This document shows, one piece after another, positions 1-46,716 of a stretch of 46,716 nucleotides of DNA. Source of the DNA: Salinicola peritrichatus (GTDB lineage Bacteria > Pseudomonadota > Gammaproteobacteria > Pseudomonadales > Halomonadaceae). The notes beneath the pieces are model-generated. The model was not told where the DNA came from. It did not search any database and was given only the letters and a program-made list of their open reading frames with translations. The DNA lies in contig NZ_PZJU01000009.1 in the NCBI RefSeq assembly GCF_003206715.1, positions 1-46,716 of the forward strand. The letters run 5' to 3'. The position numbers and the translations under genes are program-made. Every line of letters starts with the position of its first letter. The stretch's first letter is position 1.

Positions 1-79
1 GCCTATGGGGTATAGGTGAGGATTCCGCGCACCGCGCAACGCAGCGATTCGCCTGTGCAGCCATTTATGCAGTGTTTTC

Positions 80-1879
80 CTAGTAGACGTCGCGTTGATA
101 GCGCCCCTCCTGCTGCAACCGGCGCAGATAATCGTCGGCACCCGCCTCGCCATGCCCGCCCTGCTCGCGGATGACGTCATGCAGCGCACGATGCACGTCC
201 GGGGCCATGCGCTCGGCATCGCCGCAGACGTAGACGTAGGCACCGGCTTCCAACCAGGCGTAGAGCGTTTCCGCCTGTTCCCGCAGCCGATCCTGGACGT
301 AGACCTTTTCCGCCTGGTCACGGGAGAACGCCACGTCCAGCCGATTCAGCAAGCCCTGCTGGCGCCATTTGAGCCACTCCGCCTGATACAGGAAATCGCT
401 GCGGAAATGACGGTCGCCGAAGAACAGCCAGTTATCGCCGCTGGCACCGCGCTCCTCGCGCTCCTGCAGAAAAGCGCGGAACGGCGCCACCCCGGTGCCC
501 GGCCCGATCATGATCAGCGGCGCGTCGTCATCGTCCGGCAACTTGAAATGCTTGTTGTGGTCGATGTAGATCGGCACGCGGTCGCCCGGGGCGACACGAT
601 CGGCCAGATAGGTCGTGGTGACGCCGTTGCGGGCACGGCCATGCGTCTCGTAACGCACCACGGCAACGGTCAGGTGAACCTCGTCGGGCAGCGCCAACTG
701 ACTCGAAGCGATCGAGTAGAGGCGCGGCGGCAGCTTGCGCAGCGCCGTGGCGAACTGGGCGGCATCGATGCCATCGACCGGGAACTGCTCGATCACGTCG
801 ATGATCTGGCGCCCCTGCAGCCAGTCGCGCAATTCGTCGCGGGCGTCTTCTCCCAGCAAACGGCGTAACTCAGGCGCCTGGGACCATTCGGCCCACTGTT
901 GGAGAAAAGGTCGCGTCAGCGTGGTGACCTCGAAATCCGTCAGCAGCGCGTCGCGCAGCACGCGTCCCTCGTCCAGGGGTGACTCGGCGTCGAGCTTGAG
1001 CGTCTCGATCAGTTCATCGATGTGGGCGGGATCGTTCTGCGGCACCACGCCGACCGCGTCTCCCGGCAGATACTCCAACCCCGAGTCCTCCAGCGACAGT
1101 TCGAGATGCAACGTCTGCTTGTCGGAGCCCCGGCCGTTGAGCGGCTGGACGGTCAGCACCTCGGCCAGGTAGGGATTTTTCTTGGAGTATTGCGATCCCG
1201 CCTGCTGGGGGGCCACGGCGCCACTTATCGATGCGGATTGGGTCGCCGGCGCCGCTAGGTCGTCCTCCAGAACCGCCAGCACCTCGTCGATCCAGCGCTC
1301 GGCGGTATCTTCGTAATCGACATCGCAGTCGACACGCGCGCGAATTCGCTCACCCCCGAGCTCGGCCAGTCGCGCATCGAACTCCTTGCCGGTCTGGCAG
1401 AAGTGCTCGTAGCTGGCATCGCCCAGTCCCAGCACGGCGAATTTCAGCCCCTCGAGCTTCGGCGCCTTGCGCCCCATCATCAGCTCGTGAAATTCGAGCG
1501 CCGTGTCGGGCGGGTCGCCATCCCCCTGGGTGCTGACCACGACCAGCAGACGCTCGGCGGCCTTCAGGCGCTTCTTGCCGCAGTCCGCCATGCTCAGTAG
1601 CTCGACCTCGAAACCCTTGGCCCCGGCGCGCTCCGCCGCCAGCTCCGCCACGCCCTCGGCATTGCCGGTCTGGCTGCCATAGAGCACCGTCAACATGGTC
1701 GAAGCGGCTGGCACCTGGGTGGCGACCGGCGACTCGGCGGCCTGCGCATTCAGGCCGGCCAGATAACCGCTCAGCCATTGGCGCTGCGCGTCATCGAGAT
1801 CCGCCAGTGCCTGCTGCACACGTCGAGCCTGATCGGCGCTCAACGGGCTATTGATATCGGTCAGCGGGATCGATGCCAT
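80..1879 (-). CDS. cysJ: Sulfite reductase [NADPH] flavoprotein alpha subunit
   Basis: Diflavin reductase of 599 aa that passes electrons from NADPH through FAD and FMN to the sulfite reductase hemoprotein (CysI) in assimilatory sulfate reduction, in the cytoplasm. An N-terminal flavodoxin domain carries YGSQTGNAEG near residue 65. The FAD domain has RLYSIASS near residue 387, the NADPH domain has GPGTGVAPFRAFLQER near residue 462, and the C-terminus ends in RYQRDVY, which is characteristic of CysJ. The frame is open 25 codons further upstream, but the ATG at 1879 is preceded by a GAGAGGG-like ribosome site and starts the usual N-terminus. No cysI lies within the window; the gene stands alone, as CysJ does in some marine gammaproteobacteria. 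Family assignment is firm; the electron partner is inferred. Confidence 0.95.
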   Translation of the reverse strand: MASIPLTDINSPLSADQARRVQQALADLDDAQRQWLSGYLAGLNAQAAESPVATQVPAASTMLTVLYGSQTGNAEGVAELAAERAGAKGFEVELLSMADCGKKRLKAAERLLVVVSTQGDGDPPDTALEFHELMMGRKAPKLEGLKFAVLGLGDASYEHFCQTGKEFDARLAELGGERIRARVDCDVDYEDTAERWIDEVLAVLEDDLAAPATQSASISGAVAPQQAGSQYSKKNPYLAEVLTVQPLNGRGSDKQTLHLELSLEDSGLEYLPGDAVGVVPQNDPAHIDELIETLKLDAESPLDEGRVLRDALLTDFEVTTLTRPFLQQWAEWSQAPELRRLLGEDARDELRDWLQGRQIIDVIEQFPVDGIDAAQFATALRKLPPRLYSIASSQLALPDEVHLTVAVVRYETHGRARNGVTTTYLADRVAPGDRVPIYIDHNKHFKLPDDDDAPLIMIGPGTGVAPFRAFLQEREERGASGDNWLFFGDRHFRSDFLYQAEWLKWRQQGLLNRLDVAFSRDQAEKVYVQDRLREQAETLYAWLEAGAYVYVCGDAERMAPDVHRALHDVIREQGGHGEAGADDYLRRLQQEGRYQRDVY

Positions 1880-2056
1880 ACCTACCCTCTCATCGGCGTG
1901 CGAATAAACTTCGCAAAACAACCATTCAGTGTTAGGGCGGAGAGCAAGAATCAAAAAGTTTAAAACGCACTGTCGTTATTCGATGAGGGCATGAAGCCTT
2001 CTCGAAACTTTCCATTCCCCGCATACTCGGGCTCTCATCGACCTATGGAAATGGAC

Positions 2057-2740
2057 ATGTCTTATCGGCTCTTCATTGCCAACAAGAACTACTCATCTTG
2101 GTCCATGCGGCCCTGGGTGCTACTCCGCGCGTTGGACATCCCGTTCGAGGAAGTGCTGACACCGTTCGAAGGCACCGGCAAACAGCGAGCCTTCACGCGC
2201 TTCTCACCTACCGCGAAGGTACCCTGCCTGCACGACGGCGAGCGGGTGGTCTGGGAGTCATTGGCGATTCTCGACGACATCGCCGAGGAGCACCCCTCCG
2301 CGTGGCCAGACGATCGCGCCGCCCGCGCCTGGGCCCGCAGCGCCAGTTCCGAGATGCATGCGGGCTTCACCGCGCTGCGCGACGAATGCTCGATGAACTG
2401 TGCCTTGACCATCGACCTGGGGGCGCCGAGCGATGGCTTGTCCAAGGATATCGAACGCCTCGACGCACTATGGACGGAGGGTCTGGAACGATTCGGAGGT
2501 CCGTGGTTGGCCGGCAACACCTTGACCATCGTCGACGCCATGTTCGCCCCGGTTGCCGTTCGCGTGCGCGGCTACGGCATCGTGCTGGGAGAGGAGTCGG
2601 CGGCTTATGCGGAACGTCTGCTGGCGCATCCGGCGGTTTCGGCATGGATCGAGCAAGGCATTGCCGAGCCGTGGATCGACGAACCGCACGAGACGGACTG
2701 TATCCGTGGTCGGCGAGTGATCGAGGATCGTCGGCGCTGA
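2057..2740 (+). CDS. Glutathione S-transferase family protein
   Basis: Cytosolic GST-like protein of 227 aa. The N-terminal thioredoxin-fold domain (about residues 1-80) opens with YRLFIANKNYSSWSMRPW. The SSWS stretch supplies the probable glutathione-activating serine, and VPCLHDGERVVWESLAIL matches the cis-proline/ES glutathione-binding loop. An all-helical C-terminal domain follows. The ATG at 2057 is preferred over in-frame starts upstream because it gives the standard N-terminus and has GGAA six bases before it. The gene is transcribed away from cysJ. The substrate is unknown; detoxification of electrophiles is the family role. Confidence 0.9.
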   Translation: MSYRLFIANKNYSSWSMRPWVLLRALDIPFEEVLTPFEGTGKQRAFTRFSPTAKVPCLHDGERVVWESLAILDDIAEEHPSAWPDDRAARAWARSASSEMHAGFTALRDECSMNCALTIDLGAPSDGLSKDIERLDALWTEGLERFGGPWLAGNTLTIVDAMFAPVAVRVRGYGIVLGEESAAYAERLLAHPAVSAWIEQGIAEPWIDEPHETDCIRGRRVIEDRRR

Positions 2741-2929
2741 ATCGCCAACCGCGTCATCTCAGCGCGTACCTATTGATGATCAGAGAATAAAAATCAAACA
2801 GCGCCTTCGGAGGTTGATCCAGCCATATTGTCGGTGCAACGGCTCAGCCATAGAATCGCGAGGGGCGAAGCGGACGCATGGTGGCTCGTCGTTTGCGGGC
2901 CGCTCGGCTCGCGCTGGGCCATGGAGTGA

Positions 2930-3778
2930 CTATTCGCCGTCCGGGAAATCCGCGCTGAGGGTCAGTTCCTTCCAAGTCTTGAAGTTTTCGTCCAGTTCGG
3001 CGAGGCGCTCCATCGCGCGGCCGTAGGCTTGCGCGCCAAGCAGCAGGCGCAGCGGCGGCTGTTCGGCCTCGAACACGGCGACCATCGCCTTGGCGGCGCG
3101 AGCCGGGTCGCCAGCCTGATGGCCAGAGCCAGACTTGATGGCCTGCCGGAAGGCGCCAGCCGTTGATGCGTAGTCGTCGATGACGGTGGCCGATTCGATG
3201 ACCGAGCGCCCGGCCCAGTCGGTGCGGAAGCCGCCCGGCTCGACAATGGTGACCTTGATGCCCAGCGGCTCGACTTCCTTGGCCAGCGCCTCGGAGATGG
3301 CCTCGACAGCGAACTTGGTCGCGTTGTAGTAACCCAGCGCCGGGTAGGCGATCAGTCCGCCGATGGAAGAGAAGTTGATGATATGGCCACGCTTGCGGGC
3401 GCGCATGCCGGGCAGCGCCTGGCGGATCAGCGAGGCCAGGCCGAACACGTTGGTCTCGAACTGGCGGCGGATTTCCTGGTCCTCGCCTTCCTCGATGCCC
3501 GAGAAATAACCATAGCCGGCGTTGTTGACCAGCACGTCGATGTGGCCGAAGCGGGCCTCGGCGGCGGCGATGGCCTGTTCGATCTGCGGCTGCTGATTGA
3601 CATCCAGCGCCACGGCCAGCGCGCGATCTTCGTTTCCGGCAACCAGGTCGGCGACGCTTTCAGCCTTGCGCGCGGTCACCACTGCGCGCCATCCCAGCGA
3701 CAGTACGAGCTTTGCGATTTCGCGGCCGAAGCCGGTGGAGCAGCCGGTGATGAACCAGACGGGTGTATCGTTGGACAT
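2930..3778 (-). CDS. Short-chain dehydrogenase/reductase (SDR), classical type
   Basis: NAD(P)-dependent oxidoreductase of 282 aa. The Rossmann glycine motif TGCSTGFG lies near residue 10, NNAG near residue 88, and the catalytic Ser...Tyr-x-x-x-Lys is visible as NFSSIGG followed by YYNATK. The layout matches classical SDRs that annotators usually call oxidoreductase/SDR family NAD(P)-dependent. The start at 3778 (MSNDTPVWFITG) has an AGAGGG ribosome site on its own strand; the frame stays open further upstream but without family similarity. It converges with the GST gene. The substrate cannot be read from the sequence. Confidence 0.92.
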   Translation of the reverse strand: MSNDTPVWFITGCSTGFGREIAKLVLSLGWRAVVTARKAESVADLVAGNEDRALAVALDVNQQPQIEQAIAAAEARFGHIDVLVNNAGYGYFSGIEEGEDQEIRRQFETNVFGLASLIRQALPGMRARKRGHIINFSSIGGLIAYPALGYYNATKFAVEAISEALAKEVEPLGIKVTIVEPGGFRTDWAGRSVIESATVIDDYASTAGAFRQAIKSGSGHQAGDPARAAKAMVAVFEAEQPPLRLLLGAQAYGRAMERLAELDENFKTWKELTLSADFPDGE

Positions 3779-4189
3779 GGAGGATGCCCTCTGTGAATGC
3801 TGAGAGTTGGCCTTTAACTGCGAGAGCGTCAACGTTAGTTGAGTACGCAATCCTTGGAGATGGCACGAAAGATCGCTACGAGGATAAGTCTAGGAATATC
3901 GATAGGGCTTGTTAATGACTCAAACCCGATAGCAGCTATGAAAAATGCTCACGAATATGGCTGTGATACCGCTATTCAGGCGAAAGCCATCGCCGCCACC
4001 CCTGGCTGGTTCGACATCCGTGACTGATCACCACCCGTCTGGATTTCCAGGCCAACATGACGGCGCCCGAATTGCGCCGGCTCCTCGGACTTGCCCCGGA
4101 GGCCTGAGTCGACCCACGATGGGAGCGATAGGCCGTATCGATCAACTCGCGATGCGGCATACCATTCCCAGAACTGATAGGAGACCCGC
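3779..4189. other. Gene-free stretch between two oxidoreductases, with a possible gene remnant
   Basis: This 411-base interval has no convincing complete gene. From 4024 to about 4107 on the plus strand there is a short coding-like stretch (LITTRLDFQANMTAPELRRL, then a few residues and a stop) that opens directly after an in-frame stop. It looks like the 3' end of a lost gene, but the family was not recognised. A small inverted repeat, CGATA-ggccg-TATCG (4126-4140), lies just upstream of the next gene and could be an operator. Promoters for the two flanking genes must also lie here; no good -35/-10 pair stands out. Confidence 0.4.
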
Positions 4190-4846
4190 ATGTCGAAAGT
4201 CTTTCTGATGGGCGCTACCGGAGGCGTCGGGCATCGCCTTGGCCCATTGCTGCGGCAGACAGGGCATGAGGTGGTCGGCCTGCACCGCAAGCCCGAGCAG
4301 GCACAGGCGCTCAGCGATGCCGGCGTGGCGCCGGTGCTCGGCGACATCATCACGATGAGCGTCGACGATCTGGTCGAAGCCGCGCACGGCTGCGACATCA
4401 TCGTGTTTTCCGCCGGGGCGGCGGGTAGTGGCCTGGAGCGCACCACCGCGATAGACGGCGACGGCCCTGGCCACGCCATCGAAGCGGCGAAGCACCTGGG
4501 CATCTCGCGCTTCTATCTGGTCTCGGCCTTTCCCGAATCGGCTCGCGAGAAGCCGCGCAACGAGCGTTTCGAGCATTACATGCGGGAGAAGAAACGCGCC
4601 GATGTCGACGTGGCCCGCTCCGGCCTGGACTGGGTGATCGTGCGTCCTGGCACGCTGCAGCACGAGGACGGCGATGGCCGAGTGAGCCTGGGACCGGCGA
4701 TACCCTACGGCCCGGTCGCCCGCGGCAACGTGGCGCGAGTGCTGTCTGCCCTGATCGACCGGCCCGAGATCCGCCGCGAGATTTTCGAGCTGACCGACGG
4801 CCCGATGCCGGTGGCCGAGGCGGTCGCCGCGCTGGTGCGGGATTGA
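4190..4846 (+). CDS. NAD(P)H-binding atypical SDR protein
   Basis: Protein of 218 aa from the atypical/extended SDR group with an NAD(P)H-binding domain (YwnB/YhfK-like). It begins MSKVFLMGATGGVGHRLG, a GxxGxxG dinucleotide-binding loop, with R/K residues after the second strand suggesting NADP(H). The middle has the VRPGTL segment typical of this group, and there is no classical YxxxK catalytic pair. Members often act as flavin/quinone-type reductases or redox sensors, so an enzymatic function is not assured. AGGAG at 4178-4182 supports the start. Confidence 0.88.
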   Translation: MSKVFLMGATGGVGHRLGPLLRQTGHEVVGLHRKPEQAQALSDAGVAPVLGDIITMSVDDLVEAAHGCDIIVFSAGAAGSGLERTTAIDGDGPGHAIEAAKHLGISRFYLVSAFPESAREKPRNERFEHYMREKKRADVDVARSGLDWVIVRPGTLQHEDGDGRVSLGPAIPYGPVARGNVARVLSALIDRPEIRREIFELTDGPMPVAEAVAALVRD

Positions 4847-5033
4847 GCCAAGGGAGGCGAGCAAATACGCCTTGCGGGTTCAGGGCAAGTCCAACGAAAT
4901 CGATCGATTTTTCGGATTCCTCGACGGTATTCATGAATTTTTCGCATGACTGTAAACGAAGGGAGTGGGCTAATCAGCACGGCATCCGTCGCCTAGAATA
5001 GGCCGCATCGACGCATTGGAGCGGAATATTCGC

Positions 5034-6137
5034 ATGAGCGAGCACAATGACGCCATCGGCATACCGATCGAGCGCGAAGTGCTGGATATCGGACGCCGTC
5101 ACCTGCTGAAGATGGCCGGCATTGGTATGGCCGCCATCGGGGCCGGGACGTTTTTCAACATTTCCAACGTGGAGGCTCAGAATATGTCATCCGAATGGGA
5201 CAAGGTTTTCCCCGAGAGCGATAAGGTCGATCACCGCAAGGTTAGTTTCAAGAACCGCTACGGCATCACCCTCGCGGGTGATCTGTATTCGCCGAAGAAC
5301 GCCAGCGACAAGCTGGCGGCCATTGCCGTCAGCGGTCCCTATGGTGCCGTGAAGGAACAGTCGTCGGGCCTATACGCACAGACCATGGCCGAGCGCGGCT
5401 TCATCACCCTGGCGTTCGATCCATCCTACACCGGGGAGAGCGGCGGCGAGCCGCGCAACGTCTCCTCGCCGGACATCAATACCGAGGACTTCAGCGCGGC
5501 AGTCGATTTTCTCGGCCTGCAACCTTCCGTCGATCGCGAGCGCATCGGCATCATTGGCATCTGCGGCTTCGGCGGCATGGCGCTAAACGCGGTGGCCGTG
5601 GACAAGCGGGTCAAGGCAGTGGTTGCCAGCACCATGTACGACATGAGCCGGGTATTCTCCAAGGGCTACAACGACAGCGTGACCCTCGAACAGCGCACCC
5701 AGGCGTTGGAGCAACTGGGCCAGCAGCGCTGGCTGGATGCGGAAAAGGGAACGCCGGCCTACGGCCCGCGAATGAATGAACTTCAGGGCGGCGAGGCACA
5801 GTTCCTGGTCGACTACCACGACTACTACCGCACCCCGCGCGGTTTCCACCCGCGCGCGCTCAACTCGAACGGTTCGTGGACGATCACCAACCCGCTGTCG
5901 TTCATGAACATGCCGCTTCTGACCTACATCGCGGAAATCTCGCCGCGCCCGGTGCTGTTCATCCATGGCGAGAACGCGCACTCGCGCTACTTCAGCGAAA
6001 CCGCTTACGCCAACGCGGCGGAACCGAAGGAGCTGATGATCATCCCCGGTGCCAACCACACCGATCTGTACGATCGCACGGACGTGATCCCGTTCGACAA
6101 ACTGACCAGCTTCTTCGAGCAGCATCTAGTCGCGTAG
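5034..6137 (+). CDS. Tat-exported alpha/beta hydrolase (YcjY/dienelactone-hydrolase-like)
   Basis: Hydrolase of 367 aa. A twin-arginine segment (GRRHLLKMAG near residue 25) followed by an alanine/glycine-rich hydrophobic stretch and VEA predicts Tat export. The alpha/beta-hydrolase core has a nucleophile elbow GICGFGG in which cysteine replaces the usual serine, as in dienelactone hydrolase-like enzymes. A candidate acid lies near GENAHSRYF and the catalytic histidine in NHTDLYD near the C-terminus. The ATG at 5034 is chosen over a TTG at 5016 because GGAA sits seven bases before it. The last 12 bases overlap the end of the convergent MFS gene. Substrate unknown. A TAGAAT -10-like box lies at 4994. 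Confidence 0.85.
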   Translation: MSEHNDAIGIPIEREVLDIGRRHLLKMAGIGMAAIGAGTFFNISNVEAQNMSSEWDKVFPESDKVDHRKVSFKNRYGITLAGDLYSPKNASDKLAAIAVSGPYGAVKEQSSGLYAQTMAERGFITLAFDPSYTGESGGEPRNVSSPDINTEDFSAAVDFLGLQPSVDRERIGIIGICGFGGMALNAVAVDKRVKAVVASTMYDMSRVFSKGYNDSVTLEQRTQALEQLGQQRWLDAEKGTPAYGPRMNELQGGEAQFLVDYHDYYRTPRGFHPRALNSNGSWTITNPLSFMNMPLLTYIAEISPRPVLFIHGENAHSRYFSETAYANAAEPKELMIIPGANHTDLYDRTDVIPFDKLTSFFEQHLVA

Positions 6138-7400
6138 GGCATGTGCTGGAGCCGGTACCATCGTGTGCAGGCTCCGAGCGCCGACCACCATCCAACCCAG
6201 CGCCGCCAGTTGCAACCCTACCAGCCCCAGCAAGGCGAGCCGGTGTGCGCCTGCAGGCGCCATCTCACCCATCAGGTCGACGATCAGCCCGATACCTCCT
6301 TGGAACAGGGCACCGCAGGCGACGCCACAAAAGTTCAATAACGCGATCGCGCTACCCGAGACGCCAGGCGATACCAGACGCGTCAGCAGTGCATAACCCA
6401 GAATCGGTCCCGCTGTCAGCGCGCCCCAGGCTGCCCATGCCATGCCGTGGAACCCCGGCGGATGGATCAGCAGGCAAACCTGAGTCCCGATGAAGACGGC
6501 GCAGAGCAACGTCGTCAGGCGAAAAAGCGCTCGGTCACGACGCGCCAGCCGATCGGCGACGGTACCGAAGCCTAGCTGGCCGACGACGATCGACAGCGCC
6601 ATCCCGGTCAGCACCGCTGCCGCTTGCGTATCCGACCGGCCCGCGACCTGGCGTAGCCATTCGCCGGCCCATAGCCCTTGATAGGCGATCCACATGCCTT
6701 GGGTAACAAAGGAAAGTGGCGCCACCACCCTGAATGGCCGGCTCCGCACCACGCCGAGCATGCCGTCGATCTGATCTTGCCAGGCGGTTTCCTTCTCACG
6801 CGACTCATGGGGATGTCGGGGAACGGCCAACAACATGACGACCGCAAGCACCGCGATCCCAATGGCGAGAGCGGCAAAGAGCCACCGCCACGAGAGCGCC
6901 GCCAGTACCGCCTCGGTCGGCCAGGTGGCGATCAGCGAACCGAGACTGGCCAAGCCGATCGTCACGGCATTGACGAGTGGCAGGCGCTCGGCCGGCCACC
7001 ACAGCGCATTCGCCTTGTAGGCCCCGGTCCAGCAGGCACAGAGGCCGATGCCCATCACGAAACGGGCCAGCACGAGCTGTAGCAGACCGTCGGCCACGGC
7101 AAACCCGCCAGCGGCGATCGCGGCAAGCCCCATGGTCGCGACGACGACTCGCTTGGGACCGTAGCGATCGAGCAATACCCCGACAATGAGTTGAGACCCG
7201 GCCAGCGACGTTAGAAAAGCAGCCGTCAGCACACCGAGATCGAAAGCCGTGAAGGCAAATTCCCGGCGCAGGTGGGGCGCGAGAACGCCGTTGACGTTGC
7301 GCACCAGTTCGGAAACCAGATAAGCGAGGGTAAACGACAGCAGTACCTTCCTTGCCGTCGCACGGGCCGGCGGCGTACGCGCTGCGGCGCGTCGGCTCAA
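6126..7400 (-). CDS. MFS transporter
   Basis: Major facilitator superfamily permease of 424 aa with about 12 hydrophobic helices. The conserved inter-helix 2-3 loop is recognisable as LLDRYGPKRV, and a matching motif, GTVADRLARRDR, occurs in the second half. The only usable start is a TTG at 7400, and the first roughly 18 residues (SRRAAARTPPARATARK) do not look like a normal MFS leader. Real similarity seems to begin at KVLLSFTLAYLVSELVRN. Those first codons are the antisense of the helix-turn-helix of the neighbouring LysR gene, so the two genes appear to have been fused by a deletion. Substrate unknown. Confidence 0.85.
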   Translation of the reverse strand: MSRRAAARTPPARATARKVLLSFTLAYLVSELVRNVNGVLAPHLRREFAFTAFDLGVLTAAFLTSLAGSQLIVGVLLDRYGPKRVVVATMGLAAIAAGGFAVADGLLQLVLARFVMGIGLCACWTGAYKANALWWPAERLPLVNAVTIGLASLGSLIATWPTEAVLAALSWRWLFAALAIGIAVLAVVMLLAVPRHPHESREKETAWQDQIDGMLGVVRSRPFRVVAPLSFVTQGMWIAYQGLWAGEWLRQVAGRSDTQAAAVLTGMALSIVVGQLGFGTVADRLARRDRALFRLTTLLCAVFIGTQVCLLIHPPGFHGMAWAAWGALTAGPILGYALLTRLVSPGVSGSAIALLNFCGVACGALFQGGIGLIVDLMGEMAPAGAHRLALLGLVGLQLAALGWMVVGARSLHTMVPAPAHALRD

Positions 7401-7401
7401 C

Positions 7402-8178
7402 GTGACCGACTCCGCCGTCAGCCATCAGTTGAGAAAGCTCGAGGACCATCTGCGCGCGCCGCTGGTCGAGCGCCAAGGTCGAGGTATTCGATTGACGGGG
7501 GCAGGCCGGCGCTACGCCGATCAACTCGCCGCGCCGCTGACCGAGATCGCCGGCCTGACCGAGCGCCTGTTCGGCGCCTCGCGGGGAACCGGCGTCACGC
7601 TAACCGTGGGTCCGGTGGTCGCTTCGCTGGGCTTGATTCCTTTCGTGGCCGGGCTGGAGAGCGACCATCCAGACCTCGTACTGCAATTGATCACGACTAC
7701 CCGCCTGCTGGATCTGGATGCCATGGGCATCGACCTGGCACTACGCTACGAGCGCAAACCGGTCACGGAGGGTGATCCTCTCTCCTTTCCCGAATACGCC
7801 TTCCCGGTATGCACGCCAGAACTCGCTCGGCATGGCGCCGAGCAGACACTGAAGCAGCGACGCCTGCTGAACGCCGCTCACGCCGACGACTGGCAGCGCT
7901 GGGTGGTGGCCACCGGCCGTGAACTCGCGCCCGCCCCACGGGAGATGCGCCTGGATACCTCGGAGATGGTCATGAATGCGGCGCTCAGAGGCATGGGGGT
8001 AACCATTGGCCGCACGCCGCTGGTCAACGACGCCCTTCTGAACGGACAACTGGTCGCCCCGTTCGGCACCGCCACACCGGGAGAAGGGAGTTACCGCATC
8101 GTCACCTCGTCTCGCCATCCGGACGACAAGGTACAAGCCGTGATTCGATGGCTCGGTAACCTGCTCGGCAGGCCGTAG
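7402..8178 (+). CDS. LysR-family regulator, missing its normal N-terminus
   Basis: LysR-type regulator with the C-terminal effector-binding domain intact, 258 aa from the first possible start (GTG at 7402). The recognisable HTH does not start there. The same frame upstream, from 7324, reads STFLAVARAGGVRAAARRLN directly before VTDSAVSHQLRKLE, which matches the spacing of the LysR HTH exactly. That stretch contains no ATG, GTG, TTG or CTG and is closed by a TAA at 7321. It lies antisense inside the start of the MFS gene. The gene has therefore probably lost its first codons and promoter. From the GTG it would lack the first HTH helix and may not bind DNA. Confidence 0.72.
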   Translation: MTDSAVSHQLRKLEDHLRAPLVERQGRGIRLTGAGRRYADQLAAPLTEIAGLTERLFGASRGTGVTLTVGPVVASLGLIPFVAGLESDHPDLVLQLITTTRLLDLDAMGIDLALRYERKPVTEGDPLSFPEYAFPVCTPELARHGAEQTLKQRRLLNAAHADDWQRWVVATGRELAPAPREMRLDTSEMVMNAALRGMGVTIGRTPLVNDALLNGQLVAPFGTATPGEGSYRIVTSSRHPDDKVQAVIRWLGNLLGRP

Positions 8179-8186
8179 TCCATCGT

Positions 8187-8714
8187 CTAGGCCCTGTTGA
8201 CACTCTGCCCGCGACCGCGCCGGAGCCGCCAGATCGTCAAGAGGTTGGTGCCCAGCGCCAGGAGCTCGGCGATGATGCCGCCGATCGAGCCGATCAACAG
8301 GTTGTTGGTGAGCCACGCCAGAGCCGCGCCGGCCAGCATCAGCCGCATGGGAATGCCGCGCAGCATGAACATGCCGAAGGTGCCGAACACGCCGGCCGCC
8401 AGCGGCCAGAGATCGGCGGGCTCGGATGCGGTCACCAGCGCGACGATGACGTTCACCGCCAGCACCGGCAGCATTACGCTCCAGCGCCCCTTGAAGCGTC
8501 GCGCCAGCAGAATTCGCGCGATGACCAGCAGAGAGATACCGGCGGCCGTCCATTGCATGAATAACGCAAAATGCGTCGCGAAGGCGACATTGGCGAAGAT
8601 CAGATGGACCAGCAGTCGGTCGTCCTGGCGGCTGGCGAAGGCGATCATGATGAAGCCGAGTGCGACCAGGCCGCCCAACTGGCCGGCCAGCCAGGTCGTG
8701 CTGTACGCGTCCAT
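8187..8714 (-). CDS. YgjV-family inner membrane protein
   Basis: Protein of 175 aa, almost entirely hydrophobic with about five to six membrane helices. The order of segments resembles the bacterial inner-membrane family Imp-YgjV: an N-terminal helix, then a SRQDDRLLVHLIFANVAFA segment, and a short basic tail. The family has no established biochemical role. The gene ends nine bases after the stop of the convergent LysR gene. Confidence 0.75.
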   Translation of the reverse strand: MDAYSTTWLAGQLGGLVALGFIMIAFASRQDDRLLVHLIFANVAFATHFALFMQWTAAGISLLVIARILLARRFKGRWSVMLPVLAVNVIVALVTASEPADLWPLAAGVFGTFGMFMLRGIPMRLMLAGAALAWLTNNLLIGSIGGIIAELLALGTNLLTIWRLRRGRGQSVNRA

Positions 8715-8911
8715 GCGACTCCTGCAAGTGGAAAGAGGCTGTCGAGAGCGCTCAGCTTAGGGGGTGTTGGGCAGACTTTCAGCCATCGCAGGAAAAATTA
8801 GAAAGCTACGGAACATGGCATGCATTCGGGGCTTCCCTCGCCTGCTAGACTTCCTGTCTCGGGCTTCATCGTTTATCTCAAATTCCGGACAACCGCCCAC
8901 AAGGAGCAATC

Positions 8912-9637
8912 ATGCCTCAGAGCAATTCTCAAACGAACATCAAGACCGAATGGATCGAAATCACCGCCGAGGACGGCAAGACCTTCAAGGCGTACCAAGC
9001 ATTGCCGCACAAGGGCAAGGGTCCCGGCATTCTGCTGATCCAGGAGATCTTCGGCGTCAACGGCCACATGCGGGGCGTCGCCGAGCAGTACGCCATGGAT
9101 GGCTATGCTGTGATCGTGCCCGACATGTTCTGGCGCGACGAGCCGGGCGTCGAGCTGGGCTATGACGGCGACGACTGGAAAGCCGCCGTGGCCCACAAGA
9201 AGGCGCTCGACTATCCGACGGCGATCAGCGACCTGCGTGCGGCGACCAAGGCACTGCGCGCCAGCCCCGTCTGCGAAGGTCCCATCGCTTCCGTGGGCTA
9301 CTGCATGGGTGGCGTCTTTTCCTATCTCTGCGCCCTGGATGCCGGCGTCGACGCCGCGATCTGCTACTACGCCGGCGGCGTGACCGAATACCTGCCGCGC
9401 GCCAACGAGCTCAAGGTGCCCGTCCAGTTCCATTTCGGCGCCGAGGACGACCATATTCCGCTCGAGCACGTCGAACAGACTCGCCAGGCGTTTGCCGATA
9501 ACCAGGATGTCGAAGTGCATCTCTACGGTGGCGCCGAGCACGGTTTCAACTGCTGGGCGCGGGCGAGCTACAACCAGCACGCCTCGGCATTGGCTCACGG
9601 TCGCACGTTGACGTTCCTCGCCAGCCACGCCGACTGA
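8912..9637 (+). CDS. Dienelactone hydrolase family protein
   Basis: Cytosolic alpha/beta hydrolase of 241 aa. The dienelactone-hydrolase features are all visible: the acidic loop QEIFGVN, the cysteine nucleophile in SVGYCMGG (about residue 132), the acid in GAEDDHIP and the histidine in GAEHGFNCW. The family hydrolyses dienelactones or related esters, and no chlorocatechol genes are nearby, so the physiological substrate is open. AAGGAG at about 8900 supports the start. The stop lies four bases from the end of the convergent monooxygenase gene. Confidence 0.93.
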   Translation: MPQSNSQTNIKTEWIEITAEDGKTFKAYQALPHKGKGPGILLIQEIFGVNGHMRGVAEQYAMDGYAVIVPDMFWRDEPGVELGYDGDDWKAAVAHKKALDYPTAISDLRAATKALRASPVCEGPIASVGYCMGGVFSYLCALDAGVDAAICYYAGGVTEYLPRANELKVPVQFHFGAEDDHIPLEHVEQTRQAFADNQDVEVHLYGGAEHGFNCWARASYNQHASALAHGRTLTFLASHAD

Positions 9638-9641
9638 ACGC

Positions 9642-10610
9642 TCAGTCGGTATGAAAGCGGGGTAACACCTGGGTGGCCAGCTCGTCGATGATGGCATCGG
9701 CTGGCCGCCCGTCGAGGCGCAGATTCAGCGATACGTGGTGAATGCCCATCCTCCTCTGCGCCTCCAGTACGTCGACCAGCCCCTTCCATCCCGTGCGGTA
9801 ACCGAGTTCGATCGGCGTCGCCGGCGCGTTCGGGTCGGCCGCGAGTTCGAGCCGCATCGCCTCGCCGAAGGCGCGAAACGCCCCCTGGGCGCTGCGTTCG
9901 ACCGCGCCGCGCCACATCCGGTAGCGATCCAGCTGTTGAGCGGGCTCACGGTGATAGGTCATCCAGCCGATGGCGTGACGGGCGATCCAGTTGACGCTCT
10001 GGCCCCCCGAACCCACCGCCAGCAGCGGTACCGGCGAAGACGGACGCGGGCGCAGCTCGAATGCCGGTGCGTCCGGCTCACACCGATCCGGCACCACAGC
10101 CGACGGCTGTGCCAGGGCTTGCGCGACCACCTCCCAGTGCTCGGCGAACAACCGCCGGCGCTCGTCGACATGCTCGCCGAAGGCGGCATATTCCGCTGGG
10201 CGGTCGCCGGAACCGAGGCCGAGTATGAAACGCCCCTGCGCCAGCGTCGCCACCGAAGCCGCGGCCTTGGCGACATGCAGCGGATGGCGCAGCGTCAACA
10301 CGATGGCGCCGCTGACCAGGACGATATGTCGGGTCTCCACCGCCAGCGCACCGAGCCAGCTCCAGGGATCGAGATGCCCCACAGGGTCGGGATAGTCATC
10401 GCTGTTGAGCGGCACGTCGCGAACCCACAATGCCCGGAAGCCGGCGTCATCGGCCAGGCGTGCCAGACGCCGCTGCTCCTCGGCATCGACTGTCGCCTGC
10501 CCGCTCGGCACCAGCGGTAGCGTCAGACCGATCGACAACCGGTCCGGCGCGAAAACCCGTCGGGCGATACTGCCGCTGGCTAGGCAATCGTTGGCAAGCG
10601 AGTGAGACAT
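9642..10610 (-). CDS. LLM-class flavin-dependent oxidoreductase (BA3436-type)
   Basis: Luciferase-like monooxygenase of 322 aa with a TIM-barrel fold. Typical pieces of this subgroup include RRVFAPDRLSIGLTLPL near the N-terminus, ALWVRDVPL, HPLHVAKAAASV and LGLGSGDRPAEYAAFG. Enzymes of the class use reduced flavin supplied by a separate reductase to oxidise organic substrates. The start at 10610 (MSHSLAND) has AAGGAT in front of it. It is divergent from a flavin reductase gene with only 47 bases between the two starts, which supports a two-component monooxygenase. The substrate is unknown. Confidence 0.88.
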   Translation of the reverse strand: MSHSLANDCLASGSIARRVFAPDRLSIGLTLPLVPSGQATVDAEEQRRLARLADDAGFRALWVRDVPLNSDDYPDPVGHLDPWSWLGALAVETRHIVLVSGAIVLTLRHPLHVAKAAASVATLAQGRFILGLGSGDRPAEYAAFGEHVDERRRLFAEHWEVVAQALAQPSAVVPDRCEPDAPAFELRPRPSSPVPLLAVGSGGQSVNWIARHAIGWMTYHREPAQQLDRYRMWRGAVERSAQGAFRAFGEAMRLELAADPNAPATPIELGYRTGWKGLVDVLEAQRRMGIHHVSLNLRLDGRPADAIIDELATQVLPRFHTD

Positions 10611-10657
10611 ATGGCTATCCTTCAACACCTCGATCCGCTATCAGGAAATCATTTCGC

Positions 10658-11278
10658 ATGCCCGAAAACGCGCACTTCTACGAACCGAGCCTCGGCCACG
10701 GCCTGCCTCACGATCCGTTCAACGCCATCGTCGGCCCGCGTCCCATCGGCTGGATCTCCTCCCAGGATCGGGAGGGCCAGCGGAATCTGGCACCCTACAG
10801 CTTCTTCAACGGCTTCAATTACACGCCGCCGATCGTCGGATTCGCCAGCGTCGGCTACAAGGATAGCGTGCGCAACATCGAGGCGACCGGCGAATTCTGC
10901 TGGCAACTGGCGACCCGTCCGCTGGCCGAACCGATGAACGCCAGTTGCGCGACGGTCGCGTCGGACGTCGATGAATTCGAACTCGCCGGTCTCACCCCGG
11001 CGCCGTCCCGCGTGGTGAGCGTACCTCACGTCAAGGAAGCGCGGGTGGTGTTCGAGTGCAAGCTGACCCAGACCATCCAGCTGCAGTCGGCGGCCGGCGA
11101 CAAGCTCGATACCTGGATGGTACTGGGGGAAGTGGTCGGCGTGCACATCGACCCGACCCTGCTGATCGACGGCATCTACCAGACCGCCGACGCCCGCCCG
11201 ATACTGCGCGGCGGCGGCTCGGCGGACTATTTCGAGATCAGTGAGGCATACAAGTTCAAGATGGCGCGACCACGCTAG
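10658..11278 (+). CDS. Flavin reductase family protein (FMN-binding split barrel)
   Basis: Protein of 206 aa from the flavin reductase/DIM6-NTAB family. Visible family segments are VGPRPIGWISSQD, APYSFFNGFNYTPPIVGF and the NIEATGEFCWQL stretch, which together form the flavin-binding split barrel. The frame is open far upstream, but the ATG at 10658 begins the conserved sequence and has AGGAA upstream. It most likely supplies reduced FMN to the divergent luciferase-like monooxygenase; this pairing is inferred from position. Confidence 0.9.
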   Translation: MPENAHFYEPSLGHGLPHDPFNAIVGPRPIGWISSQDREGQRNLAPYSFFNGFNYTPPIVGFASVGYKDSVRNIEATGEFCWQLATRPLAEPMNASCATVASDVDEFELAGLTPAPSRVVSVPHVKEARVVFECKLTQTIQLQSAAGDKLDTWMVLGEVVGVHIDPTLLIDGIYQTADARPILRGGGSADYFEISEAYKFKMARPR

Positions 11279-11349
11279 GCGCGGCACTGCCCATCCCAGG
11301 CGGCATGTTAGAATTCGTCTCTCCATCGAACGGCTGAAGCAAGGGCGCC

Positions 11350-12912
11350 ATGTCTCTCGAAGAACTGCATCTCAACCTGCGCAACCTCGCTCCCGAGGAC
11401 TATCCGCAGCTCAAGCGGCTGATGGATGCCGTGTACGACGACATCGGTGGTGCCTGGTCGAAACTCACCATCGACAAGCTGATCAGCGAATTTCCCGATG
11501 GTCAGATCATCGTCGAGGACGACGGCAAGATCGTCGGCGTCGCGCTGACGGTGCAGGTGAACTACGAACGTTTTTCCAACCCGCACAAATACGACGAGCT
11601 GATCGGCCATCGCGAGATCATTCTCAACGATCCCGAGGGGGACGCGCTCTACGGTCTCGACGTGCTGATCGACCCCGCCTATCGTGGTTACCGGCTCGGC
11701 CGACGCCTCTATGAAGCGCGCAAGGATCTGTGCCGCTCGATGAACCTGCGGGCGATCCTCGCCGGCGGCCGCATCCCCGGCTATCACCAGCACGCCGAGG
11801 AGATGTCGCCGACCGAGTACATCGAGCGAGTGGCGCGCAAGGAATTCCACGATCCGATCCTGTCGTTCCAGTTGGCCAACGACTTCCTGGTCAAGCGGCT
11901 GTTGAAGAAATATCTGCCCGAAGATGAGAAATCGATGGGCTACGCCACCCTGCTGGAATGGAACAACATCCTCTACGAGCCGGCCAGCCGGGTGATCGAG
12001 ACGCCGCGCACCCAGGTTCGCGTCGGTGCCGTGCAGTGGCAGATGCGCGAGTTCGATTCGGTGGAGTCGGTACTCCAACAGGTGGAGTTCTATGTCGATG
12101 CGATCTCCGACTATCAGAGCGATTTCGCCGTCTTCCCCGAGCTGTTCAACACCCCGCTGATGGCGCTCACCGACCAGACCGATCAGGTCGAGGCGATCCA
12201 GTTCCTGGCCGGTTTCACCGAACGCTTCAAGACCGAAATCTCGCGCATGGCCGTCTCCTACAACATCAATATCGTCGCCGGCTCCATGGTCGAGATCGGC
12301 GAGGACGGCAAGCTCTACAACGTCTCCTACCTTTGCCACCGGGACGGCGAGATCGATCGCCAGGCCAAGCTGCACATCACTCCGCAGGAACGCCGCGACT
12401 GGGTGGTCGAGGGCGGCGACGAACTGCAGGTGTTCGAGACCGATGCCGGCCGCGTCGGCATCCTGATCTGCTACGACGTCGAGTTCCCGGAACTGCCGCG
12501 GCTGCTTGCCGAGCAGGACATGGACATCCTGATCGTGCCGTTCTGGACCGACACCAAGAACAGCTACCTGCGCGTGCGCCATTGCGCCCAGGCACGGGCG
12601 ATCGAGAACGAGTGCTACGTGGTCGTCTGCGGCAGCGTCGGCAACGTGCCGTCGATCGAGAACCTCGACATTCAGTATGCCCAGTCATCGGTGTTCTCGC
12701 CGTCGGACTTCGCCTTCCCGCACGATGCGGTACTGTCGGAAACCACGCCCAACACCGAGATGGTGATGTTCTCCGACCTCGACCTGACCAAGCTCAAGCT
12801 GGTGCGTGCCGAAGGCGCGGTGACCAACCTCAAGGATCGTCGTCTGGACCTCTACGACCTGCGCCTGCGCGACTGGTCTTGGAAGTCCGGGGCCCGTCAA
12901 GAAGAAAGCTAA
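11350..12912 (+). CDS. GNAT acetyltransferase-carbon-nitrogen hydrolase fusion
   Basis: Two-domain protein of 520 aa. Residues 1 to about 210 form a GNAT-type N-acyltransferase domain, with the acetyl-CoA loop near AYRGYRLGRRLYEARKDL. Residues about 225-515 are a nitrilase-superfamily amidohydrolase with the Glu-Lys-Cys triad: FAVFPELFN, RQAKLHITPQER and ILICYDVEFPEL. Such fusions are widespread and usually uncharacterised; both an acyl-transfer and an amide-hydrolysis step on one metabolite are plausible. A TAGAAT -10-like box lies at 11309-11314. The next gene, mtfA, starts 18 bases downstream and is probably co-transcribed. Confidence 0.92.
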   Translation: MSLEELHLNLRNLAPEDYPQLKRLMDAVYDDIGGAWSKLTIDKLISEFPDGQIIVEDDGKIVGVALTVQVNYERFSNPHKYDELIGHREIILNDPEGDALYGLDVLIDPAYRGYRLGRRLYEARKDLCRSMNLRAILAGGRIPGYHQHAEEMSPTEYIERVARKEFHDPILSFQLANDFLVKRLLKKYLPEDEKSMGYATLLEWNNILYEPASRVIETPRTQVRVGAVQWQMREFDSVESVLQQVEFYVDAISDYQSDFAVFPELFNTPLMALTDQTDQVEAIQFLAGFTERFKTEISRMAVSYNINIVAGSMVEIGEDGKLYNVSYLCHRDGEIDRQAKLHITPQERRDWVVEGGDELQVFETDAGRVGILICYDVEFPELPRLLAEQDMDILIVPFWTDTKNSYLRVRHCAQARAIENECYVVVCGSVGNVPSIENLDIQYAQSSVFSPSDFAFPHDAVLSETTPNTEMVMFSDLDLTKLKLVRAEGAVTNLKDRRLDLYDLRLRDWSWKSGARQEES

Positions 12913-12930
12913 GCGGAAGAGAGCTGAAGC

Positions 12931-13746
12931 ATGGCTTGGTGGCACCGTCGGCGCGAGGCGCGACGTCTCGCGCGTCATCCCTTCGATCCCGAGGCGTGGA
13001 GAGCCGTACGTCATGCCGTGCCGTTGCTGGCCGATCTCGAAGACTTCGATGCCGAACGCCTCGGTCCGCGCGCCTGGCAACTGCTGCATACCAAGCACTG
13101 GGTGGCCGGCGACGGGGTCGAGTTCGACGCCTCCGCGCAGCTCGCCATCGCCGCCCAGGCCTGCCTGCTGACGCTCGGTTGGGATGAGCAGGACGCGCAG
13201 GCGGCATTCGCCAATGTGCATGACATCATCCTGCTGCCGGATGCGTTTCACCGCCGGGTCGAAGAGATGGACGAAGCCGGCGTGGTCCACGAGTACGACG
13301 ACGAACGCGCCGGCGAGACTTCCTGGCGCGGGCCGGTGGCGCTGGCGATTCCCGATATCGACAACAGCGGCGATTACAGCGGCTACAACGTCATCATTCA
13401 TGAGTTCACCCACAAGCTCGACCTGGGCAACTCGCAGGATGTCGACGGCTTCCCGCCGCTGGCCGCCGCGAGCGACGTCACCTCACGGGAGTGGCATCGC
13501 GTCTTCACCCACGTCTGGGACGACCTGCAAGCCCACATCGCCCGCGACGAACCCACCCCCATCGACGACTACGCCGCCACCCACCCCGGCGAGTGCTTCG
13601 CGGTGTGCTGCGAGCTGTTTTTTACGGCGCCGGATCAACTGATCGAGGTCTATCCCGATCTTTACGATCTGCTGAAGCGGTATTTTGGGCAGGACCCGCT
13701 GGCGCGGTTGCAGCGGCGGCAGGCGGCTGGGACCGATAGACCGTAA
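12931..13746 (+). CDS. mtfA: Zinc-dependent peptidase MtfA (M90 family)
   Basis: Protein of 271 aa, matching the length of E. coli MtfA (about 265 aa). The zinc-binding HExxH is present as HEFTHKLD, followed by the conserved LGNSQDVDGFPPL region and the downstream YAATHPGECFAVCCELFF segment that supplies the third ligand. In enterobacteria MtfA binds the repressor Mlc and so affects glucose PTS expression; whether Mlc exists here is unknown. A GGAAGAGAG-type ribosome site precedes the start. It probably forms an operon with the upstream fusion gene. Confidence 0.93.
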   Translation: MAWWHRRREARRLARHPFDPEAWRAVRHAVPLLADLEDFDAERLGPRAWQLLHTKHWVAGDGVEFDASAQLAIAAQACLLTLGWDEQDAQAAFANVHDIILLPDAFHRRVEEMDEAGVVHEYDDERAGETSWRGPVALAIPDIDNSGDYSGYNVIIHEFTHKLDLGNSQDVDGFPPLAAASDVTSREWHRVFTHVWDDLQAHIARDEPTPIDDYAATHPGECFAVCCELFFTAPDQLIEVYPDLYDLLKRYFGQDPLARLQRRQAAGTDRP

Positions 13747-13759
13747 GACCCAGGAAGGC

Positions 13760-13936
13760 ACCATCCCCACTAGCGGAGTTCGGCTGGCTTATTTCGCGAC
13801 CGAAGAAGGGCCTGGTGGCTTCATTTATGAACTCGCCGATCTTTTAGAGCCCGGCCAGTACGAGCGTGTCCAGGGAATTGCGCAGGCGGCGAAGATATGG
13901 GATGGCAAGCAGGCTGCCCATGAGATCAAAGCATAA
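13760..13936 (+). pseudogene. 3' remnant of a gene, resembling a VOC-family protein C-terminus
   Basis: The frame ending at 13936 encodes VRLAYFATEEGPGGFIYELA, then DLLEPGQYERVQGI and a short tail. This looks like the last strand and C-terminal helix of a vicinal-oxygen-chelate (glyoxalase-like) protein. No N-terminal domain or plausible start precedes it; the open frame runs back into mtfA in the wrong phase. It is read as the leftover 3' end of a gene at the left edge of a scarred region. The family assignment comes from motif recall and is tentative. Confidence 0.4.
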
Positions 13937-14001
13937 CAACGCACTTGAGAGCGACCAGCCAGACCGGCGCCTCAGCGCAGCGCTGTGCCAATCCACACTG
14001 A

Positions 14002-14029
14002 AAGTCCGCTTCTGGCCGAAAGCGGACTT
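14002..14029. repeat. Perfect 10-bp-arm palindrome containing the TCCGCTT/AAGCGGA core
   Basis: AAGTCCGCTT and AAGCGGACTT form a perfect ten-base inverted repeat around an eight-base loop (CTGGCCGA). Palindromes with this core recur in extragenic DNA of many proteobacteria, where their accidental translation gives strings such as VRFWPKAD. Only one copy is in the window. There is no clear T-tract after it, so it is not read as a terminator. Confidence 0.65.
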
Positions 14030-14146
14030 GGCAATTAATCAACTTACCTGCCACCAGGCCATCCAAAAAGGCTATCTCGGCCGGCGACCGGCACTGAAGA
14101 CGTACAACCCGAGTTTCAGCTTCGGTCAGAAGTTTGCCGTGGATGC

Positions 14147-14489
14147 CTACTTCATAACCGCCAGCACACGCCGAAACTCCTCCCGCCAAGCCTCGGCATG
14201 CCGCGCTGGGGTGGCGGTAAGCCGCCCCAGTTCCATCGCCAGATCGAAGAAGCCCTGCGCCGGTAGCCTTCCCCGTGCCGGCTGACGACCAGCACGGCGA
14301 TGAATGGCCGGTTCTGTTGTGCATCCTCGCGCATCAGGATTCTCAGTGCCTGCGCCACGGGCTGGATGGTGCGTGGCGGGTGTAGCTCCAATGCCTCGGC
14401 AAGTTGCTGGTAGGTCAGCGGTAGGGCTTCGCGAGGCGCTGCCTTGAGAAGCGGCGAATCTGAATGGGCAGTGACTGATTCTCGGTCAT
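14147..14489 (-). pseudogene. Frameshifted small hypothetical gene (about 113 codons)
   Basis: Reading from an ATG at 14489, MTENQSLPIQIR runs out of phase. A plus-or-minus one shift restores LLKAAPREALPLTYQQLAEA and then HPPRTIQPVAQALRILMRED. A second shift near 14250 (after VSRHGEG) restores LPAQGFFDLAMELGRL and ends WREEFRRVLAVMK plus stop. The rebuilt protein has consistent coding character and resembles short conserved hypothetical proteins of alphaproteobacteria and gammaproteobacteria; no function is known to me. The start lies five bases after the stop of the YciI fragment, so the two were probably once an operon. Confidence 0.65.
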
Positions 14490-14494
14490 GATTC

Positions 14495-14649
14495 TCAGGC
14501 GTTCGGGTCGAAGAGTTTCACTTCGCGGATATCGACGTGCTCCCACACCCGCCCGGTCATGTAAGGCTAGGTTTCGAGCCAGGCATCCAGATCCTGTTGT
14601 TCGGTAAAGCTGAGCCGTGGCACCAGGTACTCATCCGTGCCAGAATTGA
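14495..14649 (-). pseudogene. C-terminal half of a YciI-family protein, with an in-frame stop
   Basis: The minus-strand frame reads GTDEYLVPRLSFTEQQDLDA, then WLET, a TAG stop (14567-14569), and PYMTGRVWEHVDIREVKLFD followed by PNA and TGA. The LDAW...DPY/QPY...TGxVWE...I pattern is the C-terminal half of YciI-like ferredoxin-fold proteins. The N-terminal half is missing. A YciI gene lacking exactly this end lies on the same strand at 15202-15438, with the toxin-antitoxin pair in between. The TAG replaces a likely CAG (Gln). Non-functional. Confidence 0.7.
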
Positions 14650-14676
14650 ATGGTATGTCAACGAGAGGTCTCTTCC

Positions 14677-14901
14677 ATGAATCTTCAGAAAATTGAAGAC
14701 GAGGCGCTCCATCTCCCCAAGGAGGAACGGGCACAATTGGTCCAGCGACTGGTGTTGAGCCTGGAGTCTCCGTCAGAAGAAGAGCTCAGGTCCGACTGGC
14801 TGCTTGAGGCTCGACGCAGGGCCGAAGAGCTAGATAGTGGCTCGGTTCAGGCTGTGTCCGGTGAGGATGTTATGAGGAAGGCCAAAGCTCTGATCAAATG
14901 A
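14677..14901 (+). CDS. Type II antitoxin, addiction-module component family
   Basis: Small acidic protein of 74 aa: MNLQKIEDEALHLPKEERAQ, then LVQRLVLSLE and a charged C-terminal tail. This is the pattern of the addiction-module component family (Unstab_antitox, TIGR02574-like) that pairs with ParE/RelE toxins. The ATG at 14677 has GAGAGG upstream and is preferred over an ATG at 14650. The stop overlaps the toxin start by four bases (ATGA), so translation is probably coupled. Antitoxins of this family usually repress their own promoter. Confidence 0.85.
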   Translation: MNLQKIEDEALHLPKEERAQLVQRLVLSLESPSEEELRSDWLLEARRRAEELDSGSVQAVSGEDVMRKAKALIK

Positions 14902-15191
14902 ATTATTCTTTTCACCCGGCAGCGGAAGCCGAGTTCCTGGAATCAGTTGGTTATTACGAATCAAAGGTTCCGGGATTGGGTGGTGCCTTCATGGAGGAAT
15001 TCGAAGCCTTGGCTAAATTAGTTGGCGAGTCACCAAAAGCCTGGCAAGTGGAGTTGTCTCCAGATATTCGTAGAGCACCCCTTCACCGATTTCCGCTATC
15101 CATCGTTTACCGAGAAAAGTCTGATGGCTTTCAAGTTCTGGCGGTTGCCCATGACCGGCGACGTCCGCAGTACTGGCTTGGCAGGCTTTAA
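14898..15191 (+). CDS. RelE/ParE-family toxin
   Basis: Protein of 97 aa from the RelE/ParE superfamily. It begins MNYSFHPAAEAEFLESVGYY, has the central helix GLGGAFMEEFEAL, and ends with RRAPLHRFPLSIVYREK followed by AVAHDRRRPQYW. This arrangement (YxFHPxAxxE, RxxxxxxFPyxIvY, hxxRxPxYW) is typical of ParE-like toxins that act on gyrase or RelE-like mRNA endonucleases; the target is not decided by the sequence. It follows the antitoxin with a four-base overlap. The module sits exactly where a yciI gene is split. Confidence 0.85.
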   Translation: MNYSFHPAAEAEFLESVGYYESKVPGLGGAFMEEFEALAKLVGESPKAWQVELSPDIRRAPLHRFPLSIVYREKSDGFQVLAVAHDRRRPQYWLGRL

Positions 15192-15201
15192 CCAGGACTA
15201 C

Positions 15202-15438
15202 CTATTTTTCCAATAGGGAAATTGGCCAGGCATCCAGCTCCTGCCTGTCGGCAAAGCGAAAGTGAACGCTGGAGCCGATCATCTTGCCGTCATCGTTCAG
15301 GATCGCGCCGCCACTGATAAATTTCCCCTGCTTGGCGAGCTCACGAACTCCTGCCAAATGCGCTTCGCGATGGGCCAGCCGGCGTTCGAGCGCTTCATCG
15401 TCCGTGTAGTCATAGGCCACTATGACGTACTGTTTCAT
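15202..15438 (-). CDS. YciI-family protein, C-terminally truncated
   Basis: The first 73 or so residues follow the YciI family: MKQYVIVAYDYTDDEALERR, REAHLAGVRELAKQGKFISG, GAILNDDGKMIGSS and RQELDAW. After LDAW the family would continue into a DPY...TG.VW... strand, but here the frame runs into PISLLEK and stops. The product is 78 aa instead of about 95-100. AGGAG precedes the ATG at 15438, so the stub may still be translated. A short inverted repeat, CCTATT-tttcc-AATAGG (15201-15217), covers the foreign tail. Probably inactive. Confidence 0.75.
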   Translation of the reverse strand: MKQYVIVAYDYTDDEALERRLAHREAHLAGVRELAKQGKFISGGAILNDDGKMIGSSVHFRFADRQELDAWPISLLEK

Positions 15439-15624
15439 GCGGTACTCCTGTCGTTTCGTGGTTCATCGAAGGTGACTCGCATCATGCGTCAGCCCCCGTG
15501 ACGAAACAAATCTGTCTTGACGGTACAATCTCTCCAATTCCACAGAAGGTAGGTGCTGAGCCGATAGTCACTGAACGTCACGAACATTTCACTCTGATCA
15601 CAACGTACAAAAGGCCAAATTCCC

Positions 15625-16647
15625 ATGATCGATCTTCGCAGCGATACCGTCACCCGCCCCAGCGCCGCGATGCGTCAGGCAATGTTCGATGCACCATTGG
15701 GCGATGACGTCTGGGGCGACGATCCCAGCGTCCAACGACTACAGGACTACATCGCCGAGCGTACCGGCAAGGCGGCGGCGCTGTTCTTCCCTTCCGGTAC
15801 CCAGAGCAATCTGGTGGCGCTGCTGAGCCATTGCCAGCGCGGCGACGAGTATATCGTCGGCCAGCAGGCGCATACCTATCGCCTGGAAGGCGGCGGCGCG
15901 GCGGTCCTGGGCGGCATTCAGCCGCAGCCGATCGAGAATGAAGCGGACGGTTCGCTGCCGCTGGCGAAGATCGAGGCGGCGGTCAAGCCGATCGACCCAC
16001 ACTTCGCGCGCACGCGCCTGCTGACGCTGGAGAATACCTTCCACGGCCAGGTGCTGGATGCCGATTATGTCGAAGCGGCCACTGCCCTGGCGCGGCGTCA
16101 TGGCCTGGCGACGCATCTGGATGGCGCGCGGATCGGCAACGCCGCGGCTGCGACCGGTGCCGGCCTGGAAGCCTTGTGCGCGCCGTTCGATACGGTGTCG
16201 ATCTGCTGCTCCAAAGGGCTGGGCGCACCGGCGGGCACGCTGCTCGTGGGGCCGGCCGAGTTCATCGAGACGGCACGGCGCTGGCGCAAGGTGGTCGGTG
16301 GCGGCATGCGCCAGGTCGGTATGCTGGCGGCCGCCTGCGAATACGCCCTGGAGCATCACCTGCCGCAATTGACGGAAGATCACGCCAAGGCCGAGCGCCT
16401 GGCCGAAGGTCTTGCCGGTATCGACGGCATTACGGTGACCTCGCAGGCCACCAACATGGTGTTCGTCGAGTTCACGCGCCCGGCATTCGACCCGGCTCGT
16501 CTGCATGAGTGGCTGGAAGAGCGCGACATCCTCGTCGGTGCGCTCTACGCCCCGCGCTTCGTCACCCATCGCGATGTCTCGATGGCCGATATCGACCGCG
16601 TGATCGCCGCGTTCGGGGATTATTTCCCGGTGCGGGAACTTGCCTGA
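15625..16647 (+). CDS. ltaE: Low-specificity L-threonine aldolase
   Basis: PLP-dependent fold-type I enzyme of 340 aa that cleaves L-threonine or L-allo-threonine to glycine and acetaldehyde. The N-terminus MIDLRSDTVTRPS is diagnostic. GDDVWGDDPSVQRLQ, the HLDGARIGNAA segment (PLP-ring aspartate) and CCSKGLGAPAG with the Schiff-base lysine are all present, and the length fits the family. Its end lies four bases from the end of the convergent secreted-protein gene. No operon partner is evident. Confidence 0.95.
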   Translation: MIDLRSDTVTRPSAAMRQAMFDAPLGDDVWGDDPSVQRLQDYIAERTGKAAALFFPSGTQSNLVALLSHCQRGDEYIVGQQAHTYRLEGGGAAVLGGIQPQPIENEADGSLPLAKIEAAVKPIDPHFARTRLLTLENTFHGQVLDADYVEAATALARRHGLATHLDGARIGNAAAATGAGLEALCAPFDTVSICCSKGLGAPAGTLLVGPAEFIETARRWRKVVGGGMRQVGMLAAACEYALEHHLPQLTEDHAKAERLAEGLAGIDGITVTSQATNMVFVEFTRPAFDPARLHEWLEERDILVGALYAPRFVTHRDVSMADIDRVIAAFGDYFPVRELA

Positions 16648-16650
16648 GAT

Positions 16651-17118
16651 TCAATCGAGCTGGGTCGACGAGGAGCTATTCGGGCGGGTCGGCGTAGAGG
16701 AAGTGCCCGGACTCGGCGCGTCGTTCGGTGACGTCTGGGGGCCGCCATCGCCGGCAGGCGCACTCGGATCGCAGGCGCGGCGGGCGGTGGAAATGGTCGA
16801 GCCGCCATCATTGCCATGGCAGATCGAGCCACCGCCGCTGGGTCGCTCGCGGGTTTCCCGTGGGTAGGTCAGGCCGGGATTGACGTGGATGTCCAGACGC
16901 TTGGGAACGTAATCTGCCCTGCCATCGCGGTCGTTGTCCGGCAGACGAATGCGATGGCCGGTCTTCGGGTCGACCACGGAGACCCCGTCCGCGACCGCCG
17001 AAGGTACCATGCTGATGCCCAGGACGCTGGCGACGAACAACGCGACGACGCCGCGCCGGATGATAGCGAGGCCGGTGCCTGAGTTTCCTCGCGCTTGTGT
17101 CGATTTCGAAAATTGCAT
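16651..17118 (-). CDS. Small secreted protein with an EF-hand-like loop
   Basis: Unrecognised protein of 155 aa. The first 50 residues contain a basic start, a hydrophobic helix (GVVALFVASVLGISMVP) and SAVADG, a likely signal-peptidase I site. The mature part has VVDPKTGHRIRLPDNDRDGR, where DNDRDGRADY resembles a calcium-binding DxDxDG loop. A low-complexity tail rich in Gly, Ser, Pro and Thr follows. GGAGGTG lies just before the ATG at 17118, a strong ribosome site. Export to the periplasm is inferred; function unknown. One loop alone does not prove calcium binding. Confidence 0.65.
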   Translation of the reverse strand: MQFSKSTQARGNSGTGLAIIRRGVVALFVASVLGISMVPSAVADGVSVVDPKTGHRIRLPDNDRDGRADYVPKRLDIHVNPGLTYPRETRERPSGGGSICHGNDGGSTISTARRACDPSAPAGDGGPQTSPNDAPSPGTSSTPTRPNSSSSTQLD

Positions 17119-17182
17119 GATCCACCTCCGGGTGGAAGGCCGTTGACTCAGCATAGCGCATGCCAAGACTGCTATTGCCTCC

Positions 17183-18046
17183 CTAGTTCGATTGCCGCAG
17201 CCAGTCCCATAGCGCCGCCGCCGGCTCGCGCAGTTGGCGACTGGCGGGGCGTACCAGCCAGAACGCTTCGTTGGTCGCCATGTCGAGATCGAATGGCGCC
17301 ACCAGATCACGACTGGCCTCGAGCAGGCGCCGGTGGGAGAGCGCGATACCGCCATCGTAGGAGGCCAGCGCCAGGGTGGTGACATGGGTATCGCAGATCA
17401 TGGCCCGGCAACGCTGTTCCAAACCGGCGACCCCAGCCAGCACCAGCCAGCGTGGCCAGCCGGCGGCGAAACCGGCCGCGTGCAGCAGTGTCTCGCCGGC
17501 GAGGTCCGCGGGGGATTTGAGCCGAGCAGCCACCGCGCTGGAGCAGACCGGCAGCAAGCGCTCCTCGCCCAGGCACTCGGCGGTCATGTCGCTCCAGCCG
17601 CCATGTCCGTAACGAATCTCCAGATCCGCGCCCTCGGCACCGAAATCGTCCGACCAGATCGCGCTCACCAGACGCAGGGTGACGTCGGGCCGAACTTGCT
17701 GGAAGCTCAGCAGGCGCGGCACCAGCCAGGTTTGCTGCATCGCCGGCGTTGCTCTCAGCGTCACCGGCGCCCCCGGGCTGGGGCCGAACACTTCCGAGGT
17801 GCCCTCGGCCAGACGCGTGAAGGCTTCCTGGACACTCGGCAGCCAGGCCCGCCCGGCCGGGGTCAGCGCCAGGCTGCGCGGGTAGCGCACGAACAGCGGC
17901 TGACCGACGCGATCCTCCAATAAGCGGATGCGCTGGCTGATCGCCGACTGAGTCACGCCCAGTTCGCGCCCGGCTGCGGTGAAACTCAGGGTTCGCGCTG
18001 CCGCCTCGAACGCTTGTAGCCATAACACCGGGGGCAATTCGGACAT
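17183..18046 (-). CDS. LysR-family transcriptional regulator (GcvA-like)
   Basis: Regulator of 287 aa. The winged HTH is complete: LQAFEAAARTLSFTAAGREL followed by GVTQSAISQRIRLLEDRVG, then LFVRYPRSLALTPAGRAWLP. The C-terminal two-lobed effector domain follows. The wording resembles the GcvA-type subgroup. It is divergent from the betaine-type binding protein gene, with 336 bases of leader DNA between them, so that gene is its most likely target; this is inference from position. Confidence 0.9.
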   Translation of the reverse strand: MSELPPVLWLQAFEAAARTLSFTAAGRELGVTQSAISQRIRLLEDRVGQPLFVRYPRSLALTPAGRAWLPSVQEAFTRLAEGTSEVFGPSPGAPVTLRATPAMQQTWLVPRLLSFQQVRPDVTLRLVSAIWSDDFGAEGADLEIRYGHGGWSDMTAECLGEERLLPVCSSAVAARLKSPADLAGETLLHAAGFAAGWPRWLVLAGVAGLEQRCRAMICDTHVTTLALASYDGGIALSHRRLLEASRDLVAPFDLDMATNEAFWLVRPASRQLREPAAALWDWLRQSN

Positions 18047-18179
18047 ATCGCTCTCTCATCTTTGGTCTAATAGCCAAAGTCGGGCATTAGCCATGCTTGG
18101 GCTTAGCGGCCAGATTAATCGTTTGTCAGAGCCTGGCGCAATCCGCATCCTAGAGACACTGAAAGAAACACGCCGTTAA

Positions 18180-18330
18180 CAACGACGATGGTGGAGAATC
18201 ATCGAGGAGAAGTTCTTGTCATCCGGTAACGTCTTCGATGCCATCGCATCTACGGGTGCCGTCGCGATGAGAATCCAACGGTTTTGTCGCCGTTGATACG
18301 AGCCGCTCGGGAGACCGGGCGGCTTTTCTG
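18180..18330 (+). ncRNA. Candidate structured leader or attenuator RNA upstream of the binding-protein gene
   Basis: The 336-base stretch before the binding-protein gene contains a run of inverted repeats ending in a terminator. They are CATCGAGG/CTTCGATG (18200-18207 with 18233-18240), CATCGC/GCGATG (18242-18247 with 18264-18269), GATGC/GCATC (18237-18241 with 18246-18250), and CAACGG/CCGTTG (18276-18281 with 18290-18295). The second and third pairings compete, as in an attenuator or riboswitch. It matches no riboswitch class that I recognise. A stand-alone small RNA is the alternative. Confidence 0.4.
18302..18327 (+). terminator. Intrinsic terminator in the leader, upstream of the binding-protein ATG
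   Basis: GCCGCTCGG (18302-18310) and CCGGGCGGC (18315-18323) pair over nine bases with one G-U, around a GAGA loop, and TTTTCT follows. It lies 56 bases before the downstream start codon. It would end transcription before the gene unless readthrough is controlled or a promoter lies after it. Confidence 0.65.
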
Positions 18331-18382
18331 CATGGTCCGCTGCCAACGGGATCATCGATCAGGGAATCACAGGAGACAACAA

Positions 18383-19324
18383 ATGCAACCTGCCAAACCC
18401 CTATTCGCCCTCACGCTGAGCGCCGGCCTGAGTTTCCTGGCCGCGACTCAGGTCCAAGCAGCCGACGACAGTGTCGTTTTCGGCGTTCCGGCCTGGCCGG
18501 GGATTACCGTCAAGACCGAGATCGCTCGTCAACTATTGGAACCGCTGGGCTATCAGAGCCAGGCTCAGGATATCGGCCTGCAGGTGATCTACCAGGGCCT
18601 GGATTCCGGTGACGTCGACGTCTTTCTCGGCGCCTGGCTGCCAGCGCAAAATCCGATGCTCGAGCCACTCGAAGCCGACGGCAGCATCCAACGTCTGGCG
18701 ACCAACGTCACCGGCGCGCAGATGACGCTCGCCGTGCCGGACTACGTCTACGACCAGGGCATCACTTCGTTCGCCGACCTGGACTCGCATCGTGACGAGT
18801 TCAAGGGCGAAATCTACGGCTTCGGTGCCGGTTCCGCCGCCAGCGAGATCCTCAACAAGGCGATCGACGAGGATACCTGGGGGCTCGGCGACTGGACACT
18901 GGTCGATACCAGTACCGTGGGCATGTTGAGCGCCGCCAAGAGCGCCATCGCCAATCACGAGCCCATCGTCTGGGTCGGCTGGAAACCGCACTGGATGAAC
19001 CTCGAACTGCCGATGCGCTACCTGAGCGACGAGAAGAACCTGTTCGGCGAAGGCAATGGCGCCAGCGATGTGCGTACGCTGATGGCCAGCGACTATGCCG
19101 AGGCCAACCCTAACCTGGTGACCTTCTTCAACCAGTTCTCGTTTACCTCTGCGGAGCAGAGCTGGATGATCCAGCAATATGGCCTGGACGAGAAACCGGT
19201 GGCAGAGGTCGCCAAGACCTGGATCGAGGAGCATCCGGATCGTGTGGAATCCATGCTGAAGGATGTGACTACTCTGGATGGCGAGCCCGCATGGCCCGAG
19301 GTCAAGAAGACTTTCTCTTTCTGA
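18383..19324 (+). CDS. Glycine betaine/choline-type ABC transporter substrate-binding protein
   Basis: Periplasmic binding protein of 313 aa from the OpuAC/ProX/ChoX family. A signal peptide ends near TQVQAADD. The mature protein starts VVFGVPAWPGITVKTEIARQ, and aromatic residues expected to cage a quaternary amine occur in GVPAWPG, FLGAWLPAQ and WVGWKPHW. AGGAG at 18371 supports the start. No ATPase or permease is adjacent, so it must work with a transporter encoded elsewhere or act as an extra binding protein. Osmoprotectant uptake fits a halotolerant host; the ligand is inferred. Confidence 0.88.
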   Translation: MQPAKPLFALTLSAGLSFLAATQVQAADDSVVFGVPAWPGITVKTEIARQLLEPLGYQSQAQDIGLQVIYQGLDSGDVDVFLGAWLPAQNPMLEPLEADGSIQRLATNVTGAQMTLAVPDYVYDQGITSFADLDSHRDEFKGEIYGFGAGSAASEILNKAIDEDTWGLGDWTLVDTSTVGMLSAAKSAIANHEPIVWVGWKPHWMNLELPMRYLSDEKNLFGEGNGASDVRTLMASDYAEANPNLVTFFNQFSFTSAEQSWMIQQYGLDEKPVAEVAKTWIEEHPDRVESMLKDVTTLDGEPAWPEVKKTFSF

Positions 19325-19380
19325 ATCAAAGCGCAGGAATCGAGGTGCAAGGCAGAAGCGGCGCTAGCAAAAAAGCGTTA

Positions 19381-19498
19381 CAAATTCGTGCCGATTTTTT
19401 TGACCCCTCTCGGAACTATTGGAACACCCGGCACTCTGAGTAGGTGTTCCCTTGAATGATCCCTTACTTGCCCACCATCCCCTGGTGGGCATTTTTTT
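19381..19498 (+). ncRNA. Candidate small RNA or 3'UTR with two hairpins and a terminator
   Basis: After the binding-protein stop a compact structure is seen: GGAACACC/GGTGTTCC (19421-19428 with 19443-19450), a short AT-rich linker, then a strong terminator. A T-rich run at about 19394-19401 follows a weaker hairpin. Two stem-loops ending in a U-tract are typical of Hfq-type small RNAs or of 3'UTR-derived RNAs. No promoter is clear, so it may simply be the processed 3' end of the upstream mRNA. Confidence 0.35.
19470..19498 (+). terminator. Strong rho-independent terminator
   Basis: GCCCACCA (19470-19477) and TGGTGGGC (19483-19490) form a perfect eight-base stem around TCCCC, followed by A and seven Ts. 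It closes the binding-protein transcript or the candidate small RNA. Confidence 0.9.
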
Positions 19499-19545
19499 AC
19501 CCGTGTCCCCTGTCGCGCCTGGACTGCCGAATTCCGGTGGCGCCT

Positions 19546-20472
19546 TCAGGGCAGCGCAGGCACGCGGCCGGCCATCTCCGCGATCATGAAGTCGACGAAG
19601 CGTTTGACCCGGGCACTGCCCCGCGACCGGGCCACATAGAGCAGATGGAAATCCGCGCGAATCCCCCGCCATTCGGGAAGCAGCGCCACCAACTCGCCGC
19701 GCGCCAATGGTTCATGTACGTCCCACCATGAGCGCAACAAGACCCCATGTCCGTCGAGCGCCATGCGAGTCATCGCTTCGCCATCGTTGCTCGCAAGCCG
19801 CCCGTGAACCCGTACCGAACGCTGCGCGCGGGAGCCGTCGGCGGCCTCGAACCGCCACAATGAATAGTCGTTGTCGTTCTCACGCACGATCAGGCAACGA
19901 TGGGCGCCGAGGTCCTCGAGGCGTTCGAGCGGCGGCGCCTGCCGGAGATAGCGCGGTGCGGCGCACAGGATTCTGCGATTGGCGAGCAACCGCCTGGCGA
20001 TCCAGCGGGAGTCCGGTGGCTCACCGACGCGGATGTTGATATCGAATCCCTGCTCGTCGAGACCGAGAGGAAAATTGGTCAATTCGAGCAGTAGTTCCAA
20101 CTGAGGATGCTGTTCGGCAAAACGCGATATCAGCGGCGCGACATGGCGGCGTCCGAAGCCGAAGGTGGCATTGATGCGCAGCCGGCCCGACAGTGACGCC
20201 CGCTGGTCGCGCAATGAATTCTCGAGATCGCCGAGATCGTCGAGAATCACCGCGCCCCGCGCGAGATAGCGCTCGCCTTCCGGGGTCAGTGTCAGCCGCC
20301 GGGTCGTGCGCGCTGCCAGAGAGACGCCCAGACGCGACTCCAGTTGCTGCAGACGCTTGCTCACCGCCGACAACGATAGCCCGAGTTCACGGGCGGCGCC
20401 GGTCAGGCTGCCCGCTTGCGCAATGTGCTGGAAAAAAGCGAGATCGTCGAGTGACGACACCTTATTCTCCAC
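19546..20472 (-). CDS. LysR-family transcriptional regulator (CrgA-like)
   Basis: Regulator of 308 aa starting at a GTG. The HTH reads FFQHIAQAGSLTGAARELGL then SLSAVSKRLQQLESRLG, with the wing AARTTRRLTLTPEG. The effector domain has the INATFGFGRRHVAPLI and WRFEAADG patterns common in the CrgA-like subgroup. It is divergent from a two-gene unit (dehalogenase-like hydrolase and dicarboxylate dehydrogenase) with 94 bases between starts, so it probably regulates that unit. A second GTG lies four codons in. Confidence 0.9.
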   Translation of the reverse strand: MENKVSSLDDLAFFQHIAQAGSLTGAARELGLSLSAVSKRLQQLESRLGVSLAARTTRRLTLTPEGERYLARGAVILDDLGDLENSLRDQRASLSGRLRINATFGFGRRHVAPLISRFAEQHPQLELLLELTNFPLGLDEQGFDINIRVGEPPDSRWIARRLLANRRILCAAPRYLRQAPPLERLEDLGAHRCLIVRENDNDYSLWRFEAADGSRAQRSVRVHGRLASNDGEAMTRMALDGHGVLLRSWWDVHEPLARGELVALLPEWRGIRADFHLLYVARSRGSARVKRFVDFMIAEMAGRVPALP

Positions 20473-20566
20473 TTGTATTCAAGAGTTGGTTGCATCATAG
20501 CCCGATTATCTCTCCTTCGTCAGACACTACACTGATGGCATCGATCCCAAACGGAACGGGCGAGTC

Positions 20567-21448
20567 ATGTTCGAAGGTTTTCGCGTTTTCGATATCGCAG
20601 TGGAAGAAGGCGTTTCCATCCATGGCGTGACCGGCGGCAAAGGCCCGCCGCTGTTGTTGCTTCACGGCCATCCGCAGACCCATACCATCTGGCACCGCCT
20701 CGCCCTGCGACTCGCCGAACGTTATACGGTGGTCGCCACCGATCTGCGCGGCTACGGCGACTCCAGCAAACCGCCCGGCGACGAGCAGCACGTCGCTTAC
20801 AGCAAGCGGCGCATGGCGGCGGACCAGGTCGCCGTCATGCGGGCGCTGGGCTTCGAGCATTTCTACCTGTGTGGCCACGATCGCGGCGGTCGGGTCGCCC
20901 ACCGGCTGGCGCTCGATCACGCCGAACGGGTCGACAAGCTGATGGTGCTGGATATCGCGCCGACGCTGGCGATGTATGAAGCCACCGACCTCGCCTTCGC
21001 CACGGCCTATTGGCACTGGTTCTTCCTGATTCAGCCGACGCCGCTGCCGGAGTCGTGGATCGAGACCTCGCCGGCCAACTATGTCACGCGAATCATGGGC
21101 GGACGCCATGCGGGGCTGGCGCCTTTCGATCCCCGCGCCATCGCCGAATATCAACGCTGCCTCGCCCTGCCCGGCGCGGCTCACGGACTCTGCGAGGACT
21201 ATCGCGCTTCGCGAACCATCGATCTGGAACACGATCGTGCCGATCGCGATGCCGGCCGCTATCTGACGATGCCGCTCAAGGCGCTGTGGGGCGAATTCGG
21301 CACCATCGGACGCTGCTTCGACGCACTGAAAGAGTGGCGCGCGGTCTCCGACAGCGACGTCAGTGGCGGTGCGCTGCCTTGCGGCCACTATCTTCCCGAG
21401 GAAGCCCCGGACGCGGTCTTCCAGCATCTCAGCGACTTCATGAGGTAA
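20567..21448 (+). CDS. Haloacetate-dehalogenase-like alpha/beta hydrolase
   Basis: Alpha/beta hydrolase of 293 aa closely patterned on fluoroacetate dehalogenases. The nucleophile elbow is GHDRGGR with aspartate as nucleophile and the two arginines that bind the substrate carboxylate. The halide pocket region AYWHWFFLIQP keeps the His-Trp pair, the oxyanion loop is HGHPQTHTIW, and the histidine is in LPCGHYLPEE. In characterised members this set hydrolyses haloacetates to glycolate. Here the next gene, eight bases downstream, is a tartrate/D-malate-type dehydrogenase, so a hydroxy-acid pathway is likely. Activity on fluoroacetate is inferred, not shown. Confidence 0.85.
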   Translation: MFEGFRVFDIAVEEGVSIHGVTGGKGPPLLLLHGHPQTHTIWHRLALRLAERYTVVATDLRGYGDSSKPPGDEQHVAYSKRRMAADQVAVMRALGFEHFYLCGHDRGGRVAHRLALDHAERVDKLMVLDIAPTLAMYEATDLAFATAYWHWFFLIQPTPLPESWIETSPANYVTRIMGGRHAGLAPFDPRAIAEYQRCLALPGAAHGLCEDYRASRTIDLEHDRADRDAGRYLTMPLKALWGEFGTIGRCFDALKEWRAVSDSDVSGGALPCGHYLPEEAPDAVFQHLSDFMR

Positions 21449-21455
21449 TCTCATC

Positions 21456-22541
21456 ATGGCTCAAGACAAGACTCACAAGATCGCGGTCATTCCCGGCGAC
21501 GGCATCGGTATCGAAGTGGTCCCGGAGGGCCTGCGCGCGCTCGAAGAGGCCGCCAAACGCTTCGCTGTCCAGCTCGAATTCGAGCATTTCGAGTTCGGCA
21601 GCTGCGACTACTATCTGCAACACGGCCAGATGCTGCCGGACGACTGGTTCGAAACGCTGTCACGCTTCGATGCCATCTTCTATGGTGCGGTGGGCTGGCC
21701 GGAAAAGGTGCCGGATCACGTTTCGCTGTGGGGCTCCCTGCTGCAGTTCCGCCGCCACTTCGACCAGTACATCAACCTGCGCCCCTGCCGTTTGATGCCC
21801 GGCATCAAGAGCCCGCTGGCCGACCGCGAACCCGGCGATATCGACTTCTACGTGGTGCGCGAAAACACCGAGGGCGAGTACTCGAGCATTGGTGGCAAGA
21901 TCTTCGAAGGTACCGAGCGTGAAACGGTGATGCAGGAAACCGTGATGACCCGTACCGGGGTCGACCGGGTGCTCAAATACGCCTTCGAACTGGCCCAGAG
22001 CCGGCCGCGCAAGAAGCTGACCTCGGCAACCAAGTCCAATGGCATTTCGATCACCATGCCCTACTGGGACGAGCGGGTGAAAGCGATGGCCAAAAGCTAT
22101 CCGGACGTCAGCGTCGACCAGTTCCACATCGACATTCTCACAGCCAATTTCGTGCTGCATCCGGACTGGTTCGATGTCGTCGTCGCCAGCAACCTGTTCG
22201 GCGACATTCTCTCCGACCTCGGCCCCGCCTGTACCGGCACCATCGGCGTGGCTCCTTCGGCCAACATCAATCCGGAAGGCAAGTTCCCGAGCCTGTTCGA
22301 ACCGGTTCACGGCAGCGCGCCGGACATCGCCGGCAAGGGCATTGCCAACCCGATCGGTCAGATCTGGTGCGGCGCGATGATGCTGGAGCATCTAGGCCAC
22401 CAGGACGCGGGCGAGGCGATCGTCGGCGCTATCGAGAAAGTGCTAGCCAACGACGACAAGTCGGCGCTGACGCCGGATCTCAAGGGCCAGGGAACGACGG
22501 AAAGTCTAGGCAAGGCGATCGCTGCAGCGATTGAGAAATAG
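21456..22541 (+). CDS. Tartrate dehydrogenase/D-malate dehydrogenase (decarboxylating)
   Basis: Beta-decarboxylating dehydrogenase of 361 aa from the isocitrate/isopropylmalate dehydrogenase superfamily. It opens with HKIAVIPGDGIGIEVVPEG. The substrate-binding arginines are in LLQFRRHFDQYINLRPCRL, VVRENTEGEYSSIGG marks the tartrate/D-malate branch (TtuC/DmlA), and the metal aspartates lie in SNLFGDILSDLGP. It uses NAD and a divalent metal to oxidise tartrate or D-malate. It is co-directional with and eight bases from the hydrolase gene. TtuC and DmlA cannot be told apart from sequence alone. Confidence 0.92.
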   Translation: MAQDKTHKIAVIPGDGIGIEVVPEGLRALEEAAKRFAVQLEFEHFEFGSCDYYLQHGQMLPDDWFETLSRFDAIFYGAVGWPEKVPDHVSLWGSLLQFRRHFDQYINLRPCRLMPGIKSPLADREPGDIDFYVVRENTEGEYSSIGGKIFEGTERETVMQETVMTRTGVDRVLKYAFELAQSRPRKKLTSATKSNGISITMPYWDERVKAMAKSYPDVSVDQFHIDILTANFVLHPDWFDVVVASNLFGDILSDLGPACTGTIGVAPSANINPEGKFPSLFEPVHGSAPDIAGKGIANPIGQIWCGAMMLEHLGHQDAGEAIVGAIEKVLANDDKSALTPDLKGQGTTESLGKAIAAAIEK

Positions 22542-22549
22542 GAGCTACA

Positions 22550-22577
22550 GGCGTGGCGATGCCCACATGGCCACGCC
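22550..22577. terminator. Hairpin between convergent genes, no T-tract
   Basis: GGCGTGGC (22550-22557) and GCCACGCC (22570-22577) pair perfectly around a 12-base loop, between the stops of the convergent dehydrogenase and acyltransferase genes. There is no U-tract on either side, so it may be a weak or factor-dependent terminator serving both transcripts. Confidence 0.4.
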
Positions 22578-22588
22578 GACTTGCCAGC

Positions 22589-23368
22589 TCAATAAGGAGA
22601 ACAAACGGGCCTTCCAATCAAATGGTGCAACGAACTGACTTCCAAAGCATATTGCACTGTTAGATCTTCTTTTATTACAGCATAGAGTTGTCTTACAGAT
22701 TCACGTAATTCATTTTCAGCATTTCTCTGATCAATATAAAAAGCAGCCCTTTGACCACGAAACTGCATAGGCCGGCTCACCTGTTCAAATTTTAATCCCG
22801 TTCTGGCCAGTAAGCGATAGAAGCGGTTTTCCATCATGGCCAATACGTGATGTCTTTGCGCAATCCCCGTCAGAGCGGTCGCGCAGAGGAACAGGCTGAC
22901 GCCAATCAACGGAAACACACGGCGCTCCTGTTTGGTGAATACTAACTCACCCAGGCCAGTAACGGCCGACTCTCTCTGCTTGTGCATTTGAGTACGGAAA
23001 TATCGAGGTATCGCAATTCGAGAAATTTCACATAGACTATTACGATCGATTGATCTGCGTCCCCACTCGACGACGGCATCAAACTGACGGCAATGCTCCT
23101 CGATTGGCAGTTGAGAAAATTTGGCTGAGGAAGCATCGGGAATCACGACCCGCATACAACCGGCAGCCAGTCCGGTAGATCGATGCTCAATCAAGCAATG
23201 AAGAGATCGCGTATCGAACTCATCCCTCTCGATACGATCTTTGAGATTGAGAGGTTCATACCCCAACTCTTCACAATAAACTTGATGCCGCAGCGAGAAA
23301 ACACGATCTTTCTCATCTGCTGTTGTTGCCAAAATGACCTGAAAACGATCCAGGAATTCATCTATCAT
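22589..23368 (-). CDS. PEP-CTERM/exosortase-associated acyltransferase (LuxI-superfamily)
   Basis: Protein of 259 aa resembling the PEP-CTERM/exosortase system-associated acyltransferases, a branch of the LuxI/N-acyl amino acid synthase superfamily. LuxI-type signature residues are visible in order: RHQVYCEELGY (Arg, aromatic), ERDEFDTRSLHCL (Glu-x-Asp-x-x-Asp), AGCMRVV (Arg) and CEISRIAIPR (Glu-x-Ser-Arg). It is the last gene of a four-gene operon, 23 bases after the GGDEF-EAL gene, with an AGGGGG ribosome site. No exosortase or PEP-CTERM protein is in the window. Base composition is clearly lower in GC than the flanking genes. The product could be an N-acyl compound used as a signal or surface modification; this is inference. 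Confidence 0.8.
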   Translation of the reverse strand: MIDEFLDRFQVILATTADEKDRVFSLRHQVYCEELGYEPLNLKDRIERDEFDTRSLHCLIEHRSTGLAAGCMRVVIPDASSAKFSQLPIEEHCRQFDAVVEWGRRSIDRNSLCEISRIAIPRYFRTQMHKQRESAVTGLGELVFTKQERRVFPLIGVSLFLCATALTGIAQRHHVLAMMENRFYRLLARTGLKFEQVSRPMQFRGQRAAFYIDQRNAENELRESVRQLYAVIKEDLTVQYALEVSSLHHLIGRPVCSPY

Positions 23369-23391
23369 TGCAGCCCCCTGCCCTTTGGTTA

Positions 23392-26211
23392 TTAACCAAA
23401 CCCGGCGTCTGAAATAGTTGTCGGTCGACCTAAGTAATATCCTTGGACATAGTCGATTTTGTATTTTTCTAGATAGGGCAATATGGATTCTTTATCGACA
23501 AACTCGGCAACGATCTTTTTACCCATACCCCTAGCAATATCAGCTATCGCTTTGACGATTAATTGATTTTCTTCGCTATCTGGCAATGCCCTGATGAAAG
23601 AGCCATCAATCTTGATGTAATCCGCCGGGAGTTGACCCAGGTAATAAAAACTACTGAACCCGACCCCGAAATCATCCAGGGCCACTTGGCAACCCAGCAT
23701 TCTAATACTTTCAAGCACACCTCTAGCCGCTGTGAAATCGGTTACCGCTGCGGTCTCCGTGACTTCAATAATGAGACGTTTGGGCTCGACCTGATGGCGG
23801 TCAAATTCGCGTTTCATGAAATCCGTGAGCCCAGTGTCATGCAACGATTGACCCGAAAGATTGACAGCAAGAACGGCGTTTTTTGAGGATAATCGGGATA
23901 TCAGTCCGATACCGTTAGACAATACCCATCGATCAATGGCAACGATCTGGCCGCTTCGCTCCGCAATGGGAATGAAGATAGCCGGAGACAGATATATCCC
24001 GTTCTCGTCTTTTAGGCGAAGAAGAAGCTCGTAATGCTGCACATTCAAATCCGATAGTCGAAAAATAGGTTGAACCATTAATTCGAACTGATTATTCAAT
24101 AGCGCATTGCGGATATTCTCGACCCAATATATTCGTTGCTTCAGCTCTTCCCGACCTTGCTGTTCCGGCGACAAAAGGTGCCAGCGCTGCCCTGCGTCTT
24201 CCTTCGCCCGGTACATGGCATAATCGGCATTCGCCATCAATTCGTCAGGATGGTCACCGTTATCGGGATACAGAGCCACACCAATACTCGCGCTTGCCCT
24301 ATGTACACGTCCTTCTATACTCAAGGTCTTTTGCTCCAGACGATCGGCAATTCTTTGGGCCATCTCGGTCGCTGTCTGTTCTGAGGCATTTTCTAGCAAG
24401 ATGGCAAATTCGTCCCCACCCAGCCGGGCCACGATATTGCCGTGACTCAAATCTGCCAACGCCGTGGCAACAGCGCGAAGCAGCTGATCACCAGATTGAT
24501 GCCCACTGGCCTCGTTCACTTCCTTGAACCGATCGAGATCCAGATAGAGTACCGCGCCGAAAGCTCCTGGAATTACCGCTCGTTGCAAGGCCTCCTTGAA
24601 AAAGCGTCGGTTATACAGTTCCGTTAGCGGATCCCGGTTGGCTAACCAAGCCAGCCGGCGTTCAGCCAACTTCCTATCCGTGATATCGACTCCTACCGAA
24701 ATAAGTTCCTGCCTACCAAGTTCCTCATACTGCAAAGGGGTATGATACCATACAATGACTTTGACCTCGCCATCACTCGAGGCTACATCACTCTCTTGTT
24801 GTCCACCATTATCAAAAAACTCATCGATACGAACCAAGTCCAAGTCCGCGGCAAACAGCTGTTGAAAAGTGCTTTTTTTTAGTTCCTGCTCAGACAACCC
24901 TGTGATAGCCTGACAGAAATGATTGGCTAAGGTAATATTGCCGCAGCGATCATGAATTACGATCAACACCTGAGCCGTATTAAAAAGCCCGGAAACGAAA
25001 TCTCTTTCTCTTGCCAGCTCCCTGACCCTAGCTTCGAGTTCAGTACCTCGCTTACTAACCTCTATCTCCAGCTCTTCAAGTTTGATTTCCAAATCAATCG
25101 CAGTGCTTTCTAATACATCAATCTCATCCTGAAAGAATGATCTGCTAGGGGCAAGCTCGCTCCGCATGACGTTATATCTACGATTAGCCAAAAACGGTAA
25201 CTTCTGGCTAATATTTTTCAATCGATTCATGCGGTACCGCAAGATAAAAAATAGAAGGATCTCAGCTGCTATCCATCCACCCAAGGCAATCAACAACACC
25301 GTACGAGTCGTTTGTGAAATAGACTTCACTTGGTCGGTAACGTTAGAAATCAACACAAAATAGCCGGAGTGATCGTCAACTTCATCTCCTTCGCCTTCTA
25401 TCGGTATCGCGATAACCTCGTATTCTCTTCCCGATTCAGAATAACGATAAACCTTGCCGTTAATATTTTCGAAACTGGCACTATTGGAAATTCCTTCAAT
25501 AAGCGGAAAACTGCTCGACTCATGCGTCAGCGCTACTATGGTAGAATTCCAATTCGCAATGTAACGCTCAGCTTTATCCGGATGCTTTTTCGATCTGACC
25601 AATAATGCAATTTCGCTTCCGGAGCTTTTTTGCATATATCGAGTCACATCAGCCAGCGACCTGGACACCATCACTACACCGGCGTTCGTTCCCTTCACAA
25701 GGATGGGAACGGCCATGTATTGTCGGCATTCATGATGACATAGTAGTTTTGTATCCGGTTGTTCCATTTCTATGACTGATTTTAACCAATCAACCCCCAG
25801 TTCTTTTCCCGTGTCTGAAGTCATTTGGCCTATGCTGACGATTTTCACCATATCCTTGTTATATATACTGACGTCATCGATCCCAGCATCTAATTGGAGT
25901 GTTGGCCACTGGGATTTCAAAGAAGCTTCGATACTCGACACATCGGCCGCTAGCAAAGCCGACCTCAAGGTTGATGAAGAAGCGATGACACTTGCTATTT
26001 GACGCATGCTATCTGCGGAACGCTGCAAAGTTAAAAAAACGTCATGTCTTTGGCGTTCATAAAATATTTTCTGTGAATAATTAAACTGTTGAACCAGCGC
26101 ATGATTACTCACCCAGGCAATCAGGCTTGCCAAAGCCAACAGCAACAAACTGGTCAAAAACAGGGCTCGCCATTTAAGTCCTATCTGGACGACTCTCTTG
26201 TGACATCTCAT
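23392..26211 (-). CDS. Membrane sensor with PAS, GGDEF and EAL domains
   Basis: Protein of 939 aa. A first membrane helix (about residues 15-34) and a second near 300-325 enclose a periplasmic sensor domain of about 265 residues, probably a Cache-type fold. A coiled-coil linker (about 375-410), a PAS domain (about 415-525), a GGDEF domain with intact RLGGDEF near 597 and an EAL domain from about 705 follow. EAL residues present are YELLLRL, AVNLSG, IIEVTET, LDDFG, IKIDGSF, AEFVD and QGYYLGRP. The position of the inhibitory RxxD site reads SHGN, so product inhibition is probably absent. Both c-di-GMP synthesis and breakdown are possible. Low-GC gene; 35 bases after the porin gene. Confidence 0.93.
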   Translation of the reverse strand: MRCHKRVVQIGLKWRALFLTSLLLLALASLIAWVSNHALVQQFNYSQKIFYERQRHDVFLTLQRSADSMRQIASVIASSSTLRSALLAADVSSIEASLKSQWPTLQLDAGIDDVSIYNKDMVKIVSIGQMTSDTGKELGVDWLKSVIEMEQPDTKLLCHHECRQYMAVPILVKGTNAGVVMVSRSLADVTRYMQKSSGSEIALLVRSKKHPDKAERYIANWNSTIVALTHESSSFPLIEGISNSASFENINGKVYRYSESGREYEVIAIPIEGEGDEVDDHSGYFVLISNVTDQVKSISQTTRTVLLIALGGWIAAEILLFFILRYRMNRLKNISQKLPFLANRRYNVMRSELAPSRSFFQDEIDVLESTAIDLEIKLEELEIEVSKRGTELEARVRELARERDFVSGLFNTAQVLIVIHDRCGNITLANHFCQAITGLSEQELKKSTFQQLFAADLDLVRIDEFFDNGGQQESDVASSDGEVKVIVWYHTPLQYEELGRQELISVGVDITDRKLAERRLAWLANRDPLTELYNRRFFKEALQRAVIPGAFGAVLYLDLDRFKEVNEASGHQSGDQLLRAVATALADLSHGNIVARLGGDEFAILLENASEQTATEMAQRIADRLEQKTLSIEGRVHRASASIGVALYPDNGDHPDELMANADYAMYRAKEDAGQRWHLLSPEQQGREELKQRIYWVENIRNALLNNQFELMVQPIFRLSDLNVQHYELLLRLKDENGIYLSPAIFIPIAERSGQIVAIDRWVLSNGIGLISRLSSKNAVLAVNLSGQSLHDTGLTDFMKREFDRHQVEPKRLIIEVTETAAVTDFTAARGVLESIRMLGCQVALDDFGVGFSSFYYLGQLPADYIKIDGSFIRALPDSEENQLIVKAIADIARGMGKKIVAEFVDKESILPYLEKYKIDYVQGYYLGRPTTISDAGFG

Positions 26212-26246
26212 TGGGCGTGCCTTTTAGCCAAACTCATTTTTTATCT

Positions 26247-27443
26247 TTAAAAAAAGTATGACAGCTGAAAAAGAAGCATATCCCAGTATTTATCTTGGGA
26301 GTCAGACTGGTTTTCATTAATTACTGGAAGCCATCCTGTTCCTTTAACATGATGAAGCTCAGATGATAGCAGTAGCCGGGGATATAGCTGCCATTGCAGG
26401 CCTGTTGTCCAATCCCTGGCATACCTCGAATAGGTCGGCTGACCAGTTTTATCAGCAAACTCCCGACCCGAACGATCACTACGGTCTATCACAAGAGAAT
26501 CGTATCTGAGCAACCATTGCCATTTTTCACTAAGCCTCCGCGTGAATTGCAGGTACCAGCTTTCTCCCGTAATGTCGTAATTGTAGGATTCTTTGAATCC
26601 ACTCATTACGATGGGACGGATAGCGTATTCTGTAGTCAGTGACCAGTTTTCCTGATTATATTGGAAGGACAGAATCCAAGGCTTAAAAGTAAAACCACCA
26701 TCGCCCGGCCCCGACTCTTTCGAATTAAATCCGGCACGGACATTTACATTGGTCAGCGCCATGATGGCAGTACCGCCGCCATACTCATATCTCAGCTGGC
26801 CGATGTAGGAGGATTTCCCTGAAAAATTGCCAGTATCTTTCCTTCCTAGAAGGGAGCCTTCGACCTGACTATCGAACCGCGGTTCCCCGAAACCGAGTTG
26901 CAGTCTGACAACACCGTTATCCAGGCGTTTCTCGGCATAGCCCATTATGCCGTCCGCGGTCAGTGCTGGCGTTCTCGTACGATCGAAATAGATGGACTGT
27001 GGTAACAATATACTTGGGCGTGTAGCGGCAACGTCGCGGGTTTGATTGTATAAACCGAATGGGTTTTTAAAACGTCCAAATTGGGCGCCTATCGTGCTCT
27101 CTTCATTGGTTAAGAACTGGTAGTCAACGATTCCATAATCGAGCTCTGGCTCGGTGAGTTCTTCGTCACTTCCCGCCTGCCGAGATAGTACTTGCGCTCC
27201 CACGAGAACGTTGCTCAACGGCCGAAAAGACGCATTCAATCCCAGTTCGGTATATTCCCAACTCCCCCCACCTTCACTACTCGGGCCGAAGAAGTCGTTA
27301 TGATCAGTGATGATCAGTGCCTGACTCAGGAAGCCATGCATCTGCAGCGTATCCGACACTTCAAGAGCGTGGGCTCGGGGTAAAGCCATCAATGTCATGC
27401 TGGCCCCGAGCGCGACAGCAGACAAGCGAGTCAATCTATTCAA
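26247..27443 (-). CDS. Outer-membrane beta-barrel (porin-like) protein
   Basis: Protein of 398 aa with a signal peptide ending in PRAHALEV and a beta-rich mature chain with alternating hydrophobic residues. It closes with WDMLLFQLSYFF, the terminal-Phe signal for outer-membrane assembly. The order DTLQMHGFLSQALI, then AQFGRFKNPFGLYNQTRD, resembles uncharacterised gammaproteobacterial porin-like proteins. The start is a TTG at 27443 that overlaps the stop of the upstream gene by eight bases, with AGGTG upstream, so its translation is probably coupled. The cargo, or a non-transport role in sensing, is unknown. Confidence 0.82.
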   Translation of the reverse strand: MNRLTRLSAVALGASMTLMALPRAHALEVSDTLQMHGFLSQALIITDHNDFFGPSSEGGGSWEYTELGLNASFRPLSNVLVGAQVLSRQAGSDEELTEPELDYGIVDYQFLTNEESTIGAQFGRFKNPFGLYNQTRDVAATRPSILLPQSIYFDRTRTPALTADGIMGYAEKRLDNGVVRLQLGFGEPRFDSQVEGSLLGRKDTGNFSGKSSYIGQLRYEYGGGTAIMALTNVNVRAGFNSKESGPGDGGFTFKPWILSFQYNQENWSLTTEYAIRPIVMSGFKESYNYDITGESWYLQFTRRLSEKWQWLLRYDSLVIDRSDRSGREFADKTGQPTYSRYARDWTTGLQWQLYPRLLLSSELHHVKGTGWLPVINENQSDSQDKYWDMLLFQLSYFF

Positions 27444-27870
27444 CGCTGAGCACCTGAACCTGATTATTCAGACTGGATTGTTTGACATAGCCGATACCAC
27501 CAGGCGTGGAAGCGACGGCCTCGAGCATGGCTGTCTCATCGGCTACCTCGTTGGGTGCCTGTCCAGTGCCGGAAAAGACCGCCCGGTCCCATGCCAACCT
27601 GAGTTGGTGCGGATAGACGCCGAGGATTCTCTTCGAGAAATCCTCATGAATGGGGTTATTGTCGGATAGGACGAAGACATGAACGGCCTGTCCCCCCGGT
27701 AGCGTTCGCTGCCGCATGGCGAAAATCGCTCTGACGGTCTCCAACGGTAAGGACGCCTGATTCACGGTGGGGTTGGTGATCACCAGGACCGTCGAGTCAT
27801 CGCCATGACTCGACAAGGAGCAGAGCACCGCTGCCGCCAACAGCAGCCAGCCGCTTAGAAGCCGCAGCAT
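27436..27870 (-). CDS. Small PstS-like periplasmic binding protein
   Basis: Protein of 144 aa with a signal peptide (LLSGWLLLAAAVLCSLSSHG) followed by a reduced phosphate-binding-protein-like fold: TVLVITNPTVNQASLPLETV, RAIFAMRQRTLPGGQAVHVF, then FSKRILGVYPHQLRLAWDRA and STPGGIGYVKQSSL. This is the short PBP-like family with one lobe and a half, much smaller than transport PstS. GGAG lies nine bases before the ATG at 27870. First gene of the four-gene operon; a role presenting a ligand to the sensor encoded downstream is plausible but unproven. Confidence 0.82.
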   Translation of the reverse strand: MLRLLSGWLLLAAAVLCSLSSHGDDSTVLVITNPTVNQASLPLETVRAIFAMRQRTLPGGQAVHVFVLSDNNPIHEDFSKRILGVYPHQLRLAWDRAVFSGTGQAPNEVADETAMLEAVASTPGGIGYVKQSSLNNQVQVLSVE

Positions 27871-28275
27871 GCACCGCGACTCCATTGCTTGATTCCATGG
27901 CACCGTATATTCGATACGTCCATTATCAAGGATACGTCCTAACCTGAAATTGACAGCGACTCAGAGTCGCAGATTCCAGGGCAGAAGTAAGCTCGGAATA
28001 GCTCTCGGAATGCATCCTATCTCCCGGAACGAAGCCTAACTGGCTCGATAATCGGATTCGGATAGTGACGTCATTGCACGATTCCCTGTTATCTCGGTTA
28101 TTGGCGTATCCCATACTTTCGCATGACTCCGGCCAGCTCCGTGTCGAACGATTGGAGGAGTCCCGAGCCTATACGGAATAGGCAGGTTGTCATATTTCCC
28201 TCAGTCGGAACAGGCTCCCATGGATACTCCGAGCCAAGCGAAGACGCAGGCTGGAGAGAACGCAGGAAGCGACAC
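27871..28275. promoter_or_regulatory. Non-coding region upstream of the sensor operon, with repeats
   Basis: This 405-base interval holds no gene that I can support. Near the operon start are two direct repeats, GATACGTC (27913-27920 and 27931-27938; 18-base period), and a perfect 15-base palindrome, GCGACTCAGAGTCGC (27956-27970). They lie 43-100 bases upstream of the first ATG of the minus-strand operon, where an operator would be expected. The right part lies downstream of the alpha-hydroxy-acid oxidase stop; no clear terminator was found there. Confidence 0.45.
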
Positions 28276-29442
28276 CTAGCGGCTTTGACGCAGACGCGTC
28301 ATATCCATTTGGTCGACCTGTGTGATCCCGAGCAGCGCCATGTCACGGGCGATTTCCTCGTGCATCAGCCGGATCGCGTGGCTGACACCGGCTTCACCGG
28401 CGTAGGCGGCAGCGTAGTTGAACGGACGCCCGAAGAAGACAAAGCGCGCCCCCAGGGCGAGTGCCTTCAACACATCGGTGCCGCGGCGAAAGCCGCTGTC
28501 GATCATCACCGGAAAGTCCCCGACGGCGGCGATCACCTCCGGCAGCGCGCGCAAGGGGGCAATGGCGCCATCCAATTGCCGGCCACCATGGTTGGACACG
28601 ATGATCGCGTCGGCGCCATGATCCTTGGCACGTTTGGCATCCTCGGGATGAAGAATGCCCTTGACGACCAAGTTGCCCGACCAGGCTTCCCTCACCAATG
28701 CCAGATATTCCCAGTCGAGATGCGTACGGCCGGAAAAGTCACGATTGACATGGCGAGAGATCACCGGAATGCCGCGGGTGGCGTAGTTGTTTTCGAAGTG
28801 CGGGATACCGTGGTGGCGCAGGGTCTTGTAGAAGGTGCCATAGAGCCAACGCGGCCTGACCAGCCCATCCAGCGCCAGCCTGAGACTGGGCCGGATCGGC
28901 GAGGAGAAGCCGCTGCGCCGGTTGTTGTCGCTGTTGGGCGGCACGGCGTAGTCGACGGTGATCACCAGGTTGCGAAACCCGGCGCGTTCGATGCGTTCGA
29001 TCAGCGCCTCTATCCCCGGGCGATCCCCCGGAAGATAGGCCTGGAACCAGTCGCTGCCGTCGATCGCCGCGACCTCTTCCATCGGGATCAGCGACGAGCC
29101 GCTCATGATCATCGGAATCGAGGCTTTCGAAGCGGCCCGGGCCAATGCCAGATCGCCGCGATAGGCCGACAGCGCACTGATGCCCATCGGCGCGATGCCG
29201 AACGGCGCGGCATAGCGCGCCCCCAACAATTCGGTCACCAGCGAGACCTTGGAAACATCGATCAGCGCGCGAGGCACGAAGCAGTAGTCGTCGAAGGCGG
29301 CACGATTGGCGGCCAGGCTCTTGCCCTCTTCGGCGGCGTTGGCGACGTAACCGTAGATCGGCCTGGGCAGATGACGCTTGCCGGCACGCTCGAGGTCCAT
29401 GAAATTGCGAATGCGGGAAAGTCGACGTCGTTGGGCTGTCAC
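28276..29442 (-). CDS. FMN-dependent alpha-hydroxy-acid oxidase/L-lactate dehydrogenase family
   Basis: Protein of 388 aa with the TIM-barrel fold of LldD/glycolate oxidase. It has the substrate and FMN residues expected: FDDYCFVPRALIDVSKV, PFGIAPMGISAL, the FMN-contact MSGSSLIPMEEVA and the catalytic histidine in VSNHGGRQLDG, then DSGFRRGTDVLKALALGA. The family oxidises L-lactate, glycolate, mandelate and similar acids. GTG start with AAGGA upstream, 53 bases after the DHDPS-family gene; it is the last gene of the sugar-acid operon. It may oxidise a hydroxy acid released by the upstream lyase. Confidence 0.92.
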   Translation of the reverse strand: MTAQRRRLSRIRNFMDLERAGKRHLPRPIYGYVANAAEEGKSLAANRAAFDDYCFVPRALIDVSKVSLVTELLGARYAAPFGIAPMGISALSAYRGDLALARAASKASIPMIMSGSSLIPMEEVAAIDGSDWFQAYLPGDRPGIEALIERIERAGFRNLVITVDYAVPPNSDNNRRSGFSSPIRPSLRLALDGLVRPRWLYGTFYKTLRHHGIPHFENNYATRGIPVISRHVNRDFSGRTHLDWEYLALVREAWSGNLVVKGILHPEDAKRAKDHGADAIIVSNHGGRQLDGAIAPLRALPEVIAAVGDFPVMIDSGFRRGTDVLKALALGARFVFFGRPFNYAAAYAGEAGVSHAIRLMHEEIARDMALLGITQVDQMDMTRLRQSR

Positions 29443-29495
29443 TGAGGGTCCTTATTGTATGCACGTATCGCGTAACGACTCTACGGCGATGCCGC

Positions 29496-30419
29496 TCAAG
29501 CGGCCAGTCCGGGCATGTCGAAGCCGACCCGCGCAAGTGCCGCCAACAGCTTCTCGCGTTGCGCGCCGTCGAGCGGCACCAGGGGCGGACGCAGGCGTTC
29601 CCAGGCCTCGTCGTGGCTGAAATAGGCGGTAGCCGCCTTGAGTGCGGGGATCATCGGTACGCTCTCGAAGATGTCGCGAATCTCGTTCAACGCCGCCTGG
29701 CGCTCGTCCGCGCCTTCCCGCTGCCAATCCGCCCCCAGCGAGGAGATCGCTCGCGGATTGACGTTGGCGGTGGCGCTGATGCAGCCGGCGCCGCCGGCAC
29801 GCAGCGTCGGCAGCAGGAAGCGCTCGCTGCCGGCGTAGACTCTGAAGCCCTGCTGGCCGAAGGCGTCGATCACCGCCTGGGTGTTGCTCCAATCCCCCGA
29901 GCTGTCCTTGATCCCGGCCACGGCACCAGGGTAGCGCTTCAGCAGCCGCTCGATCAGGCCGAGGCCGATCGGCACCTGGGCCACCGGCGGGATGTGGTAG
30001 AGATAGAGCCGCAGCCGATCGTCGCCGACGCGTTCGATCACCTCGGCATAGAAGCGGAACAGCCCCTCCTCCGAGACGCCCTTGTAGTAGAACGGCGGCA
30101 GCATCAGCACACCGCCGACGCCATGGGCCACCGCGTGTCGCGTCAGGGTCACGCTGTCCGGTATCGAACAGCAACCGGTGCCGGGCATCAGTCGCGTCGG
30201 GTCGATCTCCGCGGCGATCAGGCGGTCGAGCAACGCCTGGCGCTCCTGCATCGACAGCGAGTTGGCTTCGGAATTGGTGCCGAAGATCGCCAGGCCGACG
30301 TCGTTGGAAACCAGCCAGCGACAGTGGGCGACGAAGCGCTCGGCAGCGGGCGCGAGATCGTCGTTGAAGGGAGTGATGACCGGCGACAGCACGGTAGGAC
30401 AGGAAACAGGCGACGACAT
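29496..30419 (-). CDS. Dihydrodipicolinate synthase family lyase
   Basis: Class I aldolase-fold protein of 307 aa. The pyruvate-type Schiff-base lysine is in AGIKDSSGDW, the tyrosine of the proton relay in YLYHIPPV, and the carboxylate-binding loop in FGTNSEANSLS. The loop wording differs from true DapA (GTTGE), pointing to a catabolic member: a 2-keto-3-deoxy-acid aldolase or dehydratase. The ATG at 30419 starts the conserved sequence. It lies between an enolase-superfamily dehydratase and an alpha-hydroxy-acid oxidase, which fits cleavage of a keto-deoxy sugar acid. The exact substrate is inferred. Confidence 0.88.
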   Translation of the reverse strand: MSSPVSCPTVLSPVITPFNDDLAPAAERFVAHCRWLVSNDVGLAIFGTNSEANSLSMQERQALLDRLIAAEIDPTRLMPGTGCCSIPDSVTLTRHAVAHGVGGVLMLPPFYYKGVSEEGLFRFYAEVIERVGDDRLRLYLYHIPPVAQVPIGLGLIERLLKRYPGAVAGIKDSSGDWSNTQAVIDAFGQQGFRVYAGSERFLLPTLRAGGAGCISATANVNPRAISSLGADWQREGADERQAALNEIRDIFESVPMIPALKAATAYFSHDEAWERLRPPLVPLDGAQREKLLAALARVGFDMPGLAA

Positions 30420-30476
30420 GGGCGCGGACCTCTTGGTGCAAACGGGGTGCGGGCCGGTCACGACCGACCCGCGGCT

Positions 30477-30616
30477 GAGGATGCTGACAAACGTCACGAG
30501 CGATGGCCAGGCAAGGCGAAATCGGCCGAAGAAGCGCAGTTTACAGAGAGTAAATGAGCATTTTGAGGCGGATTTCAACGCCGCATGGGCGAGCGCAATA
30601 GTTTGTCAGCATTCTC
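30477..30616. repeat. Dispersed structured palindrome, copy 1
   Basis: About 140 bases bounded by inverted arms: GAGGATGCTGACAAAC (30477-30492) pairs with GTTTGTCAGCATTCTC (30601-30616) at 15 of 16 positions. Inside are GAAATCGGCC/GGCGGATTTC with one mismatch and the conserved centre AGTTTAC...GTAAATGAGC. It lies between the enolase and DHDPS genes of one operon, so it is probably transcribed. Copies 2 and 3 are at 37.7 and 39.9 kb. Confidence 0.85.
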
Positions 30617-30628
30617 GGCTATCGATCT

Positions 30629-31750
30629 TCAGGACCAGGGCTCGACGGCGTAGCGTTCCAGCGCCTGCTCGTCGAAATCGAATCCCAGCCCGGGTGTCTG
30701 AGGCAAGTTCAACCGGCCGTCGGCGAAAGTCAATTGGGTATCGACCAGGCGTCGGAAATTGAGCACCTGGTCGTCGGCGAAGAATTCGACGAAAGGTGCG
30801 TTGGGCGTCGCCCCCACCAAGTGAACATGAAGGTCATGGAACCAGTGCGGGCAAACCTCCACGCCGTAACTGGCCGCGGTGGCCGCCACGCGCCGGAACT
30901 CCGTCACCCCGCCGCAGACCGCCGCGTCGGTCTGCAGGATCATCGCCGCCTCCTTGTCGAGCAGCTCCTTGAAGCGCCAGCGGCCGGCCTCGATCTCGCC
31001 GGTCGCCACCGGTATCGGCGTACGCTCGGCCAGGCGGCGATGGTTGTCGATATCGTCGGGGCTGAACGGCTCCTCGATCCAGTAGGGGGAATAGGGTTCG
31101 GCCATGCGCATGAACGCCAGCGCCGAAGGCAGGTCGCGCCAGGCGTTGTTGGCATCCATCATCAGCAGCACGTCGGGGCCGACCGCCTCGCGCACTGCCG
31201 CCAGGCGCGCCTCCTCGCCGGCCAGATCCTCGCGGCCGACCTTCATCTTCACCGCCTTGAAGCCCTGGGCCAGATAGCCGGTCATCTCCTCGGCCAGCTT
31301 GGCCGGGGTCTTGCCGTCGAGGTAGTAACCGCCGCTGGCATAGGCCGCCACGCTCGTCTCGTCGCTCGCACCCAGGAAGCGATAGAGCGGCAGGCCGGCG
31401 GCGCGGGCGTTGCGATCCCACAGTGCCACGTCCAGGATGCTGAGAGCCCGCATCACCGAGCCGGTGCGCCCGTGCAGCAATCCTTCCTGGTACATCTCCT
31501 GCCACAGCCCCTCGACCCGATAGGCATCCTCACCCAGCAACACCGGCCTGAGCAGATCGCGCACCGCCCTGGTCACCAGTTCGCCGGCGTTGTTGCCGCC
31601 GTAGCAGAAGCCGATCCCACTGACGCCATCGTCACCGGTAACCCGCACCAGGGCGTAGTCGCGCTTGAATACCTGACGGTTGGAAAAACTGGTCGGATTG
31701 TCCAGCGGAACGCTGACCGTGCGTGCCTGCACATCGGTGATTCGTGTCAT
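30629..31750 (-). CDS. Mandelate racemase/muconate lactonizing enzyme-type sugar-acid dehydratase
   Basis: Enolase-superfamily protein of 373 aa. The catalytic KxK is in AVKMKVG, and the metal ligands are in LLMMDANNAW, YWIEEPF and VATGEIEAG. A PHWFHDLHVHL segment near the C-terminus supplies a histidine as in acid-sugar dehydratases. Such enzymes abstract a proton alpha to a carboxylate and usually dehydrate aldonates or aldarates to 2-keto-3-deoxy acids. GGAG precedes the ATG. It is the fourth gene after tctCBA, so the transporter probably imports its substrate, which the sequence does not identify. Confidence 0.9.
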   Translation of the reverse strand: MTRITDVQARTVSVPLDNPTSFSNRQVFKRDYALVRVTGDDGVSGIGFCYGGNNAGELVTRAVRDLLRPVLLGEDAYRVEGLWQEMYQEGLLHGRTGSVMRALSILDVALWDRNARAAGLPLYRFLGASDETSVAAYASGGYYLDGKTPAKLAEEMTGYLAQGFKAVKMKVGREDLAGEEARLAAVREAVGPDVLLMMDANNAWRDLPSALAFMRMAEPYSPYWIEEPFSPDDIDNHRRLAERTPIPVATGEIEAGRWRFKELLDKEAAMILQTDAAVCGGVTEFRRVAATAASYGVEVCPHWFHDLHVHLVGATPNAPFVEFFADDQVLNFRRLVDTQLTFADGRLNLPQTPGLGFDFDEQALERYAVEPWS

Positions 31751-31816
31751 TGCTCTACTCCAATTGGGTGATGGCCTGGGGCATGGGGCCCCGGTTCGTG
31801 GCGCCCCCCTGGCGCG

Positions 31817-33325
31817 TCAGCCATGTTTGAGGCGGCGCTTGAATGGCTGGCGCAGCCAACGGAAGACAGGCGTGGCCTGCAGGATCGACAGCAGTGCGAG
31901 AACCAGCAGCACGCTGGCGATGGGACTTTGCAGAAAGACGCCGAAGCTGTCGTTGCCGATCAGCATCGACTGCTGGAAGCTGGTTTCCATCACCGGCCCC
32001 AGGATCAGCCCGATCACCATCGGTGCCGGCGACACCCCGGCCTTGCTCAGCCAGTAGCCGAACAGACCGAAGCCGAGCATCAGCCCGACATCGAACAGGC
32101 TGTTGTTGATCGCGAAGGCGCCGATGATGCACAAGGTGAGAATGGCGCAGGCGACGAAGCCGTCCGGGATCCTGGTCACCGAAACGCTCATCTTGGTGAA
32201 TGCCAGCCCCACGATCAGCAGCGCCACGTTGGCCAGGATCACTGCCCAGATCAGGGTGTAGGTGACATCGCCGTAGTCGGTCAGCAGGTTCGGGCCCGGC
32301 AGGATGCCCTGGACCATCAGCGCGCCGAGCAGGATCGCGGTGGAGGAGCTGCCGGGAATGCCGAGCGCGATGGTCGGAATCAGCGCCCCGCCGACCACCG
32401 CGTTGTTGGCCGCCTCGGGTGCGGCGACGCCGGCGATCTCGCCGTTGCCGAAGCGGCTCTTGTCCTTGGCGAAGCGCTTGGCCTCGTTGTAGGCGAACCA
32501 GCTGGCGGTATCGCCGCCGGTGCCCGGGATCAGCCCGACGATGATGCCGATCCCGCTGGAGCGCAGAATGTTGGGCATCAGCCGCTTGATGATGGCAAGC
32601 CGCGGCACCAGGCGGTCGGTGATGCGGCTTGCCACCTTGTTGCTGCGATGCGAGTTCTCGATCAGCGCCAGCGCCTGCGGTACCGAGAACAGCCCGATCA
32701 GTGCCACGGTGAAGTCGATTCCCGAGAACAGGTTGATCTGGCCGAAGGTCATGCGCGGCGTGCCGGTAGTGAGGTCCATTCCTACCGTGCTCACCAGCAG
32801 ACCCAGCCCGCCGGAGAGCAGGCCGCTGACGACCGAACCCTGCGCCAGCGAACCGATGATGGTGATGCCCAGCACGGCGATGGCGAACAGTTCCACCGGG
32901 CCGAACTCCAGCACCAGGGTGCCGAGCAATGGCGCGGCGGTGAGCAGCGCGATGCCGCTCATCAAACCGCCGAAGAAAGAGGCGAACAGCGAGATACCCA
33001 GGGCCTGCCCCGCCTTGCCCTGCTGCGACATCGGAAAGCCATCGAGCACGGTGGCGGCGGCCGACGGCGTGCCCGGCGTACGCAGCAGGATCGCCGCGAT
33101 GGAGCCGCCGTAGGAGGCGCCGACATAGAGCGATGCCAGCATGCTCAGCCCGGTCGCCGGATCGAAGCTGAACGTCAGCGGCAGCAACAACGCCAGCGCC
33201 ATGGTCGCCGACAATCCCGGCATGGCGCCGACGAACATTCCCAGCAGGGTGCCGCCCAGGATACAAGCGATGTTGGTCAGGCTGAGCACATTGACCAACC
33301 CCGTCATCACCAGCGAGGAATCCAT
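31817..33325 (-). CDS. tctA: Tripartite tricarboxylate transporter permease, large subunit
   Basis: Integral membrane protein of 502 aa with about 11-12 helices. The TctA family signatures are clear: GTLLGMFVGAMPGLSATMAL, YVGASYGGSIAAILLRTPGT and GLIPGTGGDTASWFAYNEAK. It forms the permease with TctB and takes substrate from the periplasmic TctC protein using the ion gradient. GGAGG precedes the start, and the gene sits between tctB and the enolase-superfamily gene in one operon. The substrate is likely a sugar acid given the neighbours, not citrate. Confidence 0.95.
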   Translation of the reverse strand: MDSSLVMTGLVNVLSLTNIACILGGTLLGMFVGAMPGLSATMALALLLPLTFSFDPATGLSMLASLYVGASYGGSIAAILLRTPGTPSAAATVLDGFPMSQQGKAGQALGISLFASFFGGLMSGIALLTAAPLLGTLVLEFGPVELFAIAVLGITIIGSLAQGSVVSGLLSGGLGLLVSTVGMDLTTGTPRMTFGQINLFSGIDFTVALIGLFSVPQALALIENSHRSNKVASRITDRLVPRLAIIKRLMPNILRSSGIGIIVGLIPGTGGDTASWFAYNEAKRFAKDKSRFGNGEIAGVAAPEAANNAVVGGALIPTIALGIPGSSSTAILLGALMVQGILPGPNLLTDYGDVTYTLIWAVILANVALLIVGLAFTKMSVSVTRIPDGFVACAILTLCIIGAFAINNSLFDVGLMLGFGLFGYWLSKAGVSPAPMVIGLILGPVMETSFQQSMLIGNDSFGVFLQSPIASVLLVLALLSILQATPVFRWLRQPFKRRLKHG

Positions 33326-33387
33326 GATCTAGGGTCCTCCAACGACCAGCAGCACCCGGACGGCGCGGGACTCGTCCGCCCGGGCAT

Positions 33388-33858
33388 TCATAGAAAGGAC
33401 GGCAGCAGGGGAATCGGCAGTCCCAGGAATTGCACGAAGACCAGGCAGACGACGGCGATCAGCACCGCGCCGGCAATCAGCGCGAAGCGCCAGCCCACGG
33501 TACGCAGGATCGCCAGTGCCGCAGCCATGAACAGCGCGGTAGCGACGATGTAGCCGAGCGTCGTCATCAGCGCGACGTAACCCATTGCCAGGGCGAAGAT
33601 GGCAGCCACCGCCAGCCAGCGCTTCGGCTCGGCTGGCGCTGCCGCCATTTCCTTACCCCGGCTCTGGCCTCCGGCGATCGCGCGACGGCGCTTGAGCACC
33701 AGTTCGTCGCCGATCATCGCCGCGGACAGCAGCGCCACCGCCACCGAATAGATCATCGGCATCTGCGCCGCCGCCCGGGGATAGTTGCTGGCATCGAAGA
33801 AGAAGACGCCGGCCACGGCGATACCGAACAGGCCCAGCAACAAGCGGCTGATATTCAT
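33388..33858 (-). CDS. tctB: Tripartite tricarboxylate transporter small membrane subunit
   Basis: Protein of 156 aa with four predicted helices, the size and shape of TctB. It starts MNISRLLLGLFGIAVAGVFF and ends with helices ALFMAAALAILRTVGWRFAL and VCLVFVQFLGLPIPLLPSFL. AGGAG precedes the start. It is 40 bases after tctC and 62 bases before tctA, the standard order. Confidence 0.9.
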   Translation of the reverse strand: MNISRLLLGLFGIAVAGVFFFDASNYPRAAAQMPMIYSVAVALLSAAMIGDELVLKRRRAIAGGQSRGKEMAAAPAEPKRWLAVAAIFALAMGYVALMTTLGYIVATALFMAAALAILRTVGWRFALIAGAVLIAVVCLVFVQFLGLPIPLLPSFL

Positions 33859-33898
33859 CTCCTGGTCTCCTTCGATGCCGTCGACTCTAGCAAGTCGG

Positions 33899-34879
33899 TT
33901 ACTGGGCGACGTCGTCCTTCACTTCGTCCCATACCTGGCGATACTGACTTTCCATCCGCTCGAACATCGCGCGGTAGTCGTCGCCGGTGACGATGTCGAG
34001 ATTCATCGCCCGCTTCTTGGCTTCGGCCTGAAAATCGGGATCCTGGGCCAGGGTCTGGAACGCCTCGATCAGCTGCTGCCGGGCCTCGTCGGGAATACCG
34101 GCCGGGGCGCTGTAGCCGCGCGAGGAACCGGCCACCACATCGATGCCTTTCTCCTTCAGGGTCGGCACGTCGGGCAAGCTATCGAGACGCTCCTCGGCAA
34201 ACACTGCCAGCGCCCGCAGATTGCCGGACTGAACCTGGCCATAGACGTTGCCCACGTTGTTGAAGCTGGCGTCGATCTTGCCGCCCATGGCCGCGGTCGC
34301 GGACGGACCGTCGCCCTGGAACGGCACCTTCTTGAACGACAGTCCGGTGGCCTGCTCGAGCAGGATGGTGGTGAAGAAGTCGTCGCCACCGACTCCGGAG
34401 TTGCCGATGGTGACGGTCCCCGGGTTCTGCCTGGCGGCGTCGAAGAGATCCTCGATGGTCTGGTAGGGGCTGTCGGCATTGACCACGACGATGCCCGGGT
34501 CGGTGACCACGTTGGCGATCGGCGTCAGCTCGTCGGTGGTGTAGCTGATGGCATCGTTCATGATGTAGTTGGTCATCAACATCGGCGTATTGGTGATGCT
34601 GACGACACTGCCATCGTTGGGAGACTGCTTGGCCAGACGGGTCCAGGCAACCGCCCCCGTCGCGCCGGGCATGTATTCGTTGACGAAGTCGACACCGAGA
34701 ATCTCACTCAGACGCGGTTGCACCAACTGCGCCAAGGTGTCGCTGCCGCCGCCCGGCTTGAATCCTTGCAGCACGGTGATTTCGTCACTGGCCGTGTAGT
34801 CGGCGGCTTGAACCAACGGCGATATCGCGAATGCCGCGGCGGCGATCGACAGCCAGCGGCGAAGAGTTTTGGCGTGCAT
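33899..34879 (-). CDS. tctC: Tripartite tricarboxylate transporter substrate-binding protein
   Basis: Periplasmic binding protein of 326 aa from the Bug/TctC family. A signal peptide ends at PLVQAADYTA. The family loops that bind a carboxylate are QGFKPGGGSDTLAQLVQ and EYMPGATGAVAWTRLAK. First gene of the minus-strand operon tctC-tctB-tctA-dehydratase-lyase-oxidase. A shared operator-like motif is 61-90 bases upstream, and the GntR/FCD gene starts 280 bases away on the other strand. Confidence 0.94.
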   Translation of the reverse strand: MHAKTLRRWLSIAAAAFAISPLVQAADYTASDEITVLQGFKPGGGSDTLAQLVQPRLSEILGVDFVNEYMPGATGAVAWTRLAKQSPNDGSVVSITNTPMLMTNYIMNDAISYTTDELTPIANVVTDPGIVVVNADSPYQTIEDLFDAARQNPGTVTIGNSGVGGDDFFTTILLEQATGLSFKKVPFQGDGPSATAAMGGKIDASFNNVGNVYGQVQSGNLRALAVFAEERLDSLPDVPTLKEKGIDVVAGSSRGYSAPAGIPDEARQQLIEAFQTLAQDPDFQAEAKKRAMNLDIVTGDDYRAMFERMESQYRQVWDEVKDDVAQ

Positions 34880-34939
34880 GTTCGGTACCTCTCTGGCGGA
34901 GTTCGTTTGTCGTTGTGATGCCGAAAGAAACGTATTAAT

Positions 34940-34969
34940 TTATCGATCAAATTGTCAATAATATTGACG
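34940..34969. promoter_or_regulatory. Operator-like site upstream of tctC and gntR
   Basis: AT-rich block TTATCGATCAA followed by ATTGTCAATAATATTGACG. GTCAAT/ATTGAC forms an inverted repeat around AAT. The 13 bases TGTCAATAATATT recur upstream of the IlvD/Edd-type dehydratase, also next to a TTATCGAT motif. A likely binding site of the adjacent GntR/FCD regulator; inferred from repetition and position. Confidence 0.6.
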
Positions 34970-35159
34970 CCAATACAGACTAAAGCAGTAATGGCGTACC
35001 AAATCGGGCAGCGGCACCCATTCCGGCCGAACGGCAGTGCAGGATCGATTCCGCAAAGACACGCCAATGCTCGGGGCGCGGCTTGCCCCGCCCCTTGCCG
35101 CCGAGGACAATGCCAACGGCTGACTGGGGGCCGCCATTCACCGTTACGGGAATATGTTC

Positions 35160-35888
35160 ATGTCAAAGCAAGACATCGCCACACCCGCCCCCGCCACTGC
35201 GGATCGGCGCCAAGGGAGCGAGAACGAGGACGCCGCCGTGGAGACGGGTAGCGTCACGGACATCGTTTCGGCGATCGAAGAGGACATCGTGCTGAGTCGG
35301 CTGCATCCGAAGGAGAGACTGGTCGAGGAGGACCTGATGCAGCGCTTCGCCGGCAAGCGGCACGTGGTGCGCCAGGCGCTGTTTCAGCTAGAGAGCATCG
35401 GCCTGGTGGAACGCATCAAGAATCGCGGCGCCTTCGTCAAATCCTATACGCCGGAAGAGGTCGAGGCGATCTACGTCATGCGCGAGCTGCTGGAGGAAGC
35501 CGCGGCGGAACGCATCCCCATGCCCGCGCCGCCGGCGCTGATCGACTCGCTGAAATCGATCCAGGCGCAACACAGCGCCGCCGTCGAGAGCGGCGATCTA
35601 CGCGCGGTGTTCCGTCACAACATCGCCTTCCACCGCGCGCTGTTCGCCGCCTGCGGCAATGCCTACCTGGCCGACACGATCAATGAATTCGCCCAGAAGG
35701 CCCACGCGATCCGCTTCATCGGCACCACCGATCACGACAACATCATCCTGGCCCGCGACGAACACATCGCGATGATCGACGCCCTCGAACGCCAGGATCG
35801 CCCGCGCCTGCATCAGCTGTGCTACCAGCACCTGCAGCCATCGAAGGAACGCTACCTGCACCTCTACCGGCTGCGGGAGAAGGACTGA
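35160..35888 (+). CDS. GntR-family regulator, FCD domain
   Basis: Regulator of 242 aa. After a 35-residue acidic leader, a winged HTH is seen (DIVSAIEEDIVLSRLHPKER, LVEEDLMQRFAGKRHVVRQA, LVERIKNRGAFVK). An all-helical FCD effector domain follows, with the metal-site histidines FRHNIAFHRALF, DEHIAMIDAL and QLCYQHLQPS. FadR/FCD proteins usually repress sugar-acid or carboxylate genes and release on binding the pathway ligand. The ATG at 35160 is favoured by GGGA eight bases before it. It is divergent from tctC and converges with the dehydratase gene; likely regulator of both. Confidence 0.9.
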   Translation: MSKQDIATPAPATADRRQGSENEDAAVETGSVTDIVSAIEEDIVLSRLHPKERLVEEDLMQRFAGKRHVVRQALFQLESIGLVERIKNRGAFVKSYTPEEVEAIYVMRELLEEAAAERIPMPAPPALIDSLKSIQAQHSAAVESGDLRAVFRHNIAFHRALFAACGNAYLADTINEFAQKAHAIRFIGTTDHDNIILARDEHIAMIDALERQDRPRLHQLCYQHLQPSKERYLHLYRLREKD

Positions 35889-35910
35889 CGCCAGCGGCAA
35901 GGCAGGCCTT

Positions 35911-37647
35911 TCACTTCGGTACCCGGCGCTGGATGTTCGGCGGCCGCAGGAAGGAGAAGTCGCAGCCCTGGTCGGCCTGGGTGATCTGCTCCAGAAACAG
36001 CTTGCGATAGCCCCGCTCGGCCTCGATGACGAGCGGCCGCCAGCCCTCGCGACGGCGTTCGAGTTCGGCCTCGTCGACCAGCAGTTCAAGCCGCCGCTGG
36101 CTGACGCTCAGCCGAATTCGGTCGCCATTCTCGACCAGCGCCAGCGGCCCGCCCAGGGCGGCTTCCGGCGTCACGTGCAGCACGATGGTGCCTGCCGCGG
36201 TACCGCTCATGCGCCCATCCGAGATCCGCAGCATGTCGCGCACGCCCTGCCGCGCGAGTTTGCGCGGAATCGGCAGGTAGCCGGCCTCCGGCATCCCCGG
36301 CGCGCCGACGGGACCGATCCGCTTGAGCACCAGCACGTCCTCGGCACTGACGTCCAGCTCCGGGTCGTCGATCCGCGCTGCCATGTCCTCGGCGTCCTCG
36401 AACACCACCGCACGCCCTTCGTGCTCCATCAGTTGGGGATTCGCCGCCGACTGCTTGATGATCGCGCCATCCGGCGCCAGGTTGCCGCGCAGGAAGGCGA
36501 TGCCGCCGGCATGATAGAGCGGCTGGTCGAAACGCTGCACCACCTGCTGTTCGAATGCCGGCACCGCGTCGATCTCCTCGCCCAGGGTGCGGCCGGTGAC
36601 GGTCATGGCATCGAGGTGCAACAGCGGACGCAATTCCCGCAGCACGGTGGGCAGCCCACCGGCGCGGTGCAGATCCTCCATGTAGTGCTGCCCCGAGGGC
36701 TTGAGATCGACCAGCACCGGCGTCTCGCGACTCATGCGGTCGAAGGCTTCCAGGTCGATGTCGATACCCATGCGCCCGGCGATCGCGGTGAGGTGGATGA
36801 TGCCGTTGGTCGAGCCGCCGATCGCCAGCAGCACTCGCAGCGCATTCTCGAACGCCTTCTCGGTGAGAATCCGGTCCGGGGTCACGCCGGCTCTGGCATT
36901 GATCACCGCCTGTCGCCCGCTGCGCTCGGCGACGCGCATACGGTCCGCGGTGACGGCCGGGGGCGAGGCACTACCCGGCAGGGCGATGCCCAGCGCCTCG
37001 CTCAAGCAAGCCATGGTGCTGGCCGTGCCCATCACCGAACAGGTGCCGACGCTGCCGACCAGCTTGGCATTGACCTCTTCGATCTCCCGGTCGTCGATCT
37101 CCTGGCCGCGATACATGCCCCAGTAGCGGCGACAGTCGGTACACGCCCCCACTCGAACACCGCGATGCCCGCTGGTCAGCATGGCGCCGGTGACCAGTTC
37201 GAGCATCGGCAGGTTGGCCGAGGCCGCTCCCATCAACTGGGCCGGTACCGTCTTGTCGCAGCCGCCGATGAGCACCACCGCGTCCATCGGCTGGGCGCGG
37301 ATCATCTCCTCGGTATCCATCGCCATCAGGTTGCGCAGGTACATGCTGGTCGGGGTCGAGAAGCTCTCGGCGACCGAGATCGTCGGGAATTCGATCGGCA
37401 AGCCGCCTTCCAGCATCACCCCGCGCTTGACCGCCTCGATCAGTTGCGGCGCGTTGCCGTGGCACGGGTTGTAGCCGCTGCCGGTATTGACGATGCCGAC
37501 GATGGTGCGGTCGAGCGCATCGTCGCTGTACCCCGCGCCCTTGATGAAAGCCTTGCGCAGGAACAACGAAAAGCCGGCATCGCCATAGTTCACCAGGCCT
37601 TGGTTCAGGCCGGTCTTGCTGTCGTCGCGAGAGTCATCGCCAGTCAT
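35911..37647 (-). CDS. IlvD/Edd-family sugar-acid dehydratase
   Basis: Fe-S dehydratase of 578 aa. The three cluster cysteines are in GYNPCHGN, GGCDKTVPAQ and GSVGTCSVMGTAST; the lysine after GGCD is the usual carbamylated metal ligand, and DGRMSGTAAGT carries the catalytic serine. The VGACTDCRRYWGMYRG segment places it with aldonate dehydratases (arabonate/xylonate/galactonate type) rather than biosynthetic IlvD. The ATG at 37647 has GAGGA upstream and follows a promoter region with the shared operator motif. Two different dehydratases, this one and the enolase type, in one locus suggest two related sugar acids feeding one lyase. Confidence 0.9.
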   Translation of the reverse strand: MTGDDSRDDSKTGLNQGLVNYGDAGFSLFLRKAFIKGAGYSDDALDRTIVGIVNTGSGYNPCHGNAPQLIEAVKRGVMLEGGLPIEFPTISVAESFSTPTSMYLRNLMAMDTEEMIRAQPMDAVVLIGGCDKTVPAQLMGAASANLPMLELVTGAMLTSGHRGVRVGACTDCRRYWGMYRGQEIDDREIEEVNAKLVGSVGTCSVMGTASTMACLSEALGIALPGSASPPAVTADRMRVAERSGRQAVINARAGVTPDRILTEKAFENALRVLLAIGGSTNGIIHLTAIAGRMGIDIDLEAFDRMSRETPVLVDLKPSGQHYMEDLHRAGGLPTVLRELRPLLHLDAMTVTGRTLGEEIDAVPAFEQQVVQRFDQPLYHAGGIAFLRGNLAPDGAIIKQSAANPQLMEHEGRAVVFEDAEDMAARIDDPELDVSAEDVLVLKRIGPVGAPGMPEAGYLPIPRKLARQGVRDMLRISDGRMSGTAAGTIVLHVTPEAALGGPLALVENGDRIRLSVSQRRLELLVDEAELERRREGWRPLVIEAERGYRKLFLEQITQADQGCDFSFLRPPNIQRRVPK

Positions 37648-37666
37648 GGAAATCCTCGTCGTCAAA

Positions 37667-37688
37667 ATTATCGATAATATTATTGACA
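37667..37688. promoter_or_regulatory. Operator-like site upstream of the IlvD/Edd-family gene
   Basis: A perfect 12-base palindrome, ATTATCGATAAT (37667-37678), overlaps AATATTATTGACA (37676-37688). The complement of the latter, TGTCAATAATATT, is identical to 13 bases upstream of tctC. It lies 20-41 bases before the dehydratase start codon, a position suited to repression by the GntR/FCD protein. Confidence 0.6.
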
Positions 37689-37723
37689 CAATACATCATA
37701 GATGACCCGGCAGGAACATCCGA

Positions 37724-37872
37724 CTTAGGGCGTGTATGAAAAGCCGGCGAGCGAAGGCCAGACAAGGAAAAAATCGGCGAAAGAACGGAGTTTACATGTA
37801 GTAAATGAGTATCTTGAGCCGATTTTTAACGCCGTATGGCCGAGCGCAGACAATTTTCGTACATGGCCTAGG
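37724..37872. repeat. Dispersed structured palindrome, copy 2
   Basis: About 149 bases. The outer arms (37724-37742 and 37854-37872) pair with only one true mismatch when G-U is allowed, built on TGTATGAAAA/TTTTCGTACA. The inner arms AAAAATCGGC/GCCGATTTTT are perfect. The centre is GGAGTTTAC...GTAAATGAG. It lies between the divergent dehydratase and lipocalin genes and creates a false N-terminal extension for the lipocalin frame. Confidence 0.85.
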
Positions 37873-37959
37873 GCGCATGGGGGTGAAGAAGCCCTTTGTC
37901 AGATGCAACTTTTTCTCATCGCGAGACTCTCAACAGCAGCTTCAGAAGGAAGGACCCTC

Positions 37960-38544
37960 ATGTTGTTGCCATCCTGTCTCCCTCGCTATCCGCGCCTAAC
38001 CTGGCTCGCCCCTTTCACCTTGCTCGCGGGTTGCACCGGCGCCCCGGAAGGGACCCGTCCTGTTGCCGACTTTCAGCTCGATCAATACCTGGGCCAGTGG
38101 TACGAGATCGCCCGCCTCGATCACGGCTTCGAACGCGGTCTCGAGTGCGTGACGGCCGAATACAGCCGTCGCGACGACGGCGGCATTCGTATCGTCAACC
38201 GAGGCTACGATTCAAACGAACAGCGCTGGGAATACGCCGAGGGTCATGCCAGCTTCGTCGGCGAAGCGGACGTCGGCCACCTCAAGGTCAGCTTCTTCGG
38301 CCCCTTCTATGCCGGTTACAGCGTACTGGAGCTGGACGAAAACTATCAGCACGCGCTGGTGGCGGGACCGGACCGCGACTACCTATGGATCCTGTCGCGC
38401 CGGCCGAGCCTGCGGGACGAGACCTACCAGTCGCTGGTGGCGCGTGCCCGGGAACTCGACTTCCCGGTCGACGAGCTCGTCGCGGTCGAGCACGACCCTC
38501 CCCGCCTTTCGCGTCCCGGAGCCGGCGGGGTTGCCGACGCCTGA
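37960..38544 (+). CDS. blc: Outer-membrane lipoprotein, lipocalin family (Blc-like)
   Basis: Lipoprotein of 194 aa. A signal peptide with lipobox LLAGC places the lipidated Cys at about residue 24. The lipocalin signature GQWYEIARLDHGFERG follows, then VTAEYSRRDDGGIRIVNRGY, LKVSFFGPFYAGYSVLELD and YLWILSRRPSL, as in bacterial Blc. Blc-type proteins bind fatty acids or lysophospholipids in the outer membrane under stress. AAGGAAGGA precedes the ATG. The frame is open upstream only because it crosses the repeat element. Confidence 0.9.
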   Translation: MLLPSCLPRYPRLTWLAPFTLLAGCTGAPEGTRPVADFQLDQYLGQWYEIARLDHGFERGLECVTAEYSRRDDGGIRIVNRGYDSNEQRWEYAEGHASFVGEADVGHLKVSFFGPFYAGYSVLELDENYQHALVAGPDRDYLWILSRRPSLRDETYQSLVARARELDFPVDELVAVEHDPPRLSRPGAGGVADA

Positions 38545-38681
38545 TATCGACGCCGCTCGAAGCCTGGCCACGATCTCGCACTTTGGTCGCGACAACGCGG
38601 AGAGTTCCTTCCCGCCACGCGCGACTTGCCTATATTGGAGAGTCGGCATGACGAGTAAAATCGATTCGCAAGGAGCCCGCC

Positions 38682-39713
38682 ATGAATCTCGATCGCCGAC
38701 AGTTCCTGAGCGCCACGGCCGCGATGGGTGCCGCCGCCGCGGTTTCGCCTTCGCTTATGGCCGCGACCACCGGCGAGCCGCCGACGCGCTATCCCGACCC
38801 CGCCTGGCAGGTGCTCGACGACCGCTTCAAGGCTTATTTCATCGGCAATACGCCGCTCCAGCGCCATTGGTCGGGCGGGCTGTGGCTGGAAGGACCGGCC
38901 TGGAACGCCGTCGGTCGCTACGCCGTGTTCAGCGATATTCCGCGCGCCCGGCAGATGCGCTGGGATGAAGTCACCGAAAAAGTCAGCGTGCTGCGCGAAG
39001 GCGTCGGCCATTCCAACGGCAACGCCTTCGACAACCATGGCCGGCTGATCGCCTGCGAGCACTCGCCGGCGCGCGTGGTGCGCTACGAATGGGACGGCAC
39101 GCTCACCGAACTGACGAGCCACTATCAGGGCAAGCGGCTCAACGCCCCCAACGACCTGGTGGTGCTGGCCAATGACGCGATCATCTTCACCGATCCCGGC
39201 TACGGCGCCCACGTCGACTACGAGGGCGAAAAGCGTCCGCTCGAACTCAAACCGGCGATCTACTACGTCGACGACGGCATGGACGAACCGTTGCTGCTGT
39301 CGGACGAGCTGAGCAAACCGAACGGCGTTGCGCTCTCCGCCGACGGCCGCCAGCTCTACGCCAGTGACACCGCGCCTTCGCATTTTCCCGATGAGCCAGC
39401 CACGATATCGCGCTGGGAACTGGCCGAGGACGGCAAGTCGCTCAGCAACCGCGAGGTCGTGGTTTCCAGCCAGAATGCCGAGACCTACGACGGTATCGCG
39501 CTCGATCGCGACGGCAATCTCTGGGCGGGCACCGCTGGCGGCGAAGGGCACGACGGGATATCGATCTTCGCTCCCAACAACGATCGCATCGGACGCATCC
39601 TGCTGCCGGAGAGATGCGCCAATCTGTGCTTCATCGGTGAACACCGCGACCGGTTGTTGATGACCGCGAGCCGCTCCATCTACACGCTCTACACCGGCAC
39701 GCGCGGCGTGTGA
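38682..39713 (+). CDS. Tat-exported SMP-30/gluconolactonase-family protein
   Basis: Six-bladed propeller lactonase of 343 aa. The Tat signal is DRRQFLSATAAMGAAAA with cleavage near LMAATTG. SMP-30 features are the metal-binding glutamate in WLEGPAWNAVGRYAVFSDIP, LNAPNDLVVLANDAIIFTDP and SKPNGVALSADGRQLYASDT. Members open sugar lactones to aldonates. Export to the periplasm next to a sugar-acid transporter and dehydratases suggests it supplies the imported acid; this functional link is inferred. Confidence 0.88.
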   Translation: MNLDRRQFLSATAAMGAAAAVSPSLMAATTGEPPTRYPDPAWQVLDDRFKAYFIGNTPLQRHWSGGLWLEGPAWNAVGRYAVFSDIPRARQMRWDEVTEKVSVLREGVGHSNGNAFDNHGRLIACEHSPARVVRYEWDGTLTELTSHYQGKRLNAPNDLVVLANDAIIFTDPGYGAHVDYEGEKRPLELKPAIYYVDDGMDEPLLLSDELSKPNGVALSADGRQLYASDTAPSHFPDEPATISRWELAEDGKSLSNREVVVSSQNAETYDGIALDRDGNLWAGTAGGEGHDGISIFAPNNDRIGRILLPERCANLCFIGEHRDRLLMTASRSIYTLYTGTRGV

Positions 39714-40110
39714 GAGGCACTGGCGGCTTTCAGACGGGCGGCGGTTTTCAAGACAGAAACGTGTTTTCAAGGCGGCGTTTTCAAGATAGGGGCGTGTTTT
39801 TTCAGCCTATCGACAGCGGGTCTTGCCGAGTCGGCTCAGCGGGGTAAGCTGATTTCACTTTTCGCTTTCGGAAATCGGTACGCTAGGGAGCCTCGGATTA
39901 ACATCATGAGCGCAGGCAAGACAAGGCAAAAATCAACGAAACAGCGGAGTTTACGGGGTGTAAATGAGCATGTTGAGTTGATTTTTAACGCCGTATTGCC
40001 CAGCGGAATAGTTAATCAGAGGTTTCCTACGCCCGCGCTTATGTCGTCATCGCCACTGCCCCTGTCCCTCGATGCCGCCCTGGCGCCACGTTCCGTCGCG
40101 CGAGCCCCTT
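39714..40110. other. Gene-free stretch with short TTTTCAAG repeats and repeat copy 3
   Basis: The interval contains three copies of TTTTCAAG (39745-39752, 39764-39771, 39778-39785) and a related TTTTTTCAG near 39797, each preceded by G/C-rich spacers. The structured palindrome copy 3 (39884-40029) follows. No gene is supported. The short repeats may be degenerate and their role is unknown. Confidence 0.55.
39884..40029. repeat. Dispersed structured palindrome, copy 3
   Basis: About 146 bases. The outer arms 39884-39902 and 40011-40029 (core GGATTAAC/GTTAATCA) pair with one true mismatch if G-U is allowed. The inner arms AAAAATCAAC/GTTGATTTTT are perfect yet differ from the copy 2 arms. The centre GGAGTTTAC...GTAAATGAGC is conserved. 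It lies just upstream of astE. Confidence 0.85.
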
Positions 40111-41103
40111 ATGCTGGATGAGTGGCTCACGCTGGCGCTTGTCGATGACGACGACCCGGGCAGGGAACGCGAAGGACGCCTGCCCGGTGGCCGCTATCGC
40201 GTGCTTGGCGCCGGGATCCTCGAACTGATACCGGACACGCCCGCCCCCGGCGCGCGCAGCGTCGTGATCTCCGCCGGCATTCACGGCAACGAAACGGCAC
40301 CGATCGAACTGCTCGGCGAGTTGTTGGCCGCGCTCGAGGCCGGCCGCCTGCATGTCAAGGCGCCGATGCTGGTCATTCTCGGCAATCTCCCCGCGATCCG
40401 CGCCCAGACCCGGTTCATCTCGACCAACCTCAACCGCCTGTTCCGGCGTGACCTGGCCCAGAGCGGCGACGAGCCAGAGCGGGCCCGTGAGCTGATGCGC
40501 GCCGTCGACGGTTTCTTCGCCCGGCATCCCGAGCGGCGCCTGCATCTCGACATGCATACCGCGATTCGCGACAGCCGATATCCGCGCTTCGCGGTGGTGC
40601 CCTATACCGAGACCCAACCGGCGTCGCGCTGGCAGGATCTGGCGGCGGCGGAGCTACAGGCGGTGCTGCTTCAGCATCAGCACAGCTGGACCTTCTCGCA
40701 CTATTCGCGTCACTATCATGCCGCCGAGGCCTACACACTCGAGCTGGGCAAGGTACGTCCCTTCGGCGCCAACGATCTCGAGGCCCTCTCGGGCATGCGC
40801 GACTGGCTGGCGGCACTGGCCGAGGGGCGCGAACGCCCCGCCGGCGCGACGAGCGAGCTGCGTTTCTTCGCGGTCGCGTTCGAGCTGATGCGCAAGAGCG
40901 AGGCGTTCCGCCTCGGTTTTGCCGAGGACGTGGCCAACTTCACGGAATTTCCGGTCGGCACGCGACTGGCGGAAGATGGCGAGGCCGGCGAGTTCGTGGT
41001 CGATACGGCGCCGTTGGCGGTGGTGTTCCCCAATGCCCGCGTCGAATTGAACGCTCGCGCGGCACTGCTGGTCAGACCCTGCGATCCACCGGCGTCGCCC
41101 TGA
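40111..41103 (+). CDS. astE: Succinylglutamate desuccinylase
   Basis: Zinc deacylase of 330 aa, last enzyme of the arginine succinyltransferase pathway (succinylglutamate to glutamate plus succinate). The zinc motif HGNETAP, NLNRLFRR and the second histidine in LHLDMHTAIRD are present, and the N-terminus MLDEWLTLALVDDDDPG aligns with E. coli AstE. The ATG at 40111 is chosen on that basis; an in-frame ATG at 40072 is possible, and neither has a good ribosome site. The other ast genes are absent here, but an arginine/ornithine-type ABC transporter follows. Confidence 0.88.
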   Translation: MLDEWLTLALVDDDDPGREREGRLPGGRYRVLGAGILELIPDTPAPGARSVVISAGIHGNETAPIELLGELLAALEAGRLHVKAPMLVILGNLPAIRAQTRFISTNLNRLFRRDLAQSGDEPERARELMRAVDGFFARHPERRLHLDMHTAIRDSRYPRFAVVPYTETQPASRWQDLAAAELQAVLLQHQHSWTFSHYSRHYHAAEAYTLELGKVRPFGANDLEALSGMRDWLAALAEGRERPAGATSELRFFAVAFELMRKSEAFRLGFAEDVANFTEFPVGTRLAEDGEAGEFVVDTAPLAVVFPNARVELNARAALLVRPCDPPASP

Positions 41104-41155
41104 GCGTTGTTCGCCGGTTTCCAACAACGACAATGTCTTTCAGGAGTTTTCTTCC

Positions 41156-41236
41156 ATGAACAACGAGTTAGTCGCATTTCACCGACACGGGGCAACACGG
41201 CTCGGCGCCTTGGGGCGTGGGTTGTCTGGAACCTGA
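41156..41236 (+). CDS. Possible 26-residue leader peptide
   Basis: A short frame beginning MNNELVAFHRHGATRL and ending LSGT has AGGAG ten bases before its ATG, in the 264-base gap before the ABC transporter ATPase gene. No attenuator hairpin is obvious, and the peptide is not rich in one amino acid, although it holds two histidines. It may be chance; it is recorded because the ribosome site is good. Confidence 0.25.
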   Translation: MNNELVAFHRHGATRLGALGRGLSGT

Positions 41237-41248
41237 CGCCGAAACTGC

Positions 41249-41254
41249 TAGAAT
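41249..41254 (+). promoter_or_regulatory. Candidate -10 box upstream of the ABC transporter operon
   Basis: TAGAAT in the context GCTAGAATCGCCGC. The same hexamer lies upstream of the Tat hydrolase (4994) and of the GNAT-nitrilase gene (11309). No good -35 is at normal spacing; TTGTCT is 21 bases upstream. Confidence 0.35.
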
Positions 41255-41367
41255 CGCCGCATTTTTCGCCGGGGAGTCGGCAAGGCCAGTGCCATCGCCA
41301 ATGGCAGGTCGGGCCGTTCAAATGCCGCATCGCTTCCCGTCAGCCAACCCACTCGGTGGACACCATC

Positions 41368-42138
41368 ATGGCCGCGACCCCCATTCCCCTGGAAGCGCGA
41401 GGCATCAAGAAGCGCTTCGGCAATCACGAGGTGCTCAAGGGGCTCTCTCTCGAAGCCCACAAGGGCGACGTCATTACCCTGATCGGGGCATCCGGTTCGG
41501 GAAAAAGTACCTTCCTGCGCTGCATGAATCTGCTGGAACAGCCCGACGAGGGCGAACTGATCGTGCATAACGAAGCGATCCATTTCCGCGCCACCAAACA
41601 TGGCCGCGAACCGGCGGACTGGAAGCAGGTCGAGCGGATCCGCGCCAAGCTGTCGATGGTGTTCCAGAACTTCAATCTCTGGTCGCACATGACGCTGCTC
41701 GAGAACGTCATCGAGGCACCGGTTCACGTGCTCGGCAAACCCAAGAAACAGGCAGTCGACGAGGCGCGCGCCCTGCTCGACCGTGTCGGTCTGCTGGAGC
41801 GCGCCGACTATTACCCGACCCAGATGTCCGGCGGCCAGCAACAACGCGGTGCCATCGCCCGCGCGCTGGCGATGGACCCCGAGGTGATGCTGTTCGACGA
41901 GCCGACCTCGGCGCTCGACCCGGAACTGGTCGGCGACGTGCTCAAGGTCATGCGTGGACTCGCCGAGGAAGGCCGCACCATGATCCTGGTCACCCACGAG
42001 ATCGCCTTCGCCCGGGATGTCTCCAGTCAGGTGATCTACCTGCACCAGGGCGTGGCCGAAGAGTCCGGCCCCCCGGCCGAAGTGCTCGACAACCCGCGCT
42101 CCGAGCGCCTGCGCCAGTTCCTGGCGCCCAAGCACTGA
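41368..42138 (+). CDS. Polar amino-acid ABC transporter ATP-binding protein (HisP/AotP-like)
   Basis: ATPase of 256 aa. Walker A is GASGSGKST, the Q-loop VFQNFNLW, the signature [14 protein letters not shown], Walker [13 protein letters not shown] and the H-loop VTHEIAF. The insertion [16 protein letters not shown] is typical of histidine/arginine/ornithine-type ATPases. It leads the operon ATPase-permease-permease-binding protein-deacylase. The frame is open 87 codons upstream, but homology starts at the ATG at 41368. The AstE neighbours favour arginine, ornithine or an N-acylated amino acid as substrate. Confidence 0.93.
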
Positions 42139-42148
42139 GGCGGACATC

Positions 42149-42865
42149 ATGATCGATCTGCAAGGCTACGGCCCCCGCCTGCTCGACGGGGCGCTGGTCA
42201 CCTTCGAACTGGCCGTGCTGTCGTTGATTCTGGCGGTCATCCTGGGGCTGCTGACCGCCAGTGCCAAGCTGTCGCGCAACCGTTTCGTGCATGGCATCGG
42301 TACGCTCTACACCACACTGATTCGTGGCGTGCCGGATCTGGTGCTGATGATGCTGCTGTTCTACGGCGGCCAGATCGGCATCAACATGCTCACCGATCAG
42401 CTCTATTACGCTTTCGACATCGACATTTTCATCAACGTCAATGCCTTCGTCGCCGGCGTGATCACCATCGGCCTGATCTTCGGCGCCTACATGGGCGAAA
42501 CCTTCCGCGGCGCCTTCCAGGCGGTGGAAGAGGGCCAGATGGAAGCGGCCCGGGCCTACGGCATGAGCGGTTGGCTGGCATTCCGGCGCGTGCGCTTTCC
42601 GCTGATGATGCGCCATGCCCTGCCCGGTATCGGCAACAACTGGATGGTGCTGCTGAAGACCACCGCGCTGGTCTCGATCATCGGCCTGACCGATATGGTC
42701 CGGGTAGCCGCCGAAGCGACCAAGGCGACCCACGAGCCCTTTCTGTTCATGCTGCCGGTGGCGGTGATCTACCTGCTGATCGCCACCCTTTCCGAATGGG
42801 GCTTCGCCAGGTTGACCAAGCGCTATAACGTCGGTTTCGGGGAGTCCAGCGAATGGAACAATTGA
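42149..42865 (+). CDS. ABC transporter permease (HisQ/AotQ-like)
   Basis: Permease of 238 aa with five helices. The amino-acid permease signature YMGETFRGAFQAVEEGQMEAARAYG is the EAA loop that docks on the ATPase. It starts 10 bases after the ATPase stop, and its end overlaps the next permease start by 13 bases, a sign of translational coupling. It is the HisQ-type half of the heterodimeric channel. Confidence 0.92.
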   Translation: MIDLQGYGPRLLDGALVTFELAVLSLILAVILGLLTASAKLSRNRFVHGIGTLYTTLIRGVPDLVLMMLLFYGGQIGINMLTDQLYYAFDIDIFINVNAFVAGVITIGLIFGAYMGETFRGAFQAVEEGQMEAARAYGMSGWLAFRRVRFPLMMRHALPGIGNNWMVLLKTTALVSIIGLTDMVRVAAEATKATHEPFLFMLPVAVIYLLIATLSEWGFARLTKRYNVGFGESSEWNN

Positions 42866-43584
42866 ATAGCTGGTTTACCGCACTGCTGTCCGGTAACGCG
42901 ATCTTCACCGCCAATACCCTGGGCTTTTACTGGAACGGACTGGTCACCACCATTCAACTGGTCTTTCTGTCGCTGCTGATCGGGGTGATCCTGGCAGTCC
43001 CGCTGGCGATCGGCCGGGGTTCCAAGCGGCGTTGGATCAAGCTGCCGATCTACGCCTACACCTACGTCTTCCGCGGCACGCCGCTGCTGATCCAGCTCTA
43101 CCTGGTCTACTACGGCGTGGTGTTCTTCGACGGCATCCAGGACAGCATCTTCTGGGTGGTGTTCAAACAGGCGTTCTTCCCGGCGCTGATCGCGTTCACG
43201 CTCAACACCGCGGCCTACACCACCGAGATCTTTCACGGCGCGATCAAGAATACCGCCAAGGGCGAAATCGAGGCGGCCCGTGCCTACGGCATGTCGCGCA
43301 GGCTGATGATGCGTCGCATCATTCTGCCCAGCGCCTTCCGTCGCGCGCTGCCGGCCTATGGTAACGAAGTGATATTCATGCTGCATGCCAGCGCGGTCGC
43401 CAGCGTCGTCACGATCATGGACCTGACCGGTGCGGCCTACTATGTCTACGCCCGTTTCTACGCGCCGTTCCAGGCCTTCATCTTCGTCGCGCTGATCTAT
43501 CTGTGCCTGACGTTCGGCATCATGTTCGTCTTCCGCAAACTGGAAAAGCGCTTGCTGGCGCACCTGCGTCCTCGCGGGGCCTGA
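42853..43584 (+). CDS. ABC transporter permease (HisM/AotM-like)
   Basis: Permease of 243 aa and second channel subunit. The EAA loop reads TTEIFHGAIKNTAKGEIEAA followed by RAYGMS, and the N-terminal motif TYVFRGTPLLIQLYLVYYG is typical of HisM-like subunits. GGAG precedes its ATG inside the end of the previous gene. The binding-protein gene follows after 50 bases. Confidence 0.92.
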   Translation: MEQLNSWFTALLSGNAIFTANTLGFYWNGLVTTIQLVFLSLLIGVILAVPLAIGRGSKRRWIKLPIYAYTYVFRGTPLLIQLYLVYYGVVFFDGIQDSIFWVVFKQAFFPALIAFTLNTAAYTTEIFHGAIKNTAKGEIEAARAYGMSRRLMMRRIILPSAFRRALPAYGNEVIFMLHASAVASVVTIMDLTGAAYYVYARFYAPFQAFIFVALIYLCLTFGIMFVFRKLEKRLLAHLRPRGA

Positions 43585-43634
43585 TCGTCACCCGGACCGA
43601 CCGTCACAATCAAACCATCATAACGAGAGTCATC

Positions 43635-44459
43635 ATGAATAAATGGATCACCAGCGCCCTGTTCGTCGGCGCCCTTTTCATAGGCCAAGTCTCCAGCCAG
43701 GCCATGGCCCAGGACCAGAACACGATTCGTCTGGGTATCGACGTGCCCTACGAGCCGTTCGTCGTGCGCAACGCGGAGGGCGATCTCGAAGGTTTCGAAA
43801 TCGATCTCGGCAACGAGCTGTGCGCCCGCGCCAATCTCGAGTGCGACTGGGTCGAGCAGAGCTGGGATGGCATCATCCCTGGCCTGCTGTCACGCAAGTA
43901 CGACGCCATTCTGTCGTCGATGGCGATCACCCCCGAGCGCGAGCGGCAGGTGCTGTTCTCGCTGCCCTACTACAACACGCCGAGCGTGTGGATCACCGCC
44001 CGCGACCGCGATATCGACATCGACGACAAGGATTCGCTGAAAGGGCTCTCCGTCGGCGTGCAGCGCGGCACCATTCGTGACGTCTACGTCACCCAGGAGT
44101 ACGGCGACGTGCTCGACATCCACCGTTACGGCTCTTCCCAGGAGGTAGTCAACGACCTCAAGGCAGGCCGACTCGACCTGACCTTCGAAGACTTCCCGAT
44201 CGCCAATGATGCGATCGACTTCCGCGGCGACGACAGCCCGTACAAGCAACTGGGCGAAAGCATCAAGACGCCGACGTCGATCTTCGGCGAAGGCGCCGCC
44301 ATGGCCTTCCGCAAGCGCGATCGCGATCTGGCCGAGACCTTCGACAAGGCGATCTGCGAAGTCTACGCCGACGGCACTTTCGACAAGCTGATGAACCAGT
44401 ATTTCGACTACGACCTGTCGGTGCCGCCGAGCGCTGCCGACTGCGAGAAATTCGAATAA
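43635..44459 (+). CDS. Polar amino-acid-binding periplasmic protein 1 (HisJ/AotJ-like)
   Basis: Binding protein of 274 aa. A signal peptide ends at QAMAQDQ. Family segments are LGIDVPYEPFVVRNAEGDLE, GFEIDLGNELC and QSWDGIIPGLLSRKYDAILS. Two nearby cysteines (LCARANLEC) match the disulfide of the lysine/arginine/ornithine-binding proteins. It ends SAADCEKFE, longer than its paralogue at 45800. Terminal ABC component of the operon. Confidence 0.93.
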   Translation: MNKWITSALFVGALFIGQVSSQAMAQDQNTIRLGIDVPYEPFVVRNAEGDLEGFEIDLGNELCARANLECDWVEQSWDGIIPGLLSRKYDAILSSMAITPERERQVLFSLPYYNTPSVWITARDRDIDIDDKDSLKGLSVGVQRGTIRDVYVTQEYGDVLDIHRYGSSQEVVNDLKAGRLDLTFEDFPIANDAIDFRGDDSPYKQLGESIKTPTSIFGEGAAMAFRKRDRDLAETFDKAICEVYADGTFDKLMNQYFDYDLSVPPSAADCEKFE

Positions 44460-44478
44460 GCCCACTCGAGGAAGCGTC

Positions 44479-45609
44479 GTGGAGCACCAGAAACAGCCGC
44501 TGATCAGCCCGGTGCCGGGCACCGAGCGCCATATCGACAGCTTTCACTTCGGTCCCGCCGATGCCGAGCGTCATGTCTATGTCCAGGGCGCGCTGCACGC
44601 CGACGAGTTGCCCGGCATGCTGGTCGCCTGGATCCTGAAGCAGCGCCTGGCGGAACTGGAGCGCCAGGGGCGACTCGCGTGCCGAGTCACCGTGGTGCCG
44701 GTGGCCAACCCGATCGGGCTCGACCAGCAACTGATGGACACGCCGCTGGGCCGCTACGATTTCGAGAGCCTGACCAACTTCAATCGTCGCTATGCAAGCG
44801 TCGCCGACATCGTGGCCGATGAGTTGGAACAGGCATTGAGCAGCGACGTCGCCCACAACCGCAATATGATCCGCGATCGCTTCGCGGCCGCGCTGGACGC
44901 GGCTCTCATGAAAACAGGGCCAACCACCACGCTGGAGTCACTGCGGCTCACGCTGCAGCGTCTGGCCTGCCGCGCCGATTTCGTACTCGACCTGCACTGC
45001 GATTTCGATGCCGTCGAGCATCTCTATACCACGCCGGCGGCCTGGCCGGTGTTCGAACCGCTGGCCCGCTACTTCGGCGCCAAGGCCAGCATGCTGGCCA
45101 CCGACTCCGGCGGCCAGTCATTCGACGAATGCTTCACGCTGGTGTGGGAGACGCTGCGTCAGCAGTTCGGCGAACGTTTTCCGGTCGATTACGGCTGCCA
45201 GTCGATAACGCTGGAACTGCGTGGCCAGCAGGACGTCGATCACGATCTGGCCGGCCGCGACGCCCAGGCGATTCTCGACTGGATGACGCACCTCGGGCTG
45301 ATCGCCGGCGAGGCGCCAGCGCTACCCGAACTGGCCTATCCGCCCACCGAGCTGGCGGCGATGGACTTCCTGTATGCGCCGATCGGCGGGCTGCTGGTGT
45401 TCCACCTGGAACCCGGTGTCGAGGTCGAGGCCGGCCAGCTGATCGCCGAGATCATCGACCCGCTCACTGACCGCGTCGAACCGGTACGCGCCGCGCAAGC
45501 GGGCATGTTCTATGCCCGCAGCCAGCGCCGCATGGCCACTGCAGGGATGATCGTCGCCGATATCGCTGGCCACGAGAGTCATCGCAGCGGCTATCTGCTG
45601 GCACCATGA
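44479..45609 (+). CDS. Succinylglutamate desuccinylase/aspartoacylase family deacylase
   Basis: Zinc-dependent deacylase of 376 aa. Zinc residues are in QGALHADELPG (His-x-x-Glu) and VLDLHCDFDAVEH (His), the pattern of the COG3608 group. A C-terminal beta-rich extension contains LEPGVEVEAGQLIAEIIDPL, a lipoyl-like hairpin typical of this group. GTG start with a GAGGAAG site, 19 bases after the binding-protein gene. Together with astE it flanks the ABC transporter, so the imported compound may be an N-acylated amino acid that is deacylated inside the cell. The true substrate is not identified. Confidence 0.88.
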   Translation: MEHQKQPLISPVPGTERHIDSFHFGPADAERHVYVQGALHADELPGMLVAWILKQRLAELERQGRLACRVTVVPVANPIGLDQQLMDTPLGRYDFESLTNFNRRYASVADIVADELEQALSSDVAHNRNMIRDRFAAALDAALMKTGPTTTLESLRLTLQRLACRADFVLDLHCDFDAVEHLYTTPAAWPVFEPLARYFGAKASMLATDSGGQSFDECFTLVWETLRQQFGERFPVDYGCQSITLELRGQQDVDHDLAGRDAQAILDWMTHLGLIAGEAPALPELAYPPTELAAMDFLYAPIGGLLVFHLEPGVEVEAGQLIAEIIDPLTDRVEPVRAAQAGMFYARSQRRMATAGMIVADIAGHESHRSGYLLAP

Positions 45610-45611
45610 GC

Positions 45612-45639
45612 CGATTTCCGTATACGTACACGGAAATCG
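45612..45639. repeat. Perfect 10-bp palindrome after the deacylase stop
   Basis: CGATTTCCGT (45612-45621) and ACGGAAATCG (45630-45639) are perfectly inverted around ATACGTAC, which itself contains TACGTA. It starts three bases after the stop codon. No U-tract follows, so it is either a processing or stability hairpin or an operator for the next gene. Confidence 0.6.
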
Positions 45640-45799
45640 TCATGGCGTTGAAACTGGGTGATATCCAATCGTGTAAGCATTCGTTATGCTGCGATGGTCG
45701 CCCATCGAATGTCCTGGACGTCTCGCCGCTCACGAGGCGGCATTCACCGGGATCGAGTCGCAACACAAGAACATACGCATCACGAGAGAGACGCGATCT

Positions 45800-46570
45800 A
45801 TGAAGAAACTGCTGACTACCAGCCTGCTCGGCGCCGCGCTGATCGCCGGCGTCGCCCAGGCCCAGGACACCGAACATCTGCGTTTCGGCGTCGACGTACC
45901 CTACGAGCCGATGGAGTACCGCACGCCGGACGGCGAGCTGACCGGCTTCGACATCGAACTGGGTAACGCCCTGTGCGAGCAGATCAACGCCGACTGCGAA
46001 TGGGTCGTGCAGGCTTGGGACGGCATCATTCCCGGGCTGCTGGCGCGCAAGTACGACGCCATCATGTCGTCGATGACGATCAACGACGAGCGTCGCCAGA
46101 CCGTGCTCTTCTCCGATCCGTACATCAAGCCGCCGTCCGCCTGGTTCGCCGCCGCCGACAGCGGTATCGATGCGGTCTATCCCGAAACGCTGAAAGGCAA
46201 GACCATCGGTGTACAGCGCGGCACGCTGCAGGACAACTACGTCACCGACATGTATGGCGACGTGGCCGATATCAGCCGCTACACCACCGCCGACGACCTG
46301 GTGCTGGACATGGATGCCGGCCGCGTCGACATCGCCTTCCTCGACTTCCCCGTCGGCAAGTCCACCCTGCTCGACAGCGAAGATGGCGACTACGTCACCG
46401 TCGGCGACATGATCAGCGAGCCGGAGAAGTACTTCGGCGAAGGCTTCGGCATCGCCTTCCGTCCGCGCGACGAGGAACTCGCCGGGCGCTTCAACGAGGC
46501 GCTGGCGACGCTGAAGGAAAACGGCACCTACGACGAGATCTACGCCAAGTACTTCAAGACTCAGCAGTAA
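45800..46570 (+). CDS. Polar amino-acid-binding periplasmic protein 2
   Basis: Binding protein of 256 aa, clearly paralogous to the one at 43635: it shares DVPYEPMEYRTPDGELTGFD, QAWDGIIPGLLARKYDAIMS and the Cys pair LCEQINADC. A signal peptide ends at VAQAQD. It is separated from the deacylase by 190 bases that include the palindrome, so it probably has its own promoter. A second binding protein for the same channel, with a different ligand, is the likely role. Confidence 0.93.
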   Translation: MKKLLTTSLLGAALIAGVAQAQDTEHLRFGVDVPYEPMEYRTPDGELTGFDIELGNALCEQINADCEWVVQAWDGIIPGLLARKYDAIMSSMTINDERRQTVLFSDPYIKPPSAWFAAADSGIDAVYPETLKGKTIGVQRGTLQDNYVTDMYGDVADISRYTTADDLVLDMDAGRVDIAFLDFPVGKSTLLDSEDGDYVTVGDMISEPEKYFGEGFGIAFRPRDEELAGRFNEALATLKENGTYDEIYAKYFKTQQ

Positions 46571-46614
46571 ACGCTGACGTCGGGCGGGCGCATCGGCGTC
46601 CCGCGACACGAACG

Positions 46615-46643
46615 AGCCCCGGACCGCGCAACGGATCGGGGCT
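46615..46643. terminator. Intrinsic terminator-like hairpin
   Basis: AGCCCCG (46615-46621) pairs with CGGGGCT (46637-46643), and an inner CCG/CGG lengthens the stem around CGCAA. The run after it (TCGTCTTGTCTT) is only partly T-rich. It sits 45 bases after the last binding-protein stop. Confidence 0.6.
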
Positions 46644-46672
46644 TCGTCTTGTCTTGCCGGCAAGAGCGAAAC

Positions 46673-46716
46673 TCAGGCGGTTGCAGCGCTCTCCCGCGCC
46701 TCTAGTGTGGTGTTTT
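46673..46716 (-). CDS. Possible C-terminal end of a truncated gene
   Basis: A minus-strand frame running off the window edge ends NTTLEARESAATA plus TGA. Its position behind a terminator between convergent genes suits a real gene end, but 14 codons are too few to assign a family. Confidence 0.25.
   Translation of the reverse strand, partial: NTTLEARESAATA

What the first reader, a model, noticed from the sequence alone, without database searches (positions are those of the whole stretch)
22589..27870. Lower-GC operon joining a PstS-like protein, an outer-membrane barrel, a PAS-GGDEF-EAL sensor and a LuxI-superfamily acyltransferase
Four minus-strand genes are packed with an 8-base overlap and 35- and 23-base gaps, so they are probably one transcript. 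The order is secreted ligand-binding-like protein, outer-membrane barrel, two-helix membrane sensor with complete c-di-GMP domains, and an enzyme with LuxI-type residues (RHQVY, ERDEFD, CEISR). The acyltransferase family is normally tied to exosortase clusters, yet none is seen here. The last three genes are clearly poorer in GC than the flanking genes, suggesting transfer as a unit. Inference: an envelope signal tunes c-di-GMP, and the enzyme makes an acylated signal or modification in the same circuit.
Basis: partly seen in the sequence, partly recalled or inferred. Interest (0 to 1): 0.9.

Follow-up and report, generated by a model that had tools for sequence, protein, structure and literature searches.

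The report
Matched acyl-enzyme and membrane-barrel gene pair
In salt-loving bacteria a four-gene operon links an enzyme of the type that makes fatty signal molecules to an outer-membrane barrel and a c-di-GMP switch, and the enzyme and the barrel tend to be exchanged together between relatives, as a signal and its matching receptor would be.

Summary
In detail: four minus-strand genes at 22589-27870 with an 8-base overlap and 35- and 23-base gaps. The order is conserved in 117 of 121 loci read in the family, which is Halomonadaceae by a named Halomonas match. The acyltransferase is TIGR03694, yet 0 of 275 family genomes have an exosortase over cut-off, against 45 of 50 acyltransferase-bearing genomes elsewhere. 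The first three genes form a wider module in the order, with no acyltransferase beside it in the 34 copies read there.

The unexpected result is evolutionary. Among 96 pairs of loci with near-identical flanks, the acyltransferase is either kept (33) or replaced by a distant allele (63), and the middle of the barrel goes the same way in 93. The sensor gene between them often stays conserved, at silent sites too where checked. In the window's genus the block from early barrel to acyltransferase stop exists as two deep allele classes at one locus. 'Transfer as a unit' therefore becomes 'repeated allelic exchange of matched parts'.

Best reading (inferred, about 0.5): the enzyme makes an acylated molecule, probably an N-acyl amino acid, that the matching barrel recognises, with the PstS-like protein and dCache-GGDEF-EAL sensor turning it into c-di-GMP. 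The product is untested.

The parts
27436..27870 (-). PstS-like secreted protein, about half the size of a phosphate-binding protein, with a conserved R-x3-S-G-T stretch
   Evidence: 38-row alignment (R96, S100, G101, T102 invariant); PBP_like_2 in 32 of 38 at E<=1; likeness of the stretch to the PstS phosphate site is recalled
26247..27443 (-). outer-membrane beta-barrel, weakly porin-like, ends in Phe
26436..26972 (-). barrel middle (residues 158-336): hypervariable part that switches with the acyltransferase
23392..26211 (-). membrane sensor dCache_3-PAS-GGDEF-EAL; GGDEF and most EAL motifs kept, no RxxD I-site
25333..26028 (-). dCache_3 periplasmic domain (residues 62-293) with an invariant cysteine pair
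23422..24642 (-). GGDEF (524-673) and EAL (698-930) domains
22589..23368 (-). TIGR03694 (LuxI superfamily) acyltransferase, replaced over its whole length between close relatives
22589..27213 (-). approximate extent of the block that exists as two deep allele classes in the window's genus (from about base 230 of the barrel gene, as seen in L135 against L146, to the acyltransferase stop)

Best explanation
A polymorphic self-recognition circuit. The acyltransferase joins a fatty acyl chain to a small acceptor, most likely an amino acid, giving a strain-type-specific lipid (inferred from family). The product leaves the cell and is recognised or admitted by the outer-membrane barrel, whose middle part sets the specificity (inferred from co-switching). 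The PstS-like periplasmic protein and the dCache domain pass occupancy to the GGDEF-EAL protein, which changes c-di-GMP (inferred from anatomy). An enzyme of one type must meet a barrel of its type, so the two are replaced together (shown as a pattern), while the relay parts are more often kept (shown for the PstS-like gene and, in most close pairs outside the window's genus, for the sensor; inside the genus, and in a few pairs outside it, the sensor switches too). The circuit grew from an older three-gene module, PstS-like, barrel and GGDEF-EAL, to which the acyltransferase was added in the Halomonadaceae.
For: Same four-gene order in 117 of 121 loci. Acyltransferase in 168 and barrel in 170 of 275 family genomes, both in 166 (compared by hand). 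Exosortase over cut-off in 0 of 275 against 45 of 50 elsewhere. In 96 pairs with both flanks at least 85% identical, acyltransferase identity is bimodal: 63 below 60%, none at 60-70, 33 at 70 or more; its rank correlation is 0.88 with whole-barrel identity, 0.64 with sensor, 0.25 with flank. Barrel middle goes the same way in 93 of 96 pairs; in 29 pairs using each locus once, 14 of 14 kept and 14 of 15 switched (Fisher 2e-7). Partial Mantel acyltransferase-barrel middle 0.68, 0 of 500 permutations as high; barrel ends 0.03 and -0.01, PstS -0.09, sensor 0.17. A more diverse set of sensor columns gives -0.04. Silent sites: L120/L234 sensor 81-90%, PstS 74%, barrel ends 60-64%, barrel middle 24%, acyltransferase 27%. 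FastTree trees of acyltransferase and barrel middle share 26 splits absent from the backbone tree. Precedents: N-acyltyrosine synthases with a C-terminal domain modelled on a c-di-GMP-binding PilZ protein (PMC4897644); FadL helps sense long-chain AHLs (PMC5977203).
Against: No product, binding or c-di-GMP measurement exists. L227 switched its acyltransferase without its barrel middle against L207 and L208, and L245/L268 also disagree. Some barrel-middle types (20, 21, 26) go with several acyltransferase types. The sensor too has a small partial correlation with the acyltransferase, 0.17, 0 of 500 permutations as high, and in five of the 15 independent switched pairs it switches as well. The barrel-middle limits and the cut-offs were chosen after seeing the pairs. 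In the enzyme-free control the barrel middle is less variable at sensor identities of 60-85% but not at 40-50%. Three-gene modules without the enzyme beside them are common in the order, so the trio has a use without it.
Confidence: 0.5

Rival explanations
1. Matched uptake or export, not signalling: the product is a surfactant, chelator or exported lipid and the barrel is its dedicated pore, as with siderophores and their receptors (recalled); the sensor only reports traffic.
For: Same lock-and-key pattern; weak likeness of barrel to porins and of the small protein to PBP; an N-acyltyrosine synthase gave a surface-active phenotype (PMC4897644, passages).
Against: The other conserved partner is a c-di-GMP enzyme; no transporter gene lies in the operon.
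Confidence: 0.2
2. Antagonism: the product harms strains of other types and the matching barrel protects or exports.
For: Polymorphic matched pairs are typical of toxin and immunity loci (recalled); some N-acyl amino acids are called antibiotics in titles cited by PMC7293339 (reference list seen).
Against: The GGDEF-EAL sensor is kept in the module, with GG[DE]EF in 116 and DDFG in 117 of 117; the trio exists without the enzyme beside it.
Confidence: 0.1
3. Phage or predator pressure varies the barrel surface, and the acyltransferase changes by linkage or by an unrelated pressure.
For: Surface loops of barrels are common phage targets (recalled); types change often on the backbone tree (46 changes for 34 acyltransferase types); at sensor identities of 40-50% the barrel middle is as variable without the enzyme as with it.
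Against: The enzyme has no surface part by family (recalled), lies beyond a 2.8-kb sensor gene and changes more than the barrel; sensor silent sites stay at 61-92% in the 11 sensor-conserved switched pairs checked; at sensor identities of 60-85% the excess change in the barrel middle is 7-8 points without the enzyme (20 pairs) against 18-21 with it.
Confidence: 0.1
4. One reading: a fixed envelope or phosphate sensor tunes c-di-GMP and the enzyme makes an acyl product as output, with no recognition of that product.
For: Gene cluster, domains and phosphate-protein likeness; domain modelled on a c-di-GMP-binding protein fused to such synthases (PMC4897644).
Against: Does not predict joint switching of enzyme and barrel middle.
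Confidence: 0.1

Closest known systems
Pherotype loci such as pneumococcal comC-comD (PMC5629823, passages); agr and comQXPA recalled
   Same: signal-making and receptor parts polymorphic and concordant
   Different: here an acyltransferase and an outer-membrane barrel in Gram-negative bacteria with a c-di-GMP sensor; no peptide, no histidine kinase in the operon
PEP-CTERM/exosortase-associated N-acyl amino acid synthases (TIGR03694; Craig 2011 not held, known from citations seen)
   Same: same family model over cut-off
   Different: no exosortase or PEP-CTERM match over cut-off in the genome, and linked to a sensor trio
Nas343/Nas354 N-acyltyrosine synthases with PilZ-like domain (PMC4897644, passages)
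   Same: acyl synthase tied to c-di-GMP
   Different: there by fusion to a domain predicted by homology modelling, here by operon with the c-di-GMP enzyme and a barrel
AHL quorum sensing with FadL-assisted perception (PMC5977203, passages)
   Same: LuxI superfamily and a barrel helping to sense long-chain acyl signals
   Different: no canonical LuxI found in the genome and no FadL family among the 11 Pfam families that barrel members match

Membership tests
TIGR03694 exosort_acyl | score over the curated cut-off | tested here: met
   194 bits against 112
PEP-CTERM/exosortase system | exosortase in the genome | tested here: not met
   own genome best 17.2 bits, cut-off 25.7; 0 of 275 family genomes over cut-off, one match below it at E 2.8e-4 in another genus; 45 of 50 positive elsewhere
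PEP-CTERM/exosortase system | PEP-CTERM proteins in the genome | tested here: not met
   best 13 bits, cut-off 20.7; short model, weak test
LuxI-type AHL synthase | Autoind_synth match in the range of true LuxI | tested here: not met
   29 bits for this protein, over the cut-off of 24 but far below the 65-163 bits of other family matches; 13 of 181 family genomes have a match over 60 bits, none of the 18 of the genus
[quoted passage not shown]
   E114 and R117 invariant in 40 rows, E[IVL]SR in 112 of 117; sequence profiles reach AHL synthases in the PDB but list no FeeM; structure prediction never ran
FeeM-type N-acyl amino acid synthase | makes N-acyl amino acids | not testable with these tools
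   needs mass spectrometry
PstS phosphate-binding protein | full two-lobed protein over Pfam cut-off | tested here: not met
   144 aa; 18 bits of 27
Polymorphic signal-receptor (pherotype) locus | synthase and receptor alleles switch together | tested here: met
   93 of 96 close pairs, with the barrel as presumed receptor
Polymorphic signal-receptor (pherotype) locus | product activates only its own receptor type | not testable with these tools
   needs cross-feeding experiments

The most novel reading that the evidence does not exclude
A lipid pheromone system of a kind I know of nowhere else, in which an outer-membrane barrel is the type-specific receptor and c-di-GMP is the output: a LuxI-superfamily acyltransferase and the middle of the barrel form a lock and key with 34 enzyme types by one clustering, re-paired by homologous exchange across a family of halophiles.
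Probability: 0.4. Interest if true: 0.95.

Novelty: new variant of a known kind. Interest (0 to 1): 0.85.

Why it matters
If true, Gram-negative bacteria have a pherotype-like language built from acyl lipids, read at the outer membrane and written into c-di-GMP. It gives the exosortase-less acyltransferases of halophiles a role, explains a hypervariable barrel by its partner, and supplies natural swap experiments: close relatives that differ mainly in matched enzyme and barrel parts. It also bears on a stated puzzle: Halomonas elongata and Chromohalobacter salexigens were reported to produce AHLs while no luxI gene was identified in their genomes (PMC4187203, passages). Whether those two strains carry this operon was not tested.

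Tried and rejected
Exosortase cluster elsewhere explaining the enzyme: rejected. Recent gain by this strain: rejected. Co-switching as a single long tract that carries the sensor along: fits the window's genus and two further independent pairs (L246/L256, L116/L239), but not nine of the 15 independent switched pairs, where sensor protein identity stays at 83-96%. In the eight of those nine checked, sensor silent sites are 61-92% identical against 24-46% in the barrel middle and 24-39% in the enzyme (20 of the 96 pairs or their like were given to it, 14 switched and 6 not; the numbers of sites are small in barrel middle and enzyme). Co-switching as an artefact of two fast genes: a faster set of sensor columns shows nothing. 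Flank silent sites are usable only where homologous reading frames were picked (rows with amino-acid identity of 20-31% are mis-picks), so flank identity is taken. Rfam scan of the window: nothing at gathering score. PDB search with the barrel: one match at E 0.0058 to a chain named tumour necrosis factor ligand, taken as chance. Promoter and terminator scans: no clear excess. Papers: ten searches, several with capped lists (for example 20 of 52, 20 of 1,295 and 10 of 252 shown), listed nothing that by title or abstract start describes this operon or the co-switching; most subscription papers are not held.

Rows dropped: L147 (100 bases, my error), L125 (broken frames; also L120 from the barrel and sensor alignments A2 and A4, because no start was found for its sensor), L128, L142 and L248 (genes missing on truncated stretches) from the pair analysis; L067 from alignment A5 (a stop in the range); A5 took 59 of the 80 loci. 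Only 50 of 80 loci were given.
Full report
WHAT IS THERE. Four minus-strand genes at 22589-27870: a small secreted PstS-like protein, an outer-membrane barrel, a 939-residue sensor with dCache_3, PAS, GGDEF and EAL domains, and a 259-residue acyltransferase of NCBI family TIGR03694, 194 bits against a cut-off of 112. G+C falls from 0.58 in the first gene to 0.49, 0.46 and 0.46 in the next three, against 0.63 in the flanks. The drop is common but not universal: over 118 loci the acyltransferase lies more than 0.03 below its flanks in 98, the barrel in 73, the PstS-like gene in 49 and the sensor in 45.

HOW WIDESPREAD. The genome (4.6 Mb, 109 contigs) belongs to a family of 275 held genomes. TIGR03694 is found in 168 of them at E<=1e-5, 159 over cut-off, and the barrel in 170 at E<=1e-20. 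Comparing the two lists by hand, both occur in 166, the barrel alone in four and the acyltransferase alone in two (both weak). I read 121 family loci: the window, one named record and 119 stretches fetched around acyltransferase matches, so the sample is conditioned on the enzyme. Of these, 117 have all four genes in the same order and strand. The named record is Halomonas sp. PA16-9 (L194); its flanks are 97% identical to those of L126, a locus of the window's family, so the family is Halomonadaceae. No genome of 275 has an exosortase over cut-off; one has a match below it. The same search finds one over cut-off in 45 of 50 acyltransferase-bearing genomes from other groups, and no PEP-CTERM match over cut-off is seen in the window's genome. 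The family's acyltransferases lie on one side of a branch against 59 others in a FastTree tree; the others came from a search that may leave out near relatives.

AN OLDER TRIO. In the order, 47 of 390 genomes have the barrel, 32 of them outside the family. I read 40 stretches from those 32. In 34 a relative of the sensor lies beside the barrel, each with a PstS-like gene, in L185 in another order, and none of the 40 stretches has an acyltransferase match. Some of these genomes carry TIGR03694 elsewhere, for example G326, G319, G574 and G618. Two of the 34 sensors (L178, L179) end before GGDEF and EAL, and L164 lacks the motifs. At class level 12 of 151 genomes, own included, have the barrel. 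The acyltransferase is therefore best seen as an addition to an older PstS-like, barrel and sensor module.

THE SURPRISE. Within the window's genus the operon sits at one site: downstream flank shared with 16 of 16 and upstream flank with 11 of 16 relatives. Yet the last three genes fall into two classes. L135 and L146 share 99% of the next gene's protein and 96% of the PstS-like protein, but only 55%, 47% and 33% of barrel, sensor and acyltransferase. In 300-base windows their DNA is mostly 83-97% identical upstream (with dips to 67-78) and 91-92% in the PstS-like gene. It stays near 90% to about base 230 of the barrel, falls to 43-65% from there to the acyltransferase stop, and is back at 90% within the next 50 bases. 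Reading the identity tables, all 17 loci compared have the three genes in the same class. Next-gene plus PstS data reject class A as a clade (p 7.5e-5), and acyltransferase and barrel data reject the species group L134, L135, L144, L146 (p below 1e-56); these groups were named after the tables had been seen.

In other genera the exchange is more local. Among 96 pairs with both flanks at least 85% identical, acyltransferase identity is bimodal: 63 below 60%, none between 60 and 70, 33 at 70 or more. Of 57 pairs with acyltransferase under 50%, 37 have a sensor at least 83% identical and 14 have one under 65%. In those 37 the barrel differs mainly in residues 158-336, where 15-residue windows are 27-78% identical against 84-100% in the other windows after residue 23. 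The sensor stays within about 9 points of unswitched pairs except in its last 30 or so residues. Barrel middle and acyltransferase agree in 93 of 96 pairs. With each locus used once, 14 of 14 kept and 14 of 15 switched; with flanks at least 82%, 16 of 16 and 19 of 20. Silent sites show that the sensor was not replaced in such pairs: in L120/L234 they are 81-90% identical in the sensor, 74% in the PstS-like gene and 60-64% in the barrel ends, but 24% in the barrel middle and 27% in the acyltransferase. In some pairs, such as L238/L255, the barrel's end is replaced too. Two separate stretches, with the 2.8-kb sensor gene between them, are thus exchanged in concert.

CONTROLS. Partial Mantel over 117 loci gives 0.68 for acyltransferase against barrel middle with PstS, barrel ends and sensor held (0 of 500 permutations as high), 0.03 and -0.01 for barrel ends and -0.09 for PstS. 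The sensor keeps a small 0.17, also beyond all 500. With ranks and quadratic terms the first value is 0.53, and it is -0.04 for a set of sensor columns more diverse than the barrel middle. FastTree trees of acyltransferase and barrel middle share 26 splits absent from the backbone tree, against 5 and 11 for the other two combinations. Barrel-middle types need 40 changes on the acyltransferase tree (least possible 38) and 51 on the backbone. In trios without the acyltransferase the barrel middle exceeds the ends in change by 7-8 points, with it by 18-21, at sensor identities of 60-85% (20 enzyme-free pairs, not independent). At 50-60% the gaps are 10 and 15, and at 40-50% both are 13, so this control supports the reading only among closer relatives. 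Limits: the barrel-middle borders and cut-offs were set after seeing the pairs, pairs are not fully independent, and L227 (two pairs) and L245/L268 break the rule. Whole-barrel identity, with no borders chosen, still correlates at 0.88.

HOW IT MOST LIKELY WORKS. The enzyme's LuxI-type residues are invariant across 40 rows (R27, E47, D49, D52, R73, E114, R117); in the larger set E[IVL]SR is found in 112 and E.D..D in 116 of 117, so most types are probably active. Sequence profiles reach AHL synthases among solved structures. [quoted passage not shown] passages only). An N-acyl amino acid is therefore the best guess. Joint replacement with the barrel middle suggests that product and barrel must match. 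The relay to c-di-GMP rests on anatomy: a periplasmic PstS-like protein, a dCache domain with an invariant cysteine pair, and GGDEF and EAL domains (GG[DE]EF in 116, DDFG in 117, KIDG in 114, my pattern for the EAL signature itself in 90 of 117; no I-site). Shown: conservation, absence of exosortase over cut-off, exchange, co-switching. Inferred: product, recognition, direction of signalling, output.

COMPARISON. It works like a pherotype locus (comC-comD concordance in PMC5629823, passages) but shares none of its parts. It is not an exosortase-associated system (tested, not met) nor canonical LuxI quorum sensing: 13 of 181 family genomes have a LuxI match over 60 bits, none of the 18 of the genus. 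A c-di-GMP tie of such enzymes and a barrel aiding acyl-signal perception each have a precedent. The ten searches made listed no paper on the combination.

Noticed in passing
L277 and L278 (genomes G242, G221): Operon with a 701-residue sensor that ends after GGDEF and with no acyltransferase match behind it: EAL half and enzyme are missing together.
   Followed up: partly
L134 against L146, sensor gene: A stretch of roughly 900-1,200 bases in the sensor's N-terminal half is 99-100% identical while most of the rest is 85-91%, suggesting recent exchange of the sensory part alone.
   Followed up: no
L125 (genome G222): Barrel and sensor frames are broken in this copy; the assembly is 86% complete with 6% contamination.
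   Followed up: no
L178, L179: Trio members whose sensor ends after the PAS region and lacks GGDEF and EAL.
   Followed up: no
L190, L191, L192: Barrel relatives in another arrangement, in L191 two barrels around a PstS-like gene, without an adjacent sensor.
   Followed up: no
order-level trio sensors (L154-L189): 20 of 34 lack a GG[DE]EF motif while 31 of 34 keep DDFG, so outside the family many may act as phosphodiesterases only.
   Followed up: no
five acyltransferase loci outside the family: L008, L012, L020, L036, L047: Acyltransferase-bearing genomes with no exosortase match, among them two Hydrogenophaga; other settings without exosortase may exist.
   Followed up: no
window 14325-15624: About 1.3 kb with no ORF of 120 aa or more and lower G+C (0.54-0.57 in 1-kb windows) between genes.
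   Followed up: no
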